Assembly: GCA_036268875.1 (NCBI GenBank)
Contig: DATATI010000031.1
Coordinates: forward strand, 1 to 46,622
Reading direction: 5' to 3'
From: Polyangia bacterium
Lineage (GTDB): Bacteria > Myxococcota_A > Polyangia > Fen-1088
Length of the DNA: 46,622 bases
Position numbers and translations under genes: made by a program. Positions 1 through 46,622 of the stretch are shown here, piece by piece. The notes below the pieces were generated by a model that saw nothing but the letters and a program-made list of their open reading frames with translations, was not told the DNA's origin and searched no databases. Every line of letters begins with the position of its first letter. Positions within the stretch are counted from its first letter, which is position 1.

Positions 1-67
1 TCACGCATACGTCGCTCATCTTGTCGCCCAGATCGCATCCAATCGTCTCGGTGGTAGAGTTCTCCAT
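1..67 (-). CDS. IS110-family transposase, N-terminal fragment cut by the window edge
   Basis: Read on the minus strand from the ATG at 67, 22 codons are visible before the window ends, giving a peptide that includes TIGCDLGDKMSDVCV. A short hydrophobic strand followed by D-L-G-D/S-K within the first 20 residues is typical of the RuvC-like DEDD domain that opens IS110-family transposases; the Asp of CDLGD would be the first catalytic acid. A good ribosome binding site (AAGGAG followed by AAGG) lies about 6-10 bases upstream on the minus strand. IS110 enzymes catalyse insertion-sequence recombination and in several groups are guided by an RNA from the element's non-coding end. The rest of the gene lies outside the window, so completeness cannot be judged. 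The call rests on a short peptide and could be wrong. Confidence 0.6.
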   Translation of the reverse strand, partial: MENSTTETIGCDLGDKMSDVCV

Positions 68-228
68 GGCCGCCTTCTCCTTTGCACCTCGAGTGCGTTT
101 TCACCCGCAGAATAGTCTGCGGGCCAGGGGGTGGCGGCCGATTCACCTCATCTGAACGCCAAGGCGTTGGACGGACAAATTCAAGCTGTCGTTCGAACCA
201 CCCTATCCACGCCCCGAAAGATCCAGTG
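68..228. other. Upstream non-coding DNA of the IS110-like element; possible bridge-RNA end
   Basis: These 161 bases separate the minus-strand transposase start from the plus-strand MTHFR-like start. In the IS110 group the non-coding segment upstream of the transposase gene (the left end) is known to encode the bridge RNA, so part of this stretch may be that RNA and the element boundary. I could not identify terminal repeats, a core dinucleotide or a convincing stem-loop by eye, so this is inference from position only. Confidence 0.25.
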
Positions 229-1173
229 ATGCCAATCGCTCGAGCCAATGCGCTTTTCGAAAAACTGGACGGTGGACTGACGGGCATCCGTCTCTACGGA
301 ATCGCGCCGCCGAAGTTAGCATCGGAACCCGATCAGCTGCGTGAGATCGCAGCTCAGCAGGTAGCCCGGCTTCGTGTCCTCGCGCCTGAAGGCTTGGTCG
401 TCTATGACATCCAGGACGAGCCGGGACGCGGTGGTCAGGCACGCCCTTTCCCGTTCCTACCCACCGTCGACCCTGAGGTTTACGCGTACGACGCGCTTGC
501 CGAACTCGCGATTCCGAAGATCGTGTACCGATGTGTCGGGGCGCACTCGCGCGAAGTGCTCTCGAGCTGGATCGACACGGTGCGGGCAGCGGCCGGCCGG
601 CGCCTCAGCGTCTTTGTCGGCGCACCTCGTGGACGGTCGCACAGCCCGGGTGTGTCGCTGACTGAGGCATATGCGCACGCGCGCGATTGTCCGAACCTGG
701 TCCTCGGTGCAATCGCCATAGCCGAGCGGCACGGCGCGAAAGAAGATGAGCACCAGCGGATGCTCGTCAAGCAGGACCGCGGGTGCCGCTTCTTCATCAC
801 GCAATCGGTGTACGACGCCGCCTCAACAAAGTCATTGCTTTCCGATTACGCACTGTCACTGCAGGCGTCCAGCCGCTCGCCCGCTCCTATAGTGCTCACG
901 TTTTCGCCGTGCGGCTCGGTGCGCACGCTCGAGTTCATGAAGTGGCTCGGCATTTCGTTCTCGCGATGGCTAGAGAACGAACTGCGCCATTCTGCCGACA
1001 CGCTGGAGCGCTCTGTCGACCTGTGCGAAAGCGTATTCACCGACGTGCAGGACTATGCCCGCGAAAAGCACTTGCCAATCGGCATCAACGTCGAGAGCGT
1101 CTCCATTCGCAAGTCGGAGATCGACGCTTCAGTGGAACTCTATCGGCGCTTGAGCTCACGTCTCGATGGGTAA
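229..1173 (+). CDS. Methylenetetrahydrofolate reductase-like protein
   Basis: A 314-residue cytoplasmic protein of the size of bacterial MetF (about 300). The segment VVYDIQDE (residues 57-64), the following PFPFLPT and the later LVLGAIAIAERH stretch fit a divergent MTHFR-like TIM barrel, a flavoprotein that reduces 5,10-methylene- to 5-methyl-tetrahydrofolate. The classical E. coli-type N-terminal FEFFPP motif is not present, so the exact substrate is uncertain. I chose the ATG at 229 because it follows a GAAAG purine stretch by 8 bases; an upstream TTG at 82 would add 49 residues of low-quality sequence that overlap the neighbouring insertion sequence. The GFA-family gene follows after 95 bases on the same strand, which would fit a one-carbon theme. 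No methionine-synthase gene is visible nearby. Confidence 0.75.
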   Translation: MPIARANALFEKLDGGLTGIRLYGIAPPKLASEPDQLREIAAQQVARLRVLAPEGLVVYDIQDEPGRGGQARPFPFLPTVDPEVYAYDALAELAIPKIVYRCVGAHSREVLSSWIDTVRAAAGRRLSVFVGAPRGRSHSPGVSLTEAYAHARDCPNLVLGAIAIAERHGAKEDEHQRMLVKQDRGCRFFITQSVYDAASTKSLLSDYALSLQASSRSPAPIVLTFSPCGSVRTLEFMKWLGISFSRWLENELRHSADTLERSVDLCESVFTDVQDYAREKHLPIGINVESVSIRKSEIDASVELYRRLSSRLDG

Positions 1174-1200
1174 GACCAACTGTTCGCTGCCGCCCAACTC

Positions 1201-1241
1201 ATCCTTTACTACGCCCCGCGGGCCCCGATCCTTTACTACGC
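1201..1241. repeat. 14-bp direct repeat upstream of the GFA gene
   Basis: The sequence atcctttactacgc occurs exactly at 1201-1214 and again at 1228-1241 (period 27). It lies between the MTHFR-like stop and the ribosome binding site of the GFA gene. It could be a regulator site pair or a small duplication. No function is established. Confidence 0.6.
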
Positions 1242-1268
1242 AGCAACACCGGGCGGAAGGAGCGAATG

Positions 1269-1718
1269 ATGATCGTCAATGGCAGTTGCCTGTGCGGCGG
1301 AATCAAATATCAGGTCGACGGCGCAATTGGAGAAGTGGTGAACTGTCACTGTTCCATGTGCCGCAAGGCCACCGGGGCCGCGTTCCGCACCCGGGGCGCC
1401 GTCGCTGCGCCGGCCTTTCGCTGGGTGACCGGGGAGGAACTGCTCTCGAAGTACGAGTCCTCGCCGGGACAGACCCGCACGTTCTGTCGAGTCTGCGGCG
1501 CCACCCTGGTCACCTTCTTCCGCGACCATCCCGACCAGCTCGGGCTTCCGCTGGGTACGCTCGACGACGATCCCGGCGTCAGACCTTCAGCCCACGTCTT
1601 CGTGGCGTCCAACGCACTGTGGTTCGAGATCACCGACGGGCTGCCGCAGTTCCGCCGCGAGAGCGTTGAACGAACGAGAACCGATTTGCCTGGCGCCCAC
1701 CGCGATCCAGGGCGTTAA
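1269..1718 (+). CDS. GFA-family zinc protein (glutathione-dependent formaldehyde-activating enzyme-like)
   Basis: A 149-residue protein with the full cysteine pattern of the GFA (DUF636) family: C7-x-C9, C26-H-C28-x2-C31 and C73-x2-C76, which in this family bind two zinc ions. Founding members promote the addition of formaldehyde to glutathione, but many homologues are uncharacterised, so the reaction here is only a family-level guess. Two adjacent ATG codons exist at 1266 and 1269; AAGGAG at 1257-1262 sits 6 bases from the second, which I prefer. The gene is 95 bases downstream of the MTHFR-like gene and could share its transcript. The last 20 or so residues are charged and not family-like. 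Length is normal for the family (about 130-150). Confidence 0.85.
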   Translation: MIVNGSCLCGGIKYQVDGAIGEVVNCHCSMCRKATGAAFRTRGAVAAPAFRWVTGEELLSKYESSPGQTRTFCRVCGATLVTFFRDHPDQLGLPLGTLDDDPGVRPSAHVFVASNALWFEITDGLPQFRRESVERTRTDLPGAHRDPGR

Positions 1719-2033
1719 GAAGCGTTCGCACGAAACCGAGCGGTTCATCTCATTGCCGTCCGTTGACCTGCAATTTGGCTTGGGCGGCACGCCTGGAAAC
1801 CTGCTCAATCCTTCGAACGTCGCTGGGCTAGCCATCAATTAGCAGCCGTCGCCCGCCGGTTTATTGACCGTCATTGACCAGACTGACCACCGCAGCCCGA
1901 TGAATGCTGCGCCGCACGATTGAAGGGCGACCCGGCGGATCGTGAAATTCGGCGCGGGTGTGATTATGGTTAGGGAGGAACGTATATTTGCTGTACCGTT
2001 TCCGTATTGCCTCATACCATCGGGGAGCGTTTC
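1719..2033. other. Intergenic region with phased TTGACC repeats, upstream of the first Cys-repeat lipoprotein
   Basis: No convincing gene is seen in these 315 bases. TTGACC occurs at 1864-1869 and 1874-1879, and CTGACC at 1883-1888, so related hexamers are spaced 9-10 bases apart, about one helical turn. This arrangement could be a regulator site or -35 material for the lipoprotein gene. The A/T-richer stretch from about 1962 to 2008 probably carries the promoter, but I cannot fix its -10 and -35 elements. Confidence 0.35.
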
Positions 2034-5000
2034 TTGAATAAATTAAGCGCGTGTCGGTTGTCGGTTGGGATCTGGGTGGCGACGCTGGTGCTGGCTGCTG
2101 CGACGGTCAGCTGCACCAATAGCACGCCCCCCAACCAGAACGGCCGTGGGCCGACCGACGGTTCGGCCGACGGAAGCAAAAAAGACGGCGGCGCCGACGT
2201 GGCCTGCCTGACGGCGGCCGCCCCGCGCAAGACCCTGGGGACGGTCTGCGCCTGCGACGGTGATTGCGACAGCGGATTTTGCGTCGACGGGGTCTGTTGC
2301 GCATCGGCCTGCCAGGACAACTGCAAGGCCTGCAATGTCCCCGGCATGATGGGCACCTGCGCCTTCGTCCCCACTGGTATCAAACCGCGCAGCGCCGCCA
2401 CCTGCGCGGCGTCGCCGATGGCCAGCTGTGGACAGGACGGCACCTGCGACGGCAGCGGCGCCTGTCGGCAGTACCAGGCAGGCACGGTCTGCCTGGCCGG
2501 CACCTGCGATGGGGCGGCCGTCAGCGGCATCAACGTCTGTAATGGCTCCGGTCGCTGCGTGCCCGGCAGCTTGAAGATTTGCGTGCCGTACACCTGCAAC
2601 CAGGCGCAGAAGGATTGCGCGTCGGCCTGCACGACCAGCGCCGACTGCTCGACGGGCCACACCTGCGTGAATGGAAGCTGTGGACCCAAGCCAAAAGGCG
2701 CGGTCTGCACCAAAGATGACGACTGCGAGCTCGGCAATTGCTATGACGGCGTCTGCTGCGAATCCACCTGCAAAGGCGCCTGCGTGTCCTGTAATCTGGT
2801 TGGCCACGAAGGCAGCTGCTGGCCGATCGCCGTCGGCCTGGCCGATCCGCGCGGCGTCTGCAAGGACGGCGGCCCCGCCAGCTGCGGGCAGACCGGCTCG
2901 TGCGATGGCGAAGGCAACTGCGACAAGTACTCGCGCGGGACCGTCTGCTCGCCGCCGATCTGTTCGGGTGACCGACTGCTGACGGCGGCCACCTGCGACG
3001 GGCAAGGCGCCTGCAGCCCGCCCGACGTGAACGACTGCCCGCCCTACCGCTGCATCAACGGCAGCTGCAAAGTCCCCTGCACCGCCGACACCGACTGCCA
3101 GCCCGGCCACGCCTGCGTGAACGGAAGCTGCGGACCCAAACAGCCGGGCCAGGTTTGCGCCGCCAACACTGAATGCGCGTCCAACTTCTGCGTCGACGGC
3201 GTCTGCTGCGACCAGGCCTGCACCGGCGCCTGCCGCAGCTGCTCGCTGCCGTCGTCGAAGGGCCGCTGCACCAACCTGCCGGACGGCGCCGCCGATTCGC
3301 GCAACATGTGCAAGGACATGGGCGCGCCGAGCTGCAAGACCGACGGCCGCTGCGACGGCGGCGGCGCCTGCCGCCGGTACAAGACCGGCACGCCTTGCGC
3401 CAACGAATCCTGCAGCGGCAACGTCTACACGCCGGGTTCGACCTGCGACAACAACGGCAACTGCGCGGCGCCCATGTCGCGTTCGTGCGCGCCCTTCGCC
3501 TGCAACGGCAACAAGTGCTTTGACGCCTGCACGCAGGACGGAAACTGCGTGCCGCCCAACGTCTGCAACGGCAACTCGTGCGGCAAGAAGATGCCGGGCG
3601 CCTCGTGCAACAACAACACGGAGTGCCTGTCTAACTTCTGCGCGCAGGGCGTCTGCTGCGGCACCGCCTGCGCCGGACCGTGCAAGTCGTGCGCGCTCAC
3701 CAACTCGCAGGGCACCTGCACCAACGTCCCGACTGGTCAGCCCGACACCACCAAGACCTGCGTCGACCAGGGCGGCGCCACCTGCGGCACCAACGGCAAG
3801 TGCCAAGGCGGCGGCTGCCAGAAGTACGCTGCCGGAACGTCGTGCAAGGATCCCACCTGTCCGGCCAACACCACCAACTTCACCCCGCGCGCGACCTGCG
3901 ACGGCGGCGGCAACTGCGTGACGCCCGCGGCGTCGTCGTGTGTGCCGTTCAAGTGCGGCACCGCCGCCTGCAAGGCGACCTGTGCCGCCGACGCCGACTG
4001 CTCAGCCGGCAACGTCTGCACCAACGGGTCGTGCGGCCTGAAGCCGGCAGGCGCCACCTGTTCCATCAACGGCGAGTGCTCGGCCGGTCAGTGCGCGCAA
4101 GGCGTCTGCTGCAACAGCGCCTGCAACACCGCTTGCGTATCGTGCAACCAAGCCGGCAACGTCGGCACGTGCAAGCCGCTGGCGGCGAACACCTCCGACA
4201 GCCGCTGCGTCGACACCGGCGCCCCCAGCTGCGGCACCAACGGCAAGTGCGACGGCAACGGCGCCTGCCAGAAGTACGCGGCCGGCACCCAGTGCGTGCC
4301 GCCGTCGTGCCCGGCCGGCACGTCGACGAAGACCCTGGCCAAGACCTGCAACGGCACGGGCGCCTGCGCGAACGGCGGTACCACCACCAGCTGCGGCACC
4401 TTCCTGTGCAACGGCACCAACGATTGCATCAACAACTGCCGCACCACCGCCGACTGCGTAGTGCCGAACCTGTGCGATCCGAAGAACAACCTGTGCGGCA
4501 GCCGCCAGCCCGCCGGTGGGAACTGCACCACCGGTAACGACTGCCAGACCGGTCTGTTCTGCACCGACGGCGTCTGCTGCAACTCGAATTCGTGCGGCAC
4601 CTGCGCGGCGTGCAACGTGGCCGGCAGCCGGGGCAACTGCACCAACCTGCCCGCCGGCACCGACGAGCCGCACGGCGCGTGCCCGGCGCAAAGTCCGCTG
4701 GTCTGCGGCCAGACCGGCGCGTGCAACGGCATGGGCGCCTGCAGCAGCGTCGCCGGCGGCACCGCCTGCGGAACCGCCGGCTGCGCCAACGGCTCGTTCA
4801 CCCCGCGCGGCATGTGTACCGGCGGCGGTGCCTGCACGCAGAACGCGGTCGACTGCCACGGGCTGGTCTGCGATCCCACCACTGGATGCAAGGCCAGCTG
4901 CACCACGAACGCCGACTGCACCGGCGGTCTCATCTGCAATCTCGACGGCACCTGCGGCGCCAAGAAAGCGAACGGCGTATCGTGCAACGCCGCTGGCAAC

Positions 5001-5834
5001 GGCAGCGACTGCCAGAGCGGCCACTGCGTTGGTGGCGTCTGCTGCGGCAGCGCCTCCTGCCCCACCTGCCAGAGCTGCAGCACCGGTACCTGCGCGGCGG
5101 TCGCCACCGATCCGGCCTGCACCGATCAGGGCGCCGCCAGTTGCGGCACCAGCGGCTGCAACAACGGCGTGTGCGGCACCTACCCGAACGGCACCATGTG
5201 CGGCGGCACCGGCGCCAGCTGCAACAACAACGTCCTCACCAAGGCCGCCACCTGCATGAACATGTCGTGCATGGCGCAGACCCAGGACTGCATGGCCAAG
5301 ATCTGCGACGCCGGCATGGCGGCTTGCCGCAACTGCGCCCCCGGCACCGACTGCGGTTTGCGGATCTGCGATCCGAATGGCATGTGCCGTGACTGCAACA
5401 ACAACACCGATTGCGGCGGCAAGATCTGCAGCGGCGGTTCGTGCCAGAAGTGCACCAGCGACGGCGCTTGCGGCGGCAAGATTTGCGGCACCGACGGCAC
5501 GTGCCACAACTGCATGCAGATGGAGTGCGGCGCCAAGGTTTGTAAGAACGACGGCACCTGCCAAGACTGCGCGAACACCGCTCAATGCGGCGGCCAGATC
5601 TGCGACACAGGTTCGTGCCGCGCTTGCAACCCCCAGACCGCCGATTGCGGCAACCAGATTTGTGACACCGGTTCGGGCATGTGCCGCAAGTGCACGCAGG
5701 CCGATTGCGACCCCCAGATCTGCGACAGCGGAACCGGCGCCTGCCGCGCCTGCACCCAGGCCGACTGCGACGCCTCGGGGATGATCTGCACGGGCGGGCA
5801 GTGCATGCCGCCCCCGCCGCCGCCAGTGGATTGA
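2034..5834 (+). CDS. Very large cysteine-repeat lipoprotein
   Basis: A 1266-residue exported protein. It opens with a basic, then hydrophobic signal segment ending ATVSC (lipobox-like, with Thr where Leu is usual), followed by an Asp/Gly/Ser-rich linker. The body contains seven repeats of about 150-156 residues, each marked by C-x-x-G-V-C-C (six with D/Q before GVCC), and ends with about nine shorter units of the type GGKICxxGxCxxC and a Pro tail. I chose the TTG at 2034 because GGGGAG at 2022-2027 lies 6 bases upstream; the in-frame TTG at 2007 lacks such a site. Similar Cys-repeat proteins of unknown function are common in Myxococcota, where a surface or outer-membrane location with structural disulfides is assumed. 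The stop codon overlaps the start of the next gene. Confidence 0.85.
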   Translation: MNKLSACRLSVGIWVATLVLAAATVSCTNSTPPNQNGRGPTDGSADGSKKDGGADVACLTAAAPRKTLGTVCACDGDCDSGFCVDGVCCASACQDNCKACNVPGMMGTCAFVPTGIKPRSAATCAASPMASCGQDGTCDGSGACRQYQAGTVCLAGTCDGAAVSGINVCNGSGRCVPGSLKICVPYTCNQAQKDCASACTTSADCSTGHTCVNGSCGPKPKGAVCTKDDDCELGNCYDGVCCESTCKGACVSCNLVGHEGSCWPIAVGLADPRGVCKDGGPASCGQTGSCDGEGNCDKYSRGTVCSPPICSGDRLLTAATCDGQGACSPPDVNDCPPYRCINGSCKVPCTADTDCQPGHACVNGSCGPKQPGQVCAANTECASNFCVDGVCCDQACTGACRSCSLPSSKGRCTNLPDGAADSRNMCKDMGAPSCKTDGRCDGGGACRRYKTGTPCANESCSGNVYTPGSTCDNNGNCAAPMSRSCAPFACNGNKCFDACTQDGNCVPPNVCNGNSCGKKMPGASCNNNTECLSNFCAQGVCCGTACAGPCKSCALTNSQGTCTNVPTGQPDTTKTCVDQGGATCGTNGKCQGGGCQKYAAGTSCKDPTCPANTTNFTPRATCDGGGNCVTPAASSCVPFKCGTAACKATCAADADCSAGNVCTNGSCGLKPAGATCSINGECSAGQCAQGVCCNSACNTACVSCNQAGNVGTCKPLAANTSDSRCVDTGAPSCGTNGKCDGNGACQKYAAGTQCVPPSCPAGTSTKTLAKTCNGTGACANGGTTTSCGTFLCNGTNDCINNCRTTADCVVPNLCDPKNNLCGSRQPAGGNCTTGNDCQTGLFCTDGVCCNSNSCGTCAACNVAGSRGNCTNLPAGTDEPHGACPAQSPLVCGQTGACNGMGACSSVAGGTACGTAGCANGSFTPRGMCTGGGACTQNAVDCHGLVCDPTTGCKASCTTNADCTGGLICNLDGTCGAKKANGVSCNAAGNGSDCQSGHCVGGVCCGSASCPTCQSCSTGTCAAVATDPACTDQGAASCGTSGCNNGVCGTYPNGTMCGGTGASCNNNVLTKAATCMNMSCMAQTQDCMAKICDAGMAACRNCAPGTDCGLRICDPNGMCRDCNNNTDCGGKICSGGSCQKCTSDGACGGKICGTDGTCHNCMQMECGAKVCKNDGTCQDCANTAQCGGQICDTGSCRACNPQTADCGNQICDTGSGMCRKCTQADCDPQICDSGTGACRACTQADCDASGMICTGGQCMPPPPPPVD
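2240..5290 (+). repeat. Seven tandem coding repeats of about 450-470 bp
   Basis: The landmark coding for GVCC recurs near 2290, 2750, 3198, 3648, 4100, 4569 and 5033, giving spacings of about 460, 449, 450, 452, 469 and 465 bases. The units differ at many sites but keep the cysteine spacing, which indicates old internal duplication with selection on the protein. From about 5300 the pattern changes to short units of about 48-60 bases. Confidence 0.8.
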
Positions 5835-7159
5835 TCGACGCGCCCGCCGGCGCTAGCCTCTGGGGGCAAGGCGCGCTCTTCGTCGTGGATGAACCGAACG
5901 CTTCCGATCCGCCATCCGTCACGGCGGCGCAGTACCTGGACCATGTCCTTGGCTGGTTCCTGCAGCAGGATCGCGCCATCCTGGGACCGCTCCTGGGCCA
6001 GGGCACGTATCTGTCGCCCGACGATCTCGCCGGCGTGCGCGCGGCGCTGGCGCGCGAGGCGCCGCTGACCGCGGACCAGTTCGACGCCCTGGTTCGCTTC
6101 GCCAACATCATGCCGGGGATCGCCAGCGCCCACCCCGGCGCGCCCGCCTGCAACCTGGGCGATGTGCTGACCGCCGTCCGCACCACGCCCTCCGTCGACG
6201 AGCGCTGGACCTGGACGTTCCAACCCAAGCCAGACGCTGACGTGCTGGCCAAGCTGGAGGTGCGCGAAACCTCTCTTGGCCTGGCGAAGAATCAGCGCGC
6301 CAACCGCGAATCCTGGTGGGCGCACGGCGAACGCAACCGCACCTTCGTTGAGGACGCCATCGAACAGATGGAAAACCGCGAGGTCGTCGTCCTGCTTGGT
6401 GTCGGTCCCGGCACCGACCTTCCCCTGGCCACGCTGGCGCGCAAGTTCGATCGCCTGCTGCTCATCGACATCGACGGCGCCCAGTTGGAAGAGACCGCCG
6501 CCCGAGTCTTCCCCGCGCCGGACACCCGCGACCGGGTGGCGCTGCTGCCGATGGATCTCACCGGTGTCAACCAATCGCTGGTCAACCGGGTGGACGAGCT
6601 CCTGGCCGACGCCCGCGACGCCGCCGACGCCGTCGAGGTGATCGGCCGCCTGGCCCGTTCGTATCGCCTGCCCGAGGGCCCCCAGATCCTGCCGCCGCTG
6701 TTGCGCGCCGATCTGATGGTGTCGAGCTGCGTGTTAAGCCAGATCAGCTGGCCCCAGCGCCGGTACGCCAGCGCCCGTCTGGCCGAACGCTTCGGCGCCC
6801 TGCCGGCGGTGCTGGCGCGTCCCTGGAACCTGGCCTGGACCGAGTTCGAGCTGCGCGTCCAGCAGGATCACATCAACGGCCTCTGCGGCCAGTCGGACGT
6901 GGTGGCCCTGACCTGCGACACCGTCAACCACAAGACTGCCCTTGATCACGCCGGGACCGAACGCGTCCTCGGCACGGACATGTTCTTTCTGCACGCCCGC
7001 AGTCTGCGCGATCGGCTGCCGCAGTTTCTGTCCGTCGATCGCGCGGCCGCCTGGCCGTGGAGTCTGCTGGCCGCCACGCGGAAAAATCCCGAAGGCGTGC
7101 GCGTCGACGTCGAGGCCTACGTGCTGCACGATCCGCAGACCCCGCCGCCCGAAGCGTAA
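5831..7159 (+). CDS. Class I SAM-dependent methyltransferase-like protein, coupled to the Cys-repeat lipoprotein
   Basis: A 442-residue soluble protein with no signal peptide. Residues about 184-215 read VVVLLGVGPGTDLPL followed by LLLIDIDGAQLE, which matches motif I (GxGxG) and the acidic end of strand 2 in Rossmann-like SAM methyltransferases; the MDLTG stretch about 30 residues later fits the adenine-binding region. The first 180 residues and the C-terminal 170 are not recognised. The proposed TTG start at 5831 overlaps the stop of the preceding lipoprotein gene (TTGA), suggesting translational coupling; a GTG at 5885 is an alternative, and neither has a strong ribosome binding site. The coupling suggests a role linked to the lipoprotein, but a cytoplasmic enzyme could modify only the precursor or an unrelated substrate. 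The function remains open. Confidence 0.65.
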   Translation: MIDAPAGASLWGQGALFVVDEPNASDPPSVTAAQYLDHVLGWFLQQDRAILGPLLGQGTYLSPDDLAGVRAALAREAPLTADQFDALVRFANIMPGIASAHPGAPACNLGDVLTAVRTTPSVDERWTWTFQPKPDADVLAKLEVRETSLGLAKNQRANRESWWAHGERNRTFVEDAIEQMENREVVVLLGVGPGTDLPLATLARKFDRLLLIDIDGAQLEETAARVFPAPDTRDRVALLPMDLTGVNQSLVNRVDELLADARDAADAVEVIGRLARSYRLPEGPQILPPLLRADLMVSSCVLSQISWPQRRYASARLAERFGALPAVLARPWNLAWTEFELRVQQDHINGLCGQSDVVALTCDTVNHKTALDHAGTERVLGTDMFFLHARSLRDRLPQFLSVDRAAAWPWSLLAATRKNPEGVRVDVEAYVLHDPQTPPPEA

Positions 7160-7339
7160 TCGCCGGCACCGAAAGGCGCGCCACGGATCGGCGCCGCCCT
7201 CGGGAACCAAAAAACCAGGGATTTCGTCGCGTTAGTTTCGGGAGCCTTGCTTGGTTTCCAGTTGGGCTAATGGTAACTTCGTCGCTCTTCGCCATCGGCC
7301 GCCGCGTCGATCCGCGACCGGGCGGAACCAACCCCCACG

Positions 7340-10300
7340 ATGCCGACCGTTCGTGAGTACGAAGCCGCCTTGCAAAGGAACCCCGCGGACGCGGAGGTTT
7401 TCGCGGCCTTGCGGAAAGCGTACCGCCAGGCCCAGCAACACGACCGACTGGTGGTGCTGTATGAAACGCGCGCCCAGGCCATCGACGACGGCTCGAAGGC
7501 GGCCGAGCTATTCTACCTGGCCGCCGAGCTGCGCCTGGATCAGCTGGGAGACCCCACCGGCGCCGAGGCCGATCTGGCCAACGCCGTCGACCGCGACCCC
7601 ACGCACATCCGGGCCACCTCGCGCCTGAAGGACATCTACCGCGAACAAGGCCGCACCCCCGATTACATGGCCATGCTGGAGATGGAGGCCGCCGCCGTCG
7701 CCCGCACCCACGATCCCGCGCGCATCGCCGAGCTGCAGTCGGAGATGGGGCAGCTTTTCGTCAACCACTTTGCCCGCCTGGAACGCAGCGTCCGCAACAC
7801 GCAGCGACCGACCAAGCTGACCGCCGACCACGTCAAGGCCATCGAATCGGCGCGCAAGATCTACCGGGCGCTGGGCGACTACCGCAACGTGGTCCGGCTC
7901 TACGAGCTGGAGCTGGAAGGCACCACCGACGCCAAACGGCGCGCCGATCTGCTGCTGGCCATCGGGCGCGTGCTGGCGGAAAAGCTGGAAGAGCTGGACG
8001 CCGCCGCCCAGCGCCTGGGCGAGGTGGTGCGCCTGCGCCCGCGCGATGACAAGGCGCTGGAGTTACTGGCGTCGATCTACGCCAACCCGAACTGGGTCGG
8101 CGCCGATGGGCCCGAACGATCGGCCGCGCTGTCGATCCAGGTGGCGTGCCGCCGACACGAGACCGGCGACGACGCGAACGCCGTGGCGGCGCTGCGCAAG
8201 GCTTTGTCCGCTGTCCCCGGCCACGTCGAATCGTCGGCGCTGCTGGAGGACATCTATCGCCGCGGCCGCCAGTTTCATGAGCTGGACCGTTACTTCCGCG
8301 AGCGCATCGCCGCCGCCGCCAGCAACGACGAGCGCATCGAGTTTCTGTACAAACGCGCCGAGCTGTCCGAGCGCGATCTGGCCGACAAGGCCGAGGCCCA
8401 GCGGATCTACGGCGCCATCGCCCTCCTGGAACCGCCGACCGGCCCGGCCTGGCAGCGCCTGGCCGAATTGCTGGGCGGCAGCGGCGACTACGCCAAGCTG
8501 GCCGAGCTGCGAGAAAAACAGCTGGAGGCCATCGAAGATCCGGAGGTCCGGGTCCCCATCATGGCCGAGCTGGCCACGCTTTACCGGGATCGGCTGGGCG
8601 ACAAAGAACAAGCCGCGGTCTATCTGCACGCCGTGCTGCAGATCGAACCCGACAACGAGGCTGTGCAGAAGGCCTACGCCGATCACTTCCGCGAGAAGGG
8701 CGATTGGAACGCGCTGGTCGAGCTCTTGGAGTTCTCCGTCGAGCAAGCGCAGGCGCGCAACGCGCCCATTGACGAGGTGGTGCGGCAACTGGAAGAAGTC
8801 GCCACCACCGCCGAGAAGAACCTGACCGAACCGGCGCGCGCCCTGGACGCCTGGCGGCGCATCGAAGATCTGCAGCCGTCGTACGCCCGGGCCCGCGAGG
8901 CGCAGCGGCGCCTGCTGCTGAAAGACAAGAACTGGGAGGGCATGGCCGGCTTGCTGGAGCGCGAGGCGGCGCTGCAGACCGAGCCAGGCCAGCGCGCCGA
9001 GACCCTGCGCCGCGCGGCGCAGATTCACCGCGAAAAGCTGCGGAACTCGGCCCGGGCGATCGAGATCTACAAGGACATCCTGCGCGCCGAACCGCACGAC
9101 GCGGTGGCCTTGCGCGCGCTGGTGGAGATCTTCGAGCGCGAGGAAGACTTCGCCGGCCTGGCCAAGACGCTGCGCGAGCAGATCGATCTCACGGCCGCCA
9201 AGCAGGAGAAGGTCAGCCTGCTGCGCCGCCTGCTGGCCATCGACGACGAACGCCTGGCCAACCTGACCGAGGGCGCCTGGGCGGCGACGGAGATCTTGCA
9301 GATCGTCCCCGGCGATCGCGACACCCTGACTCGCCTGGAAGGAATCCTGGAACGCGCCGGCGACCACGCCAAACTGGTCGAGGTCCTGGAACAGCACACG
9401 GCGGTGGCCAGTAACACCGACGAGAAGGTGCCGCTCGTGCGTCAGGTGGCGGAGATCTATCAGACCAAGCTCGCCGACCTGCCGCGCGCCGCCGAACACT
9501 GGGAGGAAGTAGCGCGCCTCGATCCCGGCGACGCGCGCGCCCTGGAAGCGCTGACCACGATCTATACCGAGTCGGAGAAATTGCCCGAGCTGGCGCGCGT
9601 CCTGGACCTGCAGGTCGAGCGTCTGTCCGCCGAGCCGGCGCAGCAGGCCGAGTGCGTGCGGCGGCTGGCGCTGCTGTCCGAAGGTCCGCTGCACGATCTG
9701 CCGCGCGCCCAAAAATACTGGGAGACGTTGATCGAGCTTTCGCCCACTGACGGCGAAGCGCTGGACGCTCTGTCGCGCATCTACGAGAACGACGGCGACT
9801 GGGCCACGCTGATCCGCATCCTGGACCGCCGGGTGGCCCTGGCCAAGGAACCGGCCCGCGCCGCCGAGTTGGCCCTGCTGCGCGCCAAGGTGCTGGATGA
9901 AGAGCTGCAAAATCCGGTGGAGTCAGCGCAGGTGCTGGAGCACCTGATTGCCGAGCTGGATCCGCGCAACCTCACCGCCAACCAGCGTCTTCGCGCTCTT
10001 TACGAACGGGCCGGCGACTGGGAGCGGGTGGTCAAGGTGGCCGAACGGCAACTGTTCCTGATCGAGGACCCGGCCGCCCGCGCCCCGCACGCGCTGGAGG
10101 TGGGCCTGCTGTGGCGCGATCGCCTGCACGACGATCGCAAGGCGGTGACCGCGTTCGAACGCGTGCTGGAGATCGACAGCGACAATCTGGAAGCCATCAC
10201 CGCGCTCGGCCCGCTGTACGCCCAGGCGGGCGACTGGCAGCGGCTGATCTTCACCGACGAGAAGCTCTTGGATCGCTGCGAGGAGCCGCTCGAGCGGCGG

Positions 10301-13300
10301 CGGCTGATGCTGGAGATCGCCCGCTTGTCGGAAAGAGAGATGGGCGAGCCGCGACGGGCCTTCGAGTGGCTCAAGCGCGCCTACGCCGAATCACCCGACG
10401 AAGAGACCTTGCGCCTGGTCGACGAAGCGGCGGCCAAGCACAGCCTGAACGAAGAGCTGATCCAGATCTACGAAGGCTCGCGCGCCCGGGCGGCGGATCC
10501 GGCGGCGCAGCTGGCCGCGGCGCTGAAGATCGCCGTCATCTGCGAGGATAAGCTGCACGATCCGGCGCGCGCCTTCAGCGTACTGCGCGAGGCGCTGCCG
10601 TCAGATCCAACCGGCCGCGAGCTTTTGCCTCTGCTGGAAGGCCTGGCCGAACGCACGTCCAACTGGACCGGTCTGCTGGAAGTTTATGCGGCGGTGGCGC
10701 GCGCCCGACCCGAGCAGGGCGAACGCGTCGAGCTTTTGCGCCTGCGCGCCGGCGTGCGCGAAAAAAACCTGGGCGATCCGGCCGGCGCGCTGGACGAGAC
10801 CATGCGCGCGTTCGTTCTGCAGCCGCAGAATCTGTCGGTGCAAGACGAAGTGCTGCGCCTGGCTCGGGCCACCGGCCGCTGGGAAGACGCGCTGACCGTG
10901 CAAGGTCAGCTGTTCGCCCTGGCCGACGATCTGGGCACCAAGCTGACCGTGGCCCGCAACGCTGCGCAGCTGGTCGAGGTCGAGGTCAAGGATCTGGTGC
11001 GCGCCTTCCGCGCCTACCTGAACGCCTTCCGCCTGGCGCCCGACGATCCGGAGATCACCGGCCACCTGTGGCGGCTGGCGGCGGCGATCGGGCGTTTTGA
11101 AATCATGGAGCCCGCGACGGCGGCCGCGCCCACGCCGGCGCCGGTGGCGGCGCATCCCGCCCCGGTCGACGTTGACCTCGATGATCTGCACGTCGCCGAA
11201 TCCGTCGACGACAGCGGCGCGCTGGAGCTGTCCGACGACGAGCTGTTCGACGAGGTCGATGAGGACGGCGGCGCCGGCGGCGCCGATGGCGCGCCGGAAT
11301 CCACCGCCGCCGACGCGGAAGCCGATGCCACCATCCCGATGCCGCGCGTGCCGACGCCGCTGCCGGGACCGCCGCGAACCAAGACCATCCCGCCGCCACC
11401 TCCGGCCGCCACCCAACCGCCGCCGACGCCGGTCCGCCGCCCGCCCGAGCGCCCGGCGCGAGCGACGTTCGAGACGCCCTGGGAAGAGCTGGCCGCCGCC
11501 TACGAATCGCTGCCGCCCGCCGACACCACCAAGCGCCACCAGCGCCTGCTGAAAATCGCGGAGATCTGGGAGCGCGGCCAGCACGACATCACCCGCGCGG
11601 TGAACACGTTGGAACGCGCCTTCCGTTTGAACTCGGACGATCCGGTCACCCGCCGCGAGCTGGAACGCCTGGCCAAGGCGCACGACCTCTGGGATCGCCT
11701 GGCCGCGATTTATCTGGGCAGCGTCGACGAATTCAGCGACGCCGCCCGGTCGGTGGCCCTGCACCACGACGTGGCCCGCATGCGCGAGGGCCTGGGCCAG
11801 GTCGACAAGGCCGAGGCGCTGTACGAGGCCATCCTGCGTTTGAAATCAGACGATCGCGAAGCGCTGGACGGCGTTGAGACGATCTACCGCGATCAGCACC
11901 GCTGGCAGGAGCTGGCGAATCTACTGGAACGGCGGACCAGCGGCGCCCTGGAATCGAAGCTGACCGCGCCGCTGCGGCGAAGCAAATTTCGCGAGCTGGC
12001 CGAGCTTTACGAGGTGCGGTTGGAAAAACCTTATGAAGCGATCGGCACGCTGGAGAAACACGCCACCGACCTACGCAACCAGGCGACCAACGAGGCCAAT
12101 GACGAGGCAGGTATCGCCGAAGCGGGCAACGGCGCGACGGCCAACAACGAATCCAGCGGCGCCGACTCCGTCCGCGACAGCAGCGAGGCGCTGAGAGCCG
12201 AGACCCTGGCGGTCAGCGAAAGTTTGTCGCGGATGTACTCGCGCGTGGGGCTGTGGGCCAAGGTCGTGGACAACGTTCACCTGCAGGCCGAGCTGACCGC
12301 CGACCGGAGCCGCGCCCGCGCTTTGCGCTTGCAGCTGGCGTCGATCTACGAAGCCGAACTGGGTCTGCCGGATCGGGCCATCGACGCCTATCAGGCGATC
12401 CTGACCCACGCGCCCGACGACGGCGAGGCGCTGAGCGCTCTGGATCGCTTGCTGGAAGCGCACGGCCGTTTCGAGACGCTGCAAGAGGTGCTGGCCAAGC
12501 GGGCGGCGCTGTCCAGCGGCGAGCAGCGCCTGAAGCTGGTGCGCCGGCGGGCGAAGATCCTCGAAGAGAAGATGGGCAACCCGGAAGCGGCGGCCGCCTG
12601 CCTTCGCGATCTGGGCGCCGACGCCATTGCCGACAACGATCTGCTGGCCGCGCTGGTGCGCAACCTGCGGCGGGCCGGCCTGGCCCACGAAGCAGCGCGC
12701 ATCCTGGGACAGAAGATCGATGCCGAGAAGAAACGCCGCGGGCGCGCGGCGCGGGCCCGCGTGGCGGCGCTGAATCTGGAGCTGAGCCTGATCAAGCTGG
12801 ACGATCTCAACGACGCCGACGGCGCGAGAGAGAGCGTCGAGGCGGCGCTGGTGGCGTCGCCGGAGAACCTGGCGGCGCTGGCGGCGCTGGCCCGGCTGTA
12901 CCTGAAAGCGAACGACTTTGAACACTATGCCGAGACCCGCGGGCGGCAGGCGCGCGCTCTGGCCAAGGGCGATAAGGCGGCCGCGGTCGAGGCGCTGCTG
13001 GACGCCGGCCGCGTCTATGGCGAACAGGTGGCGTCCGCCGAGAAAGCGCGCGCCAGCTTCGAAGAGGCGCTGAAGCTGGATCCCCACAGCACCCTGGCCT
13101 TGCGCGCGCTGGCCAGCGCGCTGGCGGCGCAAGGTGCCTGGGAAGACGCCACCTTCGTGCTGAACCGTCAGCTGGAATTGACCGAAGCGCCCGAGGGGCG
13201 CGCCGCCATTCTCACCGAGCTCGGCCGCGCCGCCTGGGAAGGGGCGAACGACGCCGCCACCGCCACCCGGCGCCTGGAAGAGGCGCTGGCCCTGGTCCCG

Positions 13301-15556
13301 GATCGCGTGCCCGCCATCGCGCTTATCGCCGACATTTATTACAAGGAAGGCCAGTGGGAAAACGCCGAGAAGCGTTTGACCGAGGCGGTGCGCTGGCTGC
13401 GCGGGCAGCCGCCGCAGATGGCGCTTTTGTACCAGCGCCTGGCCGAGGTGCACGAACGGCTGGGCAAGCTGGAGGACGCTTACCGGCAACTGCTGGAGGC
13501 GGATCGCATGGGCCCCGGCCAGTTGATGATCAAACTGGCGCTGGGCGAGAATCGTTTCCGTGCCAGCAAATGGCGCGAGGCCGCGCAACATCTGAGCGTG
13601 CTCGGCGATCACCCGGACGCCGCCGGCTATCCCGAGGAGGTGGCGGACGCCCTGGCCCACGGCGCGCAGGCCGAGATCAAACAGCGCCGCCCGGAACGCG
13701 CCATCGCCCTGTACGAAGCGGCCCTGCGGCTGCGCCCCACGCACCAGCCGTCGCTGCGCGCGCTGGCCGACCTGGGGCAGGAACGCGGCGAGCCGCACCA
13801 GGCGGCGACCTACCTGCGCCGGCTGGCCGACGCCACCAAGGACCCCGCGGATCGAGCAGCGCTGCTGGAACAGCTGGGCGATCGCTACGTCGACGTGGCC
13901 GAGCCTCCGCAGGCGCTGGCGGCGTACGGCCAAGCACTGGCGCTGGGCGGTGAGCCCAGCGACGTGCAGGTGCCGCTGCTGGAAAAGACGTTGAAGCTGC
14001 AGCGGACCACCGGCGACATCGAAGGCGCCGCCCGCACGTCGAAGCAACTTCTGGATCTGGTGAAGGATCCGCAAGAACGCACCACGCGGCGGCGCGAGGC
14101 GGCGCTTCTGATGGCCGAGCAAGATGCCGCCGGCGCCTTGATCCTGATCGAGCAAATGCTGGAAGAAAGTCCGGTCGACGAGCGCGCCCTGGCCATGCTG
14201 TGCGATGTCTCGAGCACGCTGGGGCGCAAGCAGGGCCTGGAGCAGCGGCTGGCCAGTGTGCTGCCCGAGCTGCCCGCGCCGCCCGCCGACGACGCGGAGG
14301 CCATCCGACGCCGCGCCGATCTGTGGGAGCATCTCGGCTCGCTCCGCCTGGCCAGCGGCGCGGATGGCGCCGACGGGGCACTGGGCGCGCTGGTGAAGGC
14401 CATCGAGCTTGACCCGCGCCGGCTGACGGCGCGCGAGAAGCTGGCCGGTCTTTACGGCGAGGGTCCCGAGCACGCCGACGCCGCCGCCGAGAACTTGCGC
14501 GTGCTGCTGGCCGCCGACGTGGCCCGCCCCGACGGGCTGCGCGCGCTGGCCGGCTATTACGCGCGGCGCGGCCTCATCGATCGGGCGCGCTGCTGTTACG
14601 AGGTGCTGGACGTCCTCGATGCCGCCGAGGCGGACGAGCGCGCTTTCCTGGCGGCGCACCCGACGCTGGAGATGAAGCCCGACGATCCATACCCCGGCGC
14701 CGTCGACGAGGCGGATCGCGCCGCGCACCTGACGCTGCCCGAGTCGACCAAGATGGCGGAGGTCTTCTCATCGCTGTGGGAAGGCACGCCTGGATTAGCG
14801 GTGGGCCAGACCGTCGAGGAGCTGGGCGTATCGGCGCAGGACAAGATCTCGCCCATGTCCGACCTTGATCTCGGCAAGATCTACGGACAGGTCAGCAAGG
14901 CGCTGGGCAACAAGAAGACCGCGCTTTACATCAAGATGGACGGCGCCACGTTCGACCTGGCGATGGCGGTGCAGTCCCCGCCGGCGCTGGTGATCGGGCC
15001 CGAGCTGGGCCTGGGCGCGCGCCACGCCGAGATGCGTTTTCAGATCGGCCGCGGCATCGAGCTGACCCGGCCCGAATACATCCTGGCCGCCGGGCTGCCG
15101 CCGCGCGAGTTCGCCCACCTGTTCGCCAGCGTGCTGAAGGCGTACCACCCGCGCCACTCGCGCCGGCCGGCCAACCCGAACGACGCCAGCAACGACCAGA
15201 TGCTGAAGCTCAAGCGCAGCGTTCCCTACAAGATCTCCAAGCGCCTGGCCGAGCTGTTCGGCGCGCTGGGCTCGACGGCCTGGAGCTCGATCGAATGGCG
15301 GAGCCTGGTGCAGCAGACCGGCAACCGCGCCGGCCTTCTGGTCTGCGGCCAGCTCAAGACAGCGGTGAACGTGGTGCTGGCTGAACGCCCCGGCGCGCAC
15401 AAGACTGATGGGGGCGAACCCTCAGGCGATGAGCTGCGGCGAATGGCGTCGGCGCATCAGCCGCTGAAAGCGCTGCTGCAGTACGCGATCAGCGAAGACT
15501 ACTTTCACCTGCGTGAAAAGCTGGGCACCGCGGTGGTCGGCGCGGTCGCGGCATGA
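7340..15556 (+). CDS. Giant tetratricopeptide-repeat protein (2738 residues)
   Basis: Almost the whole protein is helical repeat with TPR-like units of about 34-40 residues (for example A-x-x-x-W-E-x-L and A-L-x-A-L-A-x-L-Y patterns), with no signal peptide or membrane segment, so it is probably a cytoplasmic scaffold. A low-complexity linker rich in Ala, Pro, Asp and Glu, including a run of prolines, spans about residues 1256-1375 and divides the protein into two repeat arms. From about residue 2460 the sequence changes to a non-repetitive C-terminal domain of about 275 residues (starting around AEVFSSLWEGTPGL) that I do not recognise. The ATG at 7340 is preceded only by a weak, distant GGCGGAA. 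The gene has 180 bases of upstream sequence of its own. Giant TPR proteins are common in Myxococcota, but their partners are mostly unknown. Confidence 0.85.
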   Translation: MPTVREYEAALQRNPADAEVFAALRKAYRQAQQHDRLVVLYETRAQAIDDGSKAAELFYLAAELRLDQLGDPTGAEADLANAVDRDPTHIRATSRLKDIYREQGRTPDYMAMLEMEAAAVARTHDPARIAELQSEMGQLFVNHFARLERSVRNTQRPTKLTADHVKAIESARKIYRALGDYRNVVRLYELELEGTTDAKRRADLLLAIGRVLAEKLEELDAAAQRLGEVVRLRPRDDKALELLASIYANPNWVGADGPERSAALSIQVACRRHETGDDANAVAALRKALSAVPGHVESSALLEDIYRRGRQFHELDRYFRERIAAAASNDERIEFLYKRAELSERDLADKAEAQRIYGAIALLEPPTGPAWQRLAELLGGSGDYAKLAELREKQLEAIEDPEVRVPIMAELATLYRDRLGDKEQAAVYLHAVLQIEPDNEAVQKAYADHFREKGDWNALVELLEFSVEQAQARNAPIDEVVRQLEEVATTAEKNLTEPARALDAWRRIEDLQPSYARAREAQRRLLLKDKNWEGMAGLLEREAALQTEPGQRAETLRRAAQIHREKLRNSARAIEIYKDILRAEPHDAVALRALVEIFEREEDFAGLAKTLREQIDLTAAKQEKVSLLRRLLAIDDERLANLTEGAWAATEILQIVPGDRDTLTRLEGILERAGDHAKLVEVLEQHTAVASNTDEKVPLVRQVAEIYQTKLADLPRAAEHWEEVARLDPGDARALEALTTIYTESEKLPELARVLDLQVERLSAEPAQQAECVRRLALLSEGPLHDLPRAQKYWETLIELSPTDGEALDALSRIYENDGDWATLIRILDRRVALAKEPARAAELALLRAKVLDEELQNPVESAQVLEHLIAELDPRNLTANQRLRALYERAGDWERVVKVAERQLFLIEDPAARAPHALEVGLLWRDRLHDDRKAVTAFERVLEIDSDNLEAITALGPLYAQAGDWQRLIFTDEKLLDRCEEPLERRRLMLEIARLSEREMGEPRRAFEWLKRAYAESPDEETLRLVDEAAAKHSLNEELIQIYEGSRARAADPAAQLAAALKIAVICEDKLHDPARAFSVLREALPSDPTGRELLPLLEGLAERTSNWTGLLEVYAAVARARPEQGERVELLRLRAGVREKNLGDPAGALDETMRAFVLQPQNLSVQDEVLRLARATGRWEDALTVQGQLFALADDLGTKLTVARNAAQLVEVEVKDLVRAFRAYLNAFRLAPDDPEITGHLWRLAAAIGRFEIMEPATAAAPTPAPVAAHPAPVDVDLDDLHVAESVDDSGALELSDDELFDEVDEDGGAGGADGAPESTAADAEADATIPMPRVPTPLPGPPRTKTIPPPPPAATQPPPTPVRRPPERPARATFETPWEELAAAYESLPPADTTKRHQRLLKIAEIWERGQHDITRAVNTLERAFRLNSDDPVTRRELERLAKAHDLWDRLAAIYLGSVDEFSDAARSVALHHDVARMREGLGQVDKAEALYEAILRLKSDDREALDGVETIYRDQHRWQELANLLERRTSGALESKLTAPLRRSKFRELAELYEVRLEKPYEAIGTLEKHATDLRNQATNEANDEAGIAEAGNGATANNESSGADSVRDSSEALRAETLAVSESLSRMYSRVGLWAKVVDNVHLQAELTADRSRARALRLQLASIYEAELGLPDRAIDAYQAILTHAPDDGEALSALDRLLEAHGRFETLQEVLAKRAALSSGEQRLKLVRRRAKILEEKMGNPEAAAACLRDLGADAIADNDLLAALVRNLRRAGLAHEAARILGQKIDAEKKRRGRAARARVAALNLELSLIKLDDLNDADGARESVEAALVASPENLAALAALARLYLKANDFEHYAETRGRQARALAKGDKAAAVEALLDAGRVYGEQVASAEKARASFEEALKLDPHSTLALRALASALAAQGAWEDATFVLNRQLELTEAPEGRAAILTELGRAAWEGANDAATATRRLEEALALVPDRVPAIALIADIYYKEGQWENAEKRLTEAVRWLRGQPPQMALLYQRLAEVHERLGKLEDAYRQLLEADRMGPGQLMIKLALGENRFRASKWREAAQHLSVLGDHPDAAGYPEEVADALAHGAQAEIKQRRPERAIALYEAALRLRPTHQPSLRALADLGQERGEPHQAATYLRRLADATKDPADRAALLEQLGDRYVDVAEPPQALAAYGQALALGGEPSDVQVPLLEKTLKLQRTTGDIEGAARTSKQLLDLVKDPQERTTRRREAALLMAEQDAAGALILIEQMLEESPVDERALAMLCDVSSTLGRKQGLEQRLASVLPELPAPPADDAEAIRRRADLWEHLGSLRLASGADGADGALGALVKAIELDPRRLTAREKLAGLYGEGPEHADAAAENLRVLLAADVARPDGLRALAGYYARRGLIDRARCCYEVLDVLDAAEADERAFLAAHPTLEMKPDDPYPGAVDEADRAAHLTLPESTKMAEVFSSLWEGTPGLAVGQTVEELGVSAQDKISPMSDLDLGKIYGQVSKALGNKKTALYIKMDGATFDLAMAVQSPPALVIGPELGLGARHAEMRFQIGRGIELTRPEYILAAGLPPREFAHLFASVLKAYHPRHSRRPANPNDASNDQMLKLKRSVPYKISKRLAELFGALGSTAWSSIEWRSLVQQTGNRAGLLVCGQLKTAVNVVLAERPGAHKTDGGEPSGDELRRMASAHQPLKALLQYAISEDYFHLREKLGTAVVGAVAA

Positions 15557-15975
15557 TCGCGGGCGGACGGGCGCTCGGCCGCGGCAGCCCTCGTCGGCGC
15601 CTCGGGCGTGCCAGAAGCCCGTCCACCGTCAAAAACCCGTAACGGGATTTTGACGCTGTTCCGACGGCGGTAACCGTCAGGAAGCGGACCGACGGCGTAG
15701 GTGCACAGCTCGGAGGCCGGCTTCCAGGGCATCCGAGCCTCTTCCATGCGCGCCAGCAAGCGGTTGACATCATTTTGAAAGTCGATGTCCGAACGAATGT
15801 CGCCGGGCTGGGTCAGAGTGCGGCGCACGCCTGGGGCGGCGACCATGCGCACACTGTCAGTCTTTGCCGAAGCGCTCACGGAGCTGAGATAAAGCATGAT
15901 TTGCGCCAGAAATTCATCGGCCGCCCGCGCCCAACGTTGCGTGGCGTGGCAAATGGCTTCACGCGCTGGAGACAC
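15505..15975 (-). CDS. Possible small hypothetical protein, weakly supported
   Basis: A minus-strand frame of 156 codons begins with GTG at 15975. The first 105 or so residues look coding: codons are mostly GC-ending and the peptide has plausible helices (for example DFQNDVNRLLARMEEAR and ELCTYAVGPLPDGYRR). The last 50 residues are low-complexity, include the hairpin at 15627-15655 and run antisense into the end of the TPR gene, so the true gene, if any, may have ended earlier and decayed. No family is recognised, there is no signal peptide and no clear ribosome binding site. It is the only candidate gene between the TPR protein and the next lipoprotein; the alternative is that these roughly 500 bases are non-coding. 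Confidence 0.3.
   Translation of the reverse strand: MSPAREAICHATQRWARAADEFLAQIMLYLSSVSASAKTDSVRMVAAPGVRRTLTQPGDIRSDIDFQNDVNRLLARMEEARMPWKPASELCTYAVGPLPDGYRRRNSVKIPLRVFDGGRASGTPEAPTRAAAAERPSARDHAATAPTTAVPSFSRR
15627..15677. terminator. Paired hairpins downstream of the TPR gene, terminator-like
   Basis: An inverted repeat at 15627-15655 pairs CGTCAAAA with TTTTGACG and, after one mismatch, CCCGT with ACGGG around a very short loop. A second small stem, GACGG/CCGTC, follows at 15662-15677. They start 71 bases after the TPR stop. The A/T stretches are part of the stem rather than a trailing T run, so this may be a bidirectional or atypical terminator or a protein site. Confidence 0.4.
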
Positions 15976-16069
15976 CCATGCGCCTGAACCCGCCGGGAAC
16001 CCGGTGTGGCAAAAAAACGTCGCCTGAACTCAGGTTGTGTGGCGTTTCAGTGATGGCTACGATTGTCCA

Positions 16070-17545
16070 ATGGGAGTTATGTATTCGCTCGCACGCTTAA
16101 CTTGGGTTGTCTGCATCGCGCTGACCCTGGGGTCATGTGGGCAGCGGACCAACCCCGCCTATGTCGGTGCGGCACCGGTCGACAGCGGCAGTTCTGATCT
16201 GTCCCCCGCCGTCGACGGCCAGGGTGATGGCGGCAGCATCCGCGGCTGTTCGCTGCCCCTGCTTATGTGCAGCGGTGATTGCGTCGACCTGCAATCCAGC
16301 AGCGCTCATTGCGGCGCGTGCGACACTGTCTGCTCCCCTGACAAGATCTGTTCGCAAGGAACGTGCGTGTGCGACGCCGCGCAAACCCTGTGTGATGACA
16401 CCTGCATCGATCTCCTCAAGAGCGCCGCCCACTGTGGTGACTGCGACACGGCGTGCACCGACGCCATGGTTTGTTCGCAGGGCGCGTGCGCGATCAGCTG
16501 CACCGACCCGCTGGTCAATTGCAGCGGCAGTTGCGTGGACCAGCAATCCGACAGCATGAACTGCGGCGCCTGCGGCAACGCCTGTCCGTCGGCCATGGAG
16601 TGCGCTTCTGGCACCTGTTTCTGCACCGATGGCCTCACCAACTGCAGTGGGCACTGTTTCAACCTGGACACCAACAAGAGCAATTGCGGCGCCTGCGGCA
16701 ACGTCTGCCCCAGCAGCCAGCAATGCTTGGTGGGCAAGTGCGAGCTGAAGTGCTCGACGGGCCTGACCAACTGTTCGGGCTCGTGCGTGGATCTCAAGTC
16801 CAGCGGCGGAAACTGCGGCGCCTGCGGCGTGGCCTGCACCGGCGGCGCGGTCTGCTCCGGCGGCACGTGCGTTTGCCCGAACGGCGGCCTGCGCTGTAGC
16901 GGCGTCTGCATCGATCCCAGCACCGATCACGCCAACTGCGGCGGCTGCGGCAACAAGTGCAGCAGCAGCAATCCCGTGCAGGCCTGCGAGCAGAGCATGT
17001 GCCAGGCGTTCTGCAGTCAGGGCCTGACTCTTTGTGGCGGCTCCTGCATCGACCTTCAATCCAGCAGCAAGAACTGCGGCGGCTGCGGCCTGGTGTGTTC
17101 GGGGGGCACGACCTGCACGGCCGGCAAATGCACCTGTCCGAACGGCCTGACGAAATGCGGTTCGCAGTGTCTGGACACCACCACCAACCAGAGCAACTGT
17201 GGCACCTGTGGAAACGTTTGCAGCACAGGCAATGTGTGCTCGCACGGCACGTGCGTGAAGAGTTGCGGCAACGACCTCACCCCGTGCGGCAACACCTGCG
17301 TCGACACCACCACGAACTTCAACAACTGCGGCGGCTGCGGATTGTCGTGCTCGGCGAATCAGACATGTGACAACAGCCAGTGCCGCTGCAACCAAGGGCT
17401 GGACGCTTGCGGCGACGTTTGCGTCAACCTGAAGACCAACGGCGCCCACTGTGGCGCGTGCGGGACCGCCTGCTTGCTGCACGCCTTGTGCTTGAACGGC
17501 AAATGCGTCGTCGCGGGCCTTGGCACCGACGGCAACGGCAACTGA
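16070..17545 (+). CDS. Cysteine-repeat lipoprotein of the LTxCxGxCVDL...NCGxCGxxC type
   Basis: A 491-residue lipoprotein. The signal peptide ends in a textbook lipobox, LGSC, followed by a short polar linker. The rest consists of about ten repeats of about 40 residues with the consensus C-x-x-G-L-T-x-C-x-G-x-C-V-D-L-x(5)-N-C-G-x-C-G-x-x-C-x(4)-C-x-x-G-x-C. I recall this pattern from Myxococcota cysteine-rich proteins of the MXAN_6577-like group, with no known function. The cysteine density suggests a chain of small disulfide-bonded modules at the outer membrane surface. ATG codons at 16070 and 16079 are both possible; GGGAG between them is too close to the second, so I use the first. An upstream in-frame GTG at 16037 would give an awkward N-terminus. 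The gene ends 14 bases from the convergent alpha-E gene. Confidence 0.85.
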   Translation: MGVMYSLARLTWVVCIALTLGSCGQRTNPAYVGAAPVDSGSSDLSPAVDGQGDGGSIRGCSLPLLMCSGDCVDLQSSSAHCGACDTVCSPDKICSQGTCVCDAAQTLCDDTCIDLLKSAAHCGDCDTACTDAMVCSQGACAISCTDPLVNCSGSCVDQQSDSMNCGACGNACPSAMECASGTCFCTDGLTNCSGHCFNLDTNKSNCGACGNVCPSSQQCLVGKCELKCSTGLTNCSGSCVDLKSSGGNCGACGVACTGGAVCSGGTCVCPNGGLRCSGVCIDPSTDHANCGGCGNKCSSSNPVQACEQSMCQAFCSQGLTLCGGSCIDLQSSSKNCGGCGLVCSGGTTCTAGKCTCPNGLTKCGSQCLDTTTNQSNCGTCGNVCSTGNVCSHGTCVKSCGNDLTPCGNTCVDTTTNFNNCGGCGLSCSANQTCDNSQCRCNQGLDACGDVCVNLKTNGAHCGACGTACLLHALCLNGKCVVAGLGTDGNGN

Positions 17546-17559
17546 TCCGCGGTCGGCCG

Positions 17560-18573
17560 CTATTGCGACTGGGTCTGCGTTTTTTCGGTGGCGTCGGCCG
17601 CCACCGTGGGCTGTCCGGACATCCCGCGCTGCACGGCCTGGCAGGTCAGCGACGTCTGGTCGACGATGTGGGTCAGCAGCTCGTGGATCGACGTGGGCGG
17701 CGATTGCTTTTGCTGGGCGTCCAGCCAGTGATCAAGCGCCTGCAGCCGTTCCACCGCGCCCCCGTCGGCGCGAGCGTCACTGGCCGGCCAGATCCGCTGG
17801 GCCATGGCCAGCGCTGATCGCAGGCAATAGCGCAGCGAGCGCGGGAAGCGATTCTCGAAGATCAAGAACGACACCACCGCCGCCCGGGACACGCGGCCCT
17901 GGTGCTGGCGCATGAAGGCGTCGAACCCCGAGCAGGCCCGCAACAACGACAGCCACAGCGCCGTCTGCACGATCTGGTGTTCGTCCTGGTGCTGGCCGCC
18001 GGCCGGCGAGCCGCCCATCATGTGGTGGTGCATGTCCAGGATGCGCGCGGTCTGGCCCAGGCGTTCCAGCAGCACGCCCAGCCACAGAAAATCCATCGGC
18101 GTGTCGTGCAGCATCGTGCTGCGGACCAGACCCAGGCACAGCTGGGTGGCCTTACGGACGTTGCGATAAAGACCGTCGCGGTCCTGCTTGAACTGCGTGC
18201 TGGCTTCTTCGCCGACGAACCACAGGAACAGTTCGTTGGTGGCCTGCCAGATGTCGCTGCTCAGCACCTCGCGGATGGAGCGGGCGCCCTCGCGCGCCGC
18301 TCGCACGGAGTTTCGCACCGACACCGGGTTCTCCAGCGCCCAGGTCATGTACTGCTGCACCACCTCACCGTGGCCGGCGGCGTCCACCCCGAAGCGCTCG
18401 GTGAAGTCTTCGTATTGCCCCGACACCGTCACCAGCGGCCGCCAGCATTGCAGCGCCGACAGATCACCGTCGAAGGCCAGCGCACGCGTCACCTGTAACA
18501 GGCGCGCGGTGCTCTCGGCGCGATCCAGGTAGCGACCGACCCAGAAGCAATGATCGGCGACGCGAGAGATCAC
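17560..18573 (-). CDS. Alpha-E domain protein (DUF403)
   Basis: A 337-residue, largely alpha-helical soluble protein. It begins with ISRVADHCFWVGRYLDRAES, the conserved N-terminal signature of alpha-E proteins, and keeps the family's WLGVLLERLGQTARILD-type helix near the middle. Alpha-E proteins are nearly always encoded next to circularly permuted ATP-grasp and transglutaminase-like genes, and comparative genomics by the Aravind group proposed that they act with these as an amidoligase-type peptide synthesis or modification set. The biochemical role is unproven. I chose the GTG at 18573, which overlaps the stop of the upstream ATP-grasp gene in GTGA, a sign of translational coupling; a longer reading to 18771 would lie inside that gene. 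The last 15 residues are polar and variable. It converges with the Cys-repeat lipoprotein, 14 bases apart. Confidence 0.9.
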   Translation of the reverse strand: MISRVADHCFWVGRYLDRAESTARLLQVTRALAFDGDLSALQCWRPLVTVSGQYEDFTERFGVDAAGHGEVVQQYMTWALENPVSVRNSVRAAREGARSIREVLSSDIWQATNELFLWFVGEEASTQFKQDRDGLYRNVRKATQLCLGLVRSTMLHDTPMDFLWLGVLLERLGQTARILDMHHHMMGGSPAGGQHQDEHQIVQTALWLSLLRACSGFDAFMRQHQGRVSRAAVVSFLIFENRFPRSLRYCLRSALAMAQRIWPASDARADGGAVERLQALDHWLDAQQKQSPPTSIHELLTHIVDQTSLTCQAVQRGMSGQPTVAADATEKTQTQSQ

Positions 18574-20054
18574 GTCATCTCCGCCTGGGCCGCCTGCACC
18601 CAGGTGTCTTTTGATCCGCCACCCTGGCTGGAATTGACCACGTAGGAACCGGCCCGCAACGCCACGCGCGTCAACCCACCGGGAAGGACCCACGACCCGC
18701 TGCGGCTGGTGAGGATGAATGGACGCAGATCGACCCGGCGCGGTTCGATGCAGCGGCGTTCGGCGATCCACGTCGGGCAGGTGGACAGCTCGATGCGCGG
18801 CTGGGCGATGTAGCGGCGCGGATCGGCCAGGATGCGCTGGCGAAAATCGTCGCGCTCGGCGGCCGTCGACTGCGGGCCCATCAACATGCCGTATCCGCCG
18901 GCTTCGTCGACCGCCTTCACCACCAGCTTGTCCAGATTTTCCAGGACGTACTGGCGATCTTCGCGCTTGGCGCAGACGTAAGTCGACACCTGTTCGAGGA
19001 GCGGCTCTTCGCTGAGATAGAAACGGATCAGGTCGGGCACGAAGGCGTAGATGGCCTTGTCGTCGGCCACGCCGTTGCCGGGCGCGTTGGCCAGCGCCAC
19101 GTTGCCGGCGGCGTAGGCGCGCATCAGCCCGGGCACGCCCAGCAGGCTGTCGGGACGGAAGAACTCCGGATCAAGGTAGGCATCGTCGGTGCGGCGATAG
19201 ATGACGCTGACCCGACGCGGACCTTTGGTGGTGCGCACGAACACCTCGTCGCAGTGAACGAAAAGATCCGACGCCTCGACCAGCTCGAGGCCCATCGATC
19301 GGGCCAGGAAGCTGTGCTCGAAGTACGCCGAGTTCAGCGGCCCGGGCGTGAGCACCACGATGGTCGAATCCTCGGGATCGTGCGGCGAGACCGAACGCAA
19401 GGTATCCGCCAGGTGCAACGGATAATCATCCACCCGCCGCACACCGATGTGCTCCATGGCGTGCTGGAACACGCGCTTGGTGACCAGGCGATTTTCCAGG
19501 ACGTAAGACACGCCCGAAGGCGTGCGCAGGTTGTCTTCCAGAACCCGCATGGTGCCGTCCGGATCGCGAATCAGATCGATCCCGGCGATGTGGAGGCGCA
19601 CCCCGCCCGGCGGACGCAGTCCCTGGATCTTGGCCAGAAACTGGGTCGAGCGATGGACCAGCTCGCCGGGGATGACGCTTTCTTTCAACGCGCGCTGCGC
19701 GCCGTAGACGTCGTCCAGGAACATCTCCAGCGCTTTTAGCCGCTGCACCAGGCCCCGTTCGACGTCGAGCCATTCGTCGGCGCCGATCACCCGCGGCACC
19801 AGACACACCGGCATCACCTTCTCGGCGCCGCGCTGATCGGAGTAGACGGAGAACGTCACGCCTTGTTGCGACAGCGCCAGCTCGGCCAGGGCCTGGCAGC
19901 GGGCGAACGCCTCCGCGCTTAATCCGGCGATCAAGCTGGCGGCGATGGCACCGTGCTCTCGGGGGTGCCCGCTGGCGTCAACGAGCTCGTCGTACGTCCC
20001 CTCCGGAGGTCGATAGCCTTCAAGGAGCAGCGAGCGCTGCAGGTCGGCCAACAC
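18570..20054 (-). CDS. Circularly permuted ATP-grasp protein (DUF404/DUF407), stand-alone form
   Basis: A 494-residue soluble protein of the circularly permuted ATP-grasp type 2 family, predicted to join a carboxylate to an amine using ATP. Recognisable features are GVTFSVYSD (residues 65-73), MFLDDVYG (111-118), the LEDNLRTPSGVSYVLENR block (172-189) with acidic E173 and D174, and the C-terminal GGGSKDTWV motif. The GTG at 20054 is the first start after an in-frame TAA and has no clear ribosome binding site. It is followed directly by the alpha-E gene with a 4-base overlap. It diverges from the fused ATP-grasp/alpha-E gene across a 205-base region. The two paralogues differ at the acidic EDN block, so they probably do not have identical activities. 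The substrate is unknown. Confidence 0.9.
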   Translation of the reverse strand: MLADLQRSLLLEGYRPPEGTYDELVDASGHPREHGAIAASLIAGLSAEAFARCQALAELALSQQGVTFSVYSDQRGAEKVMPVCLVPRVIGADEWLDVERGLVQRLKALEMFLDDVYGAQRALKESVIPGELVHRSTQFLAKIQGLRPPGGVRLHIAGIDLIRDPDGTMRVLEDNLRTPSGVSYVLENRLVTKRVFQHAMEHIGVRRVDDYPLHLADTLRSVSPHDPEDSTIVVLTPGPLNSAYFEHSFLARSMGLELVEASDLFVHCDEVFVRTTKGPRRVSVIYRRTDDAYLDPEFFRPDSLLGVPGLMRAYAAGNVALANAPGNGVADDKAIYAFVPDLIRFYLSEEPLLEQVSTYVCAKREDRQYVLENLDKLVVKAVDEAGGYGMLMGPQSTAAERDDFRQRILADPRRYIAQPRIELSTCPTWIAERRCIEPRRVDLRPFILTSRSGSWVLPGGLTRVALRAGSYVVNSSQGGGSKDTWVQAAQAEMT

Positions 20055-20259
20055 CGCGCAAATTTACGGCATAACCCCGCCTGGGGTCCATGACGATTGC
20101 CCCCGTTACGCAAACAAGACGCCGCCGAAACGTCGCGTTTACGTGCTGCTTCTTATCGTCGTCGCCGTGTTCGGTCGCTGCGTTCGGTCGCTGTGTTCGG
20201 TCGCTGCTTCGGTTGCTGCGTTCGCCGCGCGGTTGGTCTAACGTATTGTCGAATCTCTG
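20055..20259. promoter_or_regulatory. Shared divergent promoter region of the two ATP-grasp modules
   Basis: This 205-base region lies between the start codons of the divergent operons, so both promoters should be in it. Visible signals are an inverted repeat AAACG-TCG-CGTTT at 20128-20140, a short stem ACCCC/GGGGT at 20074-20087, and four 13-bp tandem repeats at 20169-20219. No clear -35/-10 pair or strong ribosome binding site is seen for either gene. Joint control of both modules is a reasonable inference. Confidence 0.5.
20169..20224. repeat. 13-bp tandem repeats in the divergent promoter region
   Basis: The units are gttcggtcgctgc (20169-20181), gttcggtcgctgt (20182-20194), gttcggtcgctgc (20195-20207) and the diverged ttcggttgctgc (20208-20219), followed by gttcg. 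They end 35 bases before the ATG of the fused gene. They may be binding sites for a regulator or a simple slippage-prone repeat. Confidence 0.75.
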
Positions 20260-22854
20260 ATGCCTGGCCCTCCTTCGTCCACGCTGGCCAATGTTCTGGA
20301 CTTTGACAGCGGGCTTTCGCGCCAGTATTCGCCGTCCCGGCGCTCGTTCGACGAGATGAGCGACGCCCACGGCGCGGTCCGTCCGCACTGGACGCACCTC
20401 GTGGAACGGTTGGAAGCTCTGGGACCGATCGAACTGCGCGCGCGCTGGGACCAGGCACAGCAGCTGATTCACGACAACGGCGTCAGCTTCAACGTCTACG
20501 GCGATGCGCACGGCATGGAGCGGCCGTGGCAATTGTCCCCCATCCCGGTGGTGATCGCGCCCGACGAATTCGCCGCCGTCGCCGGCGGGCTGGAACAACG
20601 CGCGCATCTGCTGGACCGCCTCTTGGCCGACGTCTACGGACCGCAGCGCTGTCTGGCCGAAGGCTGGCTGCCGCCCGAGCTGGTGCTGGCCCATCCGGGG
20701 TTTCTGCGCCCCTGTCACGGCGTGCAGCTGCCGCAAGGACGGTTCCTGCACTTTTACGCCGGTGATCTGGTGCGCGCGCCGTCGGGGCAATTTCACGTCC
20801 TCACCGATCGCACGCAGGCCCCGTCAGGCGCCGGGTATGCCCTGGAAAACCGCATCATCATCGCCCGCGTCTTCCCCGACGTGTTTCGCGACTGCAACGT
20901 GCAGCGCCTGGCCCTGTTCTTTCGCTCCATGCGCCAGATGCTGGCCGCGCTGGCCCCGGAGAATCGCGAGAACCCGCGCATCGTCCTGCTCAGCCCGGGG
21001 CCGTACAACGCCACTTACTTTGAACAGGCGTTCCTGGCGCAGTATCTCGGTTACATGCTGGTCGACGGCGCTGACCTCACGGTGCGCGACGGGCGGGTGT
21101 TCTTGAAGACGCTGGGCGGCCTGCACCAGGTCGACGTGATCCTGCGGCGACTCAACGACGAGTTCTGCGATCCGCTGGAGCTGCGCGCCGATTCGACGCT
21201 GGGCATTCCTGGCCTCACGCAAGCGGTGCGCGATGGCAACGTGGCGGTGGCGAACGCTCTCGGCTCGGGCATCCTGCAGATGCCGGCGCTGGTGCCGTTT
21301 CTGCCGGCCATCTGCCGCGGGCTTTTGGGCGAGGAATTGAAGATGCCGTCGGTGCCGTCGTGGTGGTGCGGCGATCCGGCGGCGCTTTCCCACGTGCGCG
21401 CCAACATCGATCACCTGGTGATCAAACAGGCCTACGCGTCGCCGGGAAATTACGGCCAGACGCTCTTCGGCGAAGCGTTGAGCCAGGCCCAGCGCGACGA
21501 GCTGCTGGCCCGGGTGGCGGCCGCGCCGGCGCGCTTCGTGGCCCAGGAACGCATCTTCCCGTCGACGACGCCGCTCATGAACGGCGACCAACTGATCCCG
21601 CGGCAGATGATCATACGCAGCTTTCTGGTCGCCCGCGGCGACGGCAGCGGCTACGACGTGATGCCGGGCGCGCTGAGCTTGATCGCCGGCGGCCCCGACG
21701 AGCACGAGATCTCCATGCAAGCCGGCGCCGGCAGCAAGGACACCTGGGTGGTCAGCGGCGGCCCGGTGAGCACGTTCAGCCTGCTGCCGCCGTCCAGCCA
21801 GCCGATCGCGCTTTCCCGCGGCGGCGGCGATCTGCCCAGCCGCGTGGCCGACAATCTCTTCTGGCTGGGGCGATACGCCGAACGCGCCGAGGCCATCGCC
21901 CGTCTGGCGCGCACCATCTGTCTGCGGCTGTCCGAACAGACGGATCCCCGCCTGGTCGAAGGGTCCGAGCTGACGCCCTTGCTGGTCGCGCTTTACATGC
22001 AGACGCACGCCACGCTGAACCCGCCGCCACCATCGACGACGCCGCCGGCGCCCGAGGAACGATTGTTCGACGCCATCTTCGACGGCCAGCACGCCGGGAC
22101 CCTGCGCGCCACCATCCGGTCCACGCACCGGGTGGCGGGCGTCATTCGCGATCGCATCTCCGCCGACACCTGGCGCGTGCTGACCGCGCTGGATCAAGAG
22201 ATCCGCGAGGTCGACCGCGGCGCCGGCAGCTATCACGTGTCGGGGCTGGCCCGATTGCTCGATCGCCTGGTGATGAACCTGGCCGCGCTGTCCGGGATGG
22301 TCATGGAGAGCATGACCCGCGGGCAAGCCTGGCGATTTCTGGACATGGGCCGGCGCCTGGAACGCGCCATCAACATGGTCTTCCTGATGCGCGCGGCGCT
22401 GACCACCACCATCGAACGCGAAGGCCCGCTGCTGGAAGCGGTGCTGGAAGTCGCCGACAGCAGCATCACCTATCGGCGGCGGTACCTGGCCAGCCTGCAG
22501 GTGACGCCGGTGATCGACATGCTGCTGGCCGACGAGACCAACCCGCGCTCGGTCGCCTATCAATTGAGCGCGCTGGCCACGCACATGAGCCACCTTCCTG
22601 GGCAAGCGCGGGCTGGCGCCGGTGGCGAGGAGCGCATCGTGGCGGGGGGGATCGATCGGGTGCGCACCGCCGATCTGATGGCGCTCGGCGCGGCTGACAG
22701 CCACGGTCAGCGGCCGCCGCTGGCGGCGCTGCTGGAACAGATGGGCCGCGATCTTCCGCGGCTGTCAGACGTGCTTTCCGCCAGCTATCTCAGCCACGCG
22801 GCGGTGTCGCGGCAACTGGCCGAAGACGCCAGCGACGGAGGACCGCGACGGTGA
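20260..22854 (+). CDS. Fused circularly permuted ATP-grasp and alpha-E protein (DUF404-DUF407-DUF403)
   Basis: An 864-residue fusion of the two families that are separate on the opposite strand. Residues about 50-515 are the ATP-grasp part: GVSFNVYGD (74-82), LLADVYGPQR (121-130), APSGAGYALENR (187-198) and AGAGSKDTWVVS near the end. From about 526 the alpha-E part begins with SRVADNLFWLGRYAERAEA. Where the stand-alone paralogue has EDN in front of the PSG block, this one has TDR (182-184), so the acidic residue is lost; I recall TDR or ADR as common in fused members, which suggests a distinct subfamily. The ATG at 20260 lacks a clear ribosome binding site. The gene overlaps the transglutaminase-like gene by GTGA, and GGAGG at 22837-22841 serves that next start. 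Location is cytoplasmic; the ligase substrate is unknown. Confidence 0.9.
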   Translation: MPGPPSSTLANVLDFDSGLSRQYSPSRRSFDEMSDAHGAVRPHWTHLVERLEALGPIELRARWDQAQQLIHDNGVSFNVYGDAHGMERPWQLSPIPVVIAPDEFAAVAGGLEQRAHLLDRLLADVYGPQRCLAEGWLPPELVLAHPGFLRPCHGVQLPQGRFLHFYAGDLVRAPSGQFHVLTDRTQAPSGAGYALENRIIIARVFPDVFRDCNVQRLALFFRSMRQMLAALAPENRENPRIVLLSPGPYNATYFEQAFLAQYLGYMLVDGADLTVRDGRVFLKTLGGLHQVDVILRRLNDEFCDPLELRADSTLGIPGLTQAVRDGNVAVANALGSGILQMPALVPFLPAICRGLLGEELKMPSVPSWWCGDPAALSHVRANIDHLVIKQAYASPGNYGQTLFGEALSQAQRDELLARVAAAPARFVAQERIFPSTTPLMNGDQLIPRQMIIRSFLVARGDGSGYDVMPGALSLIAGGPDEHEISMQAGAGSKDTWVVSGGPVSTFSLLPPSSQPIALSRGGGDLPSRVADNLFWLGRYAERAEAIARLARTICLRLSEQTDPRLVEGSELTPLLVALYMQTHATLNPPPPSTTPPAPEERLFDAIFDGQHAGTLRATIRSTHRVAGVIRDRISADTWRVLTALDQEIREVDRGAGSYHVSGLARLLDRLVMNLAALSGMVMESMTRGQAWRFLDMGRRLERAINMVFLMRAALTTTIEREGPLLEAVLEVADSSITYRRRYLASLQVTPVIDMLLADETNPRSVAYQLSALATHMSHLPGQARAGAGGEERIVAGGIDRVRTADLMALGAADSHGQRPPLAALLEQMGRDLPRLSDVLSASYLSHAAVSRQLAEDASDGGPRR

Positions 22855-23750
22855 TCTACCGCGTCGTTCACGTCACCGAATATCAATACGCCGAGCCGGT
22901 CTCGACGTCGCACCATCAACTGTTCTTGTCGCCGCGTCCGGCGCTGAACCAGACCACCGACGCCGAGACCATCACCATCACCCCGCAACCGGTGGCCCGG
23001 CGCGAGCGCGTCGATTCCTTCGGCAACCGCTGCACGCACATCGAGATGCAGGCGCCGCACCGGCAGCTGCACGTGGAATCGCGCTTCAACGTCGACGTGC
23101 GGGCGCCGGCCGCGCCGCCCATGTCGTCGCCGCCCTGGGAAGAGGTGCGCGACTGCCTGAGACGCCCGCGCACGCCGGCGCTGCTGGACGCCTGCGGGTT
23201 CAGCTTCGAATCGCCGCAGGTCCAGCTTTTGCCGCAGGCGCGCGTCTACGCGCAGGAATCCTTCACCCCCGGCCGACCGCTGATCGAGGCGCTGCTGGAT
23301 CTGACCCAGCGGATCCACGGCGAGTTCACCTACGACAGCCGCGCCACCACCGTGTCGACGCCGGTGGCGCAGGTGATGAGCCACCGCCGCGGCGTGTGCC
23401 AGGACTTTGCCCATCTGCAGATCGCCTGCCTGCGCACGCTGGGGTTGGCCGCGCGTTATGTCAGCGGGTATCTGATGACCACGCCGCCGCCGGGCCGCCC
23501 GCGCCTGGTGGGCGCCGACGCCTCGCACGCCTGGCTGTCGGTCTACAACTCGCACAGCGGGTGGATCGACGTCGATCCCACCAACAACGTCATCCCCAGC
23601 GACCATCACATCACCGTCGCCTGGGGCCGCGATTTCAGCGACGTCACGCCCATGCGCGGCGTGATCCTGGGCGGCGGCGCCCACGACGTGCGCGTGGCCG
23701 TCGACGTGGTGCCAACGACCACGGCCGAGACCGCGACGGCGCTGTCCTGA
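22851..23750 (+). CDS. Transglutaminase-like cysteine protease-fold protein with N-terminal beta region
   Basis: A 299-residue protein of the bacterial transglutaminase-like superfamily. The N-terminal part, starting MIYRVVHVTEYQYAEPV, is the usual beta-rich domain of these proteins. The catalytic triad is intact: C183 in RRGVCQDFAHL, H226 in ADASHAWLSVY and D242 in WIDVDPTN. Members act as peptidases, amidases or transamidases; in this gene context a peptide hydrolysing or trimming role has been proposed, opposite to the ATP-grasp ligase. The GTG at 22851 overlaps the previous stop (GTGA), with GGAGG 9 bases upstream. There is no signal peptide, so it should act in the cytoplasm with the fused protein. 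It is the last gene of the plus-strand module. Confidence 0.92.
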   Translation: MIYRVVHVTEYQYAEPVSTSHHQLFLSPRPALNQTTDAETITITPQPVARRERVDSFGNRCTHIEMQAPHRQLHVESRFNVDVRAPAAPPMSSPPWEEVRDCLRRPRTPALLDACGFSFESPQVQLLPQARVYAQESFTPGRPLIEALLDLTQRIHGEFTYDSRATTVSTPVAQVMSHRRGVCQDFAHLQIACLRTLGLAARYVSGYLMTTPPPGRPRLVGADASHAWLSVYNSHSGWIDVDPTNNVIPSDHHITVAWGRDFSDVTPMRGVILGGGAHDVRVAVDVVPTTTAETATALS

Positions 23751-23830
23751 TCCGGGCGCGCGACGCCGACAAGCGCGCTGGGCGCGCCACCTCGAACGCG
23801 TCGGCTTCATCTTTGCAGCGGCATTCCGTC

Positions 23831-24274
23831 ATGAAATTGCACCGACCTGGTTTGCTGGCGCTTTCGTTCCTGGGCATATTTGGGCTGGGCGGTTGCGACG
23901 AACATGCCTGCGGGCTGGTTGCCTATCCCAACGGATTGCTGATCACGTTTGACGATTCGTTTACAACGGGCCAGACCTTCGACGTCACCATCAGCGAGGT
24001 GACAACGACGCCGGAGATCGTGCCGGTGATGAACTGCACGGTCACCGGTGGCAGCCCGGCGGAGATCGCCTGCGCCTCCGGCCTTTTTCACGCCGAGCAG
24101 TTCGGCGGGGTGGTCATCGCCGACGACAAGCCCTCGCGCCTGGACATCGCGGTGTCGTCGAACGGCATGAAGCTCGCCGAAAAACAATTCGACGTCGTCT
24201 TCACCACCAGCGAACCGAACGGCCCCGGTTGCGGGACGGCCACCAGCCCCACCGTGACGATGAGCTTGAAGTAA
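23831..24274 (+). CDS. Small lipoprotein of unknown function
   Basis: A 147-residue exported protein with a clear lipoprotein signal peptide (MKLHRPGLLALSFLGIFGL, then GGC). The mature part is beta-like (alternating hydrophobic residues, for example LLITFDDSF and TFDVTISEV), with six cysteines including two close to the lipidation site, and ends in TVTMSLK. I recognise no family; an immunoglobulin-like fold is possible from the strand pattern but unproven. The ATG at 23831 is chosen because the signal peptide starts there, although no strong ribosome binding site is present. It lies 80 bases after the transglutaminase-like gene on the same strand. A link to that module is only positional. Confidence 0.7.
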   Translation: MKLHRPGLLALSFLGIFGLGGCDEHACGLVAYPNGLLITFDDSFTTGQTFDVTISEVTTTPEIVPVMNCTVTGGSPAEIACASGLFHAEQFGGVVIADDKPSRLDIAVSSNGMKLAEKQFDVVFTTSEPNGPGCGTATSPTVTMSLK

Positions 24275-24291
24275 CCGGCGCTGGTCACTTC

Positions 24292-24327
24292 TGGCAAAGG
24301 TGAATGTTCTTGTAGTGGTCTTTGCCA
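24292..24327. promoter_or_regulatory. Inverted repeat upstream of the permease
   Basis: TGGCAAAG (24292-24299) is matched exactly by CTTTGCCA (24320-24327) across a 20-base loop, 49 bases before the permease ATG. It could be an operator for the permease or a weak terminator for the small lipoprotein gene, which ends 17 bases upstream. There is no following T run. Confidence 0.4.
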
Positions 24328-24376
24328 ATCGGGTCAGCGTATCGTTGCCCACCAGGACCACCATGATCCGCCGGCG

Positions 24377-25678
24377 ATGACCGAGCTGAAGAAAGCCCTG
24401 GGCCCCGTCATGCTGTGGGGCCTGGGCGTCGGCTACGTCATCTCGGGAATGTATTTCGGCTGGAACCTGGGCCTGCCTCTCGGTGGCACGTGGGGCATGC
24501 TGGCCGCCACCGTCGTGGCCACGGTGCTGTACCTGGCCTTTATCTTCAGCTACGCCGAGCTGGCCTGTGCCCTGCCCCGCGCCGGTGGCGCCTTCGATTT
24601 TGGTCTGCGCGCGTTTGGACCGCTGGGCGGGCTTCTTCTGGGCGTGGCACAGCTGGTGGAGTTTCTCTTCGCCCCGCCGGCCATCGCCGCCGCCATCGGC
24701 GCCTACTTCAATTTGTTTTTTCCGGCTGTGCCGGCGTCGGCCATCGCCATCGTCGCGTACGTCCTTTTCACCGCCCTGAACGTCTGGGGCATCAAGCAAG
24801 CCGCCGCCTTCGAGTTGTTCGTCACCGTCGCCGCCGTCGGCGAGTTGCTGCTGTTCATCGCCATCACCGGGCCGCACTTTCATCTCGCCAACCTCGGCCT
24901 CAACGGACTGCCGAACGGTTGGGGCGGCTTGTTCCCCTGCTTGCCGTTCGCCGTGTGGATGTACCTCGGCATCGAAGGCCTGGCCAACGCCGCCGAGGAA
25001 GCCCGTCACCCGCAGCGCGACATCGCCCGCGGCTTCGGCTGGGCGATGGTCACGCTGGTGGTGCTGGCCCTGGGGGTTTTTTTCAGCAGCATCGGCGTCG
25101 CCGGTTGGGCGGCCATCGTCTATCCCACGCCCGGCGCCGCGCCGTCTGACAGTCCGCTGCCGCTGGCCATGGGGCGCGTCGTCGGCAGCAGCGGAGCGCT
25201 TTATCACCTGCTGATCACCGTCGGACTGTTCGGTTTGGTGGCGTCGTTTCACGGCATCGTGCTGGCCGCCGGGCGCGCCGCACTGGAGATGGGCCGCACC
25301 GGATACGCGCCCCGGTTCCTGGGTCGCGTGAACCCGCGCACCGGCACGCCGGCCGTCGCGCTGATCGTCAACGCCATCATCGGCGTGGCGGCCATTCTTT
25401 CCAGCCACACCGCCGAGCTGATCGTGCTGTCCGGTTTCGGGGCGCTGACCTTGTACGCGCTGTCGATGATCGCGCTCTTCGTCCTGCGCCGTCGCGAGCC
25501 CGAATTGCCGCGCCCCTTTCGCGCCCTCGCCTATCCGCTGTTTCCCGCTCTGGCGCTGGGCCTGTCGCTGGTCGCCATCGTCGCCATGGCCTGGAGCAAC
25601 CGCGGCGTCGCCGTCGCCTATGCGGCGATCCTGGCCGGCGCGGGGACGTACTTTAGACTGACCCGCCCCCAGCGGTGA
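24377..25678 (+). CDS. eat: APC-superfamily amino acid/amine permease, probably ethanolamine permease
   Basis: A 433-residue inner-membrane protein with about 12 hydrophobic helices. The first helix region reads LGVGYVISGMYFGWNLGLP, which closely fits ethanolamine permeases of the APC superfamily (proton-coupled uptake of ethanolamine). Other family features are the ELACALPRAGGAFDFG loop and the EARHPQRDIARG segment after the IEG helix. Length is slightly below the usual 450-480 because the C-terminal tail is short. The ATG at 24377 has no strong ribosome binding site. No ethanolamine ammonia-lyase or other eut gene is visible in the window, so the link to ethanolamine use rests on family similarity; transport of another small amine or amino acid is possible. 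Confidence 0.8.
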   Translation: MTELKKALGPVMLWGLGVGYVISGMYFGWNLGLPLGGTWGMLAATVVATVLYLAFIFSYAELACALPRAGGAFDFGLRAFGPLGGLLLGVAQLVEFLFAPPAIAAAIGAYFNLFFPAVPASAIAIVAYVLFTALNVWGIKQAAAFELFVTVAAVGELLLFIAITGPHFHLANLGLNGLPNGWGGLFPCLPFAVWMYLGIEGLANAAEEARHPQRDIARGFGWAMVTLVVLALGVFFSSIGVAGWAAIVYPTPGAAPSDSPLPLAMGRVVGSSGALYHLLITVGLFGLVASFHGIVLAAGRAALEMGRTGYAPRFLGRVNPRTGTPAVALIVNAIIGVAAILSSHTAELIVLSGFGALTLYALSMIALFVLRRREPELPRPFRALAYPLFPALALGLSLVAIVAMAWSNRGVAVAYAAILAGAGTYFRLTRPQR

Positions 25679-25739
25679 GGCGCCGGGATCGACACTCCGG
25701 CGGTCGGGAATGGGAATTTTCCTGAGCGATAAATCCCCG

Positions 25740-25794
25740 GCAATTGCTGATAATATCGGCAATCGGTCGTCGGCCCTCGCGGCTGCGAAGGAGG
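25740..25794 (+). promoter_or_regulatory. Probable promoter and strong ribosome binding site of the broken esterase gene
   Basis: The A/T-rich TGATAATATCGG (TAATAT at 25751-25756) looks like a -10 element, with the palindrome GCAATTGC at 25740-25747 just upstream. AAGGAGG at 25788-25794 lies 6 bases before the ATG at 25801. No good -35 hexamer is visible. The expression signals appear intact although the reading frame is broken. Confidence 0.4.
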
Positions 25795-25800
25795 CTCCCC

Positions 25801-26235
25801 ATGAACGCGGCGCGTGGTCTGATCATGCTGGGTGGGTTGTCGGGTGGGCTTTGGTGGCGGGATGCTCGACGACTGGGGGCGCGCCTGTCACGACCGGCAG
25901 CGGCCGCCTCGGGCAACCAGGTCAGCTTGCCGATGGGCAAGGGACCGATCGCGGCGCTGTTCGCCCACGACGTCAACGACGATCAGAATTCGTTCGCCGG
26001 CGCCGAAGTGGCGCGCGATCGCATCTTGAAGAGCAACGGCTGCAGCACCTAGACCTTGCCGTACGAATGGGACAGCAACCCCGCGACCCCGTCGACGTGC
26101 GTCGAGTACCAAGGCTGCAAACCCGGCTATCCGGTCGTGTGGTGCCCCACGATGGCGCCGCCCGGGCAGCCAACCCACAATAACCACGTGCCGATCACGA
26201 CGGTCGGCTTATGGCGATTCTGGAAGCAATTCTAG
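25801..26235 (+). pseudogene. Broken PHB-depolymerase/CE1-esterase-like lipoprotein gene
   Basis: The ATG at 25801 starts a signal peptide (MNAARGLIMLGGL) that continues only in another frame as GWALVAGCSTTGGAPVTTGSG, with the lipobox VAGC coded around 25863. A further shift returns to the first frame, where a C-terminal esterase region appears: PIAALFAHDVNDDQNSF, ARDRILKSNGCST, then an in-frame TAG at 26050-26052, then YEWDSNPATPS, VEYQGCKPGYPVVWCP and NNHVPITTVGLWRFWKQF to a TAG ending at 26235. This order (alpha/beta-hydrolase C-terminus, two cysteines, terminal aromatic helix) matches secreted PHB depolymerases and related feruloyl-esterase-like enzymes. About 150-200 catalytic residues, including the nucleophile region, are missing. 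At least two frameshifts, one stop and one internal deletion argue for a pseudogene rather than sequencing error. Confidence 0.75.
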
Positions 26236-26332
26236 CGCCGGTGAAGATTTTCGGTCGGTGGCGCCGTGGTGGGTGGGGAGCGCGGGTGCGGGAGAGTCGG
26301 GGAAATTGACAGACTTTTCCGGAGAAAATCCC

Positions 26333-27628
26333 ATGCGAGTGAACACGCGGCTGGTGCTGTCCCTGGTGGCCTTCTGTCTGGCGGCGAGCCTTGGCTGCAG
26401 TTCATCCAATGGTGCACCCGGTGCGGGAGCCGGCGGCAGCGGTGGAGCCGGCAACGGCACCGGCGGCACAGTGGCGCCGGGCAGCGGCTCGGGTGGGATC
26501 AGCGGAACCGGCGGCGCGGGCACAGGCGGTGCGCCGGCGGCGACGGGCGGCGCCACCGGCAGCGGCGGCGCTCCGGTCGACGCGGCGACGGGCAGCGGCG
26601 GCGCTACGGCAACAGACGCGTCCACCGTCGACAGCGGCGGGAACACCGGCGTCCTCGGCGACGGAACGATGTGTTCGTACACCGACGACAAACAATTCTG
26701 CGCCTGTCTGAACGCCACCTGCGGCGGCGACACCTTGAACGACCAGACGAAGATGGCCCGCAGCATCTATTGCGGCCAGTGCACCGGCACCGCCACCTGC
26801 ATCGGGCGGGCAAGCGCGGCCGGGGGCGCCATCGGTATCTGCGAAATGCTGAAGGGCCTGACCAGCGGCCAGAAACAAAAAGCGGCCGGGCTGACCAGCA
26901 TCTGGGAGAACAGCACGCCGACCTTGCAATACGGCTTCTCGTCGGACATCGGTGATGGGCGCGGCTACACCAGCGGGCGGGCGGGATTTTGCACCGGCAC
27001 CGGCGACGCCATCATCGTCGTGCAGTGCTACGCCGCCGCCAAGCCGGGCAACCCGCTGGCCAAGTTCATCCCTGAGCTCATCCGCCTGGAGCAAAAGTTC
27101 GTCGCCAGCAACGGCGATCTGCAGGGCGACACCTCGGGCTTGCAGGGTTACACCACGGCGTGGATGTCGTCGGGCAACGATGCCATTTTTCGTTCCTGTC
27201 AGGACTCGGCGGTCGATGCGATCTATTACGGCGCCGCGCTGAAGAAGGCGACTGACAAAAAATTTACAAAGGCGCTGACCACCGTATCGCTGTGGGACGG
27301 ACAGATCATGCACGGCGAATCGGATCCCAATTTCGGCATGCTGGCGATGATGGCCAAGGCCGACACGATGGTGACGCTGTCCGATCCGCCCACTGCCCAG
27401 CAAGAGAGCGACTGGCTGGGTGCCTTCCACAAGATCCGCGCCCAGGTGATGACCACCCGGGACGAGTGGGTGGGAAACATCTACCGCGTCGCCACCTATG
27501 AACAGCTGCGCAAGGCCGGCAACATGGACTTCACCGGCTGCGTCCAAACCGGCGGCGTCAGCGCCAGCACGTACTGGCCCGGGCTGCCCAACGACCGCTC
27601 TCCCTCCTTCAACGTCTGCGGCGACTGA
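26333..27628 (+). CDS. GH46 chitosanase, lipoprotein with a Cys-rich module
   Basis: A 431-residue exported enzyme predicted to hydrolyse chitosan. The signal peptide ends ASLGC, followed by a Gly/Ala/Ser/Thr-rich linker of about 85 residues. Residues 113-170 form a module with eight cysteines. The catalytic domain starts near residue 170 and contains WENST (E192 as general acid) and SSDIGDGRGYTSGRAGFC (D208 as base), corresponding to E22 and D40 of the Streptomyces N174 enzyme, then TGTGDAIIVVQCY, PGNPLAKFIPEL and the C-terminal YEQLRKAGNMDF. The ATG at 26333 has GGAG 8 bases upstream. The neighbouring broken esterase gene suggests a region for polymer breakdown. Lipid anchoring would keep the enzyme on the cell, as expected for contact feeding on fungi or arthropod debris, though the lipobox is not ideal. 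Confidence 0.85.
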   Translation: MRVNTRLVLSLVAFCLAASLGCSSSNGAPGAGAGGSGGAGNGTGGTVAPGSGSGGISGTGGAGTGGAPAATGGATGSGGAPVDAATGSGGATATDASTVDSGGNTGVLGDGTMCSYTDDKQFCACLNATCGGDTLNDQTKMARSIYCGQCTGTATCIGRASAAGGAIGICEMLKGLTSGQKQKAAGLTSIWENSTPTLQYGFSSDIGDGRGYTSGRAGFCTGTGDAIIVVQCYAAAKPGNPLAKFIPELIRLEQKFVASNGDLQGDTSGLQGYTTAWMSSGNDAIFRSCQDSAVDAIYYGAALKKATDKKFTKALTTVSLWDGQIMHGESDPNFGMLAMMAKADTMVTLSDPPTAQQESDWLGAFHKIRAQVMTTRDEWVGNIYRVATYEQLRKAGNMDFTGCVQTGGVSASTYWPGLPNDRSPSFNVCGD

Positions 27629-27661
27629 GCGCCGGCCTGCGGATAAGCGCGCGGCGCCGCT

Positions 27662-30600
27662 TCAGCGACGCCGGCGGCGACGAACACTGACGACGACGCC
27701 CAGAAGCAAAACCCCCAGCGCAGCAGGCGCTGCCGGATCACCATCGGCTCCCATCGCGCACTGACAGCCGCCGCCGGCCAGGTTCAAAGCGCGGGTGCCG
27801 ATGCCGGCGTCGCCGTAGGCGGTGTCGTTTCCGCCGTCGTTAAGCTGGCCGCTACCGTCGGCGTGGCTGCCGTCTTTGCCGGTGGTGGCGTCGCCGCCCG
27901 TGGTGCTGTCCTTGCCGCTGCCGTCGCCGAGGGCGTCGCCGCTGCCGGCGCCGTCGCGCCCGTCGCCGGAGGTGTCACCGCTGCCGTCTTTGCCGGTTCC
28001 GTCGGTCACCGCGCCGTCACCGCTCGCACCGTCGCCCGCTGAACCGTTGCCGTCGCGTCCGTCGCCGCCGTTGCCGTCGGCTGACGAGGCGTCCTTGCCG
28101 TCGACCCCGCCGTCCATGCCGGCTTTGCACTGCCCGGCGCGGGCGTCGCCCGAGGTGCACACCAGATCAGTCGGGCATCCGTTGCCGCTTTGTCCACGGC
28201 AGCCGATGGTGCACTTGTGTAGCGTCCCGTCGCAGATGCGGCCCGACGTGGCGCCGCCGCAGTCACCGTCGCTGCTGCAGCCGCAGCTGCCGCCGGTCAG
28301 ACAGGCGCTGCCGCTGCCGGTCGGCAGGCAGGCGGTGGTGTTGGTAGGCGTACACTCGACGCAGGCGTGCGCGGTCGGCGAGCACACCAGCGGCAGCGCG
28401 CAGCCGGCGTCGCTCAAACACTGCACGCACTGGTGCGGGGTGACGCTGGTGTTGCACGCGGTGGTCGGCAGCACGCAGTCTCCGTCGATGCTGCAGCCGC
28501 CGGTGGGGCTGCAGGTGCCGACGCCGCCGCTGACGTCGCTGCAGGTCTGGCCGACCGGGCACCCGTTGCGTCCGCTGGCGGCGCTGCAGCCGGGCACGCA
28601 GATCCCGGCCGGCCCGTTGCAGATCAGGCCCGCCGTCTTGCCACCGCAATCGCCGTCGCCGTTGACGTTCGAGCAGCCGCAAAGACCGATGCTGACCAGA
28701 CAGGCCGGCTTGTCGGCGCCGCACAACTGCAGGTGCAGGGCGGTGCATTCGGTGCACGCGCCGGCCAGCGGGCCGCTCGGTTGACAGTACGGGCGCGCCG
28801 GATCAGCGCAGCTGGGCGCGCCGTCAGCCGTGCACGGGAGACAGGTGTGCGTGGCCGTCGAACAGAACGGCGTCGGCCCGGAGCAATCACTGTTGGCCAG
28901 GCAGCCGACGCAATTTCCGCCGTCCGCCACGTCGCAGACCGACCGGTCGGCCGGGCAGGCTGACTTGTTGGTGGCCGTGCACTGACCGCACGAACCAGCG
29001 GGCAAGCACACCGGCGTGGTGCCGCCGCACTCGCCGTCGCCGGCGCAGCCGCGGCAGGCCTTGCTGGTGCCGTCGCAGATCGGTTTGCTGCCGGGACAAC
29101 CGGCGCTGCTGAGGCAACCCACGCACGAATCGGTGCTGGTGTCGCAGACGCCTTTGGGTGAGGCGCAGGCGCCGATGTTGCCGGCGGTGCATTCGTGACA
29201 CGCGCCGCTGGGCGTGCACACGGGGTCGCCCGCTGCACAGTCGCCCGCGCCGCTGCAGGCGCGGCAGCTTTTGCCGGCATCGTCGCAGATCGGTTTGTCG
29301 CCGGCACAGTCGCTGTTGGCCAGGCAACCGACACAGACCACGTTGACGATGTCACAGAAGGTGGTGGCCCCCGTGCAAGCCGTCCGGTTGGTAGACGAGC
29401 AGACGCCGCAAGCGCCGGTCGATAGCTGACAGGCCGGCGTGGGGCCGCCGCAGTCGCTGTCGCCGCTGCAGGGCCGGCACATGTGCGTGCCCAGATTGCA
29501 GACCGGCGCGTTGCCGGCGCATTCGCCGTTGTCGACGCAGGCGACGCAGGTGCCGCTGCCCACGTCGCACACCGACGCGCCGACCATATTGCAGGCGAGG
29601 CTGTCGTTGGCCGAGCACTGCCCGCAGGCGCCGCTCGGCTGGCAGGCGGGCAGGGCGCCGCCGCAGTCGCTGTTGCCGACGCAGCCGCCGCAGGTCTTCA
29701 ACAGCGGATCGCACACCGGCGTGGTGCCGCCGCAGTCGGCGCCGGTCAAACAACCGACGCAGGCGTGGCTGGCGGTGTCGCACTTGGGCGCGCTGCCGCC
29801 GCAGGTGCCGTCGTCGACGCACTCGACGCAGGTGTCGTGGTCGACGTCGCAGGCCGGCTTGGAATTTCCACAGTGGGTCTTGTCGGTCGCCGTGCACTCG
29901 ACGCAGGTGCCGGCGCCGGCCACGCACACCGGGGTGGCGGCGGAGCAGTCGGTGCTGGCCGCCGGAGCGCAGGCGCGGCACATGTGCGTGCTGCCATCGC
30001 AGGTCGGCGCGGCGCCGCTGCAGTCGGTGCCGGCGCGGCAGCCGATGCAGATCTTCGGCGACGCGCTGGTCAGACAGAAGGGCGTCGGGCCGCTGCAGTC
30101 ACTGTCCTGGCCGCACTTGTCGACGGTGATCGGCGTGGGCGCGGGCATCCCCGCGCCGCCCCCGTTGTTGGTCAGGTAATCGGTGGCCGGCGCGCCCGCC
30201 GCGCCCGAGGCATTGATGATGGCCTGGTTCTCGATGCGCCCGGCGGCTGACGAATCGACGGTGGCCTTGAAGACGACGATGCTGGATTGTCCGATGGGGA
30301 CGGTGCCACCTTTGGTGTTGTTGGCGCCGGTGCCCAGGCGCACGCGCACGGTGCGGCTGGCGGCGATGTACTCGCCCTGGTCGGCGTCGGCGGCGTCGGT
30401 CTTGGTCCCCACGTTGGCGCCGGTGGTGACCTGAATCGAACCCGGCACGAAGGTCAGGCTGGCCGGCACGGCGTCGGTCAGCACGACGTTGGTGGCGTCG
30501 TCGTTGCCTTCGTTCAGCGCGGTGATGGTGTATTGAATGACGTCGCCGGGAAAAACCAGCCCGCCCGGGTGGACGGTCAGATCGGTGACCGCCTTGTTCA

Positions 30601-31753
30601 CGTTGCCAAAGTCCGGCTTGAACGTGGCGACGGAGGTGATCCAGGCGCCCAGCAGATAAAAGTCTTGATTGGTCGAGGCGGTGATGGTGGCCGCGGTGTC
30701 ACCCTGGTGCAGTTCAGCGCTGATGTCGACGACGTCCAGATCGAAGCTGCTCATGCTGTTGGCGGCGCCGGTGAGCTGCGGTAGATCGCCGGCGTTCGAC
30801 ACCGGCACGCCCAGGTTCGATCGGCTGGAGTTGAAAAAGTTGTTGGCCGGGTTCACCGCGTCCGACAGCGCCACGCCGTTGAACGACAGTGAATCGCCGG
30901 GCAGCGTGTTGTCGCCTTCGTAGGCGACCACGCCCAGCTTGGCCTTGAAGCCGGTGTTGGGGACGACGAAGCCTGACAGGTTGACCGTGACGGCCGCGCC
31001 TTGCGAGACGATGGTGTCCAGGCCGTCGAAGATGGTCAGGTTGCGCTGCGGATCGCTGTCCAGTTGATAGAAGACGACCATCGCCCAGGCGATGTACACC
31101 GTGTCCGAACTGAGATTGATGAGCGACAGCGAGTCGATGCCGCCGATGCGGTAGGCACCCACGCCGTGCGCCTGCACCTGCGCGGTGATCTCCGCGGTCG
31201 ATTGATAGTAGTTGGTGGCGTTCGCCGTGGTGGTGGCGGGCGTGGCGTCGGCGGTGACGGGGAACGAGAAGGCGCCGGTGCCGACGCGATCGAGGGTGAC
31301 GGTGGTCTTGTCGCCGCCGCCCGCGGCGGAGCTCCAGTAAAGCCGCGCGTAGGTGATGGTGGCGCCCGCGGGCACGGATAGCACCGCAGTGCTGCGCGCC
31401 TGGGAGGCGGTGATGGCGGTCGAGGCGGCGGCGGTGTGGTTGGCGTCGTCGGAGCGCCAGTAGATGTCGGGCGCGGTGTCGCTGGTGTTGTTGCCGCAGG
31501 CGCCTTTGGTGCCCACCACCGCCCCCGGCACGTTGTTGCCGCAGTCCTGACCGACGGTGTTGCCGATGAGCACGAAGTCGCCGCGCTGATCGACCTGGAA
31601 TCGTTTCGTCACGGCGTCGGCACGGCCGCCGCCGATCACCAGCGCGGCCGCCAGACACAATCCGCCGGCGAGCAAACGACCACGTCCGAAAAGCCAACGC
31701 GAACGCCGGCGGTCACGGCCAGGCCGCCCGATGATGAAGGTGCCTATTTTCAC
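27662..31753 (-). CDS. Large Cys-repeat surface protein with DUF11-type domain and MYXO-CTERM sorting signal
   Basis: A 1363-residue exported protein. A signal peptide lies at about residues 26-46. Residues about 48-375 form a beta-rich N-terminal domain (for example ITYARLYWSSA and SLSLINLSSDTVYIAWAMVV) that I cannot assign firmly. Residues about 385-530 resemble the DUF11/conserved-repeat domain (DVIQYTITALNEGNDDATNVV). Residues about 543-1205 are repeats of the type DCGGxxPVCDxxxxxCxxC. A Gly/Asp/Lys/Ser linker of about 110 residues follows, then GGGCQC, one hydrophobic helix and six arginines: the tripartite MYXO-CTERM signal that myxosortase-type proteases process for surface display. 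The GTG at 31753 has AGGG 4 bases upstream. It converges with the chitosanase gene. The role may be adhesion or cell-surface structure; no enzyme motif is seen. Confidence 0.85.
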   Translation of the reverse strand: MKIGTFIIGRPGRDRRRSRWLFGRGRLLAGGLCLAAALVIGGGRADAVTKRFQVDQRGDFVLIGNTVGQDCGNNVPGAVVGTKGACGNNTSDTAPDIYWRSDDANHTAAASTAITASQARSTAVLSVPAGATITYARLYWSSAAGGGDKTTVTLDRVGTGAFSFPVTADATPATTTANATNYYQSTAEITAQVQAHGVGAYRIGGIDSLSLINLSSDTVYIAWAMVVFYQLDSDPQRNLTIFDGLDTIVSQGAAVTVNLSGFVVPNTGFKAKLGVVAYEGDNTLPGDSLSFNGVALSDAVNPANNFFNSSRSNLGVPVSNAGDLPQLTGAANSMSSFDLDVVDISAELHQGDTAATITASTNQDFYLLGAWITSVATFKPDFGNVNKAVTDLTVHPGGLVFPGDVIQYTITALNEGNDDATNVVLTDAVPASLTFVPGSIQVTTGANVGTKTDAADADQGEYIAASRTVRVRLGTGANNTKGGTVPIGQSSIVVFKATVDSSAAGRIENQAIINASGAAGAPATDYLTNNGGGAGMPAPTPITVDKCGQDSDCSGPTPFCLTSASPKICIGCRAGTDCSGAAPTCDGSTHMCRACAPAASTDCSAATPVCVAGAGTCVECTATDKTHCGNSKPACDVDHDTCVECVDDGTCGGSAPKCDTASHACVGCLTGADCGGTTPVCDPLLKTCGGCVGNSDCGGALPACQPSGACGQCSANDSLACNMVGASVCDVGSGTCVACVDNGECAGNAPVCNLGTHMCRPCSGDSDCGGPTPACQLSTGACGVCSSTNRTACTGATTFCDIVNVVCVGCLANSDCAGDKPICDDAGKSCRACSGAGDCAAGDPVCTPSGACHECTAGNIGACASPKGVCDTSTDSCVGCLSSAGCPGSKPICDGTSKACRGCAGDGECGGTTPVCLPAGSCGQCTATNKSACPADRSVCDVADGGNCVGCLANSDCSGPTPFCSTATHTCLPCTADGAPSCADPARPYCQPSGPLAGACTECTALHLQLCGADKPACLVSIGLCGCSNVNGDGDCGGKTAGLICNGPAGICVPGCSAASGRNGCPVGQTCSDVSGGVGTCSPTGGCSIDGDCVLPTTACNTSVTPHQCVQCLSDAGCALPLVCSPTAHACVECTPTNTTACLPTGSGSACLTGGSCGCSSDGDCGGATSGRICDGTLHKCTIGCRGQSGNGCPTDLVCTSGDARAGQCKAGMDGGVDGKDASSADGNGGDGRDGNGSAGDGASGDGAVTDGTGKDGSGDTSGDGRDGAGSGDALGDGSGKDSTTGGDATTGKDGSHADGSGQLNDGGNDTAYGDAGIGTRALNLAGGGCQCAMGADGDPAAPAALGVLLLGVVVSVRRRRRR

Positions 31754-31826
31754 GCTGCCCTATTGTATCGGGACTCCGGGCCCGACCTTGATGATTGTGC
31801 GGCGGTCGATGCGGGTCGACGCGAGA

Positions 31827-32378
31827 TCAGGGATTTGACGGAGTGCCGAAGCGTCGGACGGTGGCGATGAAATCTCCCACCACGCCCTCCAGTCGATTGG
31901 CGATGGTCGAATCCAGCAGGATGCCGCCCGTGGGCTGACGTTCGACCAGCTTGTCGAGAACGAACAGACCTGCCACCACGTGCTGCGCGCCCAGCGACAT
32001 CAGCACCGGCCGCAAGGCATAGTCCAGGGTCAGCACGTGGGCCAACGTCCCACCAGTCAAAAGCGGCAGCACCACCTTGCCGGTGAGCCCGAACTGCGGC
32101 AGGAGGTCCAGGAACGCTTTCAGGACGCCGCTGTAAGCCGCCTTGTACACCGGCGTCGACACCACCACACCTTGGGCGCTTTCGACCAGGGCCAGCGCGT
32201 CTTTGATCGCCGGGGCGTCGACGTGAGCGTGCAGCAGGTCCTCGGCGGGAAGCTCGCGGACGTTGATTCGCTGCACATCGAACCCCTGCCCCGCCAACGT
32301 GTCGGCCACCTGATTCGTCAGGGCCAGCGTGCGCGAGCCTGCCGACGGGCTTCCGGTGATGGTGACGATGCGAGGCAT
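31827..32378 (-). CDS. NADPH-dependent FMN reductase, SsuE family
   Basis: A 183-residue flavodoxin-like protein. It begins MPRIVTITGSPSAGSRT, the phosphate-binding loop for FMN, and contains STPVYKAAYSGVLKAFLDLL and LLTGGTLAHVLTLDYALRPVL, all strongly SsuE-like. SsuE supplies reduced FMN to two-component monooxygenases in alkanesulfonate use. No ssuD monooxygenase or sulfonate transporter is present in the window, so its partner here is unknown. I chose the ATG at 32378 because the family starts there; an in-frame TTG at 32402 adds eight unlikely residues. It diverges from the LigB/DODA-like gene across 85 bases, so the two may share control. The surface-protein gene follows 73 bases downstream on the same strand. 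Confidence 0.85.
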   Translation of the reverse strand: MPRIVTITGSPSAGSRTLALTNQVADTLAGQGFDVQRINVRELPAEDLLHAHVDAPAIKDALALVESAQGVVVSTPVYKAAYSGVLKAFLDLLPQFGLTGKVVLPLLTGGTLAHVLTLDYALRPVLMSLGAQHVVAGLFVLDKLVERQPTGGILLDSTIANRLEGVVGDFIATVRRFGTPSNP

Positions 32379-32463
32379 GGGCGCATTGTAACGCACTCGC
32401 AACGGGCGTCCTGAATCCCCATTGGCCGAAACAAACCAGCTGACACGGCATCAAACGGCCTTG

Positions 32464-33270
32464 ATGACCAGCAACTCGAAAATGCCGGTGGTCTACCTTC
32501 CCCACGGCGGTGGCCCGTGGCCTTTTGTCGAGGTTGGCTTCGACAAGAAAGAAATGTCCCGGCTGGCGACGTACCTGCGGTCTCTGCAAGCGCTGCCACA
32601 CACACCGCCGAAGGCGATCCTGGCCGTGTCCGCGCACTGGGAAGAGCCGGTGCCGACAGTGATGACCGCCGAACACCCGCCGATGCTTTACGACTATTAC
32701 GGCTTCCCGCCGCAGTCGTATCAGATCACCTGGCCCGCGCCCGGCAGCCCGGCGGTGGCGGCGCGCGTGCAGCAGCTGCTGGAAAGTGCCGGCCTTCCCA
32801 GCGCGCGCGATGGGCAGCGCGGGTTCGACCACGGAACATTCGTCCCGCTCAAGCTGGCCTACCCGGCCGCTGACGTGCCAACGGTGCAACTGTCATTGAA
32901 GCGCGGGCTCGATCCGAAAGAGCACCTCGACATCGGACGCGCGCTGGCCCCACTGCGCAATGAAGGCGTCTTCATCATCGGCAGCGGCATGAGCTTTCAC
33001 AACCTGAGCGCCTTCGGCGATCCGCGGGCGCCTGCCATCGCCGCCCGGTTCGACGCCTGGCTGACCGAAACCGCCACCGCCGAGGCCCCACACCGCGACC
33101 GCCGCCTGACCGAATGGTCAGCCGCACCGGCCGCCCGCCAGGCCCACCCGCGCGAAGAGCACCTGCTGCCGTTGATGGTGGCCGCCGGCGCCGCCGGCAC
33201 CGATCGCGGCGTGACCGGTTTCGCCGACACTGTGATGGGTGTGCGGGTGTCGGCGTTTCACTTCGGGTAG
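32464..33270 (+). CDS. LigB/DODA-family class III extradiol dioxygenase-like protein
   Basis: A 268-residue cytoplasmic protein of the group that includes plant DOPA 4,5-dioxygenase and bacterial YgiD. Metal and active-site histidines are in place: H14 in YLPHGGGP, H58 in AVSAHWEEP, H123 in FDHGTFVPL and H179 in SGMSFHNL, with a further HPREEHLLPL motif near the C-terminus. The family opens catechol rings with non-haem iron, or binds zinc. Its native substrate here is unknown. The ATG at 32464 is preferred over a TTG at 32422; the family-conserved sequence starts at residue 7. It is divergent from the FMN reductase gene. The 180-bp palindrome lies just beyond its stop. Confidence 0.85.
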   Translation: MTSNSKMPVVYLPHGGGPWPFVEVGFDKKEMSRLATYLRSLQALPHTPPKAILAVSAHWEEPVPTVMTAEHPPMLYDYYGFPPQSYQITWPAPGSPAVAARVQQLLESAGLPSARDGQRGFDHGTFVPLKLAYPAADVPTVQLSLKRGLDPKEHLDIGRALAPLRNEGVFIIGSGMSFHNLSAFGDPRAPAIAARFDAWLTETATAEAPHRDRRLTEWSAAPAARQAHPREEHLLPLMVAAGAAGTDRGVTGFADTVMGVRVSAFHFG

Positions 33271-33299
33271 AGCGTTTTCAGGGTCACTTCTCCCAAGGC

Positions 33300-33479
33300 G
33301 ATCCGGTTACGCGCGGGGCGAAGGTCAGCAACTCGATTGAGGGGCGGCTTTCGCGCGTTTGCTCTCCTCTGACGAGGAGCGCTCTTAACGGATCCAAAAA
33401 GGGCGCTCCACCAGGAGCGCAAACGCGCGAAAGCCGCCCTCCAATCGGTTGCTGACCTTCGCCTCGCGCGTAACGGGTC
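33300..33479. repeat. 180-bp near-palindrome (long inverted repeat) between convergent genes
   Basis: The left arm from 33300 and the reverse complement of the right arm to 33479 align over about 68 columns with roughly 90 percent identity by hand, including identical blocks of 16 (ggcgaaggtcagcaac) and 21 bases (starting gggcggctttcgcgcg). Pairing continues with gaps to a central GGATCC at 33390-33395. No target-site duplication is visible. It could be a MITE-like or palindromic repeat family, or a very large bidirectional terminator: it starts 30 bases after one stop codon and ends 4 bases before the stop codon of the convergent gene. Confidence 0.85.
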
Positions 33480-33483
33480 TGCC

Positions 33484-34371
33484 CTACTTCAGCGGGATGA
33501 AACGCTTCTGGCGCATCCACTTCGTCACCACCCACTTTTCGCCGGCGGCGACGGGACCGCCGGCGTGCAGCGACTGTTCCTCGAGCTGGCCGCGGCTGTC
33601 GGTGTTTTCGAAGTAGACGGCGTGACCGGCGCGCGGGGTGATCGACCAGCCGCCGCGGGGAAAGATGGTCTCGCCGCCCGCCGCGACGTCGTTCAGATAA
33701 CAAAGCAGCGTGCTGGTTCGCTGGCCGCTGCGCGCGATCGACGCCTGATTGGCGGCGTTCGAAGGAAGCAGAAAATCAAAGTGCGGCGCGGTGGCGCCGC
33801 CCGCGCTGTAGCACAGAACCTGCAAGCTCTCGCCGTTCTCCAGCGGTTGGTTCATCACCTCGGAGAAACGACGGTCCAGGCGATCGATGAACGCGGTCTC
33901 GCCCAGACGAAAGAACATGCCCTGGCTGTTGCGGTAGCCGGCGACGACGTCAAGGCCGGACTGCGGATCGACCACCGTCGACGGCGCCAGGCGCGGGCGC
34001 GCCAGTGCGATCAGCTGGTCGCACTCGACGGCAGACAGCAGATCACCCAGCAACGCCAGGCAGGGACGTTCGGCGCGGGCCAGCACGCGCACCGACGAGC
34101 CGTCGGTGGTGGTCAGCCGCGCGGTCGAGCGCAGGCGCGATACCTGCGGGCGAAATGCCGGCGCGCCGTCGACCACCACGGTGTCGGTGGGCGCCGGGCG
34201 ACCATCGCGGCGGGCGCGCACGAAGGCCGCGACGATCGCGTCGGCCACCGCGGGCTGCATGTGTTCGGCCACCATGGTCTGAGCCAGCGCCGACGGCGGC
34301 AGGCCCTGGTCCAGGCGTTCAGTCAACCACGCGCTCAGCTCGGGACGAAAACGAACGATGGATGCGCTCAT
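33484..34371 (-). CDS. 2-oxoglutarate/Fe(II) oxygenase, prolyl 4-hydroxylase-like
   Basis: A 295-residue soluble protein. The C-terminal half is a P4Hc-type double-stranded beta-helix with the iron ligands H197 and D199 (TAPHFDF) and H269 (QSLHAGGPV), and the 2-oxoglutarate-binding K279 (GEKWVVTKW). GGETIFPRGG before the last ligand is also typical. Family members hydroxylate proline or other residues in proteins, or free substrates. The N-terminal 100 residues form a helical region of unknown function. The ATG at 34371 overlaps the previous stop in ATGA. As the last gene of a four-gene operon it is the only member without an export signal, so it would act in the cytoplasm, perhaps before export of a partner; that is inference. 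Confidence 0.88.
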   Translation of the reverse strand: MSASIVRFRPELSAWLTERLDQGLPPSALAQTMVAEHMQPAVADAIVAAFVRARRDGRPAPTDTVVVDGAPAFRPQVSRLRSTARLTTTDGSSVRVLARAERPCLALLGDLLSAVECDQLIALARPRLAPSTVVDPQSGLDVVAGYRNSQGMFFRLGETAFIDRLDRRFSEVMNQPLENGESLQVLCYSAGGATAPHFDFLLPSNAANQASIARSGQRTSTLLCYLNDVAAGGETIFPRGGWSITPRAGHAVYFENTDSRGQLEEQSLHAGGPVAAGEKWVVTKWMRQKRFIPLK

Positions 34372-35102
34372 CGCGTGGTCACCGTCATTGACGCCAAGCC
34401 TGCCTCAGTCGTCGATGGCGGCGCCGCGGGAACCAGCTCGTTCGCCGTCCAGCCGGCGCCGGTGCGCGTGAAGCCTTCCACCAGCTGGGCATAACCGGCG
34501 CCGTTGATCAGCCGACCGATGGCGGGAAATGCCTGGGCAAAGCGGGCGTCGCGCGCCCAGGCCGGCGCGGTGACGTCGTAGGTGTACGCGACGGTGGCGT
34601 GCTCCGGCGCGCCTTCCGTCGGCGGTTGCACGCGCGCGCTGATCACCTTGTTCAACGTCAGCGTCACCGGACAAAGATCGGTCCGCGTTTCGCGCACGAT
34701 GTACAGCGCGCGGCCGGCCCCGGTCAGGAGATACCGTTTGCCAGAAGTGACCGGCGGCGGTTGTCCCGGCTGGCCGTCGCTGGCGCTGGCGGCCAGCGGC
34801 TCAGACGACGCCAACCCCAGGGTTTCCAGCACCGGAAGCTGCCGCGCCTCGCGCGAGCCGATCGCTCGATCGTGGGCCGTCACATCGACCGGCCAGCGCG
34901 GGTAATCCAGGCACAGCGTCCCGCGCTGTTGCAGATACGCGGTCAGCCCGTCGACGAACGGCGCGCCGGCCGCGTCGCCGACGACTTTCTTTTCTTTCAC
35001 ACACGCGCCGACGGTCAAAAGCCCGATCGCCATGGCGCCTAGCGCGGCGAATGACGATCGACGTTCCGGGCGTTGATGGTGATTCTGCTTTCGGGTGGCC
35101 AT
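34368..35102 (-). CDS. Lipoprotein of unknown function in the peroxidase/oxygenase operon
   Basis: A 244-residue exported protein with a basic N-terminus, a hydrophobic segment (FAALGAMAIGLLTVGAC) and a cysteine in a lipobox-like position. The mature part has further cysteines (GTLCLDYPRWP and TDLCPVTLTL), a Gly-Arg turn before ALYIVRET, and a C-terminal region of mixed strands. I do not recognise the family. The ATG at 35102 has GAGG 7 bases upstream. It lies 15 bases after the di-heme peroxidase gene and overlaps the oxygenase gene by 4 bases, so all three are probably made together. It could be a carrier, an assembly factor or a substrate of these enzymes. None of these can be read from the sequence. 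Confidence 0.75.
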   Translation of the reverse strand: MATRKQNHHQRPERRSSFAALGAMAIGLLTVGACVKEKKVVGDAAGAPFVDGLTAYLQQRGTLCLDYPRWPVDVTAHDRAIGSREARQLPVLETLGLASSEPLAASASDGQPGQPPPVTSGKRYLLTGAGRALYIVRETRTDLCPVTLTLNKVISARVQPPTEGAPEHATVAYTYDVTAPAWARDARFAQAFPAIGRLINGAGYAQLVEGFTRTGAGWTANELVPAAPPSTTEAGLASMTVTTR

Positions 35103-35117
35103 CAGGTCCTCACCTTT

Positions 35118-36482
35118 TCATTCCACGCAGGGTCCGGACACCGGCGGTGTCGGCGGCGGCTGATAGCCGTCGGTGAGGGTCTCCAGAAAACACAGCAGGT
35201 CGGCAATCTCCCGCTCGCCGAGCGGCGGCTTCGATCCGCGTGGCCGTCCGTCCAGCGGCCGCTGGACGTCCAGGTTGGCGCGGTGGCGCGGCGGCAGATC
35301 GTCGAACTTCCGGACCACGCCGCCGCTGAACTGCGCCGTGATCAATCCATAGCGCGGAAACGCGGCATCCGGACGCGCCTTGGGTGATCCACCCACCGTC
35401 GGATACCAAAGCTCGGGCATGGTGTCGCGGGTGGCGTAGAACCGCACCGCTTGCTCCAGCGAGTGCATGGCGCCGTTGTGAAAGAAGGCGCCGCGCGTGG
35501 CCACGTTGCGCAGCGTGGGCGTCTTGAACAGGCCGCAAAATTCATTCGACGGGCGCCCGGACGGCAGGTGATCGGTCCGCGCCGGTCCGCACAGGCCGAG
35601 ATCGAAGAACTCGTCGTCGGTGTTGGCCGGGATCTCCCGGTTGCGGGGCACGCCGATCGCTTCGTACGAAAAATCGGTGAACAGGCCCGAGCTGCCGTTC
35701 AAGCCGGGCCCGACATAATGGCAAGCAGCGCAGTTGCCGGTCTTCTCGTCGATGAAGACGCGAAAGCCGCGCGCCTCGGCGGCGGTGAAGGTGCCGCCTA
35801 TCTTGTTGTCGGCATGGCGGTCGAACTTGCTGGTGTAGGGATGAAAGCTGACGTCTTCGCGCTGGAACGCCTCCAGCGCGGCCAGCACTTTGGCGAACGC
35901 GGCGTCGGTGTCGGTGAAGCGCAGCTCGGGAAAAGCGCCTGCAAACGCGTCGGCGTACGGTGCCGCCTGCACCTTGCCAACGACGGCGGCGGCGCTGGCG
36001 TTGGCCATCTCCACCGGCGACAGCAGCGGCAACCGCGCTTGCTGGGCCAACGTGCTGGCGCGACCATCCCAGGCAAAGCCACCGCCCGGACCGGGCGCGC
36101 TGATCCCGTCGGGGTTGTCGAAGAGATCGGCGTAAGGCGGCGTGTATTCCTTGTAGCGCAGCGACGGTACCGCGCGGATCCCGCGGCCGGCGCCGCTGGG
36201 ACCACCCGGTTGCACCGCGTCGCCGTTCGCCGGCGCGTAGGCGTGGTCGGGATCGTGGCAGGTCGCGCACGACATCTGCCCCGACGCCGACAGCGCCTGG
36301 TCGAAGAACAGCGCCCGGCCGACCAGCGCGGCCGCGCTGAGCGGCAGCGGCCCGCCGATGGGCGTCGTCGGACTGCCGGCCGGTGGCGTCGACGCGGCGG
36401 CGTCTCTACCGCGACACGCCCCCAGCGCGCCCGTCGCCGCCAACAGCCAGGCGACGCAGGCGCCGGTCTTCGCGATCCGCAT
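35118..36482 (-). CDS. Di-heme cytochrome c peroxidase/MauG-family lipoprotein
   Basis: A 454-residue exported protein with two c-type haem sites, CATCH at 72-76 and CAACH at 251-255, spaced as in bacterial di-heme peroxidases. Other family features are RALFFDQALSASGQMSC, PSLRYKEYTPP, FAWDGRASTLAQQA and FKTPTLRNVATRGAFFHNGAMHSLEQ. The signal peptide ends LGAC, so it is probably a lipoprotein facing the periplasm. Members reduce hydrogen peroxide or, as in MauG, oxidise residues of a partner protein; which applies here is unknown. The ATG at 36482 is close to AAGG (3 bases). It lies 15 bases from both the phosphoesterase gene and the lipoprotein gene, in the middle of a four-gene operon. Confidence 0.9.
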   Translation of the reverse strand: MRIAKTGACVAWLLAATGALGACRGRDAAASTPPAGSPTTPIGGPLPLSAAALVGRALFFDQALSASGQMSCATCHDPDHAYAPANGDAVQPGGPSGAGRGIRAVPSLRYKEYTPPYADLFDNPDGISAPGPGGGFAWDGRASTLAQQARLPLLSPVEMANASAAAVVGKVQAAPYADAFAGAFPELRFTDTDAAFAKVLAALEAFQREDVSFHPYTSKFDRHADNKIGGTFTAAEARGFRVFIDEKTGNCAACHYVGPGLNGSSGLFTDFSYEAIGVPRNREIPANTDDEFFDLGLCGPARTDHLPSGRPSNEFCGLFKTPTLRNVATRGAFFHNGAMHSLEQAVRFYATRDTMPELWYPTVGGSPKARPDAAFPRYGLITAQFSGGVVRKFDDLPPRHRANLDVQRPLDGRPRGSKPPLGEREIADLLCFLETLTDGYQPPPTPPVSGPCVE

Positions 36483-36497
36483 CGTCCTTCGTCGCGG

Positions 36498-39416
36498 CTA
36501 TTTCTTCAGCGACCAGATGTTGATCTGGTTGCTGTCCGGTCCCACTTGCAGCGGCCGGCTGTCATCCGCCGTGCCTTTTTGTACGTAGGTCGCCGGGATG
36601 ACGTAGGCGTGGTTCATCGGCCGCACGGAATCAAAGTGCGTGTCCGCGCTGCCGGTGAACTCCGGCAGGTTCAGGATGTTCTGAGCGATGAACCTCTCGG
36701 TGTACTTCGAACGGTTCATGTACGAAGCGTCGCTGGTCGGATCGGCCAGCATGAACATGTCCTGCAGCGTGCGCACGAACGAGAAGTGGCTGTAGACGTC
36801 GTTGTCCGAGACGCCCTTGGGCGCATTCGGCTGGTTGGTCAGCACGCCGTAGATGCTCTTGCCGTGGCCCTTGTTGCCGAGGTTGTACTTGGCGTTCGAC
36901 GGGTCGGGCGAGAAGGTGCCGTCCGGGTTTTGCACCAGCGGGTTGTTGATGACGCTCTTTCCCGCCTTCCAGCCGCAGCACGAGTTCAGGTCCGCCGTGG
37001 CGTTGCCTTCGTCGAACATGATCACCACGGCCATGCGCTTGGCCGGGTTCTGCCACAGCGGCGAGGCCTGGATCCGCTTGACCAGCTTGTCGACGTAGTT
37101 GTCGCCGCGGGCCAGGATGTTGCCGCCGGTGGCCACCGGTACGTTGTTGGACACGCTGCTGCAGTCGCTGGCGGTTCCCGACTTGCCGCCCGAGGTGCCA
37201 GTGACACCGATGCCGTGCATGTCGTCGCACTGGTCGGGGACCACGAAGTTCAGGGTGCCGATGTTTCCGCTGCCGAGGTCGGTCCCCAGCTGATCGATAT
37301 CGTAACCGGTGGGGATCGCATACGCCTTGCTGCTCATCAGCGCGGCGTCCCACTGGCCGCCGCCCATCGTTCGGTTGCTGTACTTGAACTCGGGCGCGCT
37401 GCGAACGTTCTGAAAGGCCATGCCGGGGTGGTGCTTGGTCTTGTAAAGACCGGCCGGCAGCGGCAACAGCAGATTGGGATCGCCGATGGTGGCAGCATTG
37501 CCGGCCAGCGTCCCGGGTGCGTAGACGTTGTCCGCGGCCACCACCGCGGGATCAGAGACGCTGTCGGTGCGGAAGTCCTGGCCGGGGTTCATCGACTCGC
37601 TATAGGTCCGCCAGGTCATGCCGGCGCCGGTGATGGCGGTGAACAGGTTCTGCTTGCCGACGATGTTGTGGTTGGTGCCCACCGTCTGGGTGCAGGTGGT
37701 GGCGAACGGCGAGCTGCCGAGGCCCGGCTGATTCTTGTCGGGCACCGGCAGATCCTGAACCGCGTTGGCCCCGGTGGCGTCGCAGTTCCATTGCGAATCG
37801 TCGGTGATGCCGAAGTCATCGGCGCCGCCGAGCGCGGTGTAGTTCGGCTCGCTGGGGTTGCCGGTGGCGTAATAGCTGGCGGCCTGGTTGCCGGACGCCA
37901 GGAGCGCGTTGATCTTGGGCGCGAAGGCCGAGTTCAAGATCGCCTGGCTGGACTTGTTCTCCAGCATGATGACGAAGATGTGGTCGTAGCGCGGGATGCC
38001 CTCGACGGCGAACGCCGCCTGCTCGGCCTGCGCGAAAGTGATCGGCTGGCGAGTCTCGACCACGGTGGCGGTGGCGGGCGTGACCCCGCCGAGGCCGGTC
38101 AGTTCGGGATCGCCGCCGGCGACGGCCAGCGCGTCCGGGTACAGATCGCCACGATCCAGCTTGGTCACCGCGTAGCTGAAGCGGCCGGCCAGCACCACCT
38201 CCTCGCGCAGCACGGCGGTTTGATCGGCGGCGCCGAGGCCATTGGCGTCGGCCAGGACCTGATCCGGCGCCACACCCAGGCGAGCCGACAGGGTCTTCTT
38301 CTCGCTGGCATAGTCGCTGCCGTTGGCTTCCAGGGCCCGCATGATCTCGGTCGACGCCGGGCTCAGCACGACGTTGCCGGCCTGCTCGGAAATCTGGGCG
38401 CCGGCGACGCGGAAGACGTTGCGCGACGGGTTGGGCAAGCCGTTGGCGGTGTTCACCGCGTCGGTGCCGATGTCGGCGATCACCGGCGCGCTGGCGGTGG
38501 TCAGCAGCGCGAAGTGGCCGCTGGCGTCGGTGGTCACCGGCGCCTCGGTCGGATCGCACTTGCCGTTGTTGTTGGCGTCGCCGCACACCTTCGCGCCCTG
38601 GTAATAGCCGGCGTGAACCATCGGCTCGGTGGGGCTGCCGGGGACGAACAGCGCGCTTTGCACCACGCCGCTGACGGCGCCGGTGCAGGTGACCTGCGTG
38701 CTGATGGTGTTGGCGCAGCCGGGCGTGGTGTCGCCGTCGGCGACCGTCAGCGAGACGGTGGCCGTGCCCGGCGTGGTGCAGCGGAAGGTCGGGTTCGGCG
38801 CGGCCGGATCACTCAACGTGCCGGCGCTGGCGCTCCATTGATAGGTCAGCGCGGCCGGGCCGTGGTCGGTGTCGTGCGCGGCGCTGGTCAGCGCGATGGT
38901 CGAGCCCACCAGCGCTTCGCCGGGGTTGGCGCCGATGCCGTCCGCCACCGGGCACACGTTGATGACGCCGCTCACCATCACCGAGCCGGTGCGCGGCGCC
39001 TCGTGACAGTCGAGGGCGATCGTCACCGCCGTGGTCATGTGGGCGATGACGTCGAAGTCAGCCGCGCCCGCGCAGGCGGTGGTTCCGTCGGTGGCCGTCG
39101 CCGACAGCGTGAGGTGATAGCCCTTGCCCGCCGGCAGCGCGGCGATGGTGGCGGCGATCTTCGTCGAGTTGGAAAGGTTGATGGTCCCCGTCTGCGAGAA
39201 ACCGCCCGGCCCGCCGATGCTGTAGCTGGCCTGGGTCAACGTCACGCCCGGCGCGACCTGCAACGCGAAGGCGACGCTGCCGGTGTTGTCGTACGGCTGG
39301 GCCATCGCCGTGCCGCCGTTGCTGCCGCCGTGACTGTTGCAGCTCAACGTTGTCACAGACGTGTAACCTAACAGCGCCAGCGCGAGCATCGACATCTTCC
39401 CAACGGTTCTCTTCAT
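36498..39416 (-). CDS. Phosphoesterase-family (phospholipase C/acid phosphatase-like) exported protein
   Basis: A 972-residue exported protein. The signal segment MLALALLGYTSVTTLSC suggests a lipoprotein, although the lipobox is imperfect. Residues about 45-280 are beta-rich, with a PKD/immunoglobulin-like unit (ALTYQWSASAGTLSDP). The catalytic region begins about residue 473 with RYDHIFVIMLENKSS, then SEPNYTALGG, HNIVGKQNLF, VVIMFDEGN and YSHFSFVRTLQDMF, the order expected for the phosphoesterase family (PF04185) that includes phospholipase C and AcpA-type phosphatases. The ATG at 39416 is preferred because GGAGG lies 7 bases upstream. It is the first gene of the operon with the di-heme peroxidase, lipoprotein and oxygenase. 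The substrate (phospholipid or phosphomonoester) cannot be decided. Confidence 0.88.
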   Translation of the reverse strand: MKRTVGKMSMLALALLGYTSVTTLSCNSHGGSNGGTAMAQPYDNTGSVAFALQVAPGVTLTQASYSIGGPGGFSQTGTINLSNSTKIAATIAALPAGKGYHLTLSATATDGTTACAGAADFDVIAHMTTAVTIALDCHEAPRTGSVMVSGVINVCPVADGIGANPGEALVGSTIALTSAAHDTDHGPAALTYQWSASAGTLSDPAAPNPTFRCTTPGTATVSLTVADGDTTPGCANTISTQVTCTGAVSGVVQSALFVPGSPTEPMVHAGYYQGAKVCGDANNNGKCDPTEAPVTTDASGHFALLTTASAPVIADIGTDAVNTANGLPNPSRNVFRVAGAQISEQAGNVVLSPASTEIMRALEANGSDYASEKKTLSARLGVAPDQVLADANGLGAADQTAVLREEVVLAGRFSYAVTKLDRGDLYPDALAVAGGDPELTGLGGVTPATATVVETRQPITFAQAEQAAFAVEGIPRYDHIFVIMLENKSSQAILNSAFAPKINALLASGNQAASYYATGNPSEPNYTALGGADDFGITDDSQWNCDATGANAVQDLPVPDKNQPGLGSSPFATTCTQTVGTNHNIVGKQNLFTAITGAGMTWRTYSESMNPGQDFRTDSVSDPAVVAADNVYAPGTLAGNAATIGDPNLLLPLPAGLYKTKHHPGMAFQNVRSAPEFKYSNRTMGGGQWDAALMSSKAYAIPTGYDIDQLGTDLGSGNIGTLNFVVPDQCDDMHGIGVTGTSGGKSGTASDCSSVSNNVPVATGGNILARGDNYVDKLVKRIQASPLWQNPAKRMAVVIMFDEGNATADLNSCCGWKAGKSVINNPLVQNPDGTFSPDPSNAKYNLGNKGHGKSIYGVLTNQPNAPKGVSDNDVYSHFSFVRTLQDMFMLADPTSDASYMNRSKYTERFIAQNILNLPEFTGSADTHFDSVRPMNHAYVIPATYVQKGTADDSRPLQVGPDSNQINIWSLKK

Positions 39417-39565
39417 CGTGACCCTCCGCGAAATTTCGCGTCGGATGTGCAAGGGTCGTTCCCGTCAGGACCGGCAGAGTCGAGGCAGCAATGGGGCCTG
39501 GCCTCTCCGAGGATCGAAATGCGCCTACGATTTTCGGAGGCGGCGCGCGCGATCGCGCTCGCTGG

Positions 39566-42319
39566 CTAACCGCTGTTGCGCAGGCCGGCCGCCACGCCGT
39601 TGATGGTCAGGTGCACGGCGCGGCGCAGCTCATCGCTGTTGCCGTCGTTGGAGCGCAGGCGGCGCAGCAGATCGACCTGCAGGTGATTCAGCGGATCAAT
39701 ATAGGGAATTCGGTTGCGCAGGCTGTAGGCCAGCGAGCGGTTGTCCTGCAGCAACGTCTTCGCACCCGAGATGGCAAAGAACGCCTTGCGCGTCGCTTCG
39801 TGCTCGGCGTGGATGCGGCCAAAGATGGCGTTGCGCAGCTTCTTGTCGCTGACCAGCCCGGCGTAGCGCGAGGCGATGCCCATGTCGGTCTTGGCCAGCA
39901 CCATGTCCAGCTTGTCCACGAGGGTGCGGAAGAACGGCCAGCGCGCGTACATCGCGCGCAGCAGGGCCACCCGGCGCGGGCGTTCTTTTTCCAGATAGCG
40001 GTTCACCGCCGTGCCGAATCCGTACCAGCCGGGGATGGCCTGCCGGCACTGGCCCCAGCTGAAGACCCAGGGGATGGCGCGCAGGTCCTCGATGCGATCG
40101 CTGCTCTTGCGGCTGGAGGGACGGCTGCCGATGTTGAGGTGGCTGATCTCGTTGATCGGCGTGGCCTCGCGGAAATAACCGATGAACCCCGGCGTCTCGT
40201 AGACCAGGTGACGGTATTCGCGGAAGGCGTGGCCGGACAGTTCTTCCATCGTTTGATAGAAAGCCGCCCGGTCGGACTCGGAGCTGCCGCCGTCAAGCAG
40301 GGTCGCCTCCATGGTCGCCGCCACCAGCGCCTCCAGGTTGCGATAGCCGACCACCGGGTCGGCGTACTTGCTGGCGATGACCTCGCCTTGTTCGGTCAGG
40401 CGCAGCTGGCCGTTGACGCTGCCGCGGGGCTGGGCGCGCACGGCGTAATAGCTGGGGCCGCCGCCGCGTCCGACCGTGCCGCCGCGCCCGTGAAACAGGC
40501 GAATGCCCACGCCGTGTTTTTCGAAGACGTCGACCAGCGACATCTCGGCTTTGTAGAGCTCCCAGTTCGACGTCAAAAAGCCGCCGTCCTTGTTGCTGTC
40601 GGAATAGCCCAGCATCACCTCTTGAATGTCGTCGCGGCTCTCCAGCAATTGTCGGTACGCCGGCGACGAGAAGAGCTGATCCATGATCCCGCCGCAGGCG
40701 CGCAGATCCTCGATGGTCTCGAACAGCGGGATGATGTTGACGCCGAGGCGCGGCTCTTGCCCCGGCACCAGCAGGCCGGCTTCTTTCAGCAGGAGCGCCA
40801 CCTCGAACACGTCGCTGGGTCCGGCGGTCATCGAGATGACGTAGTTGGGGACGGCGCGCGCGCCGAAGCGCTGGTGCAAGCCGGCGGCGACGTCCAGCGT
40901 GCGCAGCGCTTCGGTGGTCTCGTCGCTGTAGGTCAGATGCGGCGACACCAGCGGGCGCGATGTCCCGAGCTCGCGCAGCAACAGTTGTTGCCGTTCTGAT
41001 TCGCCCAGCGATTCATAGCTGTCGCGGCCGGTGGCGCGGGCCAAAATCTCGCGCACCACCCGGGCATGGACCGCGCTGTGCTGGCGCAGGTCCAGCGACG
41101 ACAGGTGAAACCCGAACACCTCGACCGCGCGCCGCAACCGACGCAGGCGTCCGTCCGCCACCAGCTCGGCGCCGTCGTTGGACAGCGACAGGCCGATGAC
41201 GTCCAGGTCGGCGATCAGCTCGGCGGGCGTGGCGTACGGCTCGGCCGGACCCAGCGCCGCGTGCGGGGCCGGCGTCTCGCCCGACAGGGTCCGCGCCGTC
41301 GCCGCCAGCCGCGCGTAGATCCCGGTCAGGGCGCGGCGAAACGGCTCTTGTTCGCGGGTCACCGCGCGGTCGGGCGACAGCGCCGCCAGCTTGACCAGCT
41401 CGGGCGGCACGTCGACATAGCGCGAGGACAAGGACAGCTCGCTGCCAAGCAGGTGCACCTCGCCAAGATAGTGCTCCAGGATCAGCGCCGCCTGCCTCTG
41501 CAGCGCGTGCCCCGTCACCTCGTGCGTGACGTGCGGGTTGCCGTCGCGGTCGCCGCCGATCCAGCTGGCCACGCGCAGGAACGCGCCGATGTGTACGCCG
41601 CGGCCGAGGGCGGTTTCCAGATCGGCATAGAGCTTGGGAATGACCTTGAGGAAGGTGCTGCGAAAATAGGTCAGGCCGTTTTCGATCTCGTCGGCGACGG
41701 TTGGTTTGACCGCCCGCACCTCGCTGGTCTTCCACAAGATCAGGATCTCGCGGCGCAGATCACGTTCAATTTCGTCCAGCTGCGCCGACCCGGCTCCCCC
41801 CCGATCGCGCGCCGCCAGATAGGCAGCGATGGCCCGGTGTCGCTCAAGGATGCTCTTGCGCTGCACCTCCGTCGGGTGCGCCGTCAGCACCGGTTCCACC
41901 CGCGCCCGTTCGAAGAACGAGACCATCTTGCGCGTCGGCACCTGCGCCGCCCGCAGCCGCTGCAGCGCGAAGGCGATGGTGCCCGGCTTGGGCAGTTGCG
42001 CCGTCAACTGGCGGGCGCGGCGGCGGCGATTCTGGTGCACGTCCTCGGCGACATTGGCCAGGTGGTGGAAGTAGCTGAACGCCCGCACCACGTGGGTCGC
42101 CTGCTCCTGATCCAGCGCGGCGATGGTCTTCTCCAGCGTGCGCAGGCTACCCATGTCGTGATCGCGCCGGTACTGAATGGCGGTGCGACGGATGTTCTCG
42201 ACCAGCGTGAAGATGCGCTCGCCCGCTTGCTCGCGAATGGTGTCGCCCAAGAGCCGCCCGAGAAAGCGGATGTCTTCGTGCAGGGCCACGTCCTCGCCCT
42301 TCGCTGTCGTCCGTTTCAT
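39566..42319 (-). CDS. ppc: Phosphoenolpyruvate carboxylase
   Basis: A 917-residue cytoplasmic enzyme that carboxylates PEP to oxaloacetate, refilling the citric acid cycle. The two catalytic histidines are in their signatures: H148 in VLTAHPTEVQRKS and H610 in LFHGRGGTVGRGGGPSY. It ends TINGVAAGLRNSG, the usual C-terminus of the family. Length is slightly more than the E. coli enzyme (883). The ATG at 42319 gives a normal family start; an in-frame extension to 42787 would run antisense through the vapB gene and is rejected. The ribosome binding site is weak. The gene stands alone, 149 bases upstream of the phosphoesterase operon on the same strand and divergent from vapB. A 12-bp palindrome, gcgcgatcgcgc, lies just beyond its stop at 39547-39558. 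Confidence 0.97.
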   Translation of the reverse strand: MKRTTAKGEDVALHEDIRFLGRLLGDTIREQAGERIFTLVENIRRTAIQYRRDHDMGSLRTLEKTIAALDQEQATHVVRAFSYFHHLANVAEDVHQNRRRRARQLTAQLPKPGTIAFALQRLRAAQVPTRKMVSFFERARVEPVLTAHPTEVQRKSILERHRAIAAYLAARDRGGAGSAQLDEIERDLRREILILWKTSEVRAVKPTVADEIENGLTYFRSTFLKVIPKLYADLETALGRGVHIGAFLRVASWIGGDRDGNPHVTHEVTGHALQRQAALILEHYLGEVHLLGSELSLSSRYVDVPPELVKLAALSPDRAVTREQEPFRRALTGIYARLAATARTLSGETPAPHAALGPAEPYATPAELIADLDVIGLSLSNDGAELVADGRLRRLRRAVEVFGFHLSSLDLRQHSAVHARVVREILARATGRDSYESLGESERQQLLLRELGTSRPLVSPHLTYSDETTEALRTLDVAAGLHQRFGARAVPNYVISMTAGPSDVFEVALLLKEAGLLVPGQEPRLGVNIIPLFETIEDLRACGGIMDQLFSSPAYRQLLESRDDIQEVMLGYSDSNKDGGFLTSNWELYKAEMSLVDVFEKHGVGIRLFHGRGGTVGRGGGPSYYAVRAQPRGSVNGQLRLTEQGEVIASKYADPVVGYRNLEALVAATMEATLLDGGSSESDRAAFYQTMEELSGHAFREYRHLVYETPGFIGYFREATPINEISHLNIGSRPSSRKSSDRIEDLRAIPWVFSWGQCRQAIPGWYGFGTAVNRYLEKERPRRVALLRAMYARWPFFRTLVDKLDMVLAKTDMGIASRYAGLVSDKKLRNAIFGRIHAEHEATRKAFFAISGAKTLLQDNRSLAYSLRNRIPYIDPLNHLQVDLLRRLRSNDGNSDELRRAVHLTINGVAAGLRNSG

Positions 42320-42472
42320 CAGCGTCGGAGAATCGCACACCAGCGTGAGAGGTGAAGTCAGAATCGTCGACGATCGCAAGGCGGCGCGGGGATCTCGAAG
42401 ATCTTGTTTCAGGACGGCAAGGTGGCGGGGTGGCGCCGCTTCCTTGTGACCAAACGCCGGCTGATCCACGCT

Positions 42473-42700
42473 ATGCGTATGAAACGCGCAAATCTCGTGC
42501 TTCGTGACGATCTCCTGGAGGAGGCCACCCGGCTCAGCGGCGAGAAGACTTACTCGCGCGTCGTCGAACGTTCGCTGGAAGAATTCATCGCCCGTCGCAA
42601 GGCCCAACAGATCCTCAGTCTGCAAGGTAGCGGTCTGTGGCAAGGCGACCTGGCAGTTGTGCGGCGCGACGCCCCCGCGCGCCGGGCCCGGCGCCGATGA
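42473..42700 (+). CDS. vapB: VapB-type antitoxin
   Basis: A 75-residue protein with the VapB form: a DNA-binding ribbon-helix-helix start (MKRANLVLRDDLLEEATRLSG), a second helix (YSRVVERSLEEFIARRKAQ) and a C-terminal toxin-wrapping tail with GSGLWQGDL. It would bind and neutralise the PIN toxin and repress the operon. ATG codons at 42473 and 42479 are both possible; the conserved region starts at the second, and neither has a clear ribosome binding site. The toxin gene begins 28 bases downstream rather than overlapping it. The last 10 residues are arginine-rich. The gene appears intact. Confidence 0.85.
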   Translation: MRMKRANLVLRDDLLEEATRLSGEKTYSRVVERSLEEFIARRKAQQILSLQGSGLWQGDLAVVRRDAPARRARRR

Positions 42701-42728
42701 ATCGCCAAACGCTGGCGCGGCGACCGCG

Positions 42729-43118
42729 ATGATCCTGGTCGACACCTCTGTCTGGATCGAATCCTTCCGGCGCGGCGGGCGCCGCATCGACGCCTTGGTC
42801 TCGTTGGACGATGTCGTCAGCTACCGAGCGGTCTGCAGGAAGTGCTACAGGGATTTGATGATGATCGGGCGTTCGGCAACGCCCGCACCGCAATGCAATG
42901 CGCTGGCACAGATCGAATCGCCGCTGGCAGCCTCCGTCTTCGACGAAGCGGTCGACCTTTACCGCGCCGCCCGCAAGCGGGGCCTCACCGTCCGTTCGTC
43001 GGTGGACTGCCTGATCGCCGCCTGCGCCTTGCGCCACGACCTGGAAGTTCTGCACCGCGACCGTGATTACGAGGCATTGGCCTCTGTCTCGCTGCTGCGG
43101 CAGCGAAACACGCGGTAG
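42729..43118 (+). CDS. vapC: VapC-type PIN toxin carrying two compensating frameshifts
   Basis: A 129-residue PIN-domain protein. It starts MILVDTSVWIESFRRGG with the first active-site Asp, and ends with RSSVDCLIAACALRHDLEVLHRDRDY, which holds the later acidic residues. The middle is wrong for the family: from 42834 to 42896 the frame reads CRKCYRDLMMIGRSATPAP, whereas the neighbouring frame gives LQEVLQGFDDDRAFGNARTAM, a good VapC sequence with the catalytic Glu of the EVLQG helix. One base appears lost near 42833 (GTC-CTGCAG to GTCTGCAG) and one gained at 42896, restoring the frame. The resulting protein keeps its ends but loses a catalytic acid, so RNase activity is doubtful. Sequencing error is the alternative. 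The ATG at 42729 is the family start. Confidence 0.85.
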   Translation: MILVDTSVWIESFRRGGRRIDALVSLDDVVSYRAVCRKCYRDLMMIGRSATPAPQCNALAQIESPLAASVFDEAVDLYRAARKRGLTVRSSVDCLIAACALRHDLEVLHRDRDYEALASVSLLRQRNTR

Positions 43119-43330
43119 AGGGAGGCCCCGTCGCTTCGGCGAAGCCACAACGTTGTCGTCCGATCGCGGCGTTCTGGGTACTGCTTTCGGCGCCAAGACG
43201 GTGGGCGCCTCGGTGCTACCTCAGACGGACCGCAACGTCTACGATTTTCCTGGCGTCGCTTAACGTCTGCGATAGGAGCCGCTCTCACAAAAACGGAAAA
43301 TCCTGGCCGCAGTTGTACCGGCATTGTGGC

Positions 43331-46300
43331 CTATTGAGGCGGCAACGAAACCCCTCGGAATGGGGCACTCGCCGTGGTGGCTGCAGGGACCAACACAGTG
43401 AATCCTATTGAAGCAGCCGGTGCAGTGCCATCATCTACATATTTGACGATTTCATTTGCTACATACGCGCTAGCCGAGGTAGCCGGAGCGGTCGTTCCAA
43501 TCAGAACCACGCTCCCACCCGTATCATGCGCGGACAGACCGCGCACCCCAACGGTCAGATTGGTGTTAAAGGTTCCATCCAGGACCCAAGAGTTACCAAC
43601 CAGATGCCATTTTTCGATGCCTCCTGTCTGCATCGTCTTGTCAGTACCAGGTGTCAGATCGTCGGCAATGTACATCACGTCTGGAATTCCGTCGTTCCCG
43701 GTTCTATCCAGGAGGACGAAAGCCCCAGGGCTCGCTGTACCTGAAGCGGTATTCAGCGGAGTCGTACCCGTCCCCATTGGTATAATTGCTGTAGGGAGCG
43801 GATCGTTGGCCGGACCAACCTGGAACACGCTGTTGTACGGGGTCGTCTTGGCCGTACAATAGAGTGCACCGAAAAATATCTGGCAGTATCGAGTACTATT
43901 GGTCGCCTGCTCTAATTGTAAAGATGTCGTGGCACCAATTGGGGCAGCATAGAAGACACCGGCGTTAAGGGCTTTGTCTCCAGCGCCGCCGACCCAGAAC
44001 TGCATTCCATTGTTTGTTACGGCGCTACGTGGATTGTTTTTCGAAAATGCGATCGTTCCCAGAGATGTCGACGTATCGACTGTACCGTTGGCTGAGATCA
44101 GGGCCACCGATCTCTTCTGCCCCGTCGCTTTGCTCGGATCACTTCCTGCAACACCGGCAGTCCCTGCAACGGCCGCATAGCCTGCCAAGCTCACGTAGTG
44201 CTTGTCGCCAGAGAGAGCGAGCCCCCCCTCGGAATCTGCCGATCCGGAAAGTGTAAATGGAAATGCGTCTGACATCGTCGAGGGGATGCTAATTGGCGTA
44301 CCAATCACCGTTCCGTCCGATTCCGTCCTGGTCTCAATCGAGACGGCGGTGGCGTCTGCGACTGGTGCCGATCCACCTGCGCTTCCCACTCTAACTACCA
44401 TGAACGTCGCAAGACAATTGCCCTGTCCGTCACAGCGGTTTCCTCCGGCCGAACTGCACAGTGTGCCAGCAGTCGGACTGGTGGCGATACTGCAGACATT
44501 GTTCAGGCATGTGTTGATACGGCATTCCGTATTGTTGGCCGAACCGCATTCAGCGTCGGTGTTGCAGCCGACACAAGTACCATCACCCTTGCAGACACCA
44601 TTCGTCTGGCAAGGATGGTCGACGACGATCGGGTTGGACGGCGTTCCGTCGTCGGCACAGGCCCCCACGGTGCAGTCGTCTGAATCGGTCGGAACGTCCG
44701 CTTTATCGATATTTACCTTCGTGCTTCCATTCCCATCGCAAACAACTTTCTTGCAATCACCTAACGCTTGCGTCGCCAGGGCCGTGTCAACCGGTGTAAG
44801 AACCGTCGGATTGCACGCATGGGTCGTTTGGTTACACGTATTCATTTGGCATTCATTTGTGCTGCCACAATCTGTATCGACGTTACATCCGACACAGGTG
44901 CCCAGGCCATCGCAATGGCCCGAGACACCGCAGGTCACTTGCGTCGACTCGGGTAGGTGCTGAACCGTCCCTAAATTACAAAGGTCCTGTGTACACGGAT
45001 TGCTGTCGTTTGGGGTGTCGGCATTATCGATGACGGTCGTGACCGCGCCCTGCCCGTCGCACTGATTCCGCTTACAGTCGCCGACGGTCTGGGTTGAGAC
45101 CGGTGTTCCGGAGGCGCTGAAGTTGGCGCCGCAGCGGCCCGCGACGCAGGTCCGCACATTGCACTCGGTGTCGGTTCCAGGGCAGTCGGCGACGGTCACG
45201 CAGGTGACGCACAAACCGTTACCGTCGCACTGCAGATTGGGACCGCAGTTGGTGTGGGTGGGCAGGTTGGGGTTCGACGGCGAGCCGTTGACACACAGAT
45301 CGCTGGTGCACGGGTTGTTGTCGACGAATGGATCGGTCGTGTCGGAGACGCCGACCACCACGCCGTGGCCGTCGCATTGTTTCTGGCTGCAATCGCCGGT
45401 GGTCTGGGCGGCGATGACTTTGCCGGCGGCGGCGAAGCTGGTACCGCAAGCGCCGTTCGTGCAGGTCCGGCTCTGGCATTCGGTGTCGGTGCCGGGGCAG
45501 GTGGTGGGGGTCAAACAGGTCACGCAGTGAGAGGCGCCGTCGCAAACCTGGGCGCCGCCGCAACTGGTGTTACGCGCGACCGGCTGGTGGGTCGGCGTCT
45601 CGCCGTTGCACTGGTCTTGGGTACACGGGTTGTTGTCGACGGGCAAGTCGGTGGCGTCGGCGACGGTCTGGATGACGCCTTGGCCGTCGCACTGCTGGAT
45701 CTTGCAGTCGCCTGAGGTGCTGTCGGCCAGCTTGGTTCCGGCGGCCTTGTTGGTCACCCCGCAGATGTTCTGGGCGCAGGTGCGGGTGTGGCAGAAATTG
45801 TCGGTGCCAGGACAGTCGGAAGCCAGGTTGCAACCCAGGCACTGGCCGGTGGCGTTGCACAGCTTTCCGCCGCCGCAGGTGGTGTCTTTGGCCACCGCGC
45901 TGTGGGAAGGCACGCCGCTGGCGCAGGCGTCGGTGGTGCAAGGATTGATGTCGTCCGGAATGTCATTGTCGTCGACCACGATGGCCACGACGCCATTGGC
46001 GCCGCACTGGCGCACGTGACAGTCGCCGATCACTTGCGTCGCCAGCACCTTCCCGGTGGTCTCGTTGGCGGTGCCGCAGACGCCGGCGGTGCAGGTCCGG
46101 TGCTGGCATTCAGAATCCTGGCCGGGGCATTCGGTGGCCACCGTGCAGGGGGGCAGACCGCCCACGTCGGCGTCGCCGCCGCCGTCGATGGCGTCGTTCG
46201 GCGCGTCGTTCGCGACGTCGGCCGCATCGACCGCATCTTTGGCATCGGCGGCCGTGTCGGGCTTGTCGACGCTGGCGTCGCTGCCGCCTTTGTCGGTCGG

Positions 46301-46405
46301 CGTGTCCTTCGGCAGATCGGAGGCGTCGGGACTGGGCGACGTGCCTCCGCAACCATAGATAGACAGCAAGCCGATAACGACGAAGGTTAGTTGACGTGCG
46401 CGCAT
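43331..46405 (-). CDS. Large Cys-repeat lipoprotein with distinct C-terminal domain and internal composition break
   Basis: A 1024-residue lipoprotein. The signal peptide ends IYGC and is followed by an Asp/Ala/Lys-rich linker to about residue 85. Six repeats of about 105 residues follow, marked by CPGTDxEC-x2-RTC-x3-xCG and NPCTxDxC, at about residues 90-665. Residues about 668-1024 form a different, beta-rich domain without the cysteine pattern (for example GMQFWVGGAGDKA and VLLDRTGNDGIPDVMYIADD), perhaps a propeller. The ATG at 46405 has AGAGG about 9 bases upstream. Base composition changes inside the gene: 45421-45480 is 70 percent G+C but 44701-44760 only 40 percent, by hand count. The C-terminal half may therefore have been acquired separately. 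Location is the outer membrane surface by inference; function is unknown. Confidence 0.85.
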   Translation of the reverse strand: MRARQLTFVVIGLLSIYGCGGTSPSPDASDLPKDTPTDKGGSDASVDKPDTAADAKDAVDAADVANDAPNDAIDGGGDADVGGLPPCTVATECPGQDSECQHRTCTAGVCGTANETTGKVLATQVIGDCHVRQCGANGVVAIVVDDNDIPDDINPCTTDACASGVPSHSAVAKDTTCGGGKLCNATGQCLGCNLASDCPGTDNFCHTRTCAQNICGVTNKAAGTKLADSTSGDCKIQQCDGQGVIQTVADATDLPVDNNPCTQDQCNGETPTHQPVARNTSCGGAQVCDGASHCVTCLTPTTCPGTDTECQSRTCTNGACGTSFAAAGKVIAAQTTGDCSQKQCDGHGVVVGVSDTTDPFVDNNPCTSDLCVNGSPSNPNLPTHTNCGPNLQCDGNGLCVTCVTVADCPGTDTECNVRTCVAGRCGANFSASGTPVSTQTVGDCKRNQCDGQGAVTTVIDNADTPNDSNPCTQDLCNLGTVQHLPESTQVTCGVSGHCDGLGTCVGCNVDTDCGSTNECQMNTCNQTTHACNPTVLTPVDTALATQALGDCKKVVCDGNGSTKVNIDKADVPTDSDDCTVGACADDGTPSNPIVVDHPCQTNGVCKGDGTCVGCNTDAECGSANNTECRINTCLNNVCSIATSPTAGTLCSSAGGNRCDGQGNCLATFMVVRVGSAGGSAPVADATAVSIETRTESDGTVIGTPISIPSTMSDAFPFTLSGSADSEGGLALSGDKHYVSLAGYAAVAGTAGVAGSDPSKATGQKRSVALISANGTVDTSTSLGTIAFSKNNPRSAVTNNGMQFWVGGAGDKALNAGVFYAAPIGATTSLQLEQATNSTRYCQIFFGALYCTAKTTPYNSVFQVGPANDPLPTAIIPMGTGTTPLNTASGTASPGAFVLLDRTGNDGIPDVMYIADDLTPGTDKTMQTGGIEKWHLVGNSWVLDGTFNTNLTVGVRGLSAHDTGGSVVLIGTTAPATSASAYVANEIVKYVDDGTAPAASIGFTVLVPAATTASAPFRGVSLPPQ

Positions 46406-46622
46406 CTTTTTATCCTCTCACTGTTAGAAACGATACCGACGGACGCTTTTCCTGAAATCTTTTACGGGGGACAGGAATTGGGGCTCTCCTGACGTTCGAG
46501 TGGGTGCGTGAGACGCGGCTGGTGGCGTGAGTTGTCGACGGTGACGGTGCGCTCGGGCGCGTCCCCGGAGGTGGCTGAAAAGTGCGCATGCAGGAGGCGG
46601 TACCCTGCGGCTTCTTGACGAC
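46406..46622. other. Upstream region of the last lipoprotein gene, to the window end
   Basis: No gene is recognised here. On the minus strand TTTCAG (plus 46452-46457) and TATCGT (plus 46430-46435) are separated by 16 bases and could be a weak promoter for the lipoprotein gene, 25 bases before its ATG. The remainder to 46622 shows nothing I can name. Confidence 0.3.

Follow-up and report, generated by a model that had tools for sequence, protein, structure and literature searches.

A nearly end-to-end palindromic MITE family associated with terminator-like hairpins in a Polyangia genome, and its probable relationship to Tn5-like transposases

The long palindrome situated between two convergent genes in the window analyzed here (a stretch of 46,622 nucleotides from a Polyangia bacterium) belongs to a family of short mobile elements. 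The assignment of these elements as non-autonomous DNA transposons (MITEs) is well supported: they are ~246 bp in length, form a palindrome over nearly their whole length and have no coding function. The family is unnamed and is a new one of an already known kind. We consider it highly probable that the overall explanation for these palindromes is that of a MITE which is moved in trans by a Tn5-like transposase, inserts into terminator-like targets and possibly acts as a two-way terminator. The copy in the window itself is probably an old, tip-less and immobile fossil, and the case for its mobility rests on family membership because neither a tip nor a target duplication is present there.

A sequence-only reading of the window had described a 180-bp palindrome at 33300-33479. 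This segment does fold as a single hairpin of -146.5 kcal/mol, compared with -69.7 +/- 4.3 for 200 shuffled sequences (z = -18), and the expectation that it would be among the strongest hairpins in the window was surpassed, as it ranked first of the 1549 180-nt stretches in a fold scan (-144.7 versus -112.8 for the runner-up). The likeness of the two arms was confirmed, although the earlier value of about 90% identity was slightly generous, since 71 of 84 positions (85%) are identical when gaps are included. The exact blocks of 21 (33342-33362 and 33419-33439) and 16 (33317-33332 and 33448-33463) are just as they had been described, and there is a third exact block with a length of 10. The GGATCC at which the arms were said to meet is present, slightly to the right of the dyad centre. 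That the two strands give similar peptides, which had been taken as a sign of mobility, is a trivial effect of dyad symmetry, and this argument was dropped. Homology to the rest of the family starts ~18 bp to the left of 33300, and the element occupies 197 of the 213 bp that separate the facing stop codons of its neighbors (Table 1). This intergenic space is convergent, in agreement with the earlier reading, because the genes on either side end at 33270 (+) and 33484 (-). Elsewhere the window encodes large proteins with cysteine-rich tandem repeats (2076-5834, 16079-17545, and 27662-31753), the last of which has a weak match to TraA and a C-terminal MYXO-CTERM sorting domain, a domain that suggests an origin in Myxococcota.

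Table 1. Features of the palindromic element in the window and of its neighboring genes.
Feature	Position	Strand	Remarks
MITE remnant	33282..33478	.	95% identity to family consensus, positions 8-206 of 233
Left arm (left terminal-repeat remnant), GGTCACTTCTCCCAAGGCGATCCGGTTACGCGCGGGGCGAAGGTCAGCAAC...	33282..33341	+	outermost tip CTCATGATT lost or unrecognizable
Conserved core	33342..33440	.	diverged form also in genus g2 (G001, G007)
Inner hairpin GCTCTCCTC-TGAC-GAGGAGCGC, then TCTTAAC	33361..33382	+	terminator-like by eye
GGATCC	33390..33395	.	beside dyad centre
Inner hairpin GCGCTCCTGGTGGAGCGC, then CCTTTTTGG	33403..33420	-	terminator-like; terminator scan
Right arm remnant	33441..33478	-	ends at ACGGGT; outer ~30 bp of terminal repeat replaced by end of convergent gene
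Upstream neighbor, LigB-type / 4,5-DOPA extradiol dioxygenase-like gene	32461..33270	+	stop codon 11 bp before element
Downstream neighbor, 2OG-Fe(II) oxygenase gene	33484..34371	-	stop codon 5 bp after element

Far from being a single copy without relatives, the element is present, whole or in part, at 23 loci in its own genome (G000; 6.15 Mb in 95 contigs), with E-values for the copies outside the window of down to 1e-64. These loci are on C31 (the window), C1, C83, C14 (two), C59, C29 (two), C79 (two), C87, C50, C21, C88 (two), C34, C66 (two), C55, C39, C7, and C53, along with one element that is split over the ends of two contigs, C74 and C69, which have 59 identical bp of core in common. 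Full-length copies are present alongside many that have a single arm or only the core; one-armed copies are to be expected, as long palindromes tend to lose one arm. Diverged cores were identified in two genomes (G001 and G007) of the sister genus g2, and a covariance model of the core, when searched against 240 genomes of the class, had matches in G000, G001, and G007 only. There was no match to the element in plasmids, phages or IMG/VR, and a search with the arm pattern gave three isolated matches in unrelated genomes, none of them in Geobacter. No reading frame is conserved among the copies. The only known Rfam family to be matched was MIR1858 (71.6 bits versus a gathering score of 137), which we rejected as a generic match to a long hairpin. 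The solo outer arm at G000:C39:1-145 is broken by unrelated sequence that begins with GAGGCTGTCC and continues to the contig end; this may be one end of a different insertion sequence. We also considered the solo arms on C55 and C39 as ends of a longer element; the former lies between two genes, the latter meets a contig end, and no transposase was seen at either.

The consensus of the family has the order tip CTCATGATTGGTCAC, an arm with the conserved block CCCGTTACGCGCGGGGCGAAGG, a variable block, the core TTTCGCGCGTTTGCGCTCCTCTGACGAGGAGCGCTCTTTAACGGATCCAAAAAAGGGCGCTCCGCCAGGAGCGCAAACGCGCGAAA, and the other arm. The better-preserved copies have tips CTCAYSATTRGTCAC, and a 15-nt tip search gave 41 matches at up to two mismatches, versus 11 for the reversed control; all matches with no or one mismatch are in copies of the family. 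Facing tips of this type are present in four elements, C29a (246 bp), C79b (166 bp), the more diverged C50 (218 bp), and the split C74/C69. The span between tips is thus 166-246 bp, below 500 bp as for a MITE. In three of these four copies with both tips recognizable there are 8-bp direct repeats at the predicted place: the octamers flanking the tips agree at 8/8 positions in C29a and in C74/C69 (GCGGGAGG in both) and at 7/8 in C79b, for which the chance expectations per copy are 4.5e-5 (8/8) and 1.1e-3 (at least 7/8). The fourth copy, C50, has no repeat (1/8). The intact CTCAYSATTRGTCAC-tipped copies would have been inserted by a cut-and-paste mechanism with duplication of 8 bp of target. One property counts against our explanation: conservation is higher in the core than in the tips, whereas a young MITE family would show the opposite pattern. 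Pairwise identities among copies are 85-95% for the core and 59-87% for the arms.

The target of the element could be reconstructed from C29a. When its flanks are joined with a single copy of the 8 bp they form a perfect hairpin, GCGGGAGGGGCC AGCA GGCCCCTTCCGC, and an element-free match to the joined flanks, with 98% identity across the junction, is located at C79:241458-241503. This empty site is paralogous rather than orthologous. Related hairpins are found at C15, C1:132701-132744, C34:49276-49318, C66:128196-128239, and C83:231215-231258. A search of the genome with a model of the target hairpin had 19 matches at E <= 1, a number that includes the split sites, which had been used to train the model, and counts two sites twice, once per strand; about 15 of these are element-free. 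Most of the matches are within ~20 bp of a stop codon and are therefore likely to be terminators or REP-like repeats. As a side observation, the hairpin TGGGCCCGCGGGAGGG...CCCTCCCGCGYAGCGA recurs beside stop codons, for example at C79:241456-241503, where it may be a terminator or REP-like and is the element's target; GCGGGAGGGGCCAGCAGGCCCCTTCCGC is an example of the type. Insertion of the element breaks one arm of the target hairpin. The duplications, together with the restored element-free hairpin, indicate that the MITE inserted into terminator-like hairpins at the 3' ends of genes. The exact empty site, the several similar ones and the bias to gene ends all support a terminator-like hairpin as the target, the preferred form of which would be a hairpin just beyond the stop codon. 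Overall, these elements are short, multi-copy and non-coding, with terminal inverted repeats, a target duplication and a paralogous empty site, as expected of a MITE. The proposal of the sequence-only reading that this was a mobile palindromic repeat is therefore supported by the copies, target duplications and empty site that a search for further copies has provided.

The location of target hairpins just past stop codons is expected to bring copies to the 3' ends of genes and very often between convergent genes. Consistent with this, 12 of the 21 copies whose gene context could be scored are between convergent genes, nine are between tandem genes and none are between divergent genes, compared with 5 convergent, 67 tandem, and 14 divergent background pairs in the fetched DNA, with genes called by a simple codon-usage caller (binomial P for the convergent excess of about 3e-10 by pairs, on a small background sample of 86 pairs). 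The same distribution, with a majority of convergent and no divergent locations, would also be expected if the element were a functional bidirectional terminator kept between convergent genes by selection, with its repetition being secondary. In keeping with such a role are the extreme stability of the hairpin and the presence in the core, the best conserved part, of hairpins with a T tract behind them on each strand. The minus-strand hairpin with CCTTTTTGG was the one terminator found by the scan, versus 0.4 expected in shuffled sequences; the plus-strand hairpin is followed by TCTTAAC (consensus TCTTTAAC), which is too T-poor for the scan. With its two hairpins placed back to back, each trailed by a short T tract, the core could plausibly act as a bidirectional terminator on sequence grounds, and its hairpins may serve both neighboring genes in this way. 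However, the arms of one copy pair no better than arms swapped between copies (0.807 within versus 0.813 across copies, with 3158 of 5000 permutations reaching the observed value), and the same is true of the core (0.895 versus 0.901). There is consequently no sign of compensatory change among the nine full-length copies compared, a sample in which weak selection would escape. In addition, nine copies are between tandem genes, many are one-armed, and insertion into pre-existing terminators alone accounts for the location. We therefore think it unlikely that selection for termination is the primary explanation for this family, and favor that of a MITE with terminator-like targets.

It is likely that this MITE is mobilized by a transposase of the IS4 family, most likely of its IS50 (Tn5-like) subgroup and acting in trans, based on the tips, the length of the duplication and a relative with matching tips. 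According to its published description (PMC2266710), the IS50 subgroup has 8-9 bp direct repeats and ends with the signature CW------Y---CA-A--W-. Of the seven positions specified, all are present in CTCACCATTAGTCACATTTT-type tips and six in those of the CTCATGATTGGTCACTTCT type, and the 8-bp duplication of the element falls within the range of the subgroup. In the relative, G009, the tip CTCACGATTAGTCACATTC (exact tip CTCACGATTAGTCAC) is located 54 bp before the beginning of a reading frame for a Tn5-like transposase, which matches PF14706 (E 2e-17), the IS4 family of NCBIfam (E 2e-31) and structures of the Tn5 transposase (E 2e-15); 14-17 of the 22 tip positions match. A search for a transposase with the same ends was thus successful in part, as this Tn5-like element is decayed, and the Tn5-like insertion sequences in the element's own genome, on C94 and C61, have tips that are related but not identical (for C94, CTCAGTATTACCCACATTTTT, with 12-15 of 22 positions matching the MITE tips). 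In the own genome, transposases were sought in the fetched loci and in ~0.9 Mb of sequence taken from contig starts and small contigs. A complete autonomous element sharing the tips of the MITE was not found, the copy in G009 being truncated and the own-genome elements having differing tips, and a tip search of the own assembly with up to two mismatches at both tips returned only the known copies as facing pairs.

The C94 insertion sequence (G000:C94:2292-4196) is complete, with 1590 bp and a 476-codon frame, and next to it comes a 178-bp palindrome (-99 kcal/mol), after which a second, direct copy of the insertion sequence begins; since the outer flanks have no target duplication, the contig may be a collapsed repeat. 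The other Tn5-like insertion sequence (G000:C61:1-1496) is at a contig start and has perfect 22-bp terminal repeats with CTAGGGCATGCACACATCT.

A family of intergenic palindromes at the 3' ends of genes is also what has been described for REPs (PMC3733652), and the elements might accordingly be REP/BIME-type palindromes moved by a REP-associated tyrosine (Y1) transposase. We regard this as very improbable, as there were no matches to Y1_Tnp (PF01797) in G000 in a search that was positive in 5 of 14 controls, and the element is ~246 bp in length rather than 20-40. It also has terminal repeats and 8-bp target duplications, which Y1 elements are not known to make. That the palindrome arose by chance, or by a private duplication of one flank, is practically discounted by its z-score of -18 and the 23 related loci.

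With respect to the Tn5-like system, a second palindrome was identified in another genus (G006). It has 240 bp, a folding energy of -219 kcal/mol and the tip CTCATGATTCGTCAC (CTCATGATTCGTCACATCTC), and is situated at four contig ends, including G006:C101:1-240. Its interior is by eye unrelated to the window family, while its tips are the same, which indicates that one kind of tip has been combined with different palindromes in separate genera, in each case at the ends of genes. In both the G006 palindromes and the G009 element, a gene reads towards the tip and its stop codon lies 9-15 bp before the tip begins. A tentative idea is that a Tn5-related system of this bacterial family homes to terminators past stop codons and repeatedly makes giant palindromic mini-elements, with two interiors in two genera, whose own two-way terminator would replace the one destroyed on insertion, giving a safe haven by repair.

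These analyses provide a MITE family with its tips, target duplication, target site, and probable transposase lineage, and suggest that, by inserting into terminator hairpins, the Tn5-like elements of this bacterial family avoid causing damage. Should both convergent neighbors regain termination through the element, mobile DNA would supply a basic transcription signal many times within one genome; beyond this possible supply of terminators, its biology is ordinary genome ecology.

Among known systems, the closest counterparts are type II MITEs, such as Chunjie of Geobacter uraniireducens (178-235 bp) and QMITE2 of Coxiella (~190 bp; PMC10969869). As in these, the elements are short, non-coding, intergenic and hairpin-forming, with terminal inverted repeats, many truncated copies, target duplications in the younger copies, and only their tips in common with autonomous elements. 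Unlike them, the family is palindromic over nearly its full length rather than only at tips of 4-30 bp, is G+C-rich and not A+T-rich, has a core more conserved than its tips, and is tied to terminator-like hairpins. The comparison with Chunjie is by description, and the arm pattern had no Geobacter match. The tip signature, the 8-bp direct repeats and the Tn5-like transposase inside a matching tip in G009 are shared with the IS50 subgroup of the IS4 family, whose members differ in that the MITE has no transposase and an interior without similarity to an insertion sequence. REP/BIME palindromes are likewise mostly between convergent and tandem genes and near stop codons (PMC3733652), but the MITE is ten times longer, has tens and not hundreds of copies, makes target duplications and has no Y1 transposase; it is the target hairpin, rather than the element, that resembles a REP or terminator. 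Finally, the Rickettsia palindromic elements (PMC10969869) are also mobile and palindromic, 100-200 bp long and dispersed within a single lineage, although those are in frame within genes, whereas the family in the window lies between genes.
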